Below, in pieces: positions 1 to 64,000 of a stretch of DNA of 64,000 bases. This DNA is from Taurinivorans muris. Lineage in GTDB: Bacteria; Desulfobacterota; Desulfovibrionia; Desulfovibrionales; Desulfovibrionaceae. A program made the translations under genes and the position numbers. The DNA lies in the NCBI RefSeq assembly GCF_025232395.1, contig NZ_CP065938.1, forward strand, positions 62,001 through 126,000. Reading direction: 5' to 3'. The notes beneath the pieces are model-generated. The model had not been told where the DNA came from and did not search any database. It saw only the letters and a list, made by a program, of their open reading frames with translations. The first letter of the stretch is position 1, and each line of letters opens with the position of its first letter.

Positions 1-174
1 CTTACGGAAATCACGTTTGCGGAGTTTACGTCCGTGATAGGAATAAACCAATGAGCGTTCAACCGCTTCACGGGCGGTACGGTATAAACGGCTGCGGCCG
101 CCGCGGAAACCTTTTGCTAATTTTAAATATTTCTTGTGTCTGCGATGACTAGCAAGACCTCTCTTTACACGCAT
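1..174 (-). CDS. rplT: 50S ribosomal protein L20 (C-terminus beyond the window)
   Basis: The first 58 codons of L20 read leftward off the window edge. The protein starts [20 protein letters not shown] and continues with the Arg/Lys-rich [18 protein letters not shown] helix that binds 23S rRNA domain II; L20 is an early assembly protein of the large subunit and a translational repressor of its own operon in some bacteria. The start ATG at 174 follows a good GGAGGTAT ribosome site. It lies 94 bases downstream of rpmI, the usual rpmI-rplT pairing. It is incomplete only because the window ends. Confidence 0.97.
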
Positions 175-268
175 GGAATACCTCCAAAATCAACTTCACG
201 AGGCGGAGATCGGTAAAAGCCAGTGAAGTGTTAAATATGTTACAATTAATTCAATAAGAAACGCCAGA

Positions 269-466
269 TTATGCGTAAGGCATAAGACGGCGCAAAGCTT
301 TTTCGTTTGTTTTGTCAACAATTGCGCTTTGACCTAAAAGCATACGGCGTTTCGCACATTTTTTAGTCAAAATGTGACGTAAGCCTTGGCGACGACGGCG
401 GAATTTTCCGCTGCCTGTCACAGTGAAACGCTTTGCGGCAGAGCGACTCGTTTTCATCTTTGGCAT
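269..466 (-). CDS. rpmI: 50S ribosomal protein L35
   Basis: A 65-residue very basic protein, MPKMKTSRSAAKRFTVTGSG, with the typical RRRRQGLRHILTKK and KRRMLL segments of L35, full length for the family. It is a late-assembling component of the 50S subunit. The start has a GGAGAG site 6-7 bases upstream. It is cotranscribed with rplT. infC, which precedes rpmI in most bacteria, is not here; the next gene upstream is lepA, 170 bases away, so the pair probably has its own promoter. Confidence 0.97.
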   Translation of the reverse strand: MPKMKTSRSAAKRFTVTGSGKFRRRRQGLRHILTKKCAKRRMLLGQSAIVDKTNEKALRRLMPYA

Positions 467-489
467 GAGTTTCTCTCCTTTCCTTAATT

Positions 490-504
490 ACCATGATTCA
501 TGGT
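490..504. promoter_or_regulatory. 15-bp perfect palindrome in the rpmI leader
   Basis: ACCATGA-T-TCATGGT is a perfect 7-1-7 inverted repeat about 24 bases upstream of the rpmI start. The one-base centre suits a dimeric DNA-binding protein better than an RNA hairpin. Its regulator is unknown and it could be chance. Confidence 0.35.
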
Positions 505-636
505 TACAATGTTGAGAACGTTATTTTGCATTTTTTTTTGTAAAAAGCAAGCAAAAAGTTTTGTTTTTAATTTTTTATTCCGCAGCGGCGTATTGCTCAA
601 GCCGCAGCGCGCCGTTTTTGGGGCAGAAGAATGAAA

Positions 637-2451
637 CTACGCCTCATCGCCGACAGAAAGCGCGGCAAGGAACGCTTCCTGCGGAAGTTCCACATTGCCC
701 ATGCGCTTCATGCGTTTTTTGCCTTCTTTTTGTTTTTCAAGAAGTTTGCGCTTACGGGTGATGTCGCCGCCGTAACATTTTGCGGTAACGTTTTTGCGGA
801 AAGCGGAAACCGTTTCCCTGGCTATGATTTTTTGCCCGATAGCCGCTTGAATGGCGACTTCAAAAAGCTGCCGCGGTATGGTGCGTTTGAGTTTCAAGGC
901 GAGATTTCTGCCGTAATAATAGGCTTTGTCTCTGTGCACGATGACGGCGAGGGCGTCAACCGGATCGCCGTTCAGCATGATGTCAAGCTTGACAAGGTTG
1001 GAGGCGCGGTAATCGATAGGTTCGTAGTCCATGGACGCGTAGCCTTTCGTGCCTGATTTCAGCCTGTCAAAGAAATCGTAAACAATTTCCGCAAAAGGCA
1101 GTTCATAGGTGATGACAACGCGGGAGGAAGTCAGATAGCCCATGTTTTTTTGAATGCCGCGTTTTTCTTCGCAAAGCTTGAACACATTACCCACATATTC
1201 CTGGGGAACATGGATGTCCATTTTGACATAAGGTTCGTAGAGAACTTCAATTTTTGCGGGGTCGGGAAGCTTTGAGGGGTTATCGATGGAAAGTTCCTGT
1301 CCTTCGGTGGTGAGGACTTTGTAAATGACGGACGGGGCTGTTGCGATAAGTTCCACTTGAAATTCGCGTTCAAGCCTTTCCTGAATGATTTCCATATGCA
1401 GCAAGCCCAAAAAACCGCAGCGGAAGCCAAAGCCGAGAGCTTGTGAGGTTTCGGGTTCAAAAGAGAATGCGGCATCGTTGAGCTGCAATTTTTCCAAAGC
1501 AGTTTTAAGGGTTTCATAGTCAGCGGAATCAGTCGGATACAGACCGCAGAAAACCATGGATTGGACTTCTTTGAACCCCGGAACGGCTTCACGCGCCGGG
1601 TTTTCCGCAAGAGTCACGGTATCGCCGACCCGGGCGTCGCCAAGTTCCTTGATGTTGCCGCATAAAAAGCCTACTTCGCCGGCTCCGAGTTCGTCCAAAT
1701 CTTTCGCCGTAGGAGAAAACACCCCTAAGCGGATGACTTCATATTCCTTGCCGGTCGCCATAAGGCGGATTTTGTCGCCTTTTTTGATTTTTCCGTCCAT
1801 AATCCTGAAAAGCACGATGACGCCTTGGTAGGAATCATACCAAGAATCAAAAATAAGGGCTTTCAGCGGAGCGTTCAAATCTCCTTGCGGAGCGGGCAGG
1901 TATTCGACTATCGCTTCCAAGACTTTATCGATATTCAATCCGGTTTTTGCGGAAACGGGAACCGCAATGGAACAGTCAAGCCCTATGCTTTCTTCGATTT
2001 CCTTTTCAACCCTTTCCACATCGGCGCTTGGCAAATCGATCTTATTGAGCACGGGAATGATTTCGTGGTTATGGTCAAGCGCCAAATAAACATTGGCAAG
2101 GGTTTGGGCTTCGACGCCTTGGGTTGCGTCCACGACAAGGAGCGCTCCGTCGCAGGCAGCCAAGGAACGGGAAACTTCGTAATTGAAGTCAACGTGTCCC
2201 GGGGTGTCGATAAGGTTCAAAATATAGTTTTTCCCGTTTTTGTCCGTAAACGGAATACGCACGGTTTGGGCTTTGATTGTGATGCCCCGTTCCCTTTCCA
2301 AATCCATATTGTCAAGGTATTGGTCTTTTTTTTCACGGTCGCTGACAAGATTGGTAAATTCCAAAATCCTGTCCGCCAATGTGGATTTGCCGTGGTCAAT
2401 GTGCGCAATGATGGAGAAGTTTCTGATATTTTCTAAATTTGAATGTGCCAT
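637..2451 (-). CDS. lepA: Elongation factor 4 (LepA), ribosome back-translocase GTPase
   Basis: The 604-residue GTPase has the full LepA layout. The P-loop AHIDHGKST is at residues 16-24, switch I contains [10 protein letters not shown], then come DTPGHVDF and NKID, domains II and III, and the LepA-specific C-terminal domain ending in the [17 protein letters not shown] basic stretch. EF4 binds ribosomes, acts on stalled or mistranslocated complexes and influences initiation and assembly. The start at 2451 lies only 5 bases after the stop of the upstream ABC permease and has no strong ribosome site, so it is probably translationally coupled to the transporter operon, an unusual neighbour. Confidence 0.97.
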
Positions 2452-2456
2452 AAGTC

Positions 2457-3146
2457 TTACGAATTGGCTTTACCAAAGCCGGGTATGTGGAGCTTGCGCT
2501 CCAGTGCGTGAAGAATCCATGTCGCCAAGGTGACTAAAAATAAATAATAGCAGCCTGCCAATAAATAAACTTCGGTGGGGCGGAATGTTCTTGAAACAAG
2601 AATTTTCGCTTCACCTGTCAATTCAATGTGCGTAACGATATAGGCAAGTGAACTGTATTTTATAAGGTAAATTATTTCATTGCCGCAGCCCGGAATGGCT
2701 TTTCTGAACGCTTGCGGAATGATAATCGACCAAATAATCTGAAATTTCGTCATGCCAAGGGCTTGCCCCGCCTTTATTTGCCCTTGTTTTATGGAGAGAA
2801 GCGCTCCGCGTATATATTCCGATTGATATGCGCCTGTGCAGAAAATGAAGCCGATCAGCGCGGCTTGATACGGGGTCAGATAAATTTTTATGAAAGGCAG
2901 GTAAGGCAGACCGAAATACAGGATCATGAGCTGAATGGTGAGGGGAACTCCGCGGATGACGGCAACAAAGGTATCCGCTGTTTTCTTTATCCACTTTGTT
3001 CCGAAAACACGCAGTACGCCCATAAAAATTCCGAAACTTCCGCCGATGAGGGCTGCGGGGATGATAAGCCACAGGCTTTCCACCAGTCCCTTGTTGAGCT
3101 TTGGAATGACCCGTTCCATATAAAATGCCAAATCAAAAAGTTCCAT
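2457..3146 (-). CDS. Polar amino-acid ABC transporter, membrane permease
   Basis: This 229-residue inner-membrane protein is of the HisMQ/GlnP type, with about five transmembrane segments. The conserved cytoplasmic EAA loop reads IKAGQALGM and couples to the ATPase. It lies 12 bases after the ATPase gene and is the last transporter gene before lepA. Together with the permease at 3928-4599 it would form a heterodimeric channel. The amino acid imported cannot be read from the sequence. Confidence 0.9.
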
Positions 3147-3158
3147 TTTTATTCCTGT

Positions 3159-3914
3159 TTAGCCGGCATTGCCTGTAAGGGTGGTCAGTTTGGAGCAAAA
3201 ATCAAGGGTACGGGTTTTCGCCCCTTCCGCAAGCAAAACTTTCGGCGTATCTTTTTCAATGATAACGCCATGTTCCATAAACAAAACTTCTGTGGCGAGG
3301 GAACGTACGAAATCCATTTGGTGGGTCGCCATAATCATAGGCATGCCGCCTTTTGCAAGGTCTTGGATAACGGTCATGACTTCGCCAACAAGTTCAGGGT
3401 CGAGGGCGGAGGTGGGTTCGTCGAGCAAAAGAATTTTCGGCTGCATTGCCAGCGCCCTTGCAATGGCGACACGCTGCTTTTGTCCGCCTGAAAGCTGGGC
3501 GGGATAAAGTCCCGCGCGGTTGGCGAGCCCGACCCGTTCCAGTTCTTTTCTGGCTCTTTTTTGCGCGTCTGTTTTTGAAAGCTTATGCACTTTGATAAGC
3601 GCCAAACAAATATTGTCAAGGGCTGTCAAATGGTCAAACAAATTGAAGTCTTGGAAAATCATGCCGACATTTTGGCGTAAACGGCAAAGTTCCGCATTGT
3701 TTTGAGTATTGATTTTTTTGCCTTCGAGATAAATTTCGCCTTCATCGGGAACGATAAGATGATTGATGCATTGTAAAAGCGTACTTTTTCCGGCTCCGGA
3801 AGGTCCGATTAGAACTTTGAGCCCCCCTGCTTCCATGTCGAGGGAAACGTTATCTAAAATCTTTCTGTTACCAAGGGTTACAGAGATATTTTTCACACTG
3901 AGAAGAGTTGTCAT
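3159..3914 (-). CDS. Polar amino-acid ABC transporter, ATP-binding protein
   Basis: A 251-residue GlnQ/HisP-type ATPase. Walker A GPSGAGKST is at residues 37-45, the Q-loop at FQDFNLF, the signature LSGGQKQR near residue 141, Walker B LLLDEPTSALD near 160, and the switch histidine in MATHQMDF. It powers import through the two flanking permeases at the inner face of the membrane. The length is normal for the family, and spacings of 12-13 bases on both sides indicate one operon. Confidence 0.95.
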   Translation of the reverse strand: MTTLLSVKNISVTLGNRKILDNVSLDMEAGGLKVLIGPSGAGKSTLLQCINHLIVPDEGEIYLEGKKINTQNNAELCRLRQNVGMIFQDFNLFDHLTALDNICLALIKVHKLSKTDAQKRARKELERVGLANRAGLYPAQLSGGQKQRVAIARALAMQPKILLLDEPTSALDPELVGEVMTVIQDLAKGGMPMIMATHQMDFVRSLATEVLFMEHGVIIEKDTPKVLLAEGAKTRTLDFCSKLTTLTGNAG

Positions 3915-3927
3915 TGTCTGTCCTTAA

Positions 3928-4599
3928 TCATACGGAAAGTGTATAGCCCGGAATTGCGTATTTTTGTTCCACGCGGCGTAAAATGCGTATTCCGGCAAGA
4001 GTGATGAGAAAATATAAAAAACCTGCTGTGATATAAAGCGGCAAATATTCATAGGTGCGGGAAGCGACAAAATGAGCTCTTGCCATAATTTCGGAAGCCC
4101 CGACAGCGAAACAGAGGGCGGAGTCTTTCAATAAAATGGAAAATTCATTGGACCATCCCGGAATGGAAAGGCGTAAGGCTTGGGGAAGAATGATGTTTTT
4201 AATGATTTGCGCATCGGTCATGCCAAGGGCGGAGCCTGCTTTGTATTGTCCGATAGGCAGTGATTGGATGGAGCCGCGGAAAATTTGAGATTGATAGGCG
4301 GAACTGGCAAGTCCGAGGACTAAGCCGGAAGCCGTGAGCGCGTCCAAATTCAAGCCTATGACGTTGAACAAACCGAAATAGAAAAGGAAAAGAAGCAATA
4401 AAATAGGCACTCCGCGGAAGAACCATACATATAATCCGACACAGCGGCGGATCAGGCTGTTGCCGTAAACCTGCATGATGGCGAGAGGAACGCCGAGGCA
4501 AAAGCCAAGAGCCAATGCTCCCACGACAAGCAAGACAGTGATATATGTTCCTTCAAGAATATAGGGCAGATTGATAAGAATTGTTTTTAGGGTTTCCAC
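3928..4599 (-). CDS. Polar amino-acid ABC transporter, membrane permease
   Basis: A 223-residue HisMQ-type permease with the N-terminal TVLLVVGALALGFCLGVPLA segment and an EAA loop reading YKAGSALGMTDAQI. Its partner is the permease at 2457-3146. It is separated from the upstream binding-protein gene by 94 bases holding two hairpins, which probably lower its expression relative to the binding protein. Confidence 0.9.
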   Translation of the reverse strand: METLKTILINLPYILEGTYITVLLVVGALALGFCLGVPLAIMQVYGNSLIRRCVGLYVWFFRGVPILLLLFLFYFGLFNVIGLNLDALTASGLVLGLASSAYQSQIFRGSIQSLPIGQYKAGSALGMTDAQIIKNIILPQALRLSIPGWSNEFSILLKDSALCFAVGASEIMARAHFVASRTYEYLPLYITAGFLYFLITLAGIRILRRVEQKYAIPGYTLSV

Positions 4600-4630
4600 A
4601 TTTTTTCCGATAACATTTAAAATAAAAAGG

Positions 4631-4684
4631 GCAAAAACGAATTTTTGCTCATATGGAGGGCGTACTTATTTGAAAAGTACGCCC
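4631..4684 (-). terminator. Two tandem hairpins between binding protein and permease genes
   Basis: Reading leftward, GGGCGTACTT pairs with AAGTACGCCC across a 7-base loop (4658-4684). GCAAAAA then pairs with TTTTTGC (4631-4648) and is followed by CCTTTTTATTT, an intrinsic-terminator shape. Such intercistronic structures commonly leave the binding protein in molar excess over the membrane components. Confidence 0.65.
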
Positions 4685-4693
4685 GGAAAAGGA

Positions 4694-5437
4694 TTAATGA
4701 TTGCTTAAATATTTAGTGTGAAGTTCTTGCCAAAACGGGTCTTTTTTCAAAAGTTCGTAGCCGTCGTTGATGAGCTTCAAAAGTTCCGCATTTTCTTTGT
4801 TCACTGCAACGCCGAAATCATCGCCCGGAGCATATTCGCCCACGATTTTGATAGCTTTGCCGTTTTTAATGGCGTCTTCGGCAGGAGCAGAATCAATGGC
4901 GATAGCGTCGATACGTCCGTTCAAAAGGTCTTCCACGCTCATCGGAGGAGAGTCGTAAAGGCGCAGGGTGATGGCTAATTTCTCATTGTCGATGCGGGAT
5001 TGCAAAAGTTCATGTTCGTTTGTGCCGCGCTGCACGCCAAGGGTATATTTGCCTTTGAAAACTTCTTCAGCGGTAAGGTCGGAGCCGTTTTTCACAGCAA
5101 TGTATTTTTTTATGGAATAATACGGTTCGGAAAAATTGACAGCTTGTTTTCTTTCCTCGGAAATGCTCATGCCGGAACAGATCATATCGATTTTTTTGGC
5201 TTGCAGAGCAGGAATGATACCGTCCCAGTTTATTGGAGTATGCTGAACTTCAAAACCCATTTTATTTGCTATCCAGTTCATGGATTCAATGTCAAAACCA
5301 GCGGCGTTTCCTTGTTCATCGATAAATGAGAAAGGAGGATAATTTGCATCAATACCGTTTACGTATGTTTTTGCTTGGGCGAAAGGCGCCAAAGCTAAAA
5401 ACAGAAAGGCAAAAACCAAAGCAGAAAAGCGTTTCAT
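4694..5437 (-). CDS. Amino-acid ABC transporter, periplasmic substrate-binding protein
   Basis: The 247-residue protein starts with a Sec signal peptide (MKRFSALVFAFLFLALAPFA, cleavage probably after AQA at about residue 22). A SBP_bac_3 domain follows: VNGIDANYPPFSFIDEQGNA, GFDIESMNWIANKMG, the ligand-loop segment DMICSGMSISEERK, and the hinge NGRIDAIAIDS. It captures a polar amino acid in the periplasm and delivers it to the two permeases downstream. It is first in the operon and has a good promoter at 5513-5541. The exact ligand is not predictable here. Confidence 0.93.
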   Translation of the reverse strand: MKRFSALVFAFLFLALAPFAQAKTYVNGIDANYPPFSFIDEQGNAAGFDIESMNWIANKMGFEVQHTPINWDGIIPALQAKKIDMICSGMSISEERKQAVNFSEPYYSIKKYIAVKNGSDLTAEEVFKGKYTLGVQRGTNEHELLQSRIDNEKLAITLRLYDSPPMSVEDLLNGRIDAIAIDSAPAEDAIKNGKAIKIVGEYAPGDDFGVAVNKENAELLKLINDGYELLKKDPFWQELHTKYLSNH

Positions 5438-5512
5438 ACCAGCTCCTACGTTAGAATGTTGATGGGAAGTTCAATACTCCTTTGAAATTGTCAATAATTT
5501 CAAATCGCTATT

Positions 5513-5541
5513 ATTATATAGCAAATACTTCGGAATTGCAA
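5513..5541 (-). promoter_or_regulatory. Sigma-70 type promoter for the ABC transporter operon
   Basis: On the minus strand TTGCAA (5541-5536), a 17-base spacer, then a perfect TATAAT (5518-5513), about 75 bases ahead of the binding-protein start. Further down the leader, TTTGAAAT and ATTTCAAA form an inverted repeat (about 5481-5502) that could be an operator. Confidence 0.6.
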
Positions 5542-5593
5542 CTTGTTTATTTTGGAAAATAGCGGTAAGGTGAGGAAAATTTTGAGGTAAGCC

Positions 5594-6166
5594 ATGTGTA
5601 TAAATAAAAAAATCATAAAGTTCATTTCCTTGCTTTTCCCTTTTCTTTTGGGCGGAATGGTCGTTTTTTTCGCTGAAAAGGAAGACGGAACGAATAATGT
5701 TGCCGAGGCGGAACTTTTTACGGAAGAAAAAAGCATGATGCAGCAGAACAAGGTTGAAGTCGTGAACGTTTACGACGGGGATAGCTTGGACGCGCTCGGC
5801 AGTAACGGGAAGAAAATAAAACTTCGTTTGTACGGGATTGACGCGCCTGAAAAAGGGCAGAATTTTTCCCTGTCAGCCAAAGTTTTTTTGGAAGACACCG
5901 TTAAAGACAAATTGTATTCGCTGGATGTGCGGTATAAAGATAAATACGGGCGTTATGTCGCCGTGTTATTTGATGAAAACGGTATCGCTTTGCAGGAAGA
6001 TTTGATCAGGAACGGTTTCGCATGGGTTTATCCGCAGTTTTGCGAGGATATCATTCTTTGCGTAGGCTGGCAGCATGTGCAGGAAGAAGCCGTAAATTCG
6101 CGGCAAGGCTTATGGCAGGAAAAAAATCCTCTTTCTCCGTGGGATTATAAGCATAATAGGAAATAA
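5594..6166 (+). CDS. Secreted or membrane-anchored thermonuclease (SNase) family protein
   Basis: The 190-residue protein has an N-terminal hydrophobic segment (about residues 7-27) acting as signal or anchor, then a staphylococcal-nuclease-like OB-fold. The key residues are visible: the calcium-site aspartates in VYDGDSLD, the Arg/Asp/Glu set in RLYGIDAPEKG, and the second arginine in DKYGRYVAVL. It would degrade nucleic acids outside the cytoplasm. The start has a GAGGTAAG ribosome site. It is read divergently from the ABC operon and borders the accessory region to its right. Confidence 0.85.
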   Translation: MCINKKIIKFISLLFPFLLGGMVVFFAEKEDGTNNVAEAELFTEEKSMMQQNKVEVVNVYDGDSLDALGSNGKKIKLRLYGIDAPEKGQNFSLSAKVFLEDTVKDKLYSLDVRYKDKYGRYVAVLFDENGIALQEDLIRNGFAWVYPQFCEDIILCVGWQHVQEEAVNSRQGLWQEKNPLSPWDYKHNRK

Positions 6167-6692
6167 TCCCATCGCAGGGGATAGCATGATTTTGGTTCTA
6201 TAAATGAATAGGCACGATTATCCTATGAAATTTGATAGTTAATTCATATTGCGCTATTTTTTTGATTTTTGAAATAATTTAGGAAATTATGCTTTCCTTA
6301 TTTCGGTATTGGCGATATACTAAATCTAAATTTTTGTATTGAAATGTGTAGAATGTTTTTTATACAGGAGACTATATTGAGCATACAGACAACAATAAAA
6401 ATAATTTAAATATTAGACTGTTACTCTTTGCTCTTTGATTTATAACTATTAATTAAGTATAGGTAAGATCTACAGTAAAAATGATGATAGATTTATTACA
6501 AGGCTAAGATATCCTTTCTCAGAAGAATTGGATGAATTAAATGAAAGAAATTGTATTTGGGATATCCGTTACTTACTAATTGTATTGTCTTGAAATTGCG
6601 ATAATACTTATTTATAGTATCTCAAGAATTTGCAATAACTTACTAGATACAATTTATTTTTATTCTATATAAATATATTGGAGGGGTAAAAA
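6167..6692. other. AT-rich intergenic gap ahead of the helicase/DarT/ARH operon
   Basis: No complete gene is visible in these 526 bases. One open stretch (about 6465-6593, plus) encodes a 42-residue tail containing RYPFSEELDELNERN but has no start, and may be the end of a lost gene. Two related direct repeats, GAAATTGCGATAATACTTA (6592-6610) and GAATTTGCAATAACTTA (6626-6642), lie 50-100 bases upstream of the helicase start and could bind a regulator. The composition is clearly more AT-rich than the core genes. Confidence 0.5.
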
Positions 6693-8105
6693 ATGAATAT
6701 CAAACCAAGAGGAAAACAGGAAGAGGTTATGGCACTTCCTGCAAAAGGACATATTGTTGTTTTGGGAACAGCTGGAAGCGGAAAAACAACCGTTGCTTTG
6801 TTGCGAGCTCATCATCTCGCTAACATTCCTAATGGTGGCAATGTGTTGCTTGTTACATTTAATGGAGCATTAGTTAAATATATGCGTGAGTTAAGTAATA
6901 ATCAAACTCAAAAACTTGTGGTTGAAAACTATCATACATTTGCTCGTGGTTATTTAAATAGCCGGGGTAAAATGCCAAGCCGGAACGGAATTGCAGAGCC
7001 GAATGAAAAAGAATTTTACATAGCACAGGCTTTGGACTTTTTAAAAAAGAAATATCCAACAGAATCGACTCTTAAGCGTTCTTTAGAATTTTTTATTGAG
7101 GAAATTACATTTATCGAACGATTTGGTTTTTCTGATATTACCGAGTATAAAGAAGCGGAACGTATTGGGCGTGCTTCTGCAAATATTAAACGTGAAAATA
7201 GAAAATGGATTTTTGAGGTATATGACAGATATAGAGAATTGCGTGAAGCAGGTGGTAAAAAATATGATTGGGATGATTTGGCACTATCTGTCTTTAATGA
7301 ATTGCAAAATGACGATAGTGAACGGAGATATACACATATTATTATAGACGAAGGGCAAGATTTTTCACCAATGATGATTAAGTCATTGGTAGAGTCTGTG
7401 GCGGATAATGGATCTCTTACATTTTTTGGGGATGTTGCACAGCAAATCTATGGTAGTCGTTTGTCATGGCGCGATTCTGGTATAGATATAAATAAAGTAT
7501 GGCGCTTTGATGTAAATTATCGTAATCCTATGACAATTACGGAATTTGCAAAATCTATAACTCGAAATAAATACTGGCGACACGATGGAGACATGATAGA
7601 CGCTACTTCTCAGATTGCAAAAGGACCAAAGCCAATATTGATAGAGTTTTCCCATAAACAACATGAAGTTAGTTGGATTGTAGATCGTGTGATAACAATA
7701 GGAAAAGCATCGTCTGCTGTTATTATTTGTAGAAATAGGGATGATATTACTAATTTCTTGTCTTTGTTAAAAAATAAAGGTTGTGAAGCAATAGAAATTA
7801 ATAAAGGAACCCCTGGTTTTGCTCATTTAAAGCAAGTATATCTTACAACTTTTCACGCTGCAAAAGGGTTGGAATTTGACAACGTATTCATTCCATATTT
7901 AACTGAGGATAAAATTCCCGATCCTGATATGATTGCGAGAGCTGTTTCTATTGAGGAAACGTATGCTGATGAAATAAAACTCCTTTATGTTGCTGTAACC
8001 CGATCTAAATACGGTCTTTATATGACCTACAGTGGAAATTTGTCACCTTTATTTCCACAAGAGCCGAATACTTATGACTTCTATTATGAGGATCAGCTGT
8101 CATGA
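6693..8105 (+). CDS. Compact UvrD/Rep-like superfamily 1 helicase
   Basis: This 470-residue ATPase carries every SF1A motif: Walker A GTAGSGKTT (residues 25-33), motif II IIIDEGQDFSP (DEGQD 219-223), motif III FFGDVAQQIYGSR (about 245-256), motif IV NYRNP (275-279), motif V TTFHAAKGLEFD (385-396) and motif VI LLYVAVTRSK (430-439). It is much shorter than UvrD or Rep (about 700 residues) and lacks large 1B/2B insertions, like small helicases found in defence and toxin modules. A strong GGAGGGG site precedes the ATG. Its stop overlaps the start of the DarT-like gene by four bases (ATGA), so the two are translationally coupled. It probably acts on single-stranded or branched DNA; its role in the module is inferred. 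Confidence 0.9.
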   Translation: MNIKPRGKQEEVMALPAKGHIVVLGTAGSGKTTVALLRAHHLANIPNGGNVLLVTFNGALVKYMRELSNNQTQKLVVENYHTFARGYLNSRGKMPSRNGIAEPNEKEFYIAQALDFLKKKYPTESTLKRSLEFFIEEITFIERFGFSDITEYKEAERIGRASANIKRENRKWIFEVYDRYRELREAGGKKYDWDDLALSVFNELQNDDSERRYTHIIIDEGQDFSPMMIKSLVESVADNGSLTFFGDVAQQIYGSRLSWRDSGIDINKVWRFDVNYRNPMTITEFAKSITRNKYWRHDGDMIDATSQIAKGPKPILIEFSHKQHEVSWIVDRVITIGKASSAVIICRNRDDITNFLSLLKNKGCEAIEINKGTPGFAHLKQVYLTTFHAAKGLEFDNVFIPYLTEDKIPDPDMIARAVSIEETYADEIKLLYVAVTRSKYGLYMTYSGNLSPLFPQEPNTYDFYYEDQLS

Positions 8106-8782
8106 GTGCATATGATATTTTGATAACACGCGGTGTTACTCGACTATGTCATTTTACAAAGTTTCAAAGCCTGACACATATTATTACTTCTGTAGATGGT
8201 GTGTTAGCTAGTAGTTCAATACGTCAGGATATGAGAAATGTGAATGATACCGCACGGTATGATGGAGAATTAGATTTTGTATGCTGCTCTGTACAGTACC
8301 CAAATTCGTGGTTCTTAAAAATAGCTATGAAGAATAATTCAGATAGAATTTTTAGTGAGTGGATTGTTTTGTATATTGATTTGAACATACTAAATTATAA
8401 AAAAACAAAATTTTGTCCTTGCAATGCAAGTAAGGAAAATGGAGCTTATATAAATAACAATATGGATGAAATAGATTCCATTTTTGCCCCTTCCGTTTCT
8501 ACTTTTGATTATCCTAGATCACCCAAAATGCTTTCTTGTTGTCCAACAGATGGACAAGCCGAGATATTGATAGAAAATAGTATACCACGAGAATATATCC
8601 AGGGTATTGCTGTTGGTAATAAGGATGTTGCAGGACGTGTTTATTCAATTTTAAAAATGTATGATGTGAAGCATATAAACATATATATTGCTCCAGATGT
8701 ATTGACTCCGAAATGGAGCAATATGAGTAAAGAGGGCTATTCACCAAATGAGATTCTGTACGAATGGTCAGAAGAGGGATAA
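8102..8782 (+). CDS. DarT-like (DUF4433) ADP-ribosyltransferase, probable DNA-modifying toxin
   Basis: A 226-residue protein recognised as DarT-related from its motif order: an N-terminal HFT (residues 17-19) followed by SLTHII, a central DFVCCSVQYPNSWFL strand (58-72), and GQAEILIENSIPREYI (151-166) in which E154 matches the catalytic glutamate of DarT. Known DarT enzymes use NAD+ to ADP-ribosylate thymidine or guanosine in single-stranded DNA and block replication, in toxin-antitoxin and anti-phage roles. The base specificity here is unknown. The start overlaps the helicase stop (ATGA) and the ARH-family gene follows after three bases. No macrodomain DarG gene is next to it. Composition is AT-rich like its operon partners. 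Assignment rests on motif recognition, not a search. Confidence 0.78.
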   Translation: MSAYDILITRGVTRLCHFTKFQSLTHIITSVDGVLASSSIRQDMRNVNDTARYDGELDFVCCSVQYPNSWFLKIAMKNNSDRIFSEWIVLYIDLNILNYKKTKFCPCNASKENGAYINNNMDEIDSIFAPSVSTFDYPRSPKMLSCCPTDGQAEILIENSIPREYIQGIAVGNKDVAGRVYSILKMYDVKHINIYIAPDVLTPKWSNMSKEGYSPNEILYEWSEEG

Positions 8783-8785
8783 ATT

Positions 8786-10354
8786 ATGTCTATGAAAATA
8801 CCGACTCAAATGGAAAAATGTAAAGGAGCAATGTTAGCTACTGCTATTGGCGATGCATTAGGATGGCCTAATGAACCGCGTGCTAAAAACAGAGCAAAAA
8901 AAACAAGAGCTATGGATAATTTTGTTGGCTGGATTCGTAGTTCTAATAATCCGCGGTGGCATGATGAAAAAATTTTGCCCGGCGAGTATAGTGATGATAC
9001 GCAATTGACACTGGCTGTGGCACGAAGTATTATTGCTGGGGATTGGGAGACATTTTTTGCAAAAAAAGAACTTCCTTTTTGGTTAAATTACGAGCGTGGA
9101 GGAGGCAGCGCTTTGCTAAAAGCTGCTAAATCATGCGAAAAGGGAATTTTGTTATGGCAATCTCGATGTAATCGAGATTATTATAATGCTGGCGGAAATG
9201 GGGCTGTAATGCGTATTTTGCCTCATGTTATTGCATCTGCAAAAATACCCAATACTGCGAAACTAATAGTGGATGTTATAAAGGATACTCTTATAACACA
9301 TGGTCATCCTCGTGCGTTTTTAGGAGCAACATGTTATGCCTATGCGCTTGAGTATTTTTTAAAGAAAGAAACCGTTTTAGAATATGGTGAACTTGTTACT
9401 GCAGTAATAGATAGTCAGAATGTTTGGGGGGCGATTCCGGATTTAGATATCTTTGAAAAATGGCTTAATATTGCTCGGAAAAATCTTGAATACGATTTTT
9501 TGCTAGAATGGAAAAATGTCCGTGCTCGCATGGTAAAAAAACTTGAATTTATAAGAAGTTCGTTAAAAAAAGGGTTAATTCTTGATGATACAAAAGTATT
9601 AACTGAGTTAGAATGCTTTGATAAATCAAATGGTGCCGGAGATGTTGCTATATTAGCTGCCATTTATTTAACTTCGAGATATGCAAATAATCCTTCTCTT
9701 GGAATAAAAATCCCCGCGTTCTCATTTGGCGCTGATACCGATACTATTGCATCTATTACAGGCGGATTATTGGGTATGCTTAGCGGAACAGATTGGATTC
9801 CGACAGAATGGAGAGAAGTTCAAGATTATAACTGTCTTATTCAAATGACGGAATTACTAATGGCAGATAATAAAAAGGAAGCTACCGAGAAAGAAGTTGA
9901 AGAGGCAAAAGCTCAGAATAATCAATGGAATTCTACAGTTATTGGTAAAATGCGGTTTATTAAATCAAGTAGTGTCTCAAATGGAAAGAATGGTATTATA
10001 ATAATCAACAAGTGGCAGACTACGCTTGGGCAAACTATATATACAAAGACTTTTCAGCCTAAAAATATATTTATACAATCTCATCAATTACAAAAAACTG
10101 TGTCAAGACCTCAGCAAGTTATACCTAATGAATCGAAAAAATTTGTTCTGAATTTGATGGATATATCAGAACTACTTGGAACTCCAGAGTTTAAAATGAA
10201 TATTACCATAGGTAAAGTTTTGAAAATTATTAAAGACTTAATTAATAATAAAGAAACAAGTAAAAATCTTTCTAAAAAGTATAACGTTGATCAACTATTT
10301 ATAGAACAAATAGGAAAACATGTAATAGGTCTGAAAGATAGTAATCGAGTATAA
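8786..10354 (+). CDS. ADP-ribosylglycohydrolase (ARH/DraG family) with extra C-terminal domain, probable antitoxin
   Basis: A 522-residue protein. Residues 10-350 form an ARH/DraG all-helical hydrolase with its di-magnesium motifs intact: CKGAMLATAIGDALGW, SDDTQ (69-73), GNGAVMR (137-143), HGHPRA (172-177) and GADTDT (315-320). ARH enzymes remove ADP-ribose from modified targets, so this is the natural reverser of the DarT-like enzyme encoded three bases upstream. ARH proteins are usually about 300-350 residues; here about 160 more follow. They comprise a charged helix (361-380), a region of unknown fold (about 385-470), and a short helical segment (about 476-510, VLKIIKDLINNKETSKNLSK) that could be a helix-turn-helix. 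Pairing with DarT is clear from the operon; the antitoxin role is inferred. Confidence 0.85.
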   Translation: MSMKIPTQMEKCKGAMLATAIGDALGWPNEPRAKNRAKKTRAMDNFVGWIRSSNNPRWHDEKILPGEYSDDTQLTLAVARSIIAGDWETFFAKKELPFWLNYERGGGSALLKAAKSCEKGILLWQSRCNRDYYNAGGNGAVMRILPHVIASAKIPNTAKLIVDVIKDTLITHGHPRAFLGATCYAYALEYFLKKETVLEYGELVTAVIDSQNVWGAIPDLDIFEKWLNIARKNLEYDFLLEWKNVRARMVKKLEFIRSSLKKGLILDDTKVLTELECFDKSNGAGDVAILAAIYLTSRYANNPSLGIKIPAFSFGADTDTIASITGGLLGMLSGTDWIPTEWREVQDYNCLIQMTELLMADNKKEATEKEVEEAKAQNNQWNSTVIGKMRFIKSSSVSNGKNGIIIINKWQTTLGQTIYTKTFQPKNIFIQSHQLQKTVSRPQQVIPNESKKFVLNLMDISELLGTPEFKMNITIGKVLKIIKDLINNKETSKNLSKKYNVDQLFIEQIGKHVIGLKDSNRV

Positions 10355-10394
10355 TTGTTATTAAATTATTATTTATTTTAATAGAAGGAGATAT

Positions 10395-10484
10395 TATGCT
10401 GCAATCAAACTATTTATGTATACTACCGAAGATGAAGTCACAAAAATCGAAGTAACATTTGACCATGATACGGTTATGAGTTAG
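10395..10484 (+). pseudogene. Remnant of a RhuM-family protein N-terminus
   Basis: The frame ending at 10484 reads IKLFMYTTEDEVTKIEVTF followed by DHDTVMS and a stop. This resembles the conserved start of RhuM/virulence-type proteins (LYTTEDGKTKIEV...ETVWLS), cut where the family continues for about 300 residues. The ATG with a good AGAAGGAGA site at 10396 is in a neighbouring frame, so a frameshift is also present. RhuM genes are common in mobile and defence islands; this one is dead. Confidence 0.5.
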
Positions 10485-10530
10485 TATTTGTAGGCTTGGC
10501 ATATGGAAAGATGGTTTGTTATGTTTTAAT

Positions 10531-10559
10531 AAAAAAGTGTCGGAGTTTGACACTTTTTT
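10531..10559 (+). terminator. Intrinsic terminator after the helicase/DarT/ARH operon
   Basis: AAAAAAGTGTC pairs with GACACTTTTTT across a 7-base loop, giving an 11-bp stem with a T-rich tail. It can stop transcription coming from the operon and the RhuM remnant before the IS element. Confidence 0.75.
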
Positions 10560-10625
10560 ATTTGTCCGCTTTAGCATAAAAAAACCACCTGCTATGCAGG
10601 TGGAATTAAAAATCTTTAGATGCAA

Positions 10626-10685
10626 AAATGTCCTCCTTTGATATACATTTGATGTGTTCGTCAATCAAATCAAAGGAGGACATTT
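10626..10685 (+). promoter_or_regulatory. Hairpin sequestering the IS200 transposase ribosome site
   Basis: AAATGTCCTCCTTTGAT (10626-10642) and ATCAAAGGAGGACATTT (10669-10685) form a perfect 17-bp inverted repeat. The right arm contains the AAAGGAGG ribosome site of the transposase, which starts at 10688. IS200 is known to repress its transposase with this kind of leader stem-loop. Confidence 0.75.
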
Positions 10686-10687
10686 CT

Positions 10688-11153
10688 ATGAATGGAAATC
10701 AAAGTTTATCCCATATCAAATGGAATTGCAAATATCATATCGTGTTTGCACCAAAATTTCGTCGTAAAGAAATTTATCTGAAAATAAAAAATGATATAGG
10801 AAAAATTCTCAGGCAGCTTTGTGAACAGAAAAAAGTAACAATAAATAGAAGGTGAGATGTGTGCAGATCATGTACATATGTGAGTAGTTATCCCACCAAA
10901 CGTAAGCGTATCATCGTTTGTGGGCTATGTGAAAGGAAAAAGTGCACTGATGATATTTGATAGACATGCAAATCTAAAATATAAATATGGCAACAGACAT
11001 TTTTGGTGCAGGGGTTATTATGTTGATACAGTGGGGAAGAATACAGAGAAAATAAAAGCGTATATTCAAAATCAGTTAAATGAAGATATAATGATTGACC
11101 AATATTCGCTCAAAGAATATTATGACCCGTTTACGGGTAGTAAGAATAAATAA
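10688..11153 (+). pseudogene. tnpA: IS200-type Y1 transposase, broken by a frameshift and a stop
   Basis: From the ATG at 10688 the protein begins MNGNQSLSHIKWNCKYHIVF with the family's FAPKFRRKEIY. The frame is lost near 10843-10853, where one extra base turns the expected VTIIEGEM into NRR-stop. The downstream frame restores EGEMCADHVHM, containing the HUH metal motif, but is interrupted by TGA just after it, then continues VVIPPNVSVSSFVGYVKGKS. The catalytic-tyrosine segment GYYVDTVGKN and the C-terminus follow to 11153. With two lesions it cannot make active TnpA, although intact copies elsewhere could still mobilise the ends. Confidence 0.85.
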
Positions 11154-11288
11154 GGCATTGGTTAGCTGCTTTAGCAGCAGCTTGTGAATAAAATGCGATT
11201 GGCGAACCATTCAAAGCGCCTTAAGGCGCAAGCCAGTACCATGCCCTCCAGGGCTTGAGAAGACCCCCCGCTCAGCCGGTGGTACTTA

Positions 11289-12312
11289 TTAGGATTTTGT
11301 ATTTTCGTTTATTATATCGAGTAAATTTTGCACGGAAATTTCGTCAGTATAGTTGTTTTTTATTGCTTCATAAGGATTGAATTGTTTTAGGAATTTTTTC
11401 GGATCATGCGCATATTGTTTGAGAATTTCAAAAAGTTCTTCCATGCTGGCATATTCCAAACTTGTTTCGTTGGAAGAATACGGGCAAAGTCCTTTTGGGT
11501 GTATGGTGGGCTTGTTTTCCGCCCATGCTTCGAAGTAAGCGATGCCTTGCGTTTCTTGGATATCGGTAAGAATAACGACTAAATCGACATCCTGCAGTTT
11601 TTCTTTCCAGTCAAAATAATTATAATTCATATTTTGATAATAATGAATAACGGAACATTGGATTCCCAATTTTTCTATTTCAGTTATCAAAGCAGTATCA
11701 AGAGGTATTGCTTTAACATAGCAAATGCATTTTTTATTTCCAAGTATCGGGTTATTTTTACCTAACGCGACACCGGACCACCAAATTTTCAGCTTGGCAG
11801 CATTGATTTGTTCTTTTTGGCAGTCGGTTTCAAATTGTGAAGCCGTAAGATGAATGTCGATGGTATCAATATAGCGTTGTCTGATTTCTTGATAACGGAG
11901 CGAATGATATTCCCGTATTTGATAGGCAGTCGGAACAGCGAGGATTTTAATGTTTCTTTCTTGTTTTATTTTTGCAAGCCATTGCAGGTCGTTTATATTA
12001 TCAAGCCAAATCAATATATATATATATATTGGTGTCGGAATGCTGTTTGCCGCTGAAAGCAAAAGGCACATCCAATGCGGTCAAGCCGCGGATAAGGCTT
12101 TTAAAAACTGCGGGATGACGCAGCACTTTGCAGCATTTTGTCAGTTTCAATTCCGCTAATTTTTCAATATTGCTATTTTTTTTGAATTGCTGACGCGTAA
12201 GGGCATAAAAAAAAGATTTTATACGATATTTGACTTGTCCGAACAGATATGAAAAATATGAGCTTTTATTTTTTGCACTTAACGAGAGTATGTTTATTTT
12301 GGGTTTTTCCAT
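11289..12312 (-). CDS. Glycosyltransferase split by an (AT)8 tract, probable phase-variable gene (OFF here)
   Basis: Translation from 12312 (MEKPKINILSLSAKN, after an AAGGAAG ribosome site) runs 103 codons and stops at 12001, just after an (AT)8 tract. The remaining frame continues from the tract to 11289, starting LIWLDNINDLQWLAKI. Nine (or six) AT units would join both into one 341-residue protein. The C-terminal part has a group-1 type motif, QETQGIAYFEAWAENKP, like the donor-binding loop of GT4 enzymes. It would modify a surface glycan at the cytoplasmic membrane face. It sits 78 bases after pnp, behind that gene's terminator, and its 3' end abuts the IS200 element. A plain inactivating mutation is the alternative. 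Confidence 0.7.
12014..12029. repeat. (AT)8 dinucleotide repeat inside the glycosyltransferase
   Basis: Eight uninterrupted AT units lie in the coding region about 95 codons from the start. The two halves of the gene are out of frame by an amount that +1 unit or -2 units would repair. Slipped-strand mispairing at such tracts switches surface-glycan genes in many host-associated bacteria. Confidence 0.85.
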
Positions 12313-12326
12313 TTTGCTTCCTTAAA

Positions 12327-12365
12327 ATAATAACAGAATAAAGCAATGCGATATTCTGTTATTAT
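12327..12365 (-). terminator. Intrinsic terminator downstream of pnp
   Basis: ATAATAACAGAATA and TATTCTGTTATTAT form a perfect 14-bp stem with an 11-base loop, followed leftward by TTTAAGG. It ends pnp transcription and lies directly before the glycosyltransferase ribosome site, so readthrough would be the way to express that gene unless a promoter overlaps it. Confidence 0.75.
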
Positions 12366-12390
12366 TGGTTTTATTTTGTTTTATTTGTTA

Positions 12391-14619
12391 TTAATCTCTT
12401 GGTTCACGGTCACGGCGCGGTTTTCTGTCGTGACGGTCGCCCCTTTGCTCTCTGTTTCCGCGTTCTCTTTTGGGAGGACGGGCGGTATCTTCAGGATTCC
12501 ATTCGATGCCTTGTTCTTCCAAAAGCACAGCTTTACGGCTGGCACGGATTTTATCGCCGTTGATTTCAATGACTTTAACAAGCATGTCTTCGCCAAGATG
12601 AGCGATATCTTCGGTTTTTTCAACGCGGTTGACGTCAAGCTGTGAGATATGCACAAGAGCTTCGACATTAGGCAGGAGTTCGACAATAGCGCCGATTTCC
12701 AAAATACGGCGGACTTTTGCAGTGTAGTTTTTGCCAAGTTCCGCATTTTGGTCGTAATAGAGCACCATTTCTTTGGCTTTTTCCATTGCTTCACTGGTAG
12801 GAGCGAAAATGCTGATTTCGCCGCTGTCGTCAATGTCGATGGTCGCACCGGTAGCCCCGGTGATTGCTTTGATGTTTTTGCCTCCGGGACCGATAATCAT
12901 GCGGATTGTATCAGGATTTACGGTAAGTTGGGCATATTGGGGGGCATATTGTGATAATTCTTTGCGATAGGAAGGAAGAGCCGTAAGCATGATGTTTAAA
13001 ATATGCAAACGGGCTTCTTTTGCCTGTGCCATGGCGCGCGCCATAACGTCTGTGGGCAATCCATTGATTTTTATGTCCATTTGTACGGCTGTGATACCGT
13101 CAGCGCTGCCCGCGATCTTGAAATCCATATCGCCGAGGGCGTCTTCATCGCCTAAAATATCGGTAAGTACGAGATATTCGTCATTTTCTTTGATAAGTCC
13201 CATTGCAACGCCGGCAATAGGGGTTTTGATCGGCACGCCGGCGTCCATGAGGGATAAACAGCCGCCGCAAACGGCAGCCATGGAAGAAGAACCGTTTGAT
13301 TCCACGGTTTCGGAAACAACACGTACGGTAAACGGAAATTCACTTTGGCTTGGGATAATCGCTTTCAAGGCGCGTTCCGCAAGGTGTCCATGTCCGATTT
13401 CACGGCGTGACACGCGCAAAGATTTCACTTCGCCGACGCTGAAAGGCGGGAAATTGTAATGGAGCATGAATTGTTTTACTTCATCACCGCTGTTGATGCC
13501 GTCCGTGCGCAATTCGTCGGAACTTGCGCCCAGGGTCGTGACGACAAGGGCTTTTGTTTCGCCGCGGGCAAAAATAATTGAACCATGGGTTCTCGGAAGG
13601 ACGCTCGTTTCAATTTCAATGGGACGGACGGTTTTGGTGTCGCGGTTGTCGATACGCGTGCCTTCTTTCAAAATACGCTGACGTACGATTTTCTTTTCCA
13701 AATGTTCCAAAATAACGCCGACCTCGCCCATCGCCTCTTCATTGTCGGCATAAGCCGGGTCGTTCCGCATAGCTTCTTTGACAGTGTCCTTCACTTTTTT
13801 GCGGGCGTCTTTGCGTTCCAGTTTGTCGACAACGCGAAGCGCTTCAGCCATGCCGGCATCGAGAGCCAATTTTTCAACATGGGCGTATAAGGCTTCATCA
13901 TCTTCTTTTGGCGTGAAAGGAACTTTCGCTTTGCCTGCTTTTTCCGCAAGTTCCCTTTGGGCTGCGATAAGAGGCTGAATTGCTTTGTGTCCCCATTCAA
14001 GAGCTTCGATGATGACATTTTCGGGAACGAATTTCGCTTCGCCTTCAACCATGACGACAGCGGTTTCAGAAGCCGCGAAAACAAGGTCGAGGTCGCTTTC
14101 TTCCAATTCCTGAATGGTCGGGTTGATTACAAATTCTCCGTTGACACGTCCGAGTCTCGCTCCAGCGATAGGACCGTCAAAAGGAATGTGGGAAACGCAA
14201 AGGGCGGCGGAAGCGGCTGTTATGCATTGCACATCAGGCATGTTTTTGCCGTCAACGGATAAAACCTGCGCCAAAACCTGCACTTCGTTGCCGTATCCTT
14301 TTGGGAACAATGGGCGGATAGGACGGTCGATCAAGCGGGAAATAAGGGTTTCATTATCGCTTGGACGACCGATTTCGCGGCGGAAGAAGTTTCCGGGAAT
14401 GCGGCCTGCCGCATACATTTTCTCAACATATTCAACCGTAAGGGGGAAAAAGTCTTTCGGCGTATCGAGCGGGGTTTCGCAAACAGTGGTAAAACATACT
14501 GTTCCTTCGCATTGTATCCAAATAGCGCCGGCGGCTTGACGGGCGAGCCTGCCGGTTTCCAAAATAATTTCTTTACCGCCGACTGTGGCGGTAACGCGAG
14601 TACAATCTAATAAACTCAT
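12391..14619 (-). CDS. pnp: Polyribonucleotide nucleotidyltransferase (PNPase)
   Basis: The 742-residue phosphorolytic 3'-5' exoribonuclease has two RNase PH-like domains, the first with RREIGRPSDNETLISRLIDR and the second with FMLHYNFPPFSVGE, SRREIGHGHLAERAL and TPIAGVAMGLI. A KH domain follows (RMIIGPGGKNIKAITGATGA, about 555-590), then an S1 domain (YTAKVRRILEIGAIVELLPN, about 625-695). The tail is rich in Arg, Asp and Glu (KRERGNREQRGDRHDRKPRR) and may help RNA or degradosome contacts. It degrades mRNA and matures tRNA as a trimer. It follows rpsO in the classic rpsO-pnp arrangement, with a leader hairpin at 14646-14683. Confidence 0.98.
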   Translation of the reverse strand: MSLLDCTRVTATVGGKEIILETGRLARQAAGAIWIQCEGTVCFTTVCETPLDTPKDFFPLTVEYVEKMYAAGRIPGNFFRREIGRPSDNETLISRLIDRPIRPLFPKGYGNEVQVLAQVLSVDGKNMPDVQCITAASAALCVSHIPFDGPIAGARLGRVNGEFVINPTIQELEESDLDLVFAASETAVVMVEGEAKFVPENVIIEALEWGHKAIQPLIAAQRELAEKAGKAKVPFTPKEDDEALYAHVEKLALDAGMAEALRVVDKLERKDARKKVKDTVKEAMRNDPAYADNEEAMGEVGVILEHLEKKIVRQRILKEGTRIDNRDTKTVRPIEIETSVLPRTHGSIIFARGETKALVVTTLGASSDELRTDGINSGDEVKQFMLHYNFPPFSVGEVKSLRVSRREIGHGHLAERALKAIIPSQSEFPFTVRVVSETVESNGSSSMAAVCGGCLSLMDAGVPIKTPIAGVAMGLIKENDEYLVLTDILGDEDALGDMDFKIAGSADGITAVQMDIKINGLPTDVMARAMAQAKEARLHILNIMLTALPSYRKELSQYAPQYAQLTVNPDTIRMIIGPGGKNIKAITGATGATIDIDDSGEISIFAPTSEAMEKAKEMVLYYDQNAELGKNYTAKVRRILEIGAIVELLPNVEALVHISQLDVNRVEKTEDIAHLGEDMLVKVIEINGDKIRASRKAVLLEEQGIEWNPEDTARPPKRERGNREQRGDRHDRKPRRDREPRD

Positions 14620-14645
14620 TTTTTTTCTCCTGTGTAAGGAGATTC

Positions 14646-14683
14646 CGTGAAAAATACCAAGCGATCGGTCCTTTTCACGGACC
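14646..14683 (-). promoter_or_regulatory. Stem-loop in the pnp leader
   Basis: TCCGTGAAAA (14646-14655) pairs with TTTTCACGGA (14674-14683), with an inner ACC/GGT extension, 27 bases upstream of the pnp start. In E. coli a leader stem cut by RNase III lets PNPase repress its own synthesis; the same role is inferred from position. Confidence 0.55.
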
Positions 14684-14704
14684 CTCCGTTACACGACTGC
14701 TAAG

Positions 14705-14727
14705 ATAAAGGGGAAGATGCCTTCCCC
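14705..14727 (-). terminator. Terminator after rpsO
   Basis: Reading leftward, GGGGAAG-GCAT-CTTCCCC followed by TTTATCTTA. The T-run is short, so some readthrough into pnp is likely. Confidence 0.6.
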
Positions 14728-14734
14728 CTAAAAA

Positions 14735-15004
14735 TTACTTGCGTAATCCAAGTTTTTCGATAAGAGCACGATAACGTTGGATATCGGTTTTTTTCAAGTA
14801 CGTAAGAAGCTTACGGCGCTGACCGACCAATTTTAAAAGACCTGTACGGCTGTGGAAGTCTTTCTTGTGGTATTTGAAGTGGTCTGTAAGACCGTCAATA
14901 CGGGCGGTTAAAAGTGCGATTTGAACTTCCGGAGAACCGGTGTCGCCTTCATGTTTTGCGTGGGCAGCGATGACTGCCTGTTTTTGAGCTGTATCCAAAG
15001 CCAC
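14735..15004 (-). CDS. rpsO: 30S ribosomal protein S15
   Basis: The 89-residue protein has the S15 hallmarks [35 protein letters not shown] and [15 protein letters not shown]15 binds the central domain of 16S rRNA and nucleates platform assembly. It has the normal family length. It lies 32 bases after truB and is followed by its own terminator and then pnp. Confidence 0.98.
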
Positions 15005-15036
15005 AGCATTATCCTCCTGTCCATATGAATATGGAG

Positions 15037-15933
15037 TTATAGGGTTGCCAGCCCCCTCAGAATTTGCCAGAACTTTCTTGAATCAATGACTTTTCCTTCG
15101 GCCAATGCGAGCACGTTTCCCTGATAACGCAGAAAAACTCTTTCATTTTCAGTGAAATCCGTATCAGCGGTTTGAACGGGATTGCCATTTTTCACCGCTT
15201 TTGCTTCGCGTTCCGATAACTCAATTATCCGCCAGTTCGGCAAAGCGTTTTCCATGGGAATGAGCTTTTCATTGAGTATTTCCGGTTTTTTCTGCAATTC
15301 TTCAAGTGTTACGGCATCTTGAAGGTAAAAAGGGTGGCTGTGTTCACGGGTAAGTTCTGTGAGCGTTGCTCCGCTTCCCAGTCGTATCCCCAAGCTGTGG
15401 GCGAGGGACCGTATATAGGAGCCAGAACTGCATGTTACCCGAAATCGCATGCAAGGCAAATCCACCCATTGGATTTCAGCATGCGAAATATAAATTTCTT
15501 TTGTTTTTACAGGTACTTCTTTCCCCGCACGGGCGAGTTTATACAGAGCCTGCCCGTTATGTTTCGCCGCAGAATAGGGCGGAACTTCCTGAATGCTTTT
15601 CCCAAGCCAGTTTTTTACGGCATTCGCAAGCATTTCCTCTGTAATAAAGGAATAATCGTTCTCTTGTACGATTTTTCCTTCAGCGTCCCACGTGTCGGTT
15701 ATTTTACCGAGTTCCAGTGTTCCGGAATAGGTTTTTTCGCCGTTTTCGAGCAAATATCCCGACAGTTTCGTCGCTTCGCCCAAAAGGACGATCAAAAGCC
15801 CTGTCGCCATAGGGTCCAATGTGCCGGCATGTCCAATTTTTTTTTGTCCAAGCTTTTTCAGACGTCCGACAGCAAAGGCGGAGCTCATGCCTTTAGGCTT
15901 ATTGAGCAAAAGAATACCGTGTTTTTGTTCCAT
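15037..15933 (-). CDS. truB: tRNA pseudouridine-55 synthase TruB
   Basis: A 298-residue enzyme making pseudouridine at position 55 of tRNAs. The N-terminal [20 protein letters not shown] and the catalytic-aspartate motif [20 protein letters not shown] (Asp in GTLDP) are clear, as are [21 protein letters not shown] and the [12 protein letters not shown] strand. A PUA-like C-terminus follows. Order truB-rpsO-pnp is conserved, but nusA-infB-rbfA, which usually precede it, are absent; upstream lie a gap and a chemotaxis receptor gene. Confidence 0.97.
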
Positions 15934-16262
15934 AAAAGATAAATATGTAATAAAATCAAATTGTTAGTCAATATTTTTGATATTGGTCAATAAAATTTTG
16001 ACACAACAAAAAAACACGTTTTCTAAAAACGCTTTTTCTTTTTAGCCTAAATTTTCGGCTTTGTCCAGTAAAAAATAAAGGATGTTCGGCGGTTAAGACC
16101 GGGACTTGCCGCATATGGTATTCAGGATTGATTTCAATAGCGAACAAGAAGCGGGGTATGGCAAAACAGGACGCGGTTTTTGGCGTATGCGGCTCAGTGG
16201 GGCAGCTTGGTTTTGCGTTATTTTTCACCGGGAAACCATGAACAGGTTTTTTCAAAACGGCG
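15934..16262. other. Intergenic region upstream of truB
   Basis: No gene is supported. The part nearest truB is AT-rich and holds TTGACC / TTGACT minus-strand hexamers (about 15966-15980) that may belong to a truB promoter. The rest resembles coding composition, but the open frames on either strand have no family motif or ribosome site. Confidence 0.4.
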
Positions 16263-16290
16263 AAACGCCGGAAAGTATGTTCCGGCGTTT
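16263..16290 (-). terminator. Terminator after the chemotaxis receptor gene
   Basis: AAACGCCGGAA and TTCCGGCGTTT form a perfect 11-bp stem with a 6-base loop, 21 bases past the receptor stop codon. Confidence 0.8.
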
Positions 16291-16310
16291 CTTCATATCG
16301 ATTGGGTATG

Positions 16311-18338
16311 TTATTTTCCAAGTGTTTCAATTTTAAGGTTCAGTTCATCGGAAATGGCAAGAACATTTTGCAGGTCTTTGCTTGCTTCGGTCATAAGCAT
16401 TGATGTTTCTTCTGCAATATCGCCAACGGATTTGATTCCGTCGGTGACTTCTATGCTTATTTTTGACTGGGAATGGCTGGCATCGGTGATATGTTCGACC
16501 TGAGCGGCATTTTTCTCAACGGTTTTAACAATTTCAACGAGCGAATCTCCCGCTTGGGCGGCAAGCTCCGTTGTTCGTGCAATAATGTTTGCGGTGTTAT
16601 CCATTATGCGGATATTGTCCCTCGTTCCGGCTTGGATGGCTTTTGTCACTTCATCGACTTCCCGCGTAGCCTGCATGGTTTTTTCCGCAAGTTTGCGCAC
16701 TTCATCCGCGACAACGGCAAATCCCCGTCCGGCGTCACCTGCGCGGGCGGCTTCAATGGCGGCGTTCAATGCCAAAAGGTTTGTTTGGTCTGCAATATCG
16801 GTGATGACATTTAAAATGACGCCGATTCCTTCGGCTTTTTTTCCCAAATTGTCGAGGCTTTGTTTCAGGGCTTCCGTGCTTTCATTCACTTCGGAAATGG
16901 CTTCGGCAACACCGGAAACGACACGCTGACCGTTCAGCGCCATTTCTTTGGCATGAGTCGAACTCGCCGCCGCCGAGTTTGCGCTTTTTGCGACTGTCTG
17001 CGCACTTTCATTCAGCATCATCATGTCTTGGACATTTTCGCGTGAGCTTTGGTATTGCCCTTCGGCGCCGGTCGCCGCTTGTTCAAGACGCCCGCGAAGT
17101 GTTTCAATATAGCCTGCCAAATTTTGCACCAAAGAAGTCAATTGGTTTGAAGCTTCCTGCAGCCCCTGTTTTCTTGAAATTTCAGCTTGTTGGCGGCTTT
17201 CTTCCGCTTCTTGTATCGCTTTGGCCGCCTTGCCGCTTTGTTCACGGGCGTCCTGTTCGCTGCGCCTGCTTGTTTCAATCATTTCACGCAAATTGTTCAC
17301 CATGTGGCGCAGGGCGGCAGCCAGCATTCCCACTTCGTCTTTGGTCTCGATGTCCAAAGAACGGTCAAGGTCGCCTGCCGCGACAGCTTCCGCAAAGGTT
17401 ACGCTCCGCTGCAGCGCGGAAATGAGATAACGCACAATGGCGAAGAGGATGAGGGTAAAGAGCAGGGTTGAAACAAGCGTGAGGATAATGGTGCTCAGGG
17501 CGATGTCATGAATGGATTTGAACACTTCGCCCCCTTGCGCTTTGACGATGACGGTCCAGTTGGATTGTTCGTCCGTTTCATAAAGGGCTATCCAATCCTG
17601 TCCGCTCCAGTTGTATTCATATATGCCGTTGCGCCATTTGACCATTTTCGGAGTCAATGATGTGGGGGCTACAGGGACCATGATTTCCGCTCCGTCGGGG
17701 TGATACATGATTTCACCCACTCCCGTCGCGACAAAGGCGTACCCCAATTTACCTATGCGGACCGGTGCAACGTATTTGTCAGCCAGTTTGGCGAAATTCA
17801 CCATAGCCATCAGCACGCCGCGGATTTTTCCATTCAGGACGACCGGCACGGCAAAAGGAACAAGCGCATTTGTATCCGGACCCGGAACGGCTTCACCTAT
17901 GTATTCTTTTTCCTGCATGGCTTCTTTGAATACGGGGGAGTCTGCTATTGACAAGCCGATGCGGCTTTTGTCCGTGCTTGAAATCACGGTGCCTTTCTCA
18001 TCGGTGGCATCGATGTAGAGCAACACTCCGTCTTTTATGAGCGGACGGTTTATGAAAGAAATATATACGCTTTCCACGCCCGCTTCATGTTTGTCTTCGG
18101 AATAAAGCATGCGCATGGGGGTTACGGTGGTGTTGCTTCGCAAATCCTCTAAAATTTTCTCTTTGAAATCTTTCAGTCCTGTGCTTACGGCGTGCAGGCT
18201 CGCTTCAAGGTTCGCCATTACGGCTTCGCGAAGGGCTTTTTCTGAGCTGTGATAGGAGTTCCAGCCGGAGAAACCGAAAGCCAGCACAAAGATTAAGACG
18301 GAAGGCATCAAAATTTTTGTTCGGAGCGATAATTTCAT
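16311..18338 (-). CDS. Methyl-accepting chemotaxis protein with periplasmic Cache sensor
   Basis: This 675-residue receptor has a first transmembrane helix at about residues 8-28 and a periplasmic dCache-like sensor at about 40-275 (with [20 protein letters not shown] and [11 protein letters not shown]-like segments). A second helix near 280-305, a HAMP domain, and a cytoplasmic signalling domain follow. The hairpin tip core [20 protein letters not shown] then [15 protein letters not shown] is fully conserved and would contact CheA/CheW. The ligand is unknown. Single gene with its own GAGGGA ribosome site and terminator. Confidence 0.94.
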
Positions 18339-18519
18339 TGTTTCCCTCGATTATTTATTGAATTTATTTGTTTTAAAAAACATGTTTCTGCACCATAAAT
18401 GCAATATCTTTTCGGCCAATTTTGCAAAAAAAATTACGGCATTGCGGCAAGACAATTTTTTCCTGCCGAAATATCTTTTTTTGCATGGGCGGATTTGCGG
18501 CAATATAGTATGCCATTAT

Positions 18520-18807
18520 TTAATAATCAATCATTTCAATATCGCTCCACGTCATTTCTTCAGGACAAACGGCTTCCATCATGGCAAGACACTTGTCCAT
18601 GCGTGAGCGTAAATGCCTTTCTTCATTGCTCAGAGAGATAACCTGCAGACGGAGTTTTGTTAAGGAATTTTCCGTTCCGGCTTCCGCAACGGCGACATTA
18701 AAAGTATTTCTCACCTTTGTTTTAAGGCTGTTGGCTACACGGCGTTTCGCTTTGAGATTATCATTGCCGTGCAAGGTATATTCCACGGTCAATACGGCAA
18801 AAAGCAT
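18520..18807 (-). CDS. DUF503 family protein (YlxP-like)
   Basis: A 95-residue protein, MLFAVLTVEYTLHGNDNLKA followed by KRRVANSLKTKVRNTFNVAVAE, matches the small ferredoxin-like-fold DUF503 family, often found next to rbfA/truB. Its function is not established. It lies 12 bases downstream of argJ, probably in the same transcript. A CGGCA/TGCCG hairpin near 18440-18465 may end that transcript. Confidence 0.85.
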   Translation of the reverse strand: MLFAVLTVEYTLHGNDNLKAKRRVANSLKTKVRNTFNVAVAEAGTENSLTKLRLQVISLSNEERHLRSRMDKCLAMMEAVCPEEMTWSDIEMIDY

Positions 18808-18819
18808 GTATTTTCCTTG

Positions 18820-19998
18820 TTATGAGCGGTAATCAGCGTTAAGGGAAACATAGTCATGAGTAAGATCGGAGGCTTTCAAACGGGCTTTTCCGTTTCCTTC
18901 TGCGAGATGTATCTGAATATCGATGTCTTTCTGGTCAAAAAGAGGACGGAAAGCAGCGTCGATATCCATATCGACAGGTTGTCCGTCTTTAAAAATTTCA
19001 ATTCCGCAGAGGGTCAAGCTGAGTTTGTCAGGATTGAATGGCACTCCCGCACGTCCGGCTGCCGCCACAATACGTCCCCAATTCGGGTCTTTGCCGTATA
19101 CGGCTGTTTTTACCAGCTGCGAATGTCCGACAGTGCGGGCGATTTTTTCTGCGTCGGCGTCTGTTTTTGCGCCTGTGACGTCAATATGCATAACCTTGCT
19201 TGCTCCCTCGCCGTCTTTCACAAGCAGATACGCCAATTCCTGAATTATTTCCGTAACAATGGCTTGCAATTCCTCTTTTTCCAAACTGACGCGGGACAGT
19301 CCGCTGGACAGGGCGAAAAGACTGTCATTGGTCGAGGTGTCCCCGTCGACACTGACTGTATTGAAACCCTGCCGCACAGCGTTTTTAATAGTTTCCGTCC
19401 AAGTTTCCTTATCGACCTGCACATCGGAAATAAGAACGCTGAGCATTGTCGCCATATTGGGGCAAATCATGCCTGCGCCTTTGGCTACGCCCGCAAAAAT
19501 AACCTCTTTGCCGTTTTTTTCAATTTTCTTATAGGAAATTTTAGGGAAAGCGTCTGTCGTCATAATGCTTTTGGCATAATCTTCAAGGGTTGCTTCCCCA
19601 AGATTCGTTTTCAGTTCATAGCTTGCTTCTTCCCATTTTTCGAGGTTGATATGGGCGCCGATAATACCCGTCGAACCTGTGAGCACGGAACCTTTTGGCA
19701 AATCGAAGAGTTCTTCAATGATTGCTTGGCTTTTGAGGCATGTTTGCATGCCTTTTTCACCGGTGCAGGCGTTGGCTTGTCCGGAATTGATCACGATTGC
19801 CCGTATTTCTTCGCTTTCCGCCAAATTCTTTTGGGAACATAAAACAGGGGCGGCTTTAAAAAGGTTGGTTGTGAAGCAGCCTGCGGCTACTGTTTTTTGT
19901 TCGCATAAAACCAAGGATAAATCTTTTCTCGGCAAATTTTTTTCTCTGAAATCGGCATTGGCGACAGCAAGTGAAAATCCTTTAGGCAGTGTGTGCAT
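18820..19998 (-). CDS. argJ: Bifunctional glutamate N-acetyltransferase / ornithine acetyltransferase
   Basis: The 392-residue ArgJ transfers acetyl from N-acetylornithine to glutamate in the cyclic arginine pathway. The autocleavage motif is present as GAGMICPNMATMLSVLISD; the Thr after Ala becomes the N-terminal nucleophile of the beta chain. Other family segments are INSGQANACTGEKG, VSVDGDTSTNDS and DPNWGRIVAAAGRAG. The start follows AAGGACACCGC. It is 27 bases downstream of pgi and upstream of DUF503. Confidence 0.96.
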   Translation of the reverse strand: MHTLPKGFSLAVANADFREKNLPRKDLSLVLCEQKTVAAGCFTTNLFKAAPVLCSQKNLAESEEIRAIVINSGQANACTGEKGMQTCLKSQAIIEELFDLPKGSVLTGSTGIIGAHINLEKWEEASYELKTNLGEATLEDYAKSIMTTDAFPKISYKKIEKNGKEVIFAGVAKGAGMICPNMATMLSVLISDVQVDKETWTETIKNAVRQGFNTVSVDGDTSTNDSLFALSSGLSRVSLEKEELQAIVTEIIQELAYLLVKDGEGASKVMHIDVTGAKTDADAEKIARTVGHSQLVKTAVYGKDPNWGRIVAAAGRAGVPFNPDKLSLTLCGIEIFKDGQPVDMDIDAAFRPLFDQKDIDIQIHLAEGNGKARLKASDLTHDYVSLNADYRS

Positions 19999-20025
19999 TG
20001 CGGTGTCCTTGTATATCGGTGTATA

Positions 20026-21324
20026 TCAGTTTGAGTTTTGCGAAAGTGTTGCTTTGGCAATTTTTTTGCTTTCTTCAACGGCAGGTTGGTCGTAAGGATT
20101 TATTCCTAAAAAATGGGCGGTCAAAATGGTTGTCATGCAAAGTTCCCACATGATTTTTCCAAAGGCTTGCTCGTCGGTTTTCGGAAAAACCATACTGCAC
20201 AGGGGAATATGATGATTAATCATGGACTGTTTCGTTCCGTTCGCTTCCGCATCAAGAATTTCGGAAATATTTTTTTCCGCAAGCCATTTCCATTCTTCGG
20301 GAAGATTTTTTGAAATGGTGCAAAGAGCATTTTTTTCCATTGCGGAAGCGGTTAAAAAGAGTACGGCTTTATTGGGTTTGCTGTCCAGAAAAAGCTGTAA
20401 GATAGAGTGTTGGTCGACAGTTCCGAGAGCCGTGACAGGAGTTGAACCTTGTCCGTTTTTCCCTAAACTTTCAGACCAAAGCTGCCTGAACCAATTATTC
20501 AGGCTGCTCCATTTCGGTATGTAATTAAAAAAGATGAGTTCGCTATAACCGTTCGCCATGGTGCTGTATGCGAAATTCGCAAGCTCGAAAAGTCTGGGCA
20601 AAGGGTTTTGGCAATTTTCTTGATAGGAGGCGCATTCCGCAAAAAATTCGTTTTTCGCTTCCATCGCTCCTTGGATGAAGCGTTTGTAATCTATGCCCAA
20701 AAAAAGGGCGGGAACCAAGCCGACAGCGCAGAAAATGCTGAATCTGCCGCCGAGCAATGCGGGGACAGGCAATGATTTATAATTGTTATCCGTTGTTTCC
20801 CGGCGTAAAAATCCCTTTTCCTCATCGGTGATGATAAAGAAATTATTTTGCCATGTCGCAGGAAGCATTTTTTGAAAATATTGCTTGCAGATAAAATACT
20901 GGGAAATGGTTTCAAGGGTTGAACCTGATTTGCTGACAGTCAGGACGAGGGTTTTTTCCAAAGGCAGATTTTTCAGGCAGTCAGCCAAATGGCCGGCGTT
21001 TACATTGTCAATGACCCATAAATGTTTTTTCATTTGCGCGTCAGGGGTTAAAACATATTTGTCCTGAGGGCTGAAAGCTTGCTGCAGCGCATGGGGACCA
21101 AGGGCTGAACCGCCGATGCCGAGCAAGAGCAAATGGTCAAAACGGGCGAAATACTCTGTCAGGTTTTCCAGTTCCGCCAAAAGCTGCGGAATGAAATCAA
21201 GGGTGACAAAGGGCAGTTTTTCTTCCTGCAATTTTTCGATGCATTCCGTGATGGCGTGGATGGCAAGAGGGTCTTCGCAAGGATAGGCGAATTTTTCGGA
21301 ATTATAAAATTTCATATCAGTCAT
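20026..21324 (-). CDS. pgi: Glucose-6-phosphate isomerase
   Basis: A 432-residue isomerase interconverting glucose-6-P and fructose-6-P. LLLGIGGSALGPHALQQAF, VLTVSKSGSTLETISQYF, GGRFSIFCAVGLVPA and NWFRQLWSESLGKNGQGSTP are typical PGI segments, with the late catalytic glutamate and lysine region near DQPAVEESKKIAK. It is a short form (E. coli has about 549 residues), as in many non-enteric bacteria. Its start overlaps the end of the upstream aminotransferase gene by 8 bases, indicating coupling. Confidence 0.95.
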   Translation of the reverse strand: MTDMKFYNSEKFAYPCEDPLAIHAITECIEKLQEEKLPFVTLDFIPQLLAELENLTEYFARFDHLLLLGIGGSALGPHALQQAFSPQDKYVLTPDAQMKKHLWVIDNVNAGHLADCLKNLPLEKTLVLTVSKSGSTLETISQYFICKQYFQKMLPATWQNNFFIITDEEKGFLRRETTDNNYKSLPVPALLGGRFSIFCAVGLVPALFLGIDYKRFIQGAMEAKNEFFAECASYQENCQNPLPRLFELANFAYSTMANGYSELIFFNYIPKWSSLNNWFRQLWSESLGKNGQGSTPVTALGTVDQHSILQLFLDSKPNKAVLFLTASAMEKNALCTISKNLPEEWKWLAEKNISEILDAEANGTKQSMINHHIPLCSMVFPKTDEQAFGKIMWELCMTTILTAHFLGINPYDQPAVEESKKIAKATLSQNSN

Positions 21325-22504
21325 AAAGGGATTTTTTTATTGAAGTTAATGCTTTTTTCAATGTTTCGTCGGAAACGGCATAGGAAATTCTTATGCAGTT
21401 CGGTAAACCGAACGCGTCACCGGGCATGACGGCGACTTTGGCTTCGTCCAAAAGATAGGAGCAAAGTTCTTGGGCATTTTTATATTTTTCACAAAAAAGT
21501 TCGCTCACATCGGGAAAAAGATAGAAAGCACCTTCCGGTTTCGGACAGAGGATATTTTTCCATGAACTGATTTCCGCATAGGCGAAGTCGCGGCGGCGTT
21601 TGAAAGCTTCTCTCATGGGGAGTATGCAGTCATAAGAAGAAGTCAGGGCTGTAACGCCTGCTTTTTGTGAAATAGAACAAATGCTGGATGTAATTTGTCC
21701 CTGCAGTTTTGTCATTTCCGTTATCAGTTCCTTATGGGCGAGAGCAAAACCGAGACGCCAGCCGGTCATGGCGAAGCTTTTGGAAAACGCGTTGAGAATT
21801 GCAATCTTATCCGGATATTGCTCCCAAAGTTTGCTTGCGCTCGATTGATATTTTTCATCATACACAAGCTGCTCGTAAACTTCGTCGGCGATGATGAATA
21901 TATCTTTTTCCATCGCCCAGCGGATGATGGTATCCAGTTCTTTTTGCGAATAGCTTACGCCTGAGGGATTGCTCGGGCTGTTTAAAAGAAGGAGTTTTGT
22001 CTTGGGGGTAAGGCTGGCGTCCAGAGCGCCGAGAGAAATTCTGTAACCGTTTTCCGCGCTGGAAGGGACAAAAACAGGGTTGGCTCCAACAAGGGCTGCC
22101 ATATCGGGATAACTTGTCCAGTACGGAACAGGAATAAGCACGTCGTCGCCTTCATTCAAAAGGCAAAGCAGAAGGTTGTAAAGGCATTGTTTGCCGCCGT
22201 TTCCTATGATGACATTCTCGTTTTTTGCGGAAACGCCATGGACTTTTTGGTAATATCCGCAAATACCGGCACGAATTTCCGGAATACCCGCAACGGCGGT
22301 GTAACGGGTGAAATGTTCATCAATGGCTTTTTTAGCCGCTTCTGCGATATGGGGCGGGGTGGGAAAATCAGGTTCGCCCACGGCAAGGGAAATGACATCG
22401 ACGCCCCTGTTCTTCAATTCCAATGCTTTCGCATTGACCGCCAAGGTTGCGGAGGGTTTCACCCTTGATAATCTATTTGCTAACTTCATGGGAACTCTCT
22501 TCAT
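21317..22504 (-). CDS. PLP-dependent aspartate/aromatic-type aminotransferase (class I)
   Basis: A 395-residue fold-type I aminotransferase. It shows LAVGEPDFPTPPHIAEA, YTAVAGIPEIRAGI, NSPSNPSGVSYSQKE, IIADEVYEQLVYD and the PLP-lysine motif NAFSKSFAMTGWRLGFALA. The C-terminal arginine for the substrate carboxylate sits in CIRISYAVS. It resembles AspC/AspB-type enzymes acting on aspartate with 2-oxoglutarate, but other amino acids are possible. First gene of the aminotransferase-pgi-argJ-DUF503 run, starting 52 bases after the MFS gene. Confidence 0.92.
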   Translation of the reverse strand: MKRVPMKLANRLSRVKPSATLAVNAKALELKNRGVDVISLAVGEPDFPTPPHIAEAAKKAIDEHFTRYTAVAGIPEIRAGICGYYQKVHGVSAKNENVIIGNGGKQCLYNLLLCLLNEGDDVLIPVPYWTSYPDMAALVGANPVFVPSSAENGYRISLGALDASLTPKTKLLLLNSPSNPSGVSYSQKELDTIIRWAMEKDIFIIADEVYEQLVYDEKYQSSASKLWEQYPDKIAILNAFSKSFAMTGWRLGFALAHKELITEMTKLQGQITSSICSISQKAGVTALTSSYDCILPMREAFKRRRDFAYAEISSWKNILCPKPEGAFYLFPDVSELFCEKYKNAQELCSYLLDEAKVAVMPGDAFGLPNCIRISYAVSDETLKKALTSIKKSLYD

Positions 22505-22556
22505 TTTGTAATGCGTAAAGTTTATGCGTTGTGCGGTAAACTGTCAATACATAATC

Positions 22557-23972
22557 TTAACTTGGAATATCCATGCGGTCGTTTTTATAAATTTTATAGG
22601 CAAGTTTGCAGTAAAAAAAGATACAGATGATATTGACGCCTGACATGAATAAAAAGGAAAATTTCATTGACTGCAAAAAGGCGGGAATGGTTTCGGGGTT
22701 TACGGTTTGCTTGCCGAGGTAATGGGAAATAGCCAAGGAAACAATGATTTGGCTGCCTAAAATACCCATGCTTCTTGCCGTGGCGGTGAGGCTTGAAGCA
22801 ACGGACATGTCTTTTGACGGAATGTCGCGCAGGGAAGAAACCGTGCAGGGCGAATGGAAAATAGCAATGCCGATGCCGGAAATGAAAAGTGTGGCGTAAA
22901 TGTAATAAATGCTGGAATGCTGGTCTAGATAGGCGGTGCCGACCAAACTTGCCGTGCAGAGAATAAGCCCCGCGATAACAATATATTCAGGGTGTATTTT
23001 ATCCGCCAGGCGCCCGGAAAAAGGAGCGATGCCGAATTGGGCGGCACTTTTGAAAAGCAGGAAAAACCCGGTCATCAACGGAGTGAAGTTTCTGACTTGC
23101 TGGAAATACATGGTCGAATAGTAGATAAAGGCGGTGGTTGCGCCGAAATTGACCATCATGGCGATAAGTCCCAAGGTGAAAGATTTTGCTTTGGTGAAAA
23201 GATCAATATTGATAATGGGATATTTGGTGTGTTTTTGCATATAGACAAAAAAGGCGAGCAGAACGAAGCCGAAAGGAACAAGCCAGATAAGGCTGAAATA
23301 AATGCTCATGAGTCCTGCGCCCAAGGAAATGGCGCCGGTGCCGAGTCCGAGCATGACAGCGCCTTTTGTGTCAAATTGTTCTCCGTCAAGGGTGCACCAT
23401 TCAAGGCGCAATGCGTTTCTAAAAAGAATAAGTCCTAAGATATTGGGAATCAACAGAAAAAGGAATAAATACCGCCAAGTGAGGAATGTTGCGATAGCGC
23501 CGCCGATAATCGGACCCAAGGAAGCGCCGAGGTAGGAGGCTGAAGTCATAATTCCTAAAATTGAACCGCGTTTATATAAAGGGGTGATATTGACGGCGAT
23601 GGCGGTGCTCGTGCTGATGAGAAGAGCTGTTCCGATGCCTTGGAATAACCGGAAAATGCTTAAAACGAAAAAGTTGGGGGAAAAGAAAAGCCCGATAAGG
23701 GTGATGAAGCAAATGATGAAGCCGAGGGTCAGCATTCTTCGCAGTCCGAAAAGGTCGCTGAGCCGTCCGCCTATGGCTCCGAAATATCCCTGGGAATAAG
23801 CGAAAAGCATGACGATAAGGGAAATTGTTGCGGCAGAGGTATTGAAATCCGAAGCGACAGACGGCAAAATCGTTGTCACCCCGCTGTACAGCAAGGGAGA
23901 AAAAAAGTTTGCAATCCATAAAGAAACATAAACCCAAAAGACTTTTTCGGGAGGGGCGCATTCTGCTGGCAT
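22557..23972 (-). CDS. MFS drug exporter (DHA2 / EmrB-QacA type)
   Basis: This 471-residue membrane protein has about 14 hydrophobic segments. Motif A after helix 2 reads GGRLSDLFGLRRML, motif B is in SIFRLFQGIGTALL, and the DHA2 motif C is in SYLGASLGPIIGGAIAT. It would expel a hydrophobic compound using the proton gradient. The start at 23972 is followed by a conserved-looking MPAECAPPEK; an alternative is not obvious. A strong inverted repeat at 24009-24041 lies just upstream and may be a repressor site or the terminator of the gene before it. Confidence 0.92.
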   Translation of the reverse strand: MPAECAPPEKVFWVYVSLWIANFFSPLLYSGVTTILPSVASDFNTSAATISLIVMLFAYSQGYFGAIGGRLSDLFGLRRMLTLGFIICFITLIGLFFSPNFFVLSIFRLFQGIGTALLISTSTAIAVNITPLYKRGSILGIMTSASYLGASLGPIIGGAIATFLTWRYLFLFLLIPNILGLILFRNALRLEWCTLDGEQFDTKGAVMLGLGTGAISLGAGLMSIYFSLIWLVPFGFVLLAFFVYMQKHTKYPIINIDLFTKAKSFTLGLIAMMVNFGATTAFIYYSTMYFQQVRNFTPLMTGFFLLFKSAAQFGIAPFSGRLADKIHPEYIVIAGLILCTASLVGTAYLDQHSSIYYIYATLFISGIGIAIFHSPCTVSSLRDIPSKDMSVASSLTATARSMGILGSQIIVSLAISHYLGKQTVNPETIPAFLQSMKFSFLFMSGVNIICIFFYCKLAYKIYKNDRMDIPS

Positions 23973-24008
23973 GACAAATCCTCAATACTGGCTTTTTTAT
24001 GAAATAAA

Positions 24009-24041
24009 ACTGGAATACTATCGTTTTTATAGTATTCCAGT
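24009..24041. promoter_or_regulatory. 13-bp inverted repeat ahead of the MFS gene
   Basis: ACTGGAATACTAT and ATAGTATTCCAGT are perfect complements separated by CGTTTTT. Leftward it is followed by TTTATTTC, so it can act as terminator for the gene at 24127-25356. Its position 37 bases before the exporter start also suits an operator. The sequence alone does not decide. Confidence 0.55.
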
Positions 24042-24126
24042 ATAGGCGTTATTAGATTTTTGTCAAATTTCATAAGCAATATTCTTTGTTATGAAAATTC
24101 TTTTTTCATGCCTTTATTCCAATCTG

Positions 24127-25356
24127 TTATCCCAACATGGCGAGAGCGTCGTTCTGTTCGTTTTTGAAGCGGATTTTTGCGGCTTGCTGAACGGCGACGG
24201 TTGAGGACGAAAATTTATTTTTTCTGTTTTCGTAAATGTTTTTGATGAATAAGGCCTGTTGTTCCTGCGGTTCTGTTTTGGTTTGGGTTTGAGGCGGATT
24301 TTTCGTATCGGTTTCAAATCCTGCCATAAAAAGTTCGTTGCTTTTCTCTTCAAGTTCAGCCTGATTTGTTTTTTCCTGAGGCATGCTCGAGAGGGCTTGA
24401 TCGATAATCCGCTTTGCTCCGGCTACTCCGTGTTGTACGGAAGTGCTGAATATGACTTCCTTGAGGGCGGGAGAAATGGTGCTGTTCCATTTTTTTCGCA
24501 CGTAATCCAATACGGGTTCATAATGGCTTTCCACAATGAAATCATGCTCCAATTCTTTCATGCGTTCAGGGTTTTCGGCACATATTTTTTTCCAAGCGGC
24601 AGGCACGGCGCCTTGTTTGCCGCCGGTATTCGCGGCGCCGGCTTTTTTCAGCGTGTCAGCCCATTCCGGTTCGTTTTTTTGCAGAAACGTCAAAAAATTG
24701 TCAAATGTTCCCGCTTTGGAAGAAAGCTGGTATGTTCCGTAGGAAGTTCCGCCGTGTCTGTCGTATCCGATACTTTGGCTGCCTGTTTCCGCTGATTCGT
24801 ATTTAATTGCCAGTTTACCTACGGAAAGTTCATCGGCAAATGTGTCGGAAAGCGTTTTCGATTGGGCTGTATCGGTGTGTTGAGGCGTTTTGGTTTGATT
24901 TTCCGCACGCTTCGCAAGGCGTGACAAAATTCCTAAGGAGTTGCTGTCCAAAGACATGGCTCGCAGCCCTTGCAGGGATATGCCCGTTTTTTTGTCCAAA
25001 GCTAGGGCGGAATGCTGTTCAAGCGCCATACCCCGTATTGCTTCCGTCTTGGTTTCAGGAGGGGCTTGCAGGGTGACTGTTCCGTTCGTATCGATTTTTG
25101 CCCCGCGTTCCGTAAGCGTGGGCGGAAGACCGGTATTGCCCTCTTGAAAAGCGGCTACGGCTTTAACAAGGTTTTGGGAACGAAGTTCGGAAGCAAAACC
25201 GGAAACCGTATCCATTAATGACTGTTGGGAAAAATTTTGTTTCACTTGTTGAATTGCGGACTGCGGATTGTCTTTGTTTTGCATTTTATTCAGCAAATAT
25301 TCATTATATCCGCCGCCATGCAGGGGTTGTGATAAACTTAAACTATCGTATGCCAT
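24127..25356 (-). CDS. Lysozyme/chitosanase-like domain protein, function uncertain
   Basis: The 409-residue protein has a low-complexity, Gln/Thr-rich N-terminal half (about 1-175), no signal peptide, then a globular domain at about 175-340. That domain contains LAIKYESAETGSQSIGY, DRHGGTSYGTYQLSSKAGT and KEVIFSTSVQHGVAGAKRII, the pattern of VgrG-associated and phage-like lysozyme/chitosanase-fold peptidoglycan hydrolases. The Glu of KYES is the likely catalytic acid. No T6SS or phage genes are nearby. It may be a flagellar or secreted muramidase-like protein. The annotation is from motif resemblance only. Confidence 0.55.
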   Translation of the reverse strand: MAYDSLSLSQPLHGGGYNEYLLNKMQNKDNPQSAIQQVKQNFSQQSLMDTVSGFASELRSQNLVKAVAAFQEGNTGLPPTLTERGAKIDTNGTVTLQAPPETKTEAIRGMALEQHSALALDKKTGISLQGLRAMSLDSNSLGILSRLAKRAENQTKTPQHTDTAQSKTLSDTFADELSVGKLAIKYESAETGSQSIGYDRHGGTSYGTYQLSSKAGTFDNFLTFLQKNEPEWADTLKKAGAANTGGKQGAVPAAWKKICAENPERMKELEHDFIVESHYEPVLDYVRKKWNSTISPALKEVIFSTSVQHGVAGAKRIIDQALSSMPQEKTNQAELEEKSNELFMAGFETDTKNPPQTQTKTEPQEQQALFIKNIYENRKNKFSSSTVAVQQAAKIRFKNEQNDALAMLG

Positions 25357-25445
25357 AGAAAACTCGCTTCCATATCAATTTTATCGGGATAATTGCAAGA
25401 AACATGCCTTTATTGTATTATATTGATATAATTTGTAAAAATATC

Positions 25446-25467
25446 AAATGTCAAAGGTTTGACATTT
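25446..25467. promoter_or_regulatory. 22-bp palindrome upstream of cobA-hemD
   Basis: AAATGTCAAA-GG-TTTGACATTT is a perfect 10-2-10 inverted repeat in the 200-base divergent gap. Another weaker repeat, TTGATAT...ATATCAA, lies just to its left (about 25424-25450). The right arm is followed by seven T, so a terminator-like hairpin is possible. The TGTCAAA/TTTGACA halves look like an operator for a CRP/FNR-like dimer controlling tetrapyrrole genes. Confidence 0.45.
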
Positions 25468-25557
25468 TTTTTGGAAATTATCTGGTTGCGAAAAAGGGAA
25501 TTTACGGTTATAAGAATTGCTGTTTAATGAATTTTGATTATTTATAGCGGAGGCATC

Positions 25558-27117
25558 ATGTTTGTATATCTGATCGGTGCTGGTCCGGGCGACCCCGGGC
25601 TTATCACCTGCAAGGGCTTGGATGCATTAAGCCGTGCCGATGTTGTTGTGTATGATTATTTGGCAAGTGATGTTTTATTGGATAATGTGCGCGCTGACGC
25701 TGAAAAGATATATGTTGGAAAAATAGCCGGCAACCATGCCATGAAGCAGGAAGACATCAACGCGCTGTTGGTGGAAAAAGCCAAAGAAGGTAAAATCGTC
25801 GCCCGTCTAAAAGGGGGGGACCCTTATATTTTCGGACGCGGAGGCGAAGAAGGAAGGGCTTTGTTTGATGCCGGCGTTCCGTTTTGCGAGATCCCCGGAA
25901 TAAGCAGCACTATCGCCGGTCCTGCTTACGCGGGCATTCCCTTGACAGACAGGACAGCCGCTTCTTCCGTAACCATTATAACCGGGCATGAAGACCCTGC
26001 AAAGCCGGATTCCGTGCATAACTGGGAAGCTCTTGCAAAGGGTGCGTCAACCCTTGTTTTTGTAATGGGCATGAAAAATTTGCCTGATATTTCAAAAAAT
26101 TTGATACATGCGGGAATGGACCCTCAAACTCCCGCGGCCCTTGTGCATTGGGGAACCATGCCTACGCAGAAATCGTTAAATTCAACGTTGGCGGATTTGC
26201 CTGACGCTGCCGTGCGTGAAGGATTTAAAAACCCTTCCGTCATTGTTGTCGGGAATGTTGTGTCTTTGCGTGACAAGCTCAATTGGAATGAAAAACGTCC
26301 TTTGTTCGGCAAAAGCGTTGTGGTGACCCGTTCACGGGAACAAGCCAGTGAAATGGTCACCATGCTCATGGCTTTAGGGGCGAACGTCATACAATATCCG
26401 ACAATCAGCATTGAAAAAATGGAAGATTATTCGCTTTTGGATGCGGCTCTTGACAGGATAGCGGAATTTTCATGGATTATTTTCACCTCCGTTAACGGGG
26501 TACGGCATTTTGCACGGCGTTTGCGTGAAAAGGGCTTGGATAGCCGCGCGCTGGCTCATGCTAAAATCGCCGCCATTGGTCCGGTTACCCGGAAGGAAGT
26601 GGAAAAACTGGGAATAATTCCGGATTTTGTTCCTGAAACCTTTGTTGCCGAATCCGTGGCGGAGGGACTTTGCAAATTTGCGGTTCAAGATAAGGAAATC
26701 CTTATTCCCCGAGCTTTGGAATCCCGTGAAGTTTTGCCGGAAGTATTGGCGAATGCCGGCGCCAAGGTGACTGTCGTTCCGGTATACAGAACAGTCAAAG
26801 CTCATGCCCGTAAGGAAGAGCTTGTGCAGGCGCTTGAAGAGGACCGTATCGACTGTATCACGTTCGCTTCTTCTTCCACGGTACGGAATTTCATGGAAAG
26901 CATACCTCAAGACGTGCTGAAAAAAGCAGGCAGGGTGCGCTTTGCCTCCATTGGTCCGATTACGACAAAAACCTTGGAAGAATTTGGCTTTAAAGCGGAT
27001 ATAGAGCCTAAGGATTATACCATTCCCGCTTTGCTTGCCGACATTACCGTTTATTTTTCAAAGGAAACGGACATGCAGTCACCCTATTACCAATCGCTTT
27101 TGAAAATTGCGAAATAG
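25558..27117 (+). CDS. cobA-hemD: Fused uroporphyrinogen-III C-methyltransferase / uroporphyrinogen-III synthase
   Basis: A 519-residue fusion. Residues 1-250 are a SAM-dependent methyltransferase (YLIGAGPGDPGLITCKGLDA, then GGDPYIFGRGGEEG and GIPLTDR) making precorrin-2. Residues 258-500 are a HemD synthase (VVVTRSREQASEMVTML, FTSVNGVRHFARRL, FASSSTVRNFM). Together they convert hydroxymethylbilane to precorrin-2, the branch point to siroheme, cobalamin and, in these bacteria, haem by the alternative route. The ATG at 25558 follows AGCGGAGG; a longer TTG-initiated frame is less likely. purN follows after 8 bases. Confidence 0.95.
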   Translation: MFVYLIGAGPGDPGLITCKGLDALSRADVVVYDYLASDVLLDNVRADAEKIYVGKIAGNHAMKQEDINALLVEKAKEGKIVARLKGGDPYIFGRGGEEGRALFDAGVPFCEIPGISSTIAGPAYAGIPLTDRTAASSVTIITGHEDPAKPDSVHNWEALAKGASTLVFVMGMKNLPDISKNLIHAGMDPQTPAALVHWGTMPTQKSLNSTLADLPDAAVREGFKNPSVIVVGNVVSLRDKLNWNEKRPLFGKSVVVTRSREQASEMVTMLMALGANVIQYPTISIEKMEDYSLLDAALDRIAEFSWIIFTSVNGVRHFARRLREKGLDSRALAHAKIAAIGPVTRKEVEKLGIIPDFVPETFVAESVAEGLCKFAVQDKEILIPRALESREVLPEVLANAGAKVTVVPVYRTVKAHARKEELVQALEEDRIDCITFASSSTVRNFMESIPQDVLKKAGRVRFASIGPITTKTLEEFGFKADIEPKDYTIPALLADITVYFSKETDMQSPYYQSLLKIAK

Positions 27118-27125
27118 GAAAAAAT

Positions 27126-27821
27126 ATGAGTTTGAAAATTGCTATTCTCGCTTCCGGCAGCGGTACGAACGCACAAGTGATTTTCGAGGCGGTTCGGCAG
27201 AAAAAGCTTGACGCTGAAATCTGTATTGTGCTTTCAAACAGACCGGATGCAAAAGTGCTTGAACGGGCTGAAAATTTCGGGCTGCCCCATTGTGCTGTCG
27301 ACCACACGCTTTTTTCCAGCCGTGAAGAATATGATGAAAAAGTTGTGGAAATTATCAAGGAGCACGGGGCGGATTGTGTTGTTTTGGCAGGATATATGCG
27401 TATGGTTACGCCGTTTTTTCTGGCAAGCTTTCCGGAGCGTGTCATCAATATCCATCCTGCGATATTACCTTCATTTCCGGGGGTTCACGGGGCAAGGGAC
27501 GCTGTGCGGTACGGGGTGAAGTTTTCCGGCTGCACCGTGCATTTCGTCAGCGAAGAAATGGACGCAGGTCCCATTATCATTCAGGCGGTTACTCCCTGTC
27601 TGCAGGATGACAGCGAACAAACGCTGCAAAACAGGATACATTGCTTGGAGCATAAGGTTTATGTGCAGGCTTTGCAGTGGCTCGCCGAGGACCGCTTGGA
27701 AATTATCGGGCATACCGTGCATGTTAAAGGAATAGGGAAGCAGCAGGCGAAAATCGTGGAAGTGAAAAGCGGGGATATCGGCATGAATGCGCTGATTTAT
27801 CCTCCTCTTGAAATAGCATAG
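27126..27821 (+). CDS. purN: Phosphoribosylglycinamide formyltransferase
   Basis: A 231-residue GAR transformylase using 10-formyl-THF in purine synthesis. IAILASGSGTNAQVIFEAV starts the fold. The catalytic Asn-His-Asp set is visible as VINIHPAILPSFPGVHG, with the histidine in GVKFSGCTVHFVSEEMDAGPII and the aspartate of MDAGPI. It is slightly longer at the C-terminus than E. coli PurN (212). Cotranscribed with cobA-hemD and closed by the terminator at 27825. Confidence 0.95.
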   Translation: MSLKIAILASGSGTNAQVIFEAVRQKKLDAEICIVLSNRPDAKVLERAENFGLPHCAVDHTLFSSREEYDEKVVEIIKEHGADCVVLAGYMRMVTPFFLASFPERVINIHPAILPSFPGVHGARDAVRYGVKFSGCTVHFVSEEMDAGPIIIQAVTPCLQDDSEQTLQNRIHCLEHKVYVQALQWLAEDRLEIIGHTVHVKGIGKQQAKIVEVKSGDIGMNALIYPPLEIA

Positions 27822-27824
27822 CGA

Positions 27825-27849
27825 AAGGGCGAGAAATCGCCTTTTTTTT
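27825..27849 (+). terminator. Terminator after purN
   Basis: GGCGA-GAAA-TCGCC with a GNRA-type tetraloop and eight T, starting 4 bases past the purN stop. Confidence 0.85.
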
Positions 27850-27874
27850 GTATACGGCATTTGGCAGGTATGGT

Positions 27875-28450
27875 ATGGAATTTTCAAAACAGGAAAAAAA
27901 CTATTTATTGGATATTGTCAGGTTGGTTTTGACTTCTTGCGTCGGGGCGGGCAAAAAACTTGAAGAATTGTCGTTTTCTGCTGTGCCTGACCCGAAATTG
28001 GCAGAAAAATGCGGGGCTTTCGTAACATATCATATTAAAAACGGGAGTGAAAAAGAATTGCGCGGCTGCATAGGGCATATGGAGGGAATATATCCGCTTT
28101 GGGAAACCGTTGCGCGCATGGCATATTCCGCCGCTTTTCACGATACGCGGTTTTTGCCTGTTGAAAAGAAGGAACTGCCTTTCATCGATTATGAAATAAC
28201 CGTGCTGACTCCTTTTGAACCTTGTGAAAAAATTGAAGATATTGAACTTGGCACCCATGGTATTCTTTTTGAATGTTTGGGACGCCGGGCTGTTTTTCTT
28301 CCGCAGGTTCCGGCGGAACAGGGCTGGGATAAAACGCAGACATTGGAGTTTTTGGCTTTGAAAGCGGGGCTTTCCAAAAACGCATGGCAAAAAAGCGAAG
28401 CAAAGTTCTTCGTTTTTAGGGGTATTGTTTTGGAAAACGGCTTGGAATAA
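27875..28450 (+). CDS. AMMECR1 domain protein
   Basis: The 191-residue protein matches the AMMECR1 family: GAFVTYHIKNGSEKELRGCI, then GCIGHMEGIYPLWETV (family signature LRGCIG) and EITVLTPFEPCEKIEDIELGTHGI. The molecular function is unsettled; in many prokaryotes it is encoded with Memo and radical-SAM partners, which are not seen here. The ATG at 27875 (after GGCAGGT) is preferred over an upstream TTG that lies inside the purN terminator. Confidence 0.85.
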   Translation: MEFSKQEKNYLLDIVRLVLTSCVGAGKKLEELSFSAVPDPKLAEKCGAFVTYHIKNGSEKELRGCIGHMEGIYPLWETVARMAYSAAFHDTRFLPVEKKELPFIDYEITVLTPFEPCEKIEDIELGTHGILFECLGRRAVFLPQVPAEQGWDKTQTLEFLALKAGLSKNAWQKSEAKFFVFRGIVLENGLE

Positions 28451-28473
28451 GAAATTTTGGGAAAAAAGACAGC

Positions 28474-28502
28474 TTGCTAATTTTTTTGATAGCAGGTATA
28501 AT
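28474..28502 (+). promoter_or_regulatory. Sigma-70 type promoter for the secreted protein gene
   Basis: TTGCTA (28474-28479), a 17-base spacer and a perfect TATAAT (28497-28502), 44 bases before the start codon at 28547. Confidence 0.7.
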
Positions 28503-28546
28503 TTTTAAATATTTATGATTTTAGCAGCTTTCTATGAGGTATTGTT

Positions 28547-29017
28547 ATGAAAGTCGGAAAAATTCTTGCAGGCTTTTGCTTGTGTTTTTCTTTGGTTGGC
28601 GTGCAAAATTATGCTCTTGCGGCGGAATCCATGCCGAATACCCCGCAAAAAATCAGCCAGCGGCTCAGTCCTGTCATGGTTGAATTCGAGGGAATAGACA
28701 GTATTGGTTCACGTCTTGCGACAAGATTGAAAGAACTGTATAATTCCAGTAACTTATTTCATCTTGAAGGAAATGATGTTCCCAAGTTCAGAGTGCTTAT
28801 TTCATCTGCTCCGGAATTTGAAACACGCCCTCAAATCGGAAGCGCCTATTCCGTTGTGTGGCTTTTTTCGTTGAGCGACGCAACCTTGCGGCATTATCTT
28901 TCCATGGAAGTCGGTGTTGTTTCCGGTGACGATGTCAATGACTTAGCTGCTAAAATTGTGGAAAAGACGGATACTGTCGCAATGAAATATGCGTATCTTT
29001 TCCCTGAAAAGAAATAA
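28547..29017 (+). CDS. Secreted protein of unknown function
   Basis: A 156-residue protein with a Sec signal peptide (MKVGKILAGFCLCFSLVGVQ, cleavage probably after ALA near residue 26). The mature part has KFRVLISSAPEFETRPQIGS and ends with YAYLFPEKK. It has no cysteines after the signal and no family motif that I recognise; it resembles small periplasmic conserved proteins of Desulfovibrionaceae. It has its own promoter, and rfbD follows 25 bases after it. Confidence 0.75.
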   Translation: MKVGKILAGFCLCFSLVGVQNYALAAESMPNTPQKISQRLSPVMVEFEGIDSIGSRLATRLKELYNSSNLFHLEGNDVPKFRVLISSAPEFETRPQIGSAYSVVWLFSLSDATLRHYLSMEVGVVSGDDVNDLAAKIVEKTDTVAMKYAYLFPEKK

Positions 29018-29042
29018 TCGCAACGGTTGATATAGGTTTTTT

Positions 29043-29921
29043 ATGAGTATGGAAGAAAAAAAGATTCTTGTTTTGGGCGGAAAAACAGGAATGCTTGGAC
29101 AAGCCCTTGTCAAAACCGGGCTAGCCCAAGGCTATGACGTCGCCACGCTTGGACGCGAAGACGGCGATATGACGGATTTTGAATTTTTAAAAGAAAAAAT
29201 CCGGCAGGTTAATCCGCACTGTATTTTTAATGCTGTTGCCTATACCGCTGTCGACAATGCGGAAGACGATGAACAAAATGCCGTGACAGTCAATAAACGT
29301 CTGCCGGAAATGCTTGCGGTCATTTTGAAAGATTTGCCTGTTTATTTAATCCATTACAGCACGGATTTTGTCTTCAGCGGCAGGCAAAGAAATCTTCCTT
29401 ATACGGAAAAAGACAGCACGGAACCGTTATCCGTATACGGAGCGACCAAATTGGCAGGCGAGCAGGCGCTATCAAAGCTTGATAGCTGTGCGGTTTTGCG
29501 TACAGCGTGGCTTTTCGGAGAGGGGCGCAAAAATTTTGTAAGCACGATTTTAAAGTTCGCTCAGGAACGGGACGCGCTGCGCGTTGTCGCCGATCAATTC
29601 GGTTCTCCGACCTATACGAGGGACTTGGCTGAAATGAGTTTTCTTATTATGAAAAATCATGGTGTCGGTCTTTTTCATGCCGTGAACAGCGGACAGGCGA
29701 GTTGGTGCGATTTGGCAAGCGAAGCTGTGAAGTTGTTTAATTTGCCAACATTTGTGGAGCCCATTGAAACGAAAGACTGGGTGCAAAAGGCTGTTCGTCC
29801 GAAGTATTCCGTGCTTTCAACGCAAAAATTGCAGCAGCTTTACGGGTATGTTCCAAGACCGTGGACACAGGCCTTACAGGAATATATTTTTGAAAATATG
29901 GAAACATTAAAAATACGATAG
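29043..29921 (+). CDS. rfbD: dTDP-4-dehydrorhamnose reductase
   Basis: A 292-residue RmlD-type short-chain reductase performing the last step of dTDP-L-rhamnose synthesis. It has the nucleotide motif LVLGGKTGMLGQALVKTG, NAVAYTAVDNAEDDE, STDFVFSG, the catalytic YGATKLAGEQAL (Tyr-x-x-x-Lys) and VLRTAWLFGEG. rfbA, rfbB and rfbC are not in the window. Next genes (Gate protein, lpxB) also concern the envelope. Confidence 0.93.
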   Translation: MSMEEKKILVLGGKTGMLGQALVKTGLAQGYDVATLGREDGDMTDFEFLKEKIRQVNPHCIFNAVAYTAVDNAEDDEQNAVTVNKRLPEMLAVILKDLPVYLIHYSTDFVFSGRQRNLPYTEKDSTEPLSVYGATKLAGEQALSKLDSCAVLRTAWLFGEGRKNFVSTILKFAQERDALRVVADQFGSPTYTRDLAEMSFLIMKNHGVGLFHAVNSGQASWCDLASEAVKLFNLPTFVEPIETKDWVQKAVRPKYSVLSTQKLQQLYGYVPRPWTQALQEYIFENMETLKIR

Positions 29922-29929
29922 GAAAGAAA

Positions 29930-30889
29930 ATGTTTAATATCGGTACGATAAGCCAAGGATTGTATAACAGCGTCAAAGACGGCGTTTTGGTTTGCAGGCG
30001 CTTGTTTCCAATGATCATTTCCGTTGTTGTTTTTGTGAAGATCTTATCGGAATTGAATTTAATCGAATATGTCGCCCTGCCTCTTGGACCGGTTATGGAA
30101 ACCATGGGGCTTCCGGTTGAATTCGGGCTTGTTTGGGCTGCTGCTATGCTTGTCAATATTTACTCCTCCTTAGCTCTGATTCCGAGCATCGTGCTTATGG
30201 TTCCCACAGTGACTGTGGAGCAGATGACCATTTTAGGACTTATCATCCTTATTGCTCATAGCCTTATTTTGGAAACAAAGATAGCGGGGCAATGCGGTCT
30301 TTCTATGACGGTGCAGGTTGTTTTGCGTATTGCTTCCGCTTGGATTGCAGGGCTTTCAGTGCATTATGCATGTTCGGCTTTCGGTTTTTGGCAGGAACCC
30401 GCAGCCGTTCTTTTTGAGGCTAAAACGGTTTCAAATACTTTCATGGGCTGGGTTTTGGGGGAATGCTACAATTTGGTGCAGATTTTCGTCATTGTCTGCT
30501 GTGTGATGGCTTTCAACAGGCTTATCAATGTGTTGAGAATATCCGATGCCATAGGCTTTGTTCTGTCGCCTTTGCTCAGGGTGCTCGGAATTTCAAAGCA
30601 GGCGACCAATATCGTCATTGTCGGGCTTGTGCTTGGCATTTTGTATGGAAGCGGCGTGATTATTCAAGCCATAAAAGAGGGCAGGATTTCGCATGGTGAC
30701 GCCTTTACAACCATGAGTTTGATGAGTCTTGCCCATGCCCTTATTGAAGATACCGTTTTGCTCGCTTTGATAGGCGGTTCAATTTGGGGACTGCTGGGGG
30801 TGAGGCTTTGCCTTGCCATACTTATCGGCGCTGTCATTAATGGAATATATTTGAAACGGTATCAGCCGACTATGGAAGGAACAGCCTAG
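29930..30889 (+). CDS. Membrane protein with two nucleoside-recognition (Gate) domains
   Basis: A 319-residue protein with about eight hydrophobic segments and two Gate-like repeats, the first around LGPVMETMGLPVEFGLVWAA and the second around LSPLLRVLGISKQATNIVIV. Such proteins resemble the core of nucleoside and ion transporters, but the substrate is unknown. Its stop codon overlaps the GTG start of lpxB by one base, suggesting a shared envelope-related transcript. Confidence 0.82.
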   Translation: MFNIGTISQGLYNSVKDGVLVCRRLFPMIISVVVFVKILSELNLIEYVALPLGPVMETMGLPVEFGLVWAAAMLVNIYSSLALIPSIVLMVPTVTVEQMTILGLIILIAHSLILETKIAGQCGLSMTVQVVLRIASAWIAGLSVHYACSAFGFWQEPAAVLFEAKTVSNTFMGWVLGECYNLVQIFVIVCCVMAFNRLINVLRISDAIGFVLSPLLRVLGISKQATNIVIVGLVLGILYGSGVIIQAIKEGRISHGDAFTTMSLMSLAHALIEDTVLLALIGGSIWGLLGVRLCLAILIGAVINGIYLKRYQPTMEGTA

Positions 30890-31998
30890 TGCGAAAAATT
30901 TGGATAAATTGCGGGGAACTTTCGGGAGATATCCAAGGGGCGGAATTGGTAAAAGCCCTTAAAGAAAACCGTGCAGATTTGGAATTTGTCGGAATGGGTG
31001 GAGAAAACTTGAAAAATCAAGGGGTTCGCACCCTTTTTCATATAAATGAACTTTCCGTCATGGGCATTTCCGAAGTTATTGAGGCATTGCCGAGGATTTT
31101 AGGTTTATTAAAGCGGATTAAGCAGGCGTTATTGCAGGAAAAGCCGGATGCCCTCCTTGTCATTGACGCGCCGGATTTTAATTTTCGCGTAATCGGCATG
31201 GCGAAAAAACTGGGTATTTCCGTGTATTATTTCATTCCGCCGAAAGTTTGGGCGTGGAGAAAATACCGTCTGCGTTTTTTAAAGGACAATGTGAAGAAAA
31301 TATATTCCATTCTGCCCTTTGAAGTTGAATTTTATCGGAAAAATAATGTGGAAATCCAATATATCGGAAATCCGTTGGTGCAAGTTGTCAATGCGGACGC
31401 ATACCGGCATATCGAGCCTGTTTCCGCCCGAATAGCCCTTATGCCGGGAAGCCGGAAAAGGGAAATCAGCGCGTTGCTTCCTGTTTTTTCCGAAATGGCT
31501 GAAAACATGGCGCGAAACAATCCTGATTTTGCGTTTTATCTTATTCAGGCACCGCAATTCAGCGAGGAATTTTTGCGTTCTTTTTGGAAAAGCTCTGTGC
31601 CGCTGCATTTCATTCCTGCTGAAAAACGTCATGCTTTCCTTGCAAGCTGTGAAATGGCTGTTGCTGCGTCCGGAACAGCCGTGCTGGAAACAGCTCTTCT
31701 TGGTGTTCCGACCATGGTGGCTTACAAAGTGAAACCGTTTTCTTATATGCTCGGAAAATTTTTCGTGCATGTGAAATATGTGAGCCTGCCCAATCTTATT
31801 TTGGGAAAAGAGCTTTTCCCCGAATTATTGCAGAACGATGCGAACGCCTTGAACTTGGCGGAAATTGCCAAGACATGGCATTACCATAAATCCGTGCGGG
31901 AAGAAATACGGAAAGGCTGCCTTCTTATCCGGGAAAAGTTGGGTGATACGAAAAGCGCAGAGCTTTTTGCGCAAGATTTTATTAAAGAACTTCTTTAA
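30889..31998 (+). CDS. lpxB: Lipid-A-disaccharide synthase
   Basis: The 369-residue GT19 enzyme joins UDP-2,3-diacylglucosamine and lipid X in lipid A synthesis at the inner membrane. Diagnostic segments are NCGELSGDIQGAELVKAL, FVGMGGENL, VMGISEVIEALPRIL, DAPDFNFRV, YFIPPKVWAWRKYR, LMPGSRKREISALLP and AASGTAVLETALLGVPTMVA. It starts with GTG overlapping the previous stop (TAGTG). Its presence shows a Gram-negative LPS-bearing envelope. Confidence 0.96.
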   Translation: MRKIWINCGELSGDIQGAELVKALKENRADLEFVGMGGENLKNQGVRTLFHINELSVMGISEVIEALPRILGLLKRIKQALLQEKPDALLVIDAPDFNFRVIGMAKKLGISVYYFIPPKVWAWRKYRLRFLKDNVKKIYSILPFEVEFYRKNNVEIQYIGNPLVQVVNADAYRHIEPVSARIALMPGSRKREISALLPVFSEMAENMARNNPDFAFYLIQAPQFSEEFLRSFWKSSVPLHFIPAEKRHAFLASCEMAVAASGTAVLETALLGVPTMVAYKVKPFSYMLGKFFVHVKYVSLPNLILGKELFPELLQNDANALNLAEIAKTWHYHKSVREEIRKGCLLIREKLGDTKSAELFAQDFIKELL

Positions 31999-32089
31999 TT
32001 TTTAAGGGCATGTGAGCTTGACTTAAACTTTTTAACAAGCTAACCTTATTAAGGTTTTATAATTAATAGCAATAAAAAAAGAGGCGATT

Positions 32090-32992
32090 ATGCTTTTTAA
32101 AAATTATCAAGTTTTTGTTTTTGATGAAAAAAGTGGCAAAAAGCGTAGTTTTACCATTAAATCTTCTCTCTTTGTTTATTTGTTTGCATGTTTTGTGATG
32201 GTTGCAGGAGCTTCCGGATATTTCATTCAGCATTATATCCGGACAAAAGATATTAAAAATGATTTGATTCTTGCAGAAAGAGAAATTGAAGAAAAAGAAA
32301 GCCGCCTCGTAGGGATTTTGGCTGAATTGGAATTTTTGCGGGAAGACATCAATAGGATTCGTCAGTTTGATAACCAGTTAAAAATGCTTGTCGGTGAAAA
32401 AACAGCCACGGAAGAAAGTTATATCGGCGGTATCGAATCCGATGAATTTAAAGTTGATATGCTTCCTTTGCACAGGCAGGAATTAGCCTCCCGTAAAATT
32501 CTCAGTTATATCCGCGACTTGAAAAAAGATTCCCAGCTGGAAGAAATCATTCAGCAGGATTTGATTGTTTATATGAATGAAAGCACCCAAAAATTGGCTG
32601 CCATTCCTTCCATTATTCCTTCCCAAGGTTTTATCACGTCACGTTTCGGTCATAGGATCTCTCCGTTCACCGGCACAAGGAAATTACATAAAGGGCTTGA
32701 TATCGCCGCTGTAATCGGTACGAAAATCATCGCGCCTGCCGACGGCAAGGTTGTTTTCGCCCAAAGTGACGGTGCTTACGGATTGAGTGTCGAAGTCGAC
32801 CATGGCAACGGCATTATCACCCGTTATGCGCATATGTCCAAAATCAATGTGAAACGCGGCGATTCCATCAAGCGCGGTTCTCTTATCGGTTTGGTCGGAA
32901 ACACAGGACGTTCCACAGGCGCTCATTTGCACTATGAAGTGATCGTGAACGGTGTGCATACTGATCCCATGGCTTATATCATTGAAAAATAG
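32090..32992 (+). CDS. M23-family murein endopeptidase
   Basis: A 300-residue protein with one N-terminal membrane segment (about 26-46), a coiled-coil region (about 58-100, with REIEEKESRLVGILAELEFL), and a C-terminal LytM domain. The zinc ligands are visible in RKLHKGLDIAA (His, Asp) and GAHLHYEVIVNG (His-x-His), with the extra active-site His in RYAHMSKI. It would cut peptide cross-links of periplasmic peptidoglycan or act as an amidase activator. Confidence 0.92.
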   Translation: MLFKNYQVFVFDEKSGKKRSFTIKSSLFVYLFACFVMVAGASGYFIQHYIRTKDIKNDLILAEREIEEKESRLVGILAELEFLREDINRIRQFDNQLKMLVGEKTATEESYIGGIESDEFKVDMLPLHRQELASRKILSYIRDLKKDSQLEEIIQQDLIVYMNESTQKLAAIPSIIPSQGFITSRFGHRISPFTGTRKLHKGLDIAAVIGTKIIAPADGKVVFAQSDGAYGLSVEVDHGNGIITRYAHMSKINVKRGDSIKRGSLIGLVGNTGRSTGAHLHYEVIVNGVHTDPMAYIIEK

Positions 32993-33010
32993 GATTATTG
33001 AAGCTGTTTT

Positions 33011-33781
33011 ATGTTTAGTTATATAGAAGATGTTATTTTTGAATTTTTTAACATGTATTTAAGAAATTCAATCTTTGATGTTGTGCTTCCGTTATTTGAA
33101 AGTTCTTTGCCCGTTTTTTTGCTTACGCTTGTTTTTTCCGTGATTTTCGCTGTTTATTGCAAGAAAAAGTACGGTGAAATGATTTACCGCGTATTGCTTT
33201 TTATGGGAATGCTCGGTCTGTCCGCTTTTTTCGCCCATGAAGGCTCGCATTTTTTCGCTTTTGAACGTCCGCGGCCTTTTCAGGAAATTGCAGGCACGAT
33301 GTATTATGATTCAAAAGACGGCACATGGCTGCAAGCGCAATATCCGAGCAGTGAAGGATACCATATTTTTGAGTCTGATATGACACTTGAAGCCGGCGAA
33401 ATGTTGGATGAAACCGCAGTTTTTGAAAATCAAGTGAAAAACCAAGAAGAAATCAGCGTGATAGAGCGGAAAGTTGTTGAAAACCCTCTCCATGTGGATT
33501 TGAAGCAGCTGCATATCAAATTGATTGACGGCTCCAAAAAGCTTTTTCCTTCTTCCGTAATCAGCATCAGCATGGCGGTTGCCGTTGTTATCGCTTTGTT
33601 AATGGCAAAAATAAGCCCTTATATTTATTTGTTTCCTCTTCTTATCGGTTGGTCGCAAATTTATACGGGCAGCGCGTATTTGTCCGATTTGCTGGTCGGG
33701 TGGTGTGTCGGTATTGTCGCGGTTTTTGTCGCATGGCTTTGTTTCGCATTGTTTTTCAGGATTACGGGTAAATATTTTTAA
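33011..33781 (+). CDS. PAP2-like membrane protein lacking the catalytic histidines
   Basis: A 256-residue membrane protein with the PAP2 phosphatase architecture. The first signature is kept in part (FAFERPRPF). The second reads LFPSSVISIS, where PSGH has become PSSV. The third reads WSQIYTGSAYLSDLLVG, where SRxYxGxHxxxD has lost both Arg and His but kept Asp. A periplasmic insert of about 110 residues separates the first two. With both catalytic histidines replaced it is unlikely to be an active phosphatase and may bind lipid. It lies 18 bases after the M23 gene. Confidence 0.7.
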   Translation: MFSYIEDVIFEFFNMYLRNSIFDVVLPLFESSLPVFLLTLVFSVIFAVYCKKKYGEMIYRVLLFMGMLGLSAFFAHEGSHFFAFERPRPFQEIAGTMYYDSKDGTWLQAQYPSSEGYHIFESDMTLEAGEMLDETAVFENQVKNQEEISVIERKVVENPLHVDLKQLHIKLIDGSKKLFPSSVISISMAVAVVIALLMAKISPYIYLFPLLIGWSQIYTGSAYLSDLLVGWCVGIVAVFVAWLCFALFFRITGKYF

Positions 33782-33787
33782 TTGCAG

Positions 33788-33813
33788 GCGTTACATTGTG
33801 TAACGCTTTTTTT
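33788..33813 (+). terminator. Terminator after the PAP2-like gene
   Basis: GCGTTACA-TTG-TGTAACGC followed by seven T. Confidence 0.85.
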
Positions 33814-33864
33814 ACGGCTTTTTTATATAGGAAAAATATAACGTATTGTTAGAGGGAGTATGCT

Positions 33865-34491
33865 ATGGGACTGCATGTTGTTGAACATCCGCTTGTGAAA
33901 CATAAATTGGGATTGCTCAGAAGCGTGGACACCCCGACCAATGTTTTCCGTGCAATTTCAAAAGAAATTACACGGTTTCTCATGTATGAGGTAACCAGAG
34001 ATTTTCCGCTGAATAAAAAAGTGGAAAAAGGCTGGGCTGGCCCTGTCGAGGTTGATTACATATCAGGAAAAATGGCGACGATAGTTCCCATTTTGCGTGC
34101 GGGCTTAGGGCTTATGGAAGGCGCTCTTGATATGGTTCCAGGCTGTAAAATCAGCGTGGTAGGCTTATATCGTGATGAAGAAACCCTTGAACCGGTTGAA
34201 TATTATGTCAAGTTGGCAAAAGATATTTCAAGCCGTGTTGCGATTATTTTGGACCCTATGCTTGCGACAGGCGGTTCGCTTATTGCTGCCATTGAATTAT
34301 TAAAACGCAATAAGGTGAAGAAAATTTACAGCTTGAATCTTGTTTGCGCTCCGGAGGGCGTGCAAAGGGTTCTGGAGAAATTTCCTGACGTTGAAATTTA
34401 TACGGCAGCCCTTGACGCCGGGCTTAATGAACAGGGGTACATACTTCCCGGGCTTGGTGATGCAGGGGATAGATTGTTTGGAACAAAATAA
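33865..34491 (+). CDS. upp: Uracil phosphoribosyltransferase
   Basis: A 208-residue type I PRTase converting uracil and PRPP to UMP. VPILRAGLGLMEGALDMVPG and the PRPP loop ILDPMLATGGSLIAAIELLK are diagnostic, as is the uracil-binding C-terminus LNEQGYILPGLGDAGDRLFGTK. A GAGGGAGT ribosome site precedes it. It forms a salvage pair with uraA, from which it is separated by a terminator-like hairpin. Confidence 0.97.
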   Translation: MGLHVVEHPLVKHKLGLLRSVDTPTNVFRAISKEITRFLMYEVTRDFPLNKKVEKGWAGPVEVDYISGKMATIVPILRAGLGLMEGALDMVPGCKISVVGLYRDEETLEPVEYYVKLAKDISSRVAIILDPMLATGGSLIAAIELLKRNKVKKIYSLNLVCAPEGVQRVLEKFPDVEIYTAALDAGLNEQGYILPGLGDAGDRLFGTK

Positions 34492-34497
34492 CACGTG

Positions 34498-34522
34498 AAG
34501 ATTGCTTAAGGCAATCTTTTTT
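34498..34522 (+). terminator. Hairpin between upp and uraA
   Basis: AAGATTGC and GCAATCTT pair across TTAAG with a following T-run. It probably attenuates readthrough from upp into uraA. Confidence 0.75.
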
Positions 34523-34533
34523 ATGGGGAAAAC

Positions 34534-35784
34534 ATGGAAGGGAATGTCTATAATTTTCGTTTCAGAGATGCCATAATCGGGGCTCAAATGCTTTTGGTCG
34601 CTTTCGGCGCTTTGGTTTTGGTACCTCTTTTAACCGGGCTGAACAGCAATGTGGCGCTGTTTACCGCCGGTGTCGGAACACTTTTATTTCAAATCGTCAC
34701 ACGCGGGCAAATACCGATATTTTTGGCTTCTTCTTTCGCTTTTATTGCTCCTATCAACTATGGCGTTCAAACATGGGGACTGACGGCAACTCTTGGGGGA
34801 ATGATCGCCGTAGGTCTTTTTTATATGTTTTTAAGTTTTGTGATTAAGGTGCGCGGCATCGGTTTCATCATTAATCTGCTTCCGCCTATTGTGACGGGCT
34901 CCGTAATCGCCGTTATCGGTCTTATTTTGGCTCCGACCGGAATGAAAATGGCAATGGGAATTGCCGGGACGGAACAGGTTATTCCGCAAAGCACGGCTTT
35001 AATTGTTTCCATGTCCTCGCTGACCGCGACGGTTTTGGTATCCATTCTTGGCAAAGGGATATTACGGCTGCTTCCTATCATTGTGGGGATTGTTGTCGGC
35101 TGTATTGTTTCCGCACTGCTAGGCATACTCGATTTGTCCCCAGTGGCGAATGCGAAGTGGTTTTCTTTTCCGGATTTCACGTTTCCGACCTTTGAACTCG
35201 CCCCTATCCTTTATTTTGTTCCTGTTGCCTTGGCACCGGCTATTGAACATTTTGGCGACGTTCTCGCCATTAGTTCCGTCACGGGAAAAAATTTCTTGGA
35301 AAAACCCGGCATAAGCCGTACCATGTTCGGTGATGGGATTGCAACTTCGTTTGCCTGCTTATTGGGCGGTCCCCCGAATACGACATATTCGGAAGTTACC
35401 GGAGCGGTCGCCCTTACCAAGAGCGTTAATCCTGCAATTATGACTTGGGCGGCTATTGCGGCGATTTTGCTCTCTTGCGTGGGCAAACTCGGGGCTGTGC
35501 TTCATTGCGTGCCTATGCCGGTTATGGGCGGAATTATGATTTTGCTTTTCGGCAGCATTTTGGTTGTGGGCTTGAATACGCTTGTGCAGAGCCGTGAAAA
35601 CCTTATGGAAACACGTAATCTTGTTATTGTCGCCATGGTGATTATTTTTGGCATTGGCGGCATCAGCATCGATATCGGAGATTTCCACTTGAGCGGTATC
35701 GGGCTTTCCGCGCTTATCGGGGTTCTTCTCAATCTTATTTTGCCAGGGAAAAAGCAACATCAAATGCCTGTAATGCACCATTGA
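34534..35784 (+). CDS. uraA: Uracil permease (NCS2 family)
   Basis: A 416-residue transporter with about 14 membrane spans. The NCS2 hallmarks are present: PIFLASSFAFIAPINYGVQT, PPIVTGSVIAVIGLILAPTG, the substrate-binding glutamate region VALAPAIEHFGDVLAISSVT, and LLGGPPNTTYSEVTGAVALT. It imports uracil with protons and feeds upp, encoded just upstream. Confidence 0.94.
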   Translation: MEGNVYNFRFRDAIIGAQMLLVAFGALVLVPLLTGLNSNVALFTAGVGTLLFQIVTRGQIPIFLASSFAFIAPINYGVQTWGLTATLGGMIAVGLFYMFLSFVIKVRGIGFIINLLPPIVTGSVIAVIGLILAPTGMKMAMGIAGTEQVIPQSTALIVSMSSLTATVLVSILGKGILRLLPIIVGIVVGCIVSALLGILDLSPVANAKWFSFPDFTFPTFELAPILYFVPVALAPAIEHFGDVLAISSVTGKNFLEKPGISRTMFGDGIATSFACLLGGPPNTTYSEVTGAVALTKSVNPAIMTWAAIAAILLSCVGKLGAVLHCVPMPVMGGIMILLFGSILVVGLNTLVQSRENLMETRNLVIVAMVIIFGIGGISIDIGDFHLSGIGLSALIGVLLNLILPGKKQHQMPVMHH

Positions 35785-35846
35785 GCATAGCCTGAGGCAT
35801 GCGGATACGAGCTTATCAAAAAGCTTGAAAAAAGATAAAATTTTTC

Positions 35847-35874
35847 TTGACAAAAGCATGGATTTTAGTAAATT
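35847..35874 (+). promoter_or_regulatory. Promoter of tRNA-Asn
   Basis: TTGACA (35847-35852), a 16-base spacer and TAAATT (35869-35874), placing the start about 6-8 bases before the tRNA. Confidence 0.6.
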
Positions 35875-35887
35875 GAACTTCTGTTGT

Positions 35888-35963
35888 TCCCCGATAGCTC
35901 AATAGGCAGAGCGGGTGACTGTTAATCACTAGGTTGGCGGTTCAAGTCCGTCTCGGGGAGCCA
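35888..35963 (+). tRNA. tRNA-Asn (anticodon GUU)
   Basis: The cloverleaf is complete: acceptor TCCCCGA/TCGGGGA, D-arm with AGCTCAATAGGCAGAGC, anticodon loop CTGTTAA with GTT, T-arm GGTTCAAGTCC, discriminator G and encoded CCA. It is followed by a terminator and then an AT-rich insert. Confidence 0.97.
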
Positions 35964-35973
35964 GAATTTCAAC

Positions 35974-36013
35974 GGCTATCTTGTCTTCCGGCAAGGTAGC
36001 CTTTAATGTTTTT
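35974..36013 (+). terminator. Terminator after tRNA-Asn
   Basis: GGCTATCTTG pairs with CAAGGTAGCC (one G-T pair) across an 8-base loop, then TTTAATGTTTTTT. Confidence 0.75.
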
Positions 36014-36064
36014 TCTACCTTATTTATACCAAAAATCAGAAATCGGCATTTTTGCCAAGTATAA

Positions 36065-36080
36065 TTTTTTTTTTTTTTTT
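36065..36080. repeat. Poly-T tract (16 T)
   Basis: Sixteen uninterrupted T in a non-coding AT-rich stretch just upstream of the transposase remnant. Length may vary between cells or by sequencing error. Confidence 0.8.
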
Positions 36081-36092
36081 AATAATAAAATC

Positions 36093-36212
36093 TACCAGTT
36101 AAACCACATCAATTCATATCATAATGGATTGAAGAAGCTTGTAAAATCTTTTGCTGGAGTTTTTTCAATAAAATATTTAAACAATCATATGATGTGGAAT
36201 AGTTTATTGTGA
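36093..36212 (+). pseudogene. C-terminal remnant of an IS1595-type transposase
   Basis: The frame reads YQLNHINSYHNGLKKLVKSF then AGVFSIKYLNNHMMWNSLL and a stop. This matches the conserved end of IS1595/ISXO2-like DDE transposases (HIN..ESFHS.LK...F.GV..KYL.NYL.W). Only about 40 residues remain, with no catalytic core and no recognisable terminal repeats. Confidence 0.6.
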
Positions 36213-36313
36213 AACAAGGAATAGATTATTTGAAAATGTAATTGGAGTTGACTTTTCTATAAAATATGAAGAGGTTAAAAAATGAAGTTCCAGTTCCTGT
36301 ATTATGATTATTT
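36213..36313. other. AT-rich non-coding stretch after the transposase remnant
   Basis: No gene or clear signal is seen. It may contain the rest of the decayed element's right end. Confidence 0.4.
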
Positions 36314-36982
36314 TTAGTTAGTTGAATAACTGTCTTCAATTTTCTTTAATTGGTCAATACTGAATTTATAAGAGTTTGTAAAACCTTTTAAAGAAAAAGT
36401 TTCATAAAATGTATTTTTTTCAAATCTTTTATTGTAATCAATCATTGTTAATCTTATTGTTTTTCCTGATAAACACATTTTTATGAAATCATACACATTA
36501 GGTCGAAAATGAATATATAATGTATTATCATTCATTTTCCAATATCGAATTTTTGTAAGAATTGGAAATCCTTCATCAATTTGAAAATACAGAATAGGTG
36601 AAAGACTTAACATACTATCAAATTTATGTTGTGGGTAATACATTAAAAAAAATAAATCTGTATAATGATCACCATTAATAAATAATGTATTAATTGAAAC
36701 TAAAAATTGAGATTTGATATTATTTAAGGAAGTTGTATACATTAACATACCTGGAATAGTATCATTAGGATATGTAAATGTTGGAATAATATCTTTTGGT
36801 ATTATATTCCATTGTTCAAATTGTGTAACTTTATAAGTTGAAGGGGAAATTAGATTATGTAAATTTTGCTTAATAAGATATTTATTATAGTAAGTATAAC
36901 CATAATCAATACTACTAAATATACCTATAATTCCAAAACAACATAAAATTGTAATACAAAATTTAAAAATTTTTTTTTTCAT
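36314..36982 (-). CDS. Membrane-anchored protein of unknown function
   Basis: A 222-residue protein with one N-terminal hydrophobic helix (about 8-26) and a long extracytoplasmic part rich in aromatic residues, Asn and Ile. Segments such as YTTSLNNIKSQFLVSINTLF and DDN-type polar loops suggest a beta-rich domain. I recognise no family. It is very AT-rich compared with lon, and the lipoprotein gene ends 4 bases upstream, so the two form a small operon acquired next to tRNA-Asn. Confidence 0.65.
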   Translation of the reverse strand: MKKKIFKFCITILCCFGIIGIFSSIDYGYTYYNKYLIKQNLHNLISPSTYKVTQFEQWNIIPKDIIPTFTYPNDTIPGMLMYTTSLNNIKSQFLVSINTLFINGDHYTDLFFLMYYPQHKFDSMLSLSPILYFQIDEGFPILTKIRYWKMNDNTLYIHFRPNVYDFIKMCLSGKTIRLTMIDYNKRFEKNTFYETFSLKGFTNSYKFSIDQLKKIEDSYSTN

Positions 36983-36986
36983 AAGC

Positions 36987-37268
36987 TTATTTCTTATCTA
37001 CACATTGAAATATTAGTGTACAGTTTGAAGAAATATTATTGTCATTATTTGTATTTTGAATATTCTCAACAAAAATATCTTTGTCTAGAGAATTGCAATA
37101 TAATGTTGCTTCTTCGATTGATTTTTTTACTGCATCGGATGGGGCATAAAATTCCGTACTAACGTCAGTTGAAATCATATAGTTATCTTTTCCAATGGAC
37201 ATTACACCTGTTGATTTTGAACAACCTGCAAAACAAATTATAACAAAGAGTAAGATAAAATATTTCAT
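36987..37268 (-). CDS. Small lipoprotein of unknown function
   Basis: A 93-residue protein with a lipoprotein signal (MKYFILLFVIICFAGCSKST, lipobox FAGC with Cys16). The mature part is short, with two further cysteines (TLYCNSL and NCTLIFQCVD). A GGGGAG ribosome site precedes the ATG. It is the first gene of the two-gene AT-rich operon. No family recognised. Confidence 0.7.
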   Translation of the reverse strand: MKYFILLFVIICFAGCSKSTGVMSIGKDNYMISTDVSTEFYAPSDAVKKSIEEATLYCNSLDKDIFVENIQNTNNDNNISSNCTLIFQCVDKK

Positions 37269-37320
37269 AAAAATTCTCCCCGATTATTGAATAATACTTT
37301 TATGAAAATTTTACAAGGAT

Positions 37321-37350
37321 AAAAAAGACTTTCTCTCTCAACGTCTTTTT
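37321..37350. terminator. Bidirectional terminator-like hairpin
   Basis: AAAAAGAC and GTCTTTTT pair across a pyrimidine-rich loop. It lies in the 289-base gap between lon and the lipoprotein gene, which otherwise shows no gene. Confidence 0.5.
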
Positions 37351-37520
37351 AAGTTTTAAAATAAGCTTTATACTAGAACAACGTGTTGTTTTTATTGTAT
37401 TCTTATAGAAAAAAAGAATTGTGTTTTGCCATCGGTTCAGGGTATGCGGAATTTCTGACGTTTTGCATATATAATAAGTTCAGTAAAATCCATTGGTTCT
37501 CCTTATTTTCATATAAGGGA

Positions 37521-37555
37521 GAAAGAAAAATTTAAATCAATGTATTTTTTCTTTC
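37521..37555 (-). terminator. Hairpin after lon
   Basis: GAAAGAAAAA (37521-37530) pairs with TTTTTCTTTC (37546-37555) just past the lon stop. AT-rich stem, so moderate strength. Confidence 0.5.
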
Positions 37556-37557
37556 AG

Positions 37558-40050
37558 TTATTTCTCTTCCTTGTTTTCTTCCTCTTCTTCGTGAGGTTTG
37601 AGGCTAAGGACCAAATCAGCGTTATTATTGCTTGTCTGAAAAATTTCCGCGCTTTTTTTATTGAACGCAATGGGCAGAACTTCGTCCACATGGCTGACGA
37701 ATTTCATTTTTAAGCTGCTTGTTATTTCTTTTGGAATTTCTTCAATATCCTTTTTATTGTCTTTGGGAATAATGACTGTTTTTATATTGGAGCGTTTTGC
37801 CGCAAGAAGTTTCTCACGTAAACCGCCGATAGCGAGCACGCGTCCGCGCAGGGTTATTTCACCGGTCATGGCGACATTGTCCTGAACGGCAATGCCAAGC
37901 AGGGCAGAGGCTATGGACGTTGCAATGGTGATGCCGGCGGAAGGCCCGTCTTTCGGAGTCGCTCCTTCCGGCACGTGGATATGAATATCGATATCTTTGT
38001 AAAAATCGGAACGCAAGCCAAGCAGGTTTGCCCGGGAGCGGACATAGCTGAAAGCGGCTTCCGCGGATTCTTTCATAACCGAGCCAAGTTGTCCCGTGGT
38101 TAAAATTTTTCCGGTTCCCGGCATGATTGCGGTTTCAATATAAAGAATATCGCCGCCCACATTATTATAGGCAAGCCCTGCCACAACACCCACTTGCGCG
38201 GCAGTTTCCTTATCGCCATAACGGTATTTTTGTATGCCCAAATAGGTTCGCAAATCTTTTTTCTTTACTTGGATATTGGGATTTCGTTTTTCATTTTCAA
38301 CCATTTTTATGGCTGTTTTCCGGCAAAGAGCGGCAATTTGCCTTTCCAAATTCCGAACGCCCGCTTCTCTCGTATAGGAGCGGATTATCTCAAGCATGGC
38401 TGTATCGTCAATATGAAGGTTTTCATTTTCCAGCCCATGCATCCTGCGCTGCTTCGGCAAGAGGAAATCTTTGGCTATGCTCATTTTTTCTGTTTCCAAA
38501 TAACTGGAAAGTTCGATAATTTCCATACGGTCGCGCAGCGGTGCCGGTATATCGGCCAAGGTGTTTGCCGTTGTTATAAAAAATATTTTTGAAAGGTCGT
38601 AGTCCAAATCAAGGTAGTGATCGTTAAACGTATTGTTTTGTTCAGGGTCCAGAACCTCCAAAAGCGCTGAACTCGGGTCTCCCCGAAAATCCGCAGTCAT
38701 TTTATCGATTTCATCCAAGCAGAATAATGGGTTATTGGACTTTGCCTTTCGTAGAGCCATAAGAATTTTTCCGGGCATTGCGCCGACGTATGTTCTTCTG
38801 TGCCCCCGAATTTCAGCTTCATCACGGACGCCGCCCAAGGAAATACGCACAAAATCCCTGCCGGTGGCTTCCGCAACGCTTTTTGCGAGGGAAGTTTTGC
38901 CAACCCCGGGAGGACCGACAAAACAAAGGATAGGTCCTTTCAATCCGTCCGTAAGTTTTTGCACCGCCAAATATTCCAAAATGCGTTCTTTCGGTTTTTC
39001 CAAACCGAAATGGGCGTTGTCCAAAATGGTTTTCGCTTCTTTTATATCAATGTGAATATCTTTCAGTTCATTCCACGGCAAATCGAGAACCCAGTCGATA
39101 TAATTGCGCGCCACGGAATATTCGGCGGAAGACGGGGACATGGGGCGTAATTTTTTTAATTCCCGCAAAGCCCGTTCTTTTGCTTCTTCTGGCATGTTTT
39201 TTTCACGGATACGCAGTTCCAAATCGTCAGCTTCCGCTTGCGGGTCCTCATTGCCCATTTCTTTGTGAATGGCTTTTATTTGTTCTGTGAGATAATATTC
39301 ACGCTGATTTTTTTCCATTTGGTCTTTGACGCGGCTTTTGATTTTCTTTTCCAAATCAGCAACAGCCAATTCACTGTTCAGCAATTCATAAACTTTGGAA
39401 AGGCGTTCGCCGGTGTCAAGCGTTTCCAGTATTTCCTGCTTTTTGACAAAATCGAGTTTTAAGTGAGGCATGATCGCGTCGGACAATTTGCCGGCATGGT
39501 GAAGAGCGGAAATAGCCGCAACATGTTCAGGGGATAATTTTTTATTCACTTTTGAAAAATCATCGACAGCGTCATGAATGGCACGGTACAGGGCTTCCGC
39601 TTCAACAGGTGTTGCGTCAATGTCCTGAATTTCATTGGTGATAAGGCAAGGATAATTGTTATTGCCGAAAGCGGCGGGAAAATCATGGGGTATATCCGCG
39701 TAATTATGGGAAACAAGCATATCTTCCTTTCCCTCGAGCGTATCCCATGTCGCGCGGTACAAGCCTTCAAAAAGAACTTTGATATTTCCATCGGGCAAAC
39801 GCATGAGCTGTAAAATACGGCTGACAACTCCGATAGGATACAAATCTTCCGGATTTGGTTTTTCAATGTCGGCTTCCCTTTGTGTCACAAGAAAAATATG
39901 TTTCTTATAGGAACTTATGGACTCTTCGATGGCACGGATGGAAATATCGCGTCCCACAAAAAGAGGGGTTATGGAACCCGGAAAAATAACAACTTCCCGT
40001 AACGTCATCATCGGAAGAATATGACCATGCGTATTTTCAAATAAACTCAT
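37558..40050 (-). CDS. lon: ATP-dependent protease Lon
   Basis: An 830-residue Lon: N-terminal substrate domain beginning [23 protein letters not shown]+ module with Walker [16 protein letters not shown] and Walker [11 protein letters not shown], then the protease domain with catalytic Ser in [14 protein letters not shown] and Lys in [16 protein letters not shown]. It degrades misfolded and regulatory proteins. I place the start at 40050 (MSLFENTHG, with TGAGGAC 5 bases upstream). The longer frame from 40089 begins inside a hairpin and has no ribosome site. Acidic C-terminus EEEENKEEK. Last of tig-clpP-clpX-lon. Confidence 0.97.
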
Positions 40051-40067
40051 AGCGTCCTCAATGGAAA

Positions 40068-40090
40068 AATGCCGTTTTTGATACGGCATT
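40068..40090 (-). terminator. Intrinsic terminator/attenuator between clpX and lon
   Basis: Leftward, AATGCCGT-ATCAAAA-ACGGCATT followed by TTTCC. It sits 2 bases past the clpX stop, so lon expression depends on readthrough or a local promoter. Confidence 0.65.
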
Positions 40091-40092
40091 CA

Positions 40093-41316
40093 TTATTCTG
40101 CTTTGGATAAAAAGAGGGGAGCTTCGTTGTTTTCTATAACGCTTTTGGTGATGATGCATTGTTTGCCTTTTGCCGTGTTTGGCAAATCATACATAATATC
40201 AAGCATTACGGTTTCAAGGACGTTTCTTAATCCCCGAGCTCCGGTTTTTCTTTCAATGGCTTTATTGGCGACAGCTTTTAAAGCTTCTGTTTCAAAATTC
40301 AGTTCAACCCCGTCAATTTCAAAAAGTTTCTGATATTGTTTCGTCAGGGCATTCTTAGGTTCGGTAAGAACACGCACCAAATCATCAACACCGAGTTCGT
40401 CAACGTGGGTGATAACGGGAATACGACCGATAAATTCGGGAATAAGCCCGAACTGCACAAGGTCCGTGGGAATGACTTGGTCAAGCAGCTGGGATAAATT
40501 CTGCTCTTTCTTGTTATTGATATGGGCGCCGAATCCCATGCTGTTTCCGCGTATTCTCGCTTCAACCATTTTTTCAAGCCCGATGAACGCGCCGCCGACA
40601 ATGAACAGGATATTGGAAGTGTTCAGGCGGATAAATTCTTGCTGCGGGTGTTTTCTTCCGCCTTTTGGCGGGATATTGGCTTCGGTGCCTTCGATGATTT
40701 TTAAAAGCGCTTGTTGGACGCCTTCGCCGGAAACGTCCCGGGTGATTGAAGGGCTGTCGCTTTTGCGGGAAATTTTATCGATTTCATCAATATAAATAAT
40801 ACCGCGGCTTGCCGCATTCAAGTCATATTCGGCATTTTGCACGAGCTGTACGAGGATATTTTCAACATCTTCACCGACATAGCCCGCTTCCGTAAGGGTT
40901 GTTGCGTCGGCAATGGCGAAAGGAACATTCAGGATACGGGCGAGAGTTCTTGCGAGCAGGGTTTTGCCGCTTCCGGAAGGTCCGGCTAAAAGCACGTTGC
41001 TTTTTTCAAGTTCTACATCACCGAGTTCCTGTTTGAAAAAAACCCGTTTGTAGTGATTGTAAACAGCCACGGAAAGGATTTTTTTCGCATTGTCCTGCCC
41101 GATGACATATTCATCGAGTTTTGCCTTGATTTCTTTTGGCGTGAGCAAATTGATCGATTGCGCCGTATTTTGGAATTTTTGACGTTCGATAATGTGATTG
41201 CAGGCGTCAATGCATTTGTCGCAAATGCAGGCACCGTCCTGCACTATGAATTGGTTGGCGTCAAATTCGCTTTTGCCGCAGAATGAGCAGTGCATTCCGT
41301 CTTTATTATTACTCAT
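40093..41316 (-). CDS. clpX: ClpX, ATP-dependent unfoldase of ClpXP
   Basis: A 407-residue AAA+ unfoldase with the N-terminal zinc-binding domain (CSFCGKSEF and [10 protein letters not shown]). Walker [12 protein letters not shown], the pore loop GYVGEDVE, Walker [11 protein letters not shown] and arginine-sensor [10 protein letters not shown] are all present. It recognises and unfolds substrates for ClpP. The gene starts 7 bases after clpP. Confidence 0.97.
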
Positions 41317-41323
41317 AAAAAAC

Positions 41324-41914
41324 CTATATTAAATCGTGTCTGGAGGTAAGAATATTGTCAATAATACCGTATTTCAGGGCTTCTTCCGCTGTTAAGAAAT
41401 TATCGCGTTCCGTGTCGGCAGTCACTTTTTTAATGCTTTGCCCCGTGTTTTCCGCCAAAATGGAGTTGAGGTCCTTTTTCATACGCAGAACTTCTTTCGC
41501 ATGGATTTCAATGTCCGTCGCCTGACCTTGATAGCCAGCTGAAGGCTGGTGTATCATGATTTGGCTGTGCGGAAGGGCGAAACGCTTGCCTTTTTCGCCG
41601 CCCGCCAAAAGAAACGCTCCCATGCTTGCGGCTCTGCCCATGCAAAGGGTCGTTACGGGGCAGGCAATGAATTTCATGGTGTCGTAAATCGCCATGCCTG
41701 CGGTGACAGAGCCTCCGGGAGTGTTGATATAAAGGCTGATTTCTTTTTCAGGGTCTTGTGATTCTAAAAAAAGGAGCTGGGCGCAGATGAGGGAGGCGAC
41801 GGTGTCGTTCACTTCTGTGCCAAGCAAAATGATACGGTCTTTTAAAAGGCGTGAATATATGTCGTATGCTCGTTCGGTACGACCGGTGGTTTCAATGACC
41901 ATAGGAATATTCAT
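41324..41914 (-). CDS. clpP: ClpP protease subunit
   Basis: A 196-residue serine protease forming the tetradecameric chamber used by ClpX. The catalytic Ser is in [14 protein letters not shown] and His in [19 protein letters not shown]; the Asp lies in [12 protein letters not shown]. The start at 41914 ([18 protein letters not shown]) follows AAGGAGA with 7-base spacing; the longer frame from 41956 has no such site. Confidence 0.97.
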
Positions 41915-42050
41915 CGGTATTCTCCTTGAGGGCTTCATACAAATACCCGCAGACAAAAATTTTTGCCTGCGGATAAATGTATGCTTAATATTGAAGGCAA
42001 ATTTTTGACTTTATCACAATATAATATGCAAAAACTTTGCCAAAGAATTA

Positions 42051-43355
42051 TTATTTTACTTCTTCATGTTTTGCTTGGTCAAAAATCAAATCAAGGGCTT
42101 TACCTGCCATAATTCTTTCCTGAATATCCGTTACCATGCCTGATTGGAGAACATGGTCGCGAACCTGTTCGTATTGCTGACGCGTTTCCATGGCGAGCTG
42201 GCGGACATACATATCCACTTCCTGACCTGTGACAGCGATGTTTTCACGGAATGCGAGGCTGAGAAGGAATACATGGGCTTTTGTCTGGCGTTTTGCGATG
42301 TCTTGCCCTTCTTCTTTTAAGGAAGCGAGTGCTTTAAGCATTTCTTCAGGGTCTATATTTTGCTGACCCAAGTGGTTTCTCGCTTCCATCATGTAGTTTG
42401 AAAGGGATTTTTGCACCATGCTTTCAGGCAGTTCATAGTCGTATTTTGCGGTAATGCTGTCTAAAAGTTCTTGCTGCGCTTTATTTCTCACTTGAGCTGA
42501 TTTTGTTTGCTTAACTTGGGCTTCAATCATTTGTTTCAATGTTTCCAAACTGTTGAAACCGACTTTTTTTGCAAATTCTTCATCAAATTCAGGAAGAATT
42601 TGTTTATGGATTTTATGAAGTTTGATTTTTATGTCGATGGTTTTGCCGCGCATGCTTGCGTCCGCGTAATCATCGGGGCAAACCATGGTGCCGCTGACTT
42701 CTTCACCGGCTTTGGCTGTGCGGACGAGTTTGTCGATTTCCTTATTGGTGGTATCTTTGTTGTCGGAAAGCTGCATGAGGAAATTTTGAGCGCCCATGCC
42801 GGCAACGGGATTTCCTTCGTATGTTCCTTCAACGTCGACCAAAAGCACATCGCCGTCCATCGGGTATCTGTCTTCGTTCATGTCTTCAAGCGTCGCCATG
42901 CTGCGGCGGACTTGAGTTGTGAAGTTTTCGATTTCTTCCGCGCTCACTTCGTCTGATTCGACTTTTACGCTGTATTCGGAAAAATCTTTCGGCAAATCGA
43001 TTTCAGGAAGAATTTCAAAAGAGCATGTGAAAGAAAATTCCTTGCTGCGTTCCAGCTTTTGCGGTGTTTCTTTGTCTTCAAAGTTCACACGGCTGATCGG
43101 ACGGATTTTTTCATTTTCAAGAATGGTGTTGATATTGGTGTTGATGAGGTTTTCTGTGGCGTAATTGTAAACTTCGTCAGAAAAGCGTTTTTCAATGACG
43201 GAAGCGGGAACTTTACCTTTGCGGAAACCATTGAGGCTCAAGCTTTTTCCATATTCGCGAATGGTTTTGTCAATGGTTTTGTCAACATCGTTCGCTTCGA
43301 CTGTTACGGAAATTTTACGTTTTGTTTGGGAAACATTTTCAATGGTGTGGGACAT
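42051..43355 (-). CDS. tig: Trigger factor
   Basis: A 434-residue ribosome-bound chaperone. The N-terminal ribosome-docking signature is NGFRKGKVPASVIEKRF. The PPIase (FKBP-like) domain is in the middle (DVEGTYEGNPVAGMGAQNFL), and the helical C-terminal arms follow. The start at 43355 (MSHTIENVSQTKRKI) has AAGGAGT 7 bases upstream, so the longer frame is rejected. It heads tig-clpP-clpX-lon. Confidence 0.95.
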   Translation of the reverse strand: MSHTIENVSQTKRKISVTVEANDVDKTIDKTIREYGKSLSLNGFRKGKVPASVIEKRFSDEVYNYATENLINTNINTILENEKIRPISRVNFEDKETPQKLERSKEFSFTCSFEILPEIDLPKDFSEYSVKVESDEVSAEEIENFTTQVRRSMATLEDMNEDRYPMDGDVLLVDVEGTYEGNPVAGMGAQNFLMQLSDNKDTTNKEIDKLVRTAKAGEEVSGTMVCPDDYADASMRGKTIDIKIKLHKIHKQILPEFDEEFAKKVGFNSLETLKQMIEAQVKQTKSAQVRNKAQQELLDSITAKYDYELPESMVQKSLSNYMMEARNHLGQQNIDPEEMLKALASLKEEGQDIAKRQTKAHVFLLSLAFRENIAVTGQEVDMYVRQLAMETRQQYEQVRDHVLQSGMVTDIQERIMAGKALDLIFDQAKHEEVK

Positions 43356-43427
43356 TCTGGGACTCCTTATATATTGTGCCGGAAGAGGTGGCACTCTTTG
43401 GAGCCTTCGACCGGTCAAAGAATTTAA

Positions 43428-43512
43428 TGGTACGAGAGAAGAGACTCGAACTCTTAAGGAATGCTCCGCTAGATCCTAAGTCTAGTGCGTTTACCAATTC
43501 CGCCACTCTCGC
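43428..43512 (-). tRNA. tRNA-Leu (anticodon UAG)
   Basis: An 85-base class II tRNA on the minus strand: acceptor GCGAGAG/CTCTCGT, anticodon stem CTAGA/TCTAG with loop CTTAGGA (TAG), long variable arm, T-arm GAGTTCGAGTCTC, discriminator A and encoded CCA. It lies upstream of tig. Confidence 0.95.
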
Positions 43513-43531
43513 AAAGCAAATTGCAAAGGAT

Positions 43532-43587
43532 TATTTAATACATAATCGCATATTTTGCAAGTTATTTTTCAAGAAAAATTTTTCTTG
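43532..43587 (-). promoter_or_regulatory. Promoter of tRNA-Leu with adjacent palindrome
   Basis: TTGCAA (43560-43555), a 17-base spacer and TAAATA (43537-43532) fit a promoter about 20 bases before the tRNA. An 18-bp palindrome CAAGAAAAATTTTTCTTG (43570-43587) lies just upstream of the -35, possibly an UP element or operator. Confidence 0.5.
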
Positions 43588-43730
43588 TGATTTTGAAAAA
43601 ATCTTTGAAAGACAAATAAAAATTTGAATAAACAAACTGTAACATATTGGTATCATAAGTAATTATTAAATAATAAATCCTTGAAAAGATATTGATATTG
43701 CATTATCATAAGAATTTGAATGAGGTTTTT

Positions 43731-45086
43731 ATGGAATCTATAATTCAGCGCCTTGATATCAGAAGGCAATTAATCGCGCTTACTTTTCCTATTTTTATTG
43801 AAACGCTGCTTATCATGCTGGCGGGGTTTGTTGATGTTTTCATGCTAAGCCGGGTTTCAGATTCCGCTGTTGCGGCTGTCGGGCTTGCAAACCAAGTCCT
43901 TATGCTGGTGTATATGGTTTTCATGATCGGCGTGATGGGGGTGACTGTTGTTTGTTCGCAGTATATCGGGGCGAAAGATGAGCACGGTTTTGTAAAAACC
44001 ATTTCCGCCGCTGTCGCATATAATATTTTTGTGGGTATTGTGACCGGAATATTTTTTACGTTTTTTACGCCGGAATTGATTGTTTTTTTGGATACCAGAG
44101 CGGAATTGGTTGACAATGCCACCGTTTATTTTGAAATCGCGGGCGGTTTTTCCATTCTCGTTTGTATGAATATGACCTATTCGGGCATTATGCGGAGCTG
44201 CAATCTGGCGCGCTATCCCATGTATGTTTCCGTTGTTGCAAATATTTTAAATATTTTTGGCAACTATGTGTTGATTTTCGGGAAATTCGGTTTTCCGGAA
44301 CTCGGGGTGCAGGGGGCTGCCATTTCAACTGTTTTTAGCCGCGTTGTCGCGTGCAGTTTGCTTTTTTACGCGATTAAACGGCAGAAGGTCCGTGATTCCA
44401 TTTTCAGGAACATGTTTCCGTTTCCCATGGATAAATTACGCAAAATTATGAAAATCGGTCTGCCGGGAGCGGGGGAAATGTTTTCTTACAGTCTTTCCCA
44501 AACCGTTATCGTGTATCTTGTGAATAAACTGGGTACGGAAGCGTTGGCGGCGCGGACCTATCTTGTCAACATCATTACCTTTATTTTTTTATTTTCTCTG
44601 TCGTTAGGGCAGGCGTCCGCCATTATCGTAGGGCAGTTGGCGGGCAGGAAACGCAAAGATGCGGCTTTGAAGCTTGGAAGCTTCAGCTTGAAAATAGCTG
44701 TTTCCGTGTCTGTCGCATTGTCTTTCTGCTTGGCTTTAGCCGGGGGGCGGGTCATGCCGCTGCTTACTGATAATGCGAATATTATCGCCCTTTGTTTGAC
44801 TATTTTGTGGATAGATGTTGTGCTTGAGGTGGGCAGGGCGGTGAATATTTTAGGCGGCAGGATGTTAAGCGCCGTCGGCAATCCTGAATTTGCGTTCGTG
44901 GTCGGGGTTATCGTCATGTGGGGAGTCGCAACGCTCGGCGCTTATGTTTTCGGTTTGTATTTGGGTTACGGGCTTGTCGGCATGTGGATTTGTTTCGCTG
45001 CCGACGAATGTTTGCGGGCTGTTTTCATCTGGCGCCATTGGGCAAGCCAAAAATGGGCGAAAAAAAGCCTTATCCATGCAGATTGA
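43731..45086 (+). CDS. MATE family efflux transporter
   Basis: A 451-residue protein with about 12 membrane spans in two homologous halves, of the NorM/DinF-like type: IFIETLLIMLAGFVDVFMLS, VAAVGLANQVLMLVYMVFMI, and second-half KIGLPGAGEMFSYSLSQTVI with AARTYLVNI. It exports cationic compounds using sodium or proton gradients. The ATG at 43731 follows TGAGG; the longer upstream frame lacks a start signal. The 200 bases before it hold only the tRNA-Leu promoter. Confidence 0.93.
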   Translation: MESIIQRLDIRRQLIALTFPIFIETLLIMLAGFVDVFMLSRVSDSAVAAVGLANQVLMLVYMVFMIGVMGVTVVCSQYIGAKDEHGFVKTISAAVAYNIFVGIVTGIFFTFFTPELIVFLDTRAELVDNATVYFEIAGGFSILVCMNMTYSGIMRSCNLARYPMYVSVVANILNIFGNYVLIFGKFGFPELGVQGAAISTVFSRVVACSLLFYAIKRQKVRDSIFRNMFPFPMDKLRKIMKIGLPGAGEMFSYSLSQTVIVYLVNKLGTEALAARTYLVNIITFIFLFSLSLGQASAIIVGQLAGRKRKDAALKLGSFSLKIAVSVSVALSFCLALAGGRVMPLLTDNANIIALCLTILWIDVVLEVGRAVNILGGRMLSAVGNPEFAFVVGVIVMWGVATLGAYVFGLYLGYGLVGMWICFAADECLRAVFIWRHWASQKWAKKSLIHAD

Positions 45087-45125
45087 TGCTGAAATTATTT
45101 TTTATGATATGGTAGGAAAAATTTT

Positions 45126-45647
45126 ATGCTTGATATTATTTATAAAAGAAAAAGCATACGGCAGTTTTCACCCCGTACTGTAACCGATGAGATTATTGAA
45201 AAAATCATTCGGGCGGGAATGCAGGCGCCTTCCTCCGGAAACAGCCAGCCATGGGAATTTGTCGTGATCAGAAACAGGAATACGTTACGGAAAATAACGG
45301 AATTTCATTCCTATTCTCAATGTTTGAAAATGGTTAATGCTGCGGTTGTTGTTTGTGCAAATCTGTCACGGGAGATTTTTAAGGGCTTTTGGGTGCAGGA
45401 TTGTTCGGCTTGTGTGCAAAACATGCTTTTAGCTGTTGAAAGCATAAAAGGTGAAGATGATTTGGAGCTTGGTTCGGTTTGGCTGGGAATATATCCGGTT
45501 GCGGAACGGGTCGACGGTTTGAGAGAGCTGCTGTCTTTACCCGAAGATGTTGTTCCTTTTGCGGTTTTGCCTGTCGGTTATAAAGGGGAAAAGAAAAATA
45601 GCACCGATAATTTCAAGCCGGAACGGATACACCTTGAAAAATGGTAA
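45126..45647 (+). CDS. Nitroreductase-family flavoprotein
   Basis: A 173-residue FMN-dependent oxidoreductase: RKSIRQFSPRTVTDEIIEKI followed by AGMQAPSSGNSQPWEFVVI (FMN phosphate and ring contacts), and GSVWLGIYPVAERVDGLREL. The substrate cannot be told; family members reduce nitro compounds or quinones. It follows the MATE gene by 39 bases, so a detoxification pair is plausible. Confidence 0.92.
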   Translation: MLDIIYKRKSIRQFSPRTVTDEIIEKIIRAGMQAPSSGNSQPWEFVVIRNRNTLRKITEFHSYSQCLKMVNAAVVVCANLSREIFKGFWVQDCSACVQNMLLAVESIKGEDDLELGSVWLGIYPVAERVDGLRELLSLPEDVVPFAVLPVGYKGEKKNSTDNFKPERIHLEKW

Positions 45648-45694
45648 AAAAAAAGCTGATTTTTATTGTGTCAGCGGGAAAAGCAACATATTGC

Positions 45695-45719
45695 AAAAAG
45701 CGGATAGCTGCTTTTTTTT
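45695..45719 (+). terminator. Terminator after the nitroreductase gene
   Basis: AAAAAGC and GCTTTTT pair across GGATAGCT, with eight T. Confidence 0.65.
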
Positions 45720-45778
45720 GAAAGCAGGACTTTTCACTTTGCAGCAAGCAATGTTTGTTGGCGCCTGAGTCGGTTTTA

Positions 45779-46177
45779 TCAATAGTTTTGTTTGATGATT
45801 TCCAAAACTTCCTTGTCAGCCGGGCAAAAAGCGTAGTTGTCGATTTCTTCGGAACTGATCCACCGAATATCTTCGTGTTCAAGCTTTTGCACCGGACCTT
45901 TGATTATTTTTGTGTGATAGATGAAAAGATTGACAATGATATCTTCGTATTCATGGGAATTTTGATAGAATAAACCGCTTGGTTCAACTTCAATGGCGAG
46001 TTCTTCCATACATTCCCGCTTTAAAGCTTGGATATGGCTCTCGCCTTGTTCGACCTTTCCCCCTGCAAATTCCCAAAGCAAAGCGCGTGCTTTTGTTTTC
46101 GGGCGTTGGCAGATTAAAAATCTGTTTTGTTCGTAAATAAAAGCGGCAACAATATTAAATATCTTTTTTGTGTCCAT
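45779..46177 (-). CDS. NUDIX hydrolase, MutT-like
   Basis: A 132-residue protein with a complete Nudix box, GGKVEQGESHIQALKRECME followed by EL (pattern Gx5Ex7REUxEExGU). IVAAFIYEQNRFLICQRPKT and LLWEFAGGKVE fit the MutT/CTP pyrophosphohydrolase type that cleans oxidised nucleotides. The start may be 46177 (MDTKKIF) or 46195 (MTHSD); neither has a strong ribosome site. A run of 16 A precedes it at 46221. Confidence 0.88.
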   Translation of the reverse strand: MDTKKIFNIVAAFIYEQNRFLICQRPKTKARALLWEFAGGKVEQGESHIQALKRECMEELAIEVEPSGLFYQNSHEYEDIIVNLFIYHTKIIKGPVQKLEHEDIRWISSEEIDNYAFCPADKEVLEIIKQNY

Positions 46178-46220
46178 GGGGTCAGAATGTGTCATATTTT
46201 AACTATGGTTGAATTGTTGT

Positions 46221-46236
46221 AAAAAAAAAAAAAAAA
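46221..46236. repeat. Poly-A tract (16 A) ahead of the NUDIX gene
   Basis: On the coding (minus) strand the T16 run ends directly in a possible -35, TTTACA, followed by a 16-base spacer and TAAAAT. Changes in tract length could alter the promoter region. Confidence 0.6.
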
Positions 46237-46243
46237 TGGGTAT

Positions 46244-46270
46244 AAAAAAAGTCCACTTTAAAAAGTGGAC
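46244..46270 (-). terminator. Terminator after rplI
   Basis: Leftward, GTCCACTTT-TT-AAAGTGGAC followed by seven T: a strong intrinsic terminator. Confidence 0.88.
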
Positions 46271-46293
46271 CTTTCAAAAGAATTTCGGCAAGC

Positions 46294-46773
46294 TTATTCA
46301 GCTGCTGTTTCTTCACCCAAGTGGGATTTGTCTTCAGAAACAACTTTCACGGTGAAAGTCGGAATAATGTCGGTATGCAGTCTTGCACGGACAACGTGTT
46401 CGCCGAGAGTGCGGATAGCGCCGTCAAGCAAAATGTGGTGACGGTCTATTTCAATGCCTTGTTCGTTCAAAAGTTCGCCAATCATGGAAGTTGTGACTGA
46501 ACCGTAAAGCTTATCGTTTTCACCCACACGCATTTCAATGGTAAGAACGAAATCTTGAAGTTTTTCAGCAAGAACGCTGGCTGCAGCACGGATTTCATCC
46601 ATACGGGCTTGAAGTTTTTTTCTTTCAAGTTCAAATGCGCGGAGGTTCGCAGGAGTTGCGAGCATCGCCAAATCTTGAGGGATAAGATAGTTGCGTCCGT
46701 ATCCCGGTTTTACTTCGACAATGTCGCCCAAATGACCCAAATTTTCAATGTCGGCACGAAGAATAAGTTTCAT
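46294..46773 (-). CDS. rplI: 50S ribosomal protein L9
   Basis: A 159-residue protein with the L9 N-terminal signature MKLILRADIENLGHLGDIVE then VKPGYGRNYLIPQDLA, a connecting helix and the C-terminal domain. It binds domain V of 23S rRNA and helps frame fidelity. The rpsF-rpsR-rplI order is conserved. Confidence 0.97.
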   Translation of the reverse strand: MKLILRADIENLGHLGDIVEVKPGYGRNYLIPQDLAMLATPANLRAFELERKKLQARMDEIRAAASVLAEKLQDFVLTIEMRVGENDKLYGSVTTSMIGELLNEQGIEIDRHHILLDGAIRTLGEHVVRARLHTDIIPTFTVKVVSEDKSHLGEETAAE

Positions 46774-46789
46774 AATCTACTCTCCTACC

Positions 46790-47053
46790 CTATATGTTGG
46801 TTTTCTTTTTAACATCACTGGAGTGAGCAGTGGTGTAGAAAAGAAGCGCCATTTGACGGGCACGTTTGATTTCTGTTGTAAGCTGGCGCTGGTGTTTTGC
46901 GCAAGTGCCAGTAATGCGGCGGGCAACAATTTTACCGCGTTCAGTAATGAAGTCACGCAAAATATCCGGACGTTTGTAATCAAGAGGAAGATCCTTGTCG
47001 GCACAGAAACGGCAGAATTTGCGGCGAGGTGCGAATTTTTTACGGAAAGCCAT
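46790..47053 (-). CDS. rpsR: 30S ribosomal protein S18
   Basis: An 87-residue protein. It has the family core [20 protein letters not shown] and [20 protein letters not shown]; two of the cysteines (CRFC) recall zinc-type S18 forms. It binds S6 on the platform. Its start overlaps the rpsF stop by one base. Confidence 0.96.
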
Positions 47054-47358
47054 TATGCAACCTCCTCTGCTTGATCGCTTAAGCGAACTGTAATAAATTT
47101 GAAAATATTGTCTTGGATACGGATAATACGTTCAAGTTCCGCAACAAGCTGATTAGGTGCGTTATACTCAAAACGAACATAAAATCCGCGCATTTGCTTA
47201 CGCACGGGGTAAGCCAAATCTTTCATTCCCCATTGGTCCACTAAAAGAAGTTTGCCGCCTTCACGGTCGATGACTTCGCTAAGAGTGGCAATGGCTTGTT
47301 CGCGCTGTTCCACGGTCAGTTCCGGGGAGAAAAGCACGAGTGTTTCCATTTTACGCAT
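47053..47358 (-). CDS. rpsF: 30S ribosomal protein S6
   Basis: A 101-residue ferredoxin-like-fold protein: [40 protein letters not shown] and [18 protein letters not shown]. It pairs with S18. The start at 47358 or the internal MET at 47349 are both possible; the latter has a less clear site. First gene of the operon. Confidence 0.96.
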
Positions 47359-47528
47359 AGTACTCTCCTTTCGGTCTATGGCCTTTACTTCTGTAAAGGC
47401 AAGGTTGAGCGATATTTATAGGTTGTCTTGATTATTAAGTCAAGCAAAAGATTTATGAAACCGCTCTTTTGCCGATTGAAAAAAAATTAAGTTTTTGATA
47501 GGTTGGCTTATCGTATTGAGGACTGGAT

Positions 47529-48893
47529 ATGCATTATTATTTTTATGTGATATTTTTTCTTTTCGGTTTGGTTTTTCCTTGTGAGGCAAGGGAAGAGATT
47601 CATGTTGGATATCGCTCCATTTCCACTTGGAACTCAAGGGAAAATGTTCGGCTTGATGTTGGGGTTTGGTATCCGACCCGTAGTGAAGAACGTGACTATG
47701 TTATGGACGAATACCATGTTTTTGTCGCCAAAAACGCCCCTATGTTCCGTATTGTCGACGATGAAATCGCGGGACCTTCTTTGCGGGAACACGAAAAAAT
47801 CAGGAAAAATGCCGAAATCAACAAATTGCCCAAAAAAGAGCTGCAGGCGCAGCTGGACGCCGTTCCTATCCCTTATAAAAAATATCCCTTGCTTGTCATT
47901 TCGCACGCTTCCGGCTTGACTCGGTACAGTTGTCACACCTTGGCGGATTTGTTGGTAAAGCAGGGCTATATTGTCGCCGTGCCCATGCACAGCGAGGACA
48001 ATGTCCATAACATGCGTATTTTTTATTCCGCAAAATCGATGTATCAGCGCGCCAAGCAGTGTTCTTTGGCTGTTGACTTGTTATTGATGGATAAAACGTT
48101 TTCACGTTTCATTGACAGCGGCAAAATTACCTTTATGGGCTTTGGCAGCGGAGGAACGGCAGGGCTTTTGCTCGCGGGAGGAGAACTTTCCGCAAATCGT
48201 TGGCTGACGTATTGCGATGATTTTGAAAGCATAGAGTCTGATTACAATTCGCTGTGGACATTTGACGTGACAAGGCTGGAAAAAAATCTTTTTTGCCAGT
48301 ATCCGATAAAAGCGCAGGTGCAAAATTTCGCTTTAGGTTTGCAGCGTTCTGTCGAAATACAAAACTTGGAAAATTTGTTTTTTTATAATGCCCTTGATTC
48401 CAAAAACGAAATTTTGCAGGAAGTGCATACTGTTTTGGATTTTCAGGTGAAATGGTCGAAACGGAATAATCCCAACTTGTCAGCGTATATTTATGAACCG
48501 CCTTTTCTGATTCCGTATCTGCCGCCTCTGCCTACCCAGTATACCTATGTTGATACGAGGTTCAAGCGGTTTATTTTTGTTTCACCTGCTTTAACCATGT
48601 TTTTTGATTTGAAACAAATACAAGATACGGATTTGAAATTTTGCATTGTCGGTCTTGAAAAAGATTATTTCAATACGCCGGAATTTCAGCCGCAGGATTT
48701 GTATAAGCAATTAGGCGAAGAAAACGCCCGTTATCATTTGATTGAAGGTGCTGATTTGTGGTCCACGCAAGCCCCGTGTTACGGAACGCAAATGCTTGTG
48801 GAAATATGCAAAACCGTTACTGATGAAGAACGCGAGCAAATTCTTGACAGATTATTCGCCATCACGTATTCGTTCATTCCTCATTTTGAATGA
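47529..48893 (+). CDS. Exported alpha/beta-hydrolase-fold protein with degenerate active site
   Basis: A 454-residue protein with a signal peptide (MHYYFYVIFFLFGLVFPCEA) and an alpha/beta-hydrolase layout of the predicted dienelactone-hydrolase / PAF-acetylhydrolase kind: VGVWYPTRSEERDY, YPLLVISHASGLTRYSCHTL, IVAVPMHSEDN. The nucleophile elbow, normally GxSxGG, reads FMGFGSGGTAGLL, so the expected Ser is Gly (a Ser lies one residue later). No obvious C-terminal catalytic His is seen near LIEGADLWSTQA. It may be inactive or use a shifted Ser. Single gene, convergent with the flavin reductase. Confidence 0.65.
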   Translation: MHYYFYVIFFLFGLVFPCEAREEIHVGYRSISTWNSRENVRLDVGVWYPTRSEERDYVMDEYHVFVAKNAPMFRIVDDEIAGPSLREHEKIRKNAEINKLPKKELQAQLDAVPIPYKKYPLLVISHASGLTRYSCHTLADLLVKQGYIVAVPMHSEDNVHNMRIFYSAKSMYQRAKQCSLAVDLLLMDKTFSRFIDSGKITFMGFGSGGTAGLLLAGGELSANRWLTYCDDFESIESDYNSLWTFDVTRLEKNLFCQYPIKAQVQNFALGLQRSVEIQNLENLFFYNALDSKNEILQEVHTVLDFQVKWSKRNNPNLSAYIYEPPFLIPYLPPLPTQYTYVDTRFKRFIFVSPALTMFFDLKQIQDTDLKFCIVGLEKDYFNTPEFQPQDLYKQLGEENARYHLIEGADLWSTQAPCYGTQMLVEICKTVTDEEREQILDRLFAITYSFIPHFE

Positions 48894-48900
48894 TTATTTT

Positions 48901-49515
48901 CTAATTTGATACGTTGCTGGCGACAATGGTTTTGCCGATGCCGAAGGCTTTTGCTTTAAATTCTCCAAGTCCCCGGTATTCGCGGAGCATGGGCACATAA
49001 GCAAGAACGTCCAATTTTTCGGGATCGGGCAGTCCTTCCGCATTGAGAGCGGATTCTCGGATTTTTACGTCCATGATTTCCCCGATGAAAAGGGTATGCG
49101 TGCCCACATCGCAGGTTTTTATCAGGGTGAGTTCAATCACAACGGGGCATTCCTGCACATAGGGTGCGTCAACATGTTCGGCAGTGACAGGGGTAAGTTT
49201 CGTCCTTTCGAATTTGTTTTCTTGGGCGACGGAAAAAATACCGCAATAATCGACTTCGGGAAGAATTTTCGTATCCGGAATGCTGAGGGTGAACGCTTTA
49301 TGTTTGAGAATATCCTTATGGGTCTGTCTGCTTCCGCGTACGGCGACTGCAAGGGCTGGAGGCTGAGCCGAACAAGGGCAGCTCCATGCGGCGGTCATGA
49401 TATTGGGAATTTTATCGCCGCCAGGGGAGTCATGATAAGAACCGACCAAAACGATGGGACAGGGGAGAATAAAGTTTTGTGAACCGATGGATTTCAATAC
49501 GTCAGTTTCTGACAT
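48901..49515 (-). CDS. Flavin reductase family protein (flavoredoxin-like)
   Basis: A 204-residue FMN-binding split-barrel protein: ILPCPIVLVGSYHDSPGGDK then IPNIMTAAWSCPCSAQPPAL, and TLFIGEIMDVKIRESALNAE. It resembles Desulfovibrio flavoredoxin, a low-potential electron carrier linked to sulfite/thiosulfate reduction and proteolytic maturation, although the exact role is inferred. The start at 49515 (MSETDVLKS) follows CAAGGAGA; it overlaps the end of the transglycosylase gene by 14 bases. Confidence 0.87.
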   Translation of the reverse strand: MSETDVLKSIGSQNFILPCPIVLVGSYHDSPGGDKIPNIMTAAWSCPCSAQPPALAVAVRGSRQTHKDILKHKAFTLSIPDTKILPEVDYCGIFSVAQENKFERTKLTPVTAEHVDAPYVQECPVVIELTLIKTCDVGTHTLFIGEIMDVKIRESALNAEGLPDPEKLDVLAYVPMLREYRGLGEFKAKAFGIGKTIVASNVSN

Positions 49516-50551
49516 TGTTTTTCTCCTTGGGTGTTTTTTGGGCAATATTGACAGTTTCTGCCTGAGGAGCGGCTGTCTGCCTGCTGAGTTTCGCCAAAGC
49601 CAAAATCGTATGGGCATAGGCGGTTGAATAATTATAGCGTTTCAATATTTTTACTTGGTTCTTAAAGGCTATGTTTTTCTGTTTCCAACCTTGCTTATGT
49701 AAAAAATTCGCAACACTCAAAATCGCATCGGCAGGTTCGAAAAGATTTATTTTACCGTCATTGTCAGCATCAACGCCGAAACGTTTGATATTGCTCGGCA
49801 TGAACTGTCCATATCCGATAGCGCCGTAAATGGAAGACGGAATCTTGCTGACATCTATATCGTTTTGAATTGAATAGCGCAGAAGCGCCTTGAGTTCTTC
49901 ATACGCCCAGTCTGCCCTTGCGTTAATTTTTTCGTGCAGGAATTTTTCTTGCTTGGCGGTAAGCGAAAGATTTTTGGTATAGTTGGGAAGCATGGATAAT
50001 TCCGTTGAAATACTCATGCTTGCAAGCATGGAAAGAGGTGTGAATTTTCCTAAAAATTTTCCATGCCATGTTTCAACATAAATCAAAGCGGAAATGATTT
50101 CTTTCGGAACAGCGTATTTTTTTTCCGCCAAAATAAAATATTCTTCGTTTTCATCAAGAAAATTTTTGCATTTAAGGGCGTTTTCCTTTGTCACATATCC
50201 GTCATACCACGGATAGGGTACGCCTAATGCATTTGTTTTAGGTTTTTGTTTACCCGGCTTTTTTTTGCTTGTTTTTTTGGGGGCAAAATTGGCTTGATAC
50301 AATTCTTTCACTTTGTTTCCCATAGGTTTTTGGGAAAAAGCGTTTTGAAGCTGCAAGAAATATTGTTCCAAATCCTTTTCGGAAAAACCGTCACGGACAA
50401 GGCGGGCATGCAGGTTGTCCCAAGTTTTGTCATGCTCCGTGTTGTGTTTTTGCGGTTCTGCGGTGTTTTGCCCGTTTCCTTTTGCGTCTGCGCAAAGAAA
50501 GGAAAAAAATATGAGAAAACAAAACGGTATTATCCAGAATATGCGTTTCAT
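49502..50551 (-). CDS. Membrane-bound lytic murein transglycosylase (MltB-like)
   Basis: A 349-residue exported protein (signal MKRIFWIIPFCFLIFFSFLC ending ADA). The catalytic Glu is in SALIYVETWHGKFLGKFTPL, followed by the SLT-like fold and GAIGYGQFMPSNIKRFGVDA. An EF-hand-like calcium loop DADNDGKINLFEPADAI is present. It cleaves glycan strands leaving 1,6-anhydro ends. The start at 50551 gives a full signal peptide; a longer frame runs into the preceding gene. Confidence 0.9.
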   Translation of the reverse strand: MKRIFWIIPFCFLIFFSFLCADAKGNGQNTAEPQKHNTEHDKTWDNLHARLVRDGFSEKDLEQYFLQLQNAFSQKPMGNKVKELYQANFAPKKTSKKKPGKQKPKTNALGVPYPWYDGYVTKENALKCKNFLDENEEYFILAEKKYAVPKEIISALIYVETWHGKFLGKFTPLSMLASMSISTELSMLPNYTKNLSLTAKQEKFLHEKINARADWAYEELKALLRYSIQNDIDVSKIPSSIYGAIGYGQFMPSNIKRFGVDADNDGKINLFEPADAILSVANFLHKQGWKQKNIAFKNQVKILKRYNYSTAYAHTILALAKLSRQTAAPQAETVNIAQKTPKEKNNVRN

Positions 50552-50567
50552 AAGAGTTATTGCCGGG

Positions 50568-51242
50568 TTAAAATTTATGCAGCACCCATGTGACTTTGCC
50601 CAGAAGCTTTTCCTGCAGGCTTTCAAAACTGATGATGTTTTTGGGAAGTTCGGGATGTTCGAAGCAAAGGGTGTAGGTGTTGTCGGCGATGTTTTGGAAA
50701 ATTCTTCTGAAAATTATGCCTTCCTGCGGTAAGTGAAGCGCATAAAGTTCTCCGGAAATGACAGGCATTGTTTCTTCGTTCTTTTTGGCGGAAATTCCGA
50801 CAAGCGCAAGGCGGGGTATGCTTGGGTCCATGCCGTTTCCGTTATGATTGAAAACGTGGCTTGTGCATTTTTGCAGGTTTTTCGGCAGAACGACTTCATC
50901 AAGGGTTTTAAAAGTATAGCCGTCCGGTGTTTTTTCGCAAAACGTGTCATAAACTTTTGCCATGAAGCCGCGTGAAACGTCTTCCAGAACAAAATGGGAA
51001 TTCTCTTCGTCAATGGTGGCAATGCCGCGTAAGTACATCGGTTCTTTCTTTTCTCTCAGCCAGTCAGGGTTTACGCCAAACCTGTCGTAGAGTTTTATAA
51101 GCCAGTCGGAGGGGACGGATTGCCTTCTTTTGGCATCGGAAATGCTCGATTGGCTGATTTCCAGAATGCCCGCCAAATCTATTTGCGTCTGGCAGTTGGC
51201 TACGAATAAAATACGTTTATATATTTCATTAAAAGTTCCCAT
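50568..51242 (-). CDS. CI-like transcriptional regulator with an inactive S24 domain
   Basis: A 224-residue protein. The N-terminal Phage_CI_repr helix-turn-helix (QIDLAGILEISQSSISDAKR, about 20-45) resembles lambda-type repressors of Desulfovibrionaceae. The C-terminal half looks like a LexA/CI S24 domain. The catalytic Ser motif GDSMEP reads GNGMDPSIP, and the Lys region reads GIIFRRIF. With Ser replaced by Gly and Lys by Arg, self-cleavage is not expected. It may still dimerise. It lies 16 bases after hflC; targets unknown. Confidence 0.78.
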   Translation of the reverse strand: MGTFNEIYKRILFVANCQTQIDLAGILEISQSSISDAKRRQSVPSDWLIKLYDRFGVNPDWLREKKEPMYLRGIATIDEENSHFVLEDVSRGFMAKVYDTFCEKTPDGYTFKTLDEVVLPKNLQKCTSHVFNHNGNGMDPSIPRLALVGISAKKNEETMPVISGELYALHLPQEGIIFRRIFQNIADNTYTLCFEHPELPKNIISFESLQEKLLGKVTWVLHKF

Positions 51243-51257
51243 AGGTTCTCCATAGTT

Positions 51258-52106
51258 TTACTTGATATGTTTGAAAAGCGGATTGTCTGTCGTAACAATC
51301 ATTTTGGTATTGTTTTCAAAGGAAAGCTTCATAGCTTCAAGACTGCGCTGAAATTCAAAAAAGTCCGGGGATTTTGTATAGGCGTTTGCAAAAATTTTTG
51401 CGGCTTCGGCATCGCCTTCACCTTGGATGATTTGTGCTTTTTTCTTTGCTTCAGCCAAAATAAGCGCACGCTCCTTATCCGCTTTTGAGCGGACTTTTGT
51501 CGCTTCTTCCGTTCCTTCGGAACGGTATTGACGGGCTTGGCGTTCACGTTCCGCTCTCATCCTGTCGTAGATAGCCCTTTGGTTTTCAGGGGGCAAGTCC
51601 GTGCGTTTAATCCGCGCATCAACAACTTCAATGCCAAATTCCCTCATTTGCGTGGATGCCTGCTTTGTAACGGAATCCATAATATTGGTCCGTTCGCTTG
51701 AAACAACTTCCGTGAGTGTGCAGCGTCCGACATGGGCGCGCATTTGTGAATAAACAACAGCGTCGAGGCGTGTCTGGGCGTTTGGAATCGTACGTACGGT
51801 ACGGTAAAACTGCAAAGGATTGATGATATGCCAGCGGGCGTAGTTATCAAGCACAATGGTTTTCAGATCGCTGGTCAGCGCTTCGGCGGGTCTTGCGTCG
51901 TAGTCCAAAATACGTGCGTCAAAGCGCACCACGCTGTCGATAAAAGGTATTTTAAAGTGCAAACCGGCTTTATAAATACGGTCTTTCGGTTCGCCGAGCT
52001 GCAAAATTATGGCTTGCTCCGTTTGGTGCACGATAAAAAGGGCTTGTGAGCCGATACCTAAAATAATAACGAGCAATATTATGAAACTGGGGAGTTTGTT
52101 ATTCAT
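51258..52106 (-). CDS. hflC: HflC, band-7 regulator of FtsH
   Basis: A 282-residue SPFH/band-7 protein with one N-terminal membrane helix (SFIILLVIILGIGSQALFIV). VHQTEQAIILQLGEPKDRIY, FDARILDYDARPAEALTSDL and the coiled-coil ERERQARQYRSEGTEEATKV fit HflC. With HflK it caps the FtsH protease in the inner membrane. The start shares one base with the hflK stop (TAATG). Confidence 0.95.
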   Translation of the reverse strand: MNNKLPSFIILLVIILGIGSQALFIVHQTEQAIILQLGEPKDRIYKAGLHFKIPFIDSVVRFDARILDYDARPAEALTSDLKTIVLDNYARWHIINPLQFYRTVRTIPNAQTRLDAVVYSQMRAHVGRCTLTEVVSSERTNIMDSVTKQASTQMREFGIEVVDARIKRTDLPPENQRAIYDRMRAERERQARQYRSEGTEEATKVRSKADKERALILAEAKKKAQIIQGEGDAEAAKIFANAYTKSPDFFEFQRSLEAMKLSFENNTKMIVTTDNPLFKHIK

Positions 52107-53419
52107 TAACGTGTACCTCTTGCGTTAGGGCGGGCGGAATTTGCAGTTTGCTGCGAGGAGTTTTGGGAAATGTTGCCGGAAAGAAGGTCTTCCTCAAGGG
52201 AATTTGGCAAAGCTTTTTCCAAGCTGGAAGGAGCGCCGCTTCCCATAGGAATGAGAGGCATGATTTGGTTTGTTCCTTCATTGGGCAAAACCATTTTTTC
52301 CATTTCCGGGTTGCTGAGCATTTTTTCCAAACTTTCATAGAGCAAACGTTTTTTCGTGATGTCCTGCGCTTTTTCATATTCGGCAAGAACGGCAAGAAAA
52401 CGTGCTGTTTCCCCTTCCGCATGGGCGATGCGGGTTTGCTTGTAAGCTTCCGCCTTATTGACAATTTCAGCCGCCGTACCTTGTGCTTTCGGCAAAATAT
52501 CCTGCCTGTAAGCTTCTGCGATATTGATGAGGCGCTGTTTGTCTTCCCTTGCGCTTGCGACATCTTTAAATGCTTCCTGCACGTCTTTCGGAGGCTGCAC
52601 GTCCTGCATCTGAACGGCGACAACCTGTACGCCTACTTGATAACGGTCTAAGATACTTTGCAAAAGTTCCGTGACATTGTTTTGAATTTCAACACGTCCG
52701 CCGGTAAGTGCTGAGTCCAGGGTCGTCCGCCCGATAACTTCGCGCATGGCGGCTTCAGCCGCTTTTTTTACAACAGCGTCAGGTTGGGTGACATTGAAGA
52801 GATAATCAAACGCTCCGTCAGGTTTGATATTGTATTGGATATTGAATTGAATGTTCACGATGTTTTCGTCACCTGTGAGCATTGAGCCTTCATCATCGAT
52901 TGCCTGCGTTCTTCCCTGTTGGAAAATATCCGCGTTTTGAGCGGAACGGAAGCCTACTTCCGCTTGGCGGACACGGGAAACATTCGGAAGGATAACGGTT
53001 TCGATAGGATAGGGCAGGTGGTAATGAAGTCCTGCGGATTCCGTTCTCGTATAGGCGCCGAAACGCAAAATAACACCTGCTTCATCAGGTTTCACGATAA
53101 AAATGCCGGAAGCGAGCCAAACAAGGACAAACAGAATGAAAACCCATTTTATTCCGGGCAGCTGGGCTTTTTTTAAAAACTCGTTCGGCTGTTTGCGGCT
53201 GTGATTATTGCCGTTGTTGTTGCCGTTATCGCCGTTATTTCCATTGTCGTTGTTATTCGGCTTATTTTTTTTGAAAAATTCTTCAAAATTTTTCTTTTCC
53301 GTTTCAGCATCAAAACCGAAATCTTCTTCAGGTTCCGGAGTATTGTTTATTTTTTTTCCAAAATCCCAAGTATTTTGCTGTTTTCTTTTTTCTTGTAATT
53401 TATCCCAATCCCAATTCAT
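52106..53419 (-). CDS. hflK: HflK, band-7 regulator of FtsH
   Basis: A 437-residue protein with an Asn/Gly/Asp-rich cytoplasmic N-terminus (about residues 48-72, NKPNNNDNGNNGDNGNNN), a membrane helix near 90-110, then the band-7 domain (PDEAGVILRFGAYTRTESAG, LTGDENIVNIQFNIQYNI) and a long coiled coil. It forms the HflKC cage around FtsH. The low-complexity head replaces the Gly-rich head of E. coli HflK. Confidence 0.95.
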   Translation of the reverse strand: MNWDWDKLQEKRKQQNTWDFGKKINNTPEPEEDFGFDAETEKKNFEEFFKKNKPNNNDNGNNGDNGNNNGNNHSRKQPNEFLKKAQLPGIKWVFILFVLVWLASGIFIVKPDEAGVILRFGAYTRTESAGLHYHLPYPIETVILPNVSRVRQAEVGFRSAQNADIFQQGRTQAIDDEGSMLTGDENIVNIQFNIQYNIKPDGAFDYLFNVTQPDAVVKKAAEAAMREVIGRTTLDSALTGGRVEIQNNVTELLQSILDRYQVGVQVVAVQMQDVQPPKDVQEAFKDVASAREDKQRLINIAEAYRQDILPKAQGTAAEIVNKAEAYKQTRIAHAEGETARFLAVLAEYEKAQDITKKRLLYESLEKMLSNPEMEKMVLPNEGTNQIMPLIPMGSGAPSSLEKALPNSLEEDLLSGNISQNSSQQTANSARPNARGTR

Positions 53420-53583
53420 AGTTTCACTTATGGCAAAGCCTGTTTAAAATGTTAATAAAAAAATATAAGTTTGGAAGTTAGTAGCATACTTTCATTTAAA
53501 AAGCTAGTCTTTTATGGGTGATTAAAAAGCTGTATTTTTTTGCCGTTCTTGTTTATATTTTTAAAAAATTGGAGAATACAGCA

Positions 53584-54588
53584 ATGAATATACAAAATAT
53601 CGGTGCCATTATTTTAACCCATAAGGATATTGAAAAAACGGTCGCTTGTTTAAAAGCCGTGCATAAGCAGGTTGAATTGCCTTACCGCATTGTTTTGTGC
53701 GACAACGGTTCCGGAAACGAATATGCGGATGTCATTTTGGATGAATGGATACAAATCGCAAAGGAACAAAATCTTGATGAACCCGTTGAAGTGTATGCGA
53801 CGGATACGTCCAGAGCAAAGCTCGTATTTCTGCGTTTGGAAGAAAACAAAGGTGTCGGCGGCGGATTTAATGAAGCCCTGCGTTTTTTGCTTTATGATAT
53901 GGAATGTCAGGCGTTTTGGGTTATGCACCATGATACGGAGCCGCAGTCTTACGCGCTTTCCGCTTTGCTTGAGCATGCGCAAAATGAAAAGAACGATAAA
54001 ATCGGTTTGGTCGGAACAACGCTTATTTACAAAGAAAGCGATTTGCAAGAATGCGCCGGAGGCGGATATTGGCGGAAATGGGCGGGAAAGGCAAAAAATC
54101 TGGATTGCGGTTATGATAAATATTCCCATTCCGAGCATGCGGAAGTTGTGCAGAAATTGGATTATGTCAATGGCGCGTCGTGTTTGATAACAAGGGAGCT
54201 GATCAATGCCATAGGGCTGTATGAAGAACGTTTTTATATGTTTTATGAAGACGTCGAATATGGATTAAGGGCGAAAAAAGCCGGTTTTTCATTGAATTGG
54301 GCCCCGGGAGCGAGGGTATACCATCATGCGCCCAATGCGGAGCAATTGACTCCTCTTTTGAATTTGACGGAAGAACCGGAACTGACGGCTGACGTTGATT
54401 ATTTATATATGCGAAATCGTTTTTATTTGCTGAGAAAGCAAAGTATCTTGGCATATTTTTTAGGAATGGTTTATATTCCGCTTTTATTTGTTTCAAGAAA
54501 TTTTAAGGGGCAAAAGGGAAGATTGGGATTGATTGTCAATGCAGTAATGGACGGATTGAATAAAAAAATGGATAAAATTCACGGTTAA
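53584..54588 (+). CDS. GT2 family glycosyltransferase, rhamnosyltransferase-like
   Basis: A 334-residue GT-A enzyme: GAIILTHKDIEKTVACLKAV, RIVLCDNGSGNEY, LEENKGVGGGFNEALRFLLY and a metal-site variant VMHHDTEPQSYALS (HHDTE in place of DxD). YEERFYMFYEDVEYGLRAKK matches WbbL/RfbN-type enzymes adding a sugar to O-antigen or other surface glycans. The ATG at 53584 follows TTGGAG; a longer GTG frame is less likely. Confidence 0.85.
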   Translation: MNIQNIGAIILTHKDIEKTVACLKAVHKQVELPYRIVLCDNGSGNEYADVILDEWIQIAKEQNLDEPVEVYATDTSRAKLVFLRLEENKGVGGGFNEALRFLLYDMECQAFWVMHHDTEPQSYALSALLEHAQNEKNDKIGLVGTTLIYKESDLQECAGGGYWRKWAGKAKNLDCGYDKYSHSEHAEVVQKLDYVNGASCLITRELINAIGLYEERFYMFYEDVEYGLRAKKAGFSLNWAPGARVYHHAPNAEQLTPLLNLTEEPELTADVDYLYMRNRFYLLRKQSILAYFLGMVYIPLLFVSRNFKGQKGRLGLIVNAVMDGLNKKMDKIHG

Positions 54589-54679
54589 ATTCTTTTATGA
54601 GAGTATAAAAAGTTTTATAAACCTTAAAAGAACATTTTAAAAATTAAAAATAAAAGTGATTATAAAGAATGATAAAGAG

Positions 54680-54711
54680 AAGCAGGTATAAAAAAACAGT
54701 GCTTGCTTTTT
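54680..54711 (+). terminator. Possible terminator after the GT2 gene
   Basis: AAGCA and TGCTT can pair across a 15-base A-rich loop, followed by GCTTTTTTT. The stem is short. Confidence 0.45.
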
Positions 54712-54927
54712 TTATTATTTTAAAATGAAAATTTGAAATAAAATATGTTTTATATTGTAAAATAGTAAATAAAAATTTATTATAAAAAAAAATATTTATA
54801 TGAAAATATCATATAATAAATCAATTATAAATAAATAACAGCATAAAAAAATACATATTTATTTTATACTATATTCATAGTATTCATATTTTATAAAAAA
54901 TACATTCATATAATCATTATACCTGTG
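54712..54927. other. Very AT-rich intergenic region
   Basis: Almost purely A/T with many short TATA-like words and repeated ATTCATA / ATATTTAT motifs. No gene, TPP riboswitch element or tRNA is visible. It precedes the thi operon promoter. Confidence 0.5.
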
Positions 54928-54956
54928 TTGACAAAATTAAAAAAAATATTCATAAG
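54928..54956 (+). promoter_or_regulatory. Promoter of the thi operon
   Basis: TTGACA (54928-54933), then 16-17 bases to TCATAA/CATAAG, about 45 bases before thiS. No conserved CTGAGA or other TPP-riboswitch core follows. Confidence 0.5.
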
Positions 54957-55001
54957 AAATCAACAGTTATTTTACCCAACTTATTTTATTCAAGGTTTTT
55001 T

Positions 55002-55196
55002 ATGAAGGTTAATGGCAAATTCGTTCGGTTGGCAAAGCCTCTTTCCCTGCAAGAGTATTTGGAACGGGAAAAGTACGTCGCCGCGCATGTCGCTGTTGAA
55101 AGAAACGGTCATATCGTTCCGAGGGCTGATTTTGCCCGAACCATGCTCGGTGATGAGGATTGCCTTGAGATAGTGGCGTTCGTGGGCGGAGGCTAA
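55002..55196 (+). CDS. thiS: ThiS sulfur-carrier protein
   Basis: A 64-residue ubiquitin-like protein: [20 protein letters not shown], then [20 protein letters not shown], ending EIVAFVGGG. The C-terminal Gly-Gly is adenylated and thiocarboxylated to donate sulfur for the thiazole. It ends in three Gly where two are usual, so the last may be trimmed or tolerated. First gene of thiSFGHE. Confidence 0.93.
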
Positions 55197-55233
55197 GCCG
55201 AAGCGTATTCGGAAAGGTTTTGCGGAAAGATTT

Positions 55234-55860
55234 ATGGATAAGAAGCAGTATTGTTTCGTGCAGGAAAAAAGGCACGGTAAGGAGAAACAAGCGTTGTTCG
55301 CAAACGCCCATGTGGGAATTGCGGGGCTTGGGGGGCTCGGCTCGCATGTGGCGGTCATGCTTGCCCGTTTGGGGGTCGGAACATTGACGCTTGTTGATTT
55401 CGATTGCGTTGACGAAACCAATATCCACCGTCAGCATTATGATTTGGCGGATATCGGCAAACCCAAGACACAGGCTTTGCATGAACAGCTTATGCGCTTC
55501 AATCCTTTTGCGGCATATCGCTGCCGTCAGGAAAAAGTTGTTCCGGAAAATATAAAAGATTTGTTCGGGCAGTGTTCCATTGTTTGTGAAGCTTTTGACA
55601 GGGTGGAAGAAAAGGTCATGCTTGTTGAGAATGTCTTATGCCGGCTGCCGGCAGTGTACATAGTGGGCGGCAATGGCATGGCGGATACGAAAAGCGCAAA
55701 TTTGATGAAAGTGCGAAAAGCCATGGACCGTTATTATGTTTGCGGCGACGGTGTCAGCGATGTTGCGGATTCCTGCCTTTTTGCGCCCCGTGTGGCGCTT
55801 TGCGCGGCAATGCAGGCGACGCAGATCATGCGGCTGATATTAAATGAAAAATCTCTTTGA
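55234..55860 (+). CDS. thiF: ThiF-family adenylyltransferase
   Basis: A 208-residue E1-like enzyme: [20 protein letters not shown] (ATP site), [20 protein letters not shown] and [17 protein letters not shown]. It is shorter than E. coli ThiF (251) and lacks the usual CxxC zinc pairs, matching the family-2 ThiF of Deltaproteobacteria. It activates ThiS. Its stop overlaps sequence just ahead of thiG. Confidence 0.92.
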
Positions 55861-55868
55861 GGTGGAAA

Positions 55869-56633
55869 ATGCAGGATACGTTCAAATTAGGCAATCATAC
55901 GTTCAGTTCACGTTTTATTTTAGGTTCGGGGAAATTTTCTTTGGACATCATCAATGCGGCGGTGCAGGAAGCCGGTGCGCAAATCATCACCTTGGCTTTG
56001 CGCCGCGCCAATATCGGCGGCATAGCGAATATTTTGGATTATATTCCGAAAGGTGTGACCATTCTGCCCAATACGTCAGGGGCGAGAAATGCGGAAGAGG
56101 CTCTTCGCATAGCCCGTTTGGCGCGCGAATGCGGCTGCGGCGATTTTATCAAGGTCGAAGTCATCCATGAAAGCAAATATTTGTTGCCGGATAACTATCA
56201 AACGGCAAAAGCAACAGAACTCATGGCAAAAGAGAATTTCGTGGTCTTGCCGTATATGTATCCGGATTTAAATGCCGCCCGTGACATGGCAAATGCCGGC
56301 GCCGCAGCAATCATGCCTTTGGGCGCTCCCATTGGTACGAATAAGGGCTTGGTGACAAAGGAATTTATTCAGATTTTGGTTGATGAAATCGATTTGCCCG
56401 TTATTGTCGACGCCGGTATCGGCAGACCATCCCAAGCCTGCGAAGCAATGGAAATGGGCGTGACCGCCATTATGGCGAATACGGCTATTGCGACGGCCGG
56501 CGATGTTCCGGCTATGGCACGCGCGTTCAGGCAGGGTATCGAGGCGGGCAGAACGGCGTTTTTGGCAGGGCTTGGCAGAATAAGGGACAAAGCGGATGCC
56601 TCCTCGCCTTTGACAGGATTTTTGGATGAATAG
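55869..56633 (+). CDS. thiG: Thiazole synthase
   Basis: A 254-residue TIM-barrel enzyme joining DXP, ThiS thiocarboxylate and dehydroglycine into the thiazole phosphate. [40 protein letters not shown], the Schiff-base lysine in [18 protein letters not shown] and [20 protein letters not shown] are diagnostic. The ATG at 55869 follows GAGGTGGAAA. Confidence 0.96.
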
Positions 56634-56642
56634 GGGCTGAAA

Positions 56643-57788
56643 ATGAGTTTTAAATATTTGCCCAATATGGAAAAGCTTGAGGACCACAGCATGCTTGAGC
56701 GCGTGCTTGGGGAAACGGCGGGCGTCGATTTTGACGGTTTCACTGCCGCAGACGTGCGTGAAGCTTTGAAAAAGGATTATTTATCCATAACAATACGCGA
56801 TTATGCGGCGCTGCTTTCTCCTGCCGCGTCGGATTTTCTTGAGGAAATAGCCCGGAAGGCGCAAGTTGAAACCCGGAAGCGTTTTGGAAACACCGTTTGT
56901 TTGTATACTCCCCTGTATATTGCGAATTATTGCGCAAATAACTGTGTTTATTGCGGATATAATTGCAAAAATAAAATACAGCGGGGTAATTTGAGTTTTG
57001 AGGAAATCGAGGAGGAACTCCGCTCCATTTCCGCAACCGGTCTGCAGGAGATTTTGCTCTTGACGGGTGAACACAGGGTTAAATCTTCCGTGGAATTTAT
57101 TGCGGAAGCATGCAAAACAGCCCGTAAATATTTCACTACCGTTGGGATTGAAGTGTATCCCATGAACAGCGGCGAATACCGGATTTTGCATGAAGCGGGC
57201 GCCGATTTTGTTTCTGTGTATCAGGAAACGTACAATCCGGAAAAATATGATGAAGTGCATTTGTCAGGACCGAAAAAAGTTTATCCTTACCGTTTTTATG
57301 CTCAGGAGCGCGCTTTAATGGGCGGCATGCGCGGTGTCGGCTTCGGAGCGCTGCTCGGGCTTGACGATTTTAGAAAAGATGCCTTTGCAACCGGACTTCA
57401 TGCCTATTATGTACAAAAAAAATATCCTCATGCGGAAGTTTCTTTTTCCTGCCCCCGTTTACGTCCTATCGTCAATGATGACACCATCAACCCCAAGGAT
57501 GTGCATGAAAGACAGCTTTTGCAGATTATGTGCGCCTATCGTCTGTTCATGCCTTTTGCAGGAATAAATATTTCCACGCGTGAGGGTGCTAATTTCAGAA
57601 ATAATGTGATTAATATTTGCGCGACGCGTATTTCCGCCGGAGTGAAAACGAGTGTCGGCGGGCACAGCGAAGAAGAAAAAGGCGACGCGCAGTTCATTAT
57701 TTCCGACGACAGAAGCGTTGATGAAATTGTCGAAAAAATTCAATCCCTCGGTTTGCAATCCGCCATGACGGATTATTTGTATGTTTGA
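56643..57788 (+). CDS. thiH: ThiH, radical-SAM tyrosine lyase
   Basis: A 381-residue radical-SAM enzyme with the cluster motif NYCANNCVYCGYNCKNKI (CxxxCxxC). It cleaves tyrosine to dehydroglycine for ThiG. GVGFGALLGLDDFRKDAFAT and SFSCPRLRPIVNDDTINPKD fit ThiH, not the aerobic ThiO route, in line with anaerobic life. It follows thiG by 9 bases. Confidence 0.96.
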   Translation: MSFKYLPNMEKLEDHSMLERVLGETAGVDFDGFTAADVREALKKDYLSITIRDYAALLSPAASDFLEEIARKAQVETRKRFGNTVCLYTPLYIANYCANNCVYCGYNCKNKIQRGNLSFEEIEEELRSISATGLQEILLLTGEHRVKSSVEFIAEACKTARKYFTTVGIEVYPMNSGEYRILHEAGADFVSVYQETYNPEKYDEVHLSGPKKVYPYRFYAQERALMGGMRGVGFGALLGLDDFRKDAFATGLHAYYVQKKYPHAEVSFSCPRLRPIVNDDTINPKDVHERQLLQIMCAYRLFMPFAGINISTREGANFRNNVINICATRISAGVKTSVGGHSEEEKGDAQFIISDDRSVDEIVEKIQSLGLQSAMTDYLYV

Positions 57789-57863
57789 CGATTTTTGCTG
57801 TTTGCCGCGGCATATAAGGAAAGAACCTGTTTTGTTCCGGAAAAGCAAGACAGGTTTTCGCGC

Positions 57864-58475
57864 ATGAAGGGAAAAATGAAAAAACTTATTTGTATCAGCC
57901 AGAAAGAATCGTGCGCGGAAGATTTTTTCGTACGTACGGAAAAAATTTTAAAACAAGGTGTGTTCGCCTTTATTTTACGGGAAAAAAGTTTATCTGCCGG
58001 AGAATATGAAGAGTTGGCTTTGAAGCTCTTGCCCGTGGCTAAAAAATATTCAAGCCCTTTCTTTTTGAACGGGCACTATGAATTGGCTTGCGGACTCGGG
58101 CTTGGAATACAGCTTTCTTTCCAAGCTTACCGAGAATTGAGGGAAAGCCCCGTGCCGGTGGGTATTTCCGTCCATAGCGCGGAAGAAGCGGAATATATTG
58201 TGCGGCATCCTAAAGGCATTTCTGTTTCGCACATTCTTGCGGGGCATGTTTTTCCTACGGACTGCAAGAAAGGATTAGCCCCCCGCGGTTTGGAGTTTTT
58301 ATCTTCCGTTTGTAAAGCGGTTGATAAGAAAATACCGGTTTTCGGTCTTGGGGGAGTAAGTCCCGATAACATGCCGGCTCTTTACGGGACCGGGGCTTAT
58401 GGCGGTGCCATTATGAGTTCTTGTATGAAAAGTCCGGATATAGAAGAATTGTTTAAAAAATTCGCAGCGGTATGA
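57864..58475 (+). CDS. thiE: Thiamine phosphate synthase (ThiE/TenI family)
   Basis: A 203-residue TIM-barrel protein at the end of the thi operon. GISVHSAEEAEYIV, SHILAGHVFPTDCKKGLAPR and IPVFGLGGVSPDNMPALYGT match ThiE/TenI segments (phosphate and pyrophosphate loops). The usual N-terminal LRxK and GxHLGQxD motifs are divergent, so a TenI-like role is possible. The start may be 57864 or 57876; the latter has AAGGGA 5 bases before it. Confidence 0.8.
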   Translation: MKGKMKKLICISQKESCAEDFFVRTEKILKQGVFAFILREKSLSAGEYEELALKLLPVAKKYSSPFFLNGHYELACGLGLGIQLSFQAYRELRESPVPVGISVHSAEEAEYIVRHPKGISVSHILAGHVFPTDCKKGLAPRGLEFLSSVCKAVDKKIPVFGLGGVSPDNMPALYGTGAYGGAIMSSCMKSPDIEELFKKFAAV

Positions 58476-58492
58476 CGTGTATTTTGAGAGCC

Positions 58493-58526
58493 AAAAAAAA
58501 CTTCCTCGGCAGAGGAAGTTTTTTTC
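58493..58526. terminator. Bidirectional terminator between thiE and the APC permease
   Basis: ACTTCCTC-GGCA-GAGGAAGT flanked by A8 on the left and T7 on the right. It serves both convergent transcripts. Confidence 0.9.
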
Positions 58527-58535
58527 TATTAAAAA

Positions 58536-60002
58536 TTATTTGTTATCGAAGAAAATCGGCAGGTCGTTTCGTCCCAATATGCTCGTCTTCCTTTCTTCTT
58601 CGGTCAACGTGATCCAGTGCGATTTGGAGATGAAGTAGAAAATTATGCCCATGGCTATCCAAATCACCATGATCCAGCGGGACGGAGCGCTGATATAGGC
58701 GGGCGAACCGGGAATTAAAAGCAGAGCCATGCAGGCGACGGAAGTAAACGCTCCAAGCCATGAACAGATTATCGGCGCTTGGGCGGAACGGGCATGTTTC
58801 AATACTTTGATAGCCGTCAGGCAGGTGAAAAGGTAGGCGACAGCGGTGCCGACGGAAGACATGTCAACAATCCAGCCTACAACGGCGCGTCCGGCAAACG
58901 GAGTGAGCAAAACCAAGCAGATTGTGAAGAGAATGGCTTTATACGGAGTGCGGTAATACGGGTGAATATCCCCGAACCATTTTGGCAGGATATGCCCGCG
59001 TGCCATGCTGAGAAGCAATCGTGTTGTTGCGACATAAAAACCGTTGATACCGGTGCATACCGCGCCAAGAACGGCACATGCCAAAATAACGGCGCCTAGG
59101 TTGCCGTAAGCCATGCGGCACACTTCCCCGGTTGCCCATGCGGTTTTTCCGGCATTTTTCAAATTTCCCATTTTTGCAAGCATATCAGGATACGGCATAG
59201 CGGTAGATACGGCGAATGTCACCATGGAATAGAGAATGCCCCCCCAGATAATGGCGAAGATCATGATTTTTTTTGATTTGTCAGGGGAGAAGTTAAATTC
59301 TTCCGAAGCTTGGGGAACAGTATCAAAACCGACAAACAGGAAAGGCGAAATTGCGACAATGGAGAGAATGGAGAGGATAGGAGCTCTGCTTTCCGCAAAG
59401 ACCGGTGTTGTGTTGCTGAGCGCGAAACTGTCAATGGTGAATGTGCCGAAGAAAAGAAGCAAAATGCCTGCGCTGAGCATAAAGGCGAGGATGACTTGGA
59501 ATGTTCCCGCAAAGCTGATACCGCGGTAGTTGAGTATGCCGAAGAACAAGACTGTGCAGATCATCAGGATGACTTCACCCGTGTAAATTTTCCAGCCCGC
59601 CAGCGTGTAAAGCTCTCCCACCTCAAAGACTCCCGGAAGGAGGAAGCGGCAGAGAAGGGCTAAGGCGGAAATGTTGATGGCAATAATCGAAATATAGCCA
59701 AGCACCAATGCCCAGCCGCAAATGAATGCGTTGGTCGGCCCGTAACCGATATAGGCATAGGCGTATTCGCCGCCTGCCACTGGGGCGTATCGGATCATGT
59801 AGCTGTAAGAAACAGCGACGAAACAGAGCAGCAATGTACCGATTGCGAACCCGATCAATGCCGCAAGAGGTCCGGCTTCCGGCAGGAATTTGTCACCGGG
59901 TAAAACAAAACAGCCCCAGCCGACAATAGAGCCTAATGCCAATGCCCAAACTTGGGTGGGAGAAAGCGTTCTTTCCAATGAAACATTTTGAATATTAGCC
60001 AT
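58536..60002 (-). CDS. APC-superfamily amino acid/amine permease
   Basis: A 488-residue transporter with about 12 spans. The APC signatures are LALGSIVGWGCFVLPGDKFL (helix 1 unwound segment), RYAPVAGGEYAYAYIGYGPT and FLFVGFDTVPQASEEFNFSP. It probably imports an amino acid or amine degraded by the dehydrogenase encoded upstream. Cotranscribed with the MmsA-like gene, separated by 117 bases with a strong hairpin. Confidence 0.9.
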   Translation of the reverse strand: MANIQNVSLERTLSPTQVWALALGSIVGWGCFVLPGDKFLPEAGPLAALIGFAIGTLLLCFVAVSYSYMIRYAPVAGGEYAYAYIGYGPTNAFICGWALVLGYISIIAINISALALLCRFLLPGVFEVGELYTLAGWKIYTGEVILMICTVLFFGILNYRGISFAGTFQVILAFMLSAGILLLFFGTFTIDSFALSNTTPVFAESRAPILSILSIVAISPFLFVGFDTVPQASEEFNFSPDKSKKIMIFAIIWGGILYSMVTFAVSTAMPYPDMLAKMGNLKNAGKTAWATGEVCRMAYGNLGAVILACAVLGAVCTGINGFYVATTRLLLSMARGHILPKWFGDIHPYYRTPYKAILFTICLVLLTPFAGRAVVGWIVDMSSVGTAVAYLFTCLTAIKVLKHARSAQAPIICSWLGAFTSVACMALLLIPGSPAYISAPSRWIMVIWIAMGIIFYFISKSHWITLTEEERKTSILGRNDLPIFFDNK

Positions 60003-60063
60003 AATAACCTCTCGATTGGTAAAAAAGTATCAAAAAAATGGACGGTAAAGGCTAAAGGGAAAC

Positions 60064-60093
60064 CTTTCTCTCCGGATCGTTCCGGAGAGAAAG
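60064..60093 (-). terminator. 13-bp hairpin between dehydrogenase and permease genes
   Basis: CTTTCTCTCCGGA and TCCGGAGAGAAAG form a perfect stem with a TCGT loop. The T-run is poor (GTTTCCCTTT), so it may stabilise or partly terminate the transcript. Confidence 0.6.
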
Positions 60094-60119
60094 ATTGTTA
60101 AAGACCGTATGAAGCGAAA

Positions 60120-61652
60120 TCAGGAAGCTACGCAGGAACGGACGGAAGCGTTTTGCGGTTTGTGGTCCGGACCTTTCGGATGATGGGTGCGGACAGTGAT
60201 GACTTTATTCTGCGTGAAGAAGTCGATGCCGTTTTTGCCCTGCGCTTTATTGGTGCCGATGAGCGAGCCCTTAATGCCGCCAAACGGAACGTATGGATGA
60301 GGAGCGCAAATGCCGACGTTTACGCCGACCATGCCGACATTGGCTTCACGGCTGAACGTTTCCGCATAATGCATATTTTGGGTGAAGATACAAGCGCCGT
60401 TGCCAAATTCTGAACGGCGGACAAGTTCCAAAGCGTCGTCCATATCGGCGACTTTAATCGTTGCGACAAGAGGACCGAACACTTCCGTGGTGAAAAGCGG
60501 GTTGCACGGGGTGACGTCTTTGATGATGCTCGGTCCGACAAAGAAGCCGTTTTTATTTTTTTCCGGCAATGGAATATTTCTTCCGTCAAGAACAAGCTGG
60601 CAGCCTTGACCGTGTTTTAAAGCAATATCGATATAGTTATGGACGTTTTGCACTGCTTTTTGGGAAATGAGCGGTCCCATATAAACATCCGGATCAAACG
60701 CATCACCCACTTTTACGGTTTTGGCGGCTTCAATCATGCGTTCAAGAACTTCGTCATAAATTTCCGGCACAGCCGCGACAATGGATCCCGCAAGACAGCG
60801 TTGTCCCGCGGAACCGTAGCAGGAGTTGAGGTAGTTGGTAATGAAGACGTCCATATTCGCATCTTCCATGACAAGAAGCATGTTTTTCGCTCCGCCGAGC
60901 AGCATGGAACGTTTTGCGCCTCTTGCGCAGCCTTCCGCCATTTTTTTAGCGGTCGGGGTTGAGCCGACCAAGCAAACGCCCGCTATTCTGCTGTCGTCAT
61001 ACCATGATTCCGCAATGTCGCGGCGACCGTGGATAACGTTGACAACACCGGCAGGAAGCCCGGTTTCCATAAAGATTTCACACATGATTTGCATGAAGTA
61101 CGGAGATTGCGTGGAGGGTTTGAAAATGAATGTGTTGCCTGCCGCAATGGCGTAAGGAATGAACCAGCCGAAAACAAGCGCCGGGAAGTTGAACGGCGCG
61201 ACACCGCCGAATACGCCTAAGGATTGTTTGATGACGCGGGCGGAAATATTGTTGGCGACTTGGTCTAAGTATTCGCCCTGAATGGTTGAAGGAACACAAG
61301 CCGCGGATTCCAGAATTTCAATGACACGCTGAACTTCGCCGCGGGCTTCGGATATGTGTTTCGCTTGGTCGTACGCGATCGCTCTGGCGAGTTTTTCGTG
61401 GTTGTCAACCATGCCTTGGCGGATTTTGTAAATATACGTCATCCGTTTCGCCACAGGGAGTTTGCTCCATGTTTTGTAAGCTTCATCCGCTATTGCGATG
61501 GCTTCTTTCGCCAGTTCGGAACTTGCCATGGGCACTTCGCCGATCACTTCGCCTGTTGAGGGATTGTAAAGAGGTTCGGTTTTAACACCTGTTTCCTCTT
61601 TCCAAGCACCGTTGATATAATGTTTGATTTTGAGATAAGGGAAATCAGACAT
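60120..61652 (-). CDS. mmsA: CoA-acylating (methyl)malonate-semialdehyde dehydrogenase
   Basis: A 510-residue aldehyde dehydrogenase of the MmsA/IolA type. It has HYINGAWKEETGVKTEPLYN, FNFPALVFGWFIPYAIAAGN, and the catalytic Cys in CYGSAGQRCLAGSIVAAVPE. It oxidises malonate or methylmalonate semialdehyde to acetyl- or propionyl-CoA with NAD+. A close relative acting on another semialdehyde is possible. It follows the regulator gene by 30 bases. Confidence 0.88.
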   Translation of the reverse strand: MSDFPYLKIKHYINGAWKEETGVKTEPLYNPSTGEVIGEVPMASSELAKEAIAIADEAYKTWSKLPVAKRMTYIYKIRQGMVDNHEKLARAIAYDQAKHISEARGEVQRVIEILESAACVPSTIQGEYLDQVANNISARVIKQSLGVFGGVAPFNFPALVFGWFIPYAIAAGNTFIFKPSTQSPYFMQIMCEIFMETGLPAGVVNVIHGRRDIAESWYDDSRIAGVCLVGSTPTAKKMAEGCARGAKRSMLLGGAKNMLLVMEDANMDVFITNYLNSCYGSAGQRCLAGSIVAAVPEIYDEVLERMIEAAKTVKVGDAFDPDVYMGPLISQKAVQNVHNYIDIALKHGQGCQLVLDGRNIPLPEKNKNGFFVGPSIIKDVTPCNPLFTTEVFGPLVATIKVADMDDALELVRRSEFGNGACIFTQNMHYAETFSREANVGMVGVNVGICAPHPYVPFGGIKGSLIGTNKAQGKNGIDFFTQNKVITVRTHHPKGPDHKPQNASVRSCVAS

Positions 61653-61682
61653 GGTTCAGCCTCCGTTTTTTTTTGTTGATTT

Positions 61683-62222
61683 TTATGTGTCATAACTATA
61701 AATCACGGATAAGACCCGTGCTTTTTTTTCACCATGGCTCGCCCCGGAATGCGGAGTGTCCGTATCGATATAGGCAAGGTCGCCTTCCTGCAGTATCTCA
61801 TCATTCAAAAGGAATTGCCCTTCAAGAACAAAATAGGTTCTTTCATCGTTTCCCGTGACATGAATGGGTGTGAAACTCGGTTCCGTTATATAGGCACGCA
61901 TTTTGCGGTTTTTGATTGTTGTCGGAAATTCGAAATGGCTGTAATCCTTTTCCGGTTGTTCGCGTTTGATTCTTTGCGCTTTTCTGATGATATTTATATG
62001 GTCGTTCTTTTGCGGTTTTTCCTCATAGAGCATGCCGATTTGAATTTGCAAAGCCCGTGCGATTTGCAAAAGAACGGAAAAGGTGGGGTCGTGTTTTCCG
62101 TTTTCAATGCGGGAGAGATAACCCTGTGAAACGCCTGAAAGCTCCGATAAGCGGGTAAGGGTGATATTGTTTTTTTTTCTTAAGCTTTTTATTTTTTTGC
62201 CGAGATTTTTTATTTCTTTCAT
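61683..62222 (-). CDS. XRE-family regulator with C-terminal cupin domain
   Basis: A 179-residue protein: HTH_XRE at about 18-58 (LTRLSELSGVSQGYLSRIEN) and a cupin at about 110-178 (DERTYFVLEGQFLLNDEILQ, TDTPHSGAS). Such regulators (PuuR-like) sense small amines or acids through the cupin and repress catabolic genes. It heads the regulator-mmsA-permease transcript and has a palindrome inside its promoter, so it is likely autoregulated. Confidence 0.88.
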   Translation of the reverse strand: MKEIKNLGKKIKSLRKKNNITLTRLSELSGVSQGYLSRIENGKHDPTFSVLLQIARALQIQIGMLYEEKPQKNDHINIIRKAQRIKREQPEKDYSHFEFPTTIKNRKMRAYITEPSFTPIHVTGNDERTYFVLEGQFLLNDEILQEGDLAYIDTDTPHSGASHGEKKARVLSVIYSYDT

Positions 62223-62268
62223 AGCGTGCTCTTTGAAAAAAATGTATGTATTGTAATTAGTTATTTAT

Positions 62269-62297
62269 ATAATATTCTTATAAGAATATTATGTCAA
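62269..62297 (-). promoter_or_regulatory. Promoter with embedded 24-bp operator palindrome
   Basis: Minus strand: TTGACA (62297-62292), exact 17-base spacer, TATTAT (62274-62269). ATAATATTCTTA and its mirror TAAGAATATTAT (62269-62292) form a perfect palindrome covering spacer and -10. A protein bound here would block RNA polymerase. Confidence 0.75.
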
Positions 62298-62392
62298 CAG
62301 TATTTTTAAAATATGCATGAAAAAATGAAATTTAAAAATGTTTTATTCTGTCAATAAATAAGAAATGGTTGAAAGAAATATTTTTCGGTCTG

Positions 62393-62412
62393 AATATTCT
62401 TATATGAATATT
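62393..62412. promoter_or_regulatory. Second operator-like copy
   Basis: AATATTCTTATATGAATATT differs by one base from the core of the promoter palindrome (AATATTCTTATAAGAATATT), 122 bases upstream centre to centre. It may allow looping or control a second start. Confidence 0.6.
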
Positions 62413-62503
62413 TTAATTCAATTTTTATAATGTTACAATATAACTATATAAATTAATATGATAAATTTTGAAATATAAAGAATAATATGTGACGGCACGA
62501 AAA

Positions 62504-62537
62504 ATCCCCTCCCATAGGTTTGCCTGTGAAAGGGGAT
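62504..62537 (-). terminator. Terminator after the iron alcohol dehydrogenase gene
   Basis: Leftward, ATCCCCT pairs with AGGGGAT around an inner loop, followed by TTTTTCG. Confidence 0.75.
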
Positions 62538-62564
62538 GTTGTTTTGGAAAAATACGTTTATTGC

Positions 62565-63755
62565 CTAGAAATCAACTTTTGTTCCGTAGTAAGCGCATTT
62601 CAGCACTTTTTCCATTTCTTCATGGTTCGGCTGGCGCGGGTTTGAAAGCGTGCAGGCGTCTAAAAGGGCATTTTTAGCAATATCGGGAAGTTTGGCTAAA
62701 AATTCGTCTTCAGGAACCATGTCGTTTTCATAATCTTTGAGGCATAACGGAATGTTTAACGCCTTGCTTAAATTTTGGATTGCATCGCAAAGTTTTTGCA
62801 CGGCTTCTTCCGTTGTTTTGTATTCAATGCCCCACAAAGTCGCAATATTGGCATAACGTTTTGCCGTTGCGGGATTTTTAGCGTTGTATTGAATGACGTA
62901 AGGCAAATACATCGCATTGGCGGCACCGTGGACAACATGGCCGTTTTTGAAAACAGCGCCGGTTTTGTGAGCCATGGAGTGGACTATGCCAAGCAAGCCG
63001 TTGGAAAATGCCATGCCGGCGAGGCATTGCGCATAGTGCATTTGTTCCCTTGCAGCCATATCGCCCTTATAGGATTTTTCAAGGTTGTCTTTGATAATAT
63101 CAATGGCTTTCATTGCAAGAGGGTTTGTGAAAACACTGTTTGCGGTGGAAACATAGGCTTCAACGGCATGGGTGAGCGCGTCCATGCCCGTATGGGCGGT
63201 GAGCTTTGGCGGCATTGTTTCCGCAATGGCGGGGTCGATGATGGCGATGTCCGGAGTGAGGTTGAAGTCAGCCAAAGGATATTTGATACCCTTGTCGTAG
63301 TCGGTAATGACGGAGAACGCCGTTACTTCCGTCGCTGTTCCGGAAGTTGAGGGAATAGCGATGAAGCGCGCTTTGGTGCGAAGGGCCGGCAAGCTGAAAG
63401 GTTTGACGGCGTCTTCAAATTTTGTGTCGGGATATTCATAGAACAGCCACATGGCTTTTGCCGCGTCAATCGGTGAGCCGCCGCCGATGGCAACAATCCA
63501 GTCGGGTTCAAATTCGCGCATGGCTTTTGCGCCGTTCATAACGGTGGTGATGGATGGGTCCGGTTCGACATTTTCAAAAAGCAATGTTTCAAGTCCCGCC
63601 TCTTTCAGATTATTGACAACCTTATCCAGAAAGCCGGCTCTTTTCATGGAACCGCCGCCGACAACAACGATAGCTTTTTTGCCGTTAATGGTTTTAAGCT
63701 CGTCAAGAGCGTTTTTTCCGTAATACACATCACGGGGTATGGTAAATCTAGCCAT
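62565..63755 (-). CDS. Iron-containing (group III) alcohol dehydrogenase
   Basis: A 396-residue oxidoreductase: VAIGGGSPIDAAKAMWLFYE, SGTATEVTAFSVITD, the metal ligands in LTAHTGMDALTHAVEAY, GIVHSMAHKTGAVF and NGHVVHGAANAMYLPYV. NAD(P)H-dependent. Family members reduce lactaldehyde, 1,3-propanediol precursors or, in taurine-respiring relatives, sulfoacetaldehyde (SarD). The substrate here is not decidable. It starts after GGAGGTTTC. It has its own terminator, so it is separate from the regulator operon. Confidence 0.9.
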   Translation of the reverse strand: MARFTIPRDVYYGKNALDELKTINGKKAIVVVGGGSMKRAGFLDKVVNNLKEAGLETLLFENVEPDPSITTVMNGAKAMREFEPDWIVAIGGGSPIDAAKAMWLFYEYPDTKFEDAVKPFSLPALRTKARFIAIPSTSGTATEVTAFSVITDYDKGIKYPLADFNLTPDIAIIDPAIAETMPPKLTAHTGMDALTHAVEAYVSTANSVFTNPLAMKAIDIIKDNLEKSYKGDMAAREQMHYAQCLAGMAFSNGLLGIVHSMAHKTGAVFKNGHVVHGAANAMYLPYVIQYNAKNPATAKRYANIATLWGIEYKTTEEAVQKLCDAIQNLSKALNIPLCLKDYENDMVPEDEFLAKLPDIAKNALLDACTLSNPRQPNHEEMEKVLKCAYYGTKVDF

Positions 63756-63859
63756 AATGAAACCTCCATAAACTTATACGAGTTTAAAGAAGACTACATT
63801 ATTTCGGCAAGACGGGCAAGCACTTTTTTAAATTATGCGGAAAATGTTCCGGCAGTGCG

Positions 63860-64000
63860 TCAGCGGGGAGCAAATTCGATAAGGGTTTTATAGAGGTTTA
63901 TAGGAACGATAGGCTTGCCTATGTGGCTGTTGAAGCCGCTTTGCATATAAAGTTTCTTGTCTTCTTCCAATACGTTTGCGGTCATGGCGATGATGGGGGT
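63860..64000 (-). CDS. Response-regulator receiver domain, C-terminal end (partial)
   Basis: The last 46 codons read TPIIAMTANVLEEDKKLYMQ then SGFNSHIGKPIVPINLYKTL and end EFAPR. TAN and the KP (Lys of the phospho-site triad) are typical of receiver domains at the end of hybrid histidine kinases. The rest lies outside the window. Confidence 0.85.
   Translation of the reverse strand, partial: TPIIAMTANVLEEDKKLYMQSGFNSHIGKPIVPINLYKTLIEFAPR

Follow-up and report, generated by a model that had tools for sequence, protein, structure and literature searches.

The split gene and its surroundings

In the 64-kb stretch of the Taurinivorans muris genome analysed here (the window), a minus-strand gene is split into two open frames at a pure dinucleotide tract. 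The features of the locus, in window coordinates and with the source of each in brackets, are as follows.

12014..12029, no strand: pure (AT)8 dinucleotide tract, proposed slippage site, genome position 74014 (sequence)
12001..12312, minus strand: N-terminal frame of the split gene, 103 aa at 8 units, with 94 aa before the tract (ORF calls)
11289..12071, minus strand: C-terminal frame of the split gene, a 260-aa ORF with 241 aa after the tract; putative GT4-like C-terminal domain with E-x7-E motif ETQGIAYFE (ORF calls, hhalign)
12316..12323, minus strand: Shine-Dalgarno-like AAGGAAGC upstream of the ATG at 12312 (sequence)
12326..12366, no strand: AT-rich inverted repeat between pnp and the split gene, a possible pnp terminator or processing hairpin (sequence, self-match on the opposite strand)
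12391..14619, minus strand: pnp, polynucleotide phosphorylase, named from sequence, 78 bases upstream of the split gene on the same strand (ORF call)
6199..11322, no strand: strain-specific stretch with DarT, ADP-ribosylglycohydrolase, UvrD helicase and an IS200-like end, replacing the extreme 3' end of the split gene (comparison with UBA8003)

The 103-aa and 260-aa minus-strand frames overlap across the tract, and the ORF calls confirm the initial annotation in that two frames of one gene meet at (AT)8 and that 8 units give a product of 103 residues (frame 12312-12001). Computed from sequence only, the unchanged tract gives 103 aa together with the overlapping 260-aa frame, one added AT unit gives 341 aa, and two added units give 101 aa. 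According to a hand codon count, the frames join at any unit number divisible by 3, with a product of 341 aa at 9 units and 339 aa at 6; the earlier claim that either 9 or 6 units restore 341 residues is right about the joining and two residues too high for 6 units. The internal ATG at 12071 has no ribosome site visible before it on inspection of the sequence, unlike the ATG at 12312. The tract is not a product of chance, since dinucleotide shuffling of the window, repeated 100 times, did not once yield (AT)8 and all other AT runs in the window have 4 units at most. With its 8 units it lies above the threshold of at least 6 units from which dinucleotide tracts are treated as potentially phase-variable (PMC6321876). 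The window also carries the homopolymers T16 (36065-36080) and A16 (46221-46236), the next longest being of 10 nt, and these two runs are possible further variable tracts.

Searches of the split protein in Pfam, NCBIfam, and PDB sequences gave no significant match. In hhalign against 27 GT4 proteins, a faint match was obtained (probability 37-54%, score 32.5), in which ETQGIAYFE, the E-x7-E segment, is aligned to the motif region of the GT4 proteins; the best control scores were 20.5 among 150 shuffles and 22.6 among 7 unrelated window proteins used as decoys. A single-sequence AlphaFold model had a pLDDT of 39.6, too low to read a fold. The glycosyltransferase label given in the initial annotation is weak because the three databases gave no match and GT4 was indicated by profile-profile comparison alone; the protein is likely GT-B/GT4-like. 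Relatives were found neither in 58 related genomes nor in plasmids, phages, or viral contigs. The single weak match among 297 genomes of the phylum was rejected as spurious, as it runs antisense to other genes.

The split gene is solitary downstream of pnp and lies outside any glycan cluster. The metagenome-assembled genome UBA8003 of the same species (contig DONZ01000119.1) has about 480 bp in place of the 5.1-kb stretch 6199-11322, and the last ~10 residues of the split protein differ. The stretch contains genes for a UvrD-like helicase (6693-8105), DarT (8102-8782), and an ADP-ribosylglycohydrolase (8786-10354), and it looks like a variant of a DarTG-like toxin-antitoxin/defence system with the ADP-ribosylglycohydrolase as putative partner instead of a macrodomain. 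A hairpin element of about 91 bp at 11200-11290 adjoins the IS200-like transposase fragment, and five more copies with 84-89% identity and one partial copy are found in the genome.

AT tracts across the genome

A scan of the single-contig T. muris genome (2.17 Mb) revealed 28 tracts of at least 7 AT units, 11 of them with 7 units and 17 with 8. Below these lengths there is a single tract of 5 units and a gap at 6, and no tract exceeds 8 units. Under Markov models of order 1-5 with the window as training sequence, at most 0.43 AT words of this length would be expected. The shuffles, the Markov expectation, and the missing 6-unit class in the length histogram rule out chance AT-richness as a source of the tracts. 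Loss of mismatch repair was also rejected: the genome encodes MutS1 in an uninterrupted 903-aa frame, and therefore gross loss of this system is not behind the repeats. Runs of 8 units occur in just 4 of 38 related genomes and are abundant only in the congener G004 (16 matches) and in the small-genome family member G010 (7 matches). The tract loci of G004 have merely 29% GC, so its background of AT runs is higher.

Seventeen of the 28 tracts are placed within or at the start of coding sequences and 11 upstream of genes; as the ORF calls are mechanical, individual assignments, above all at gene starts, may be wrong. The genes concerned are mostly of surface, glycan, or signalling types (autotransporter, glycosyltransferase, ManC, O-acyltransferase, PagL, methyltransferase, kinase, GGDEF). 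A part of the tract loci is given below by genome position; further genes also have tracts upstream.

ORF split at the present unit number
40138: amidohydrolase
74014: split gene of the window
494915: ManC, upstream of a GDP-mannose dehydratase-like gene
679787: radical SAM protein
1524018: GGDEF protein
Tract in the coding sequence, frame open
1575099, 1577108: two AT3-SGNH O-acyltransferases
676697: methyltransferase
652800: RgpF-like protein
1051189: MBOAT acyltransferase
Tract upstream of the gene
55955, 141486: two autotransporters
688794: PagL
666869: GT2/GT8 protein
2026356, 2030116, 2092746: amidohydrolases
1740172: hybrid histidine kinase

ManC, the mannose-1-phosphate guanylyltransferase/isomerase, is interrupted by (AT)8 (L030:3916-3931), and a whole glycan class may, judging by this split frame, be OFF in the sequenced clone. 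Three tandem paralogues (L035:4179-5493) share a TA tract placed a few codons past a start, of 18, 16, and 16 nt in the window genome; one UBA8003 copy has 20 nt. TTGACA boxes abutting the tracts are frequent (5 perfect boxes on 56 tract sides), with a clear -10 partner only at 254057. The tract genes of G004 are different ones but of the same kinds, namely GT8, GT4, WcbI, AT3 acyltransferases, sulfatases, and an autotransporter, and an in-frame (AT)9 is located inside a true GT4 gene of that genome.

Tract lengths in two strains

UBA8003 belongs to Taurinivorans muris, with more than 98% ANI to LT0009, whose complete 2.2-Mbp genome was obtained from short and long reads (PMC10507020). Two genomes of the species were available, UBA8003 and the window genome, and between them eight orthologous tracts could be compared whose flanks are clean on either side. 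The differences (UBA8003 minus window genome) are 0 for the split gene and -4, 0, +2, -6, +2, 0, and +2 nt for the others; five of the eight tracts thus changed, always by whole units. The flanks of the eight tracts, 10,360 bp in all, have 108 mismatches and 10 indels, and under this flank indel rate five changed tracts are expected with P ~2e-7.

Three of the changed loci can be read further. The GGDEF gene at 1524018 codes for 19 aa in the window genome vs. 500 aa in UBA8003, and this locus is a predicted natural OFF/ON pair in c-di-GMP signalling. Its tract (L038:4019-4035 and L049:2104-2122) lies between divergent GGDEF and histidine kinase genes. A sigma-70-like promoter at 254057, TTGATG-17-TATAAT, has the tract as its spacer, of 17 bp in the window genome vs. 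13 bp in UBA8003; downstream of this promoter (L028:4058-4073 and L077) are a small ORF whose product looks exported and an ORF of 469 aa with no Pfam match. At 1575099 (AT3-SGNH O-acyltransferase), the tract changes by 6 nt, and the frame is kept because of that length. For two further tracts, a contig end or gap in UBA8003 coincides precisely with the tract, which fits mixed lengths in the sample but also plain assembly difficulty.

In the split gene itself, UBA8003 also has exactly 8 units, and its DNA is 99.4% identical. This comparison, of the kind that the initial annotation had called for, returned neither 6 nor 9 units: it is consistent with the proposed OFF state and revealed no length variation at this tract. 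As predicted from the frames, the consensus sequences of the two known genomes, with 8 units each, have the split gene in the OFF state. Additional inactivating mutations, named earlier as evidence that would speak against switching, are absent from the split gene in both strains, where 340 codons contain no further stop or frameshift and the flanking frames are intact. Two one-base indels near codon 32 distinguish the strains, and they compensate each other and preserve the frame.

Proposed phase variation and its alternatives

The split gene is judged likely to be a contingency locus. It probably encodes a GT-B/GT4-like glycosyltransferase, and its (AT)8 tract, which belongs to a genomic set of at least 28, would cause phase variation at the level of translation. 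Replication slippage (slipped-strand mispairing) would gain or lose AT units. Within a coding sequence, a change of units would shift the reading frame, and the two frames of the split gene would be joined at counts divisible by 3; upstream of a gene, it would alter promoter spacing or the leader. At 8 units the split gene would be OFF. Change of tract length was seen at the sister loci, and by analogy with these the tract of the split gene would itself switch. The full-length product would be a functional glycosyltransferase with a surface glycan as its target, and cells would presumably benefit from a mixture of ON and OFF states. The contingency gene proposed in the initial annotation is thus upheld in part, by the tract length above the threshold, the lack of any other lesion, the place among 28 genomic tracts, and the variation of sister tracts; against it stands the count at this tract, which is 8 units in both genomes.

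That identical, frameshifted count would also be expected of a decaying pseudogene, in which the tract slipped once, the gene was dead before the strains parted, and the island inserted at the 3' end is further decay. The disturbed 3' end, different between the strains beside the inserted island, and the lack of relatives of the split protein outside the species point the same way. The absence of relatives also means that conservation of the ON form cannot count for the contingency reading. The shared 8 units, however, carry little weight, since an unchanged count is common among the tracts (three of the eight compared). The 340 codons free of other stops or frameshifts in both strains and the compensating indels near codon 32 also argue against decay, as does the membership of the tract in a clearly non-random genome-wide set. 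A contingency gene is favoured over a dead gene because the frames are free of other damage and 27 further tracts accompany this one in the genome, and a pseudogene is considered unlikely.

It is very improbable that the locus represents two genes or a regulated frameshift, where the 260-aa ORF would be expressed alone from the ATG at 12071, or polymerase or ribosome slippage on the AT run would yield a share of full-length protein, and the tract would tune the level instead of acting as a switch. The 260-aa ORF is open and its ATG is upstream of the tract, but this ATG has no ribosome site, the upstream frame reads through 12071, and the ORF would lose most of a GT-B N-terminal domain; moreover, no slippery motif was identified. 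AT-type tracts are error-prone in long reads, and the count could in principle be a consensus or assembly error. This is the least credible explanation and can hardly be entertained, since the UBA8003 assembly independently reads 8 units with the flanking frames intact; both assemblies agree, a tract of 16 nt fits well inside a short read, and both short and long reads went into the genome of LT0009 (PMC10507020), which is probably the window genome.

Beyond the single locus, ON/OFF switches that act at random are probably spread over the whole T. muris genome. With good confidence, Taurinivorans is regarded as having a multi-locus phasome that consists almost wholly of (AT)7-9 and switches surface glycans, autotransporters, and signalling (GGDEF, histidine kinases), with mutS intact. 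In Haemophilus and Neisseria, which are human-adapted pathogens, surface-modifying (glycan) genes are switched through frameshifts by repeats, mainly tetranucleotide in H. influenzae or mixed. Frameshift switching of surface-modifying genes would be alike in T. muris, while the host here is a mouse-gut sulfidogen. Phase variation by simple sequence repeats, TA dinucleotides included, is well known: in hifA/hifB of Haemophilus influenzae, slippage in a (TA)9-11 promoter tract changes promoter spacing (PMC2651432). The intergenic tracts of T. muris share the TA dinucleotide, a similar unit number, and the spacing effect, e.g., TTGATG-(TA)8 G-TATAAT; unlike that single H. influenzae locus, about 28 loci with the AT unit are present in T. 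muris, and the window tract is inside a coding sequence. Campylobacter phasomes, in which poly-G/C makes up 91% of tracts and dinucleotide repeats are seldom found, involve surface-glycan and other genes (PMC6321876). The T. muris set resembles them in its many short repeats, in such genes, and in the proposed translational ON/OFF switching, and differs in that its repeat is (AT)n instead of poly-G.

In the open-access literature, with subscription papers outside the search, phase variation was not reported for Taurinivorans, nor repeat-driven switching for its family, and the paper describing T. muris is silent on phase variation. The AT-dinucleotide phasome of T. muris is apparently unreported, with an unusual reliance on one dinucleotide and an unexpected host. 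T. muris has been cultured from mouse gut and has 28 AT tracts, several of them strain-variable, which makes the proposal testable in a gnotobiotic model. If it is true, the repertoire of tracts turns over among species of the genus, single LT0009 cultures would be mixtures of different surface and signalling states, and bet-hedging by repeats would operate at this scale in a non-pathogenic sulfidogenic gut symbiont.
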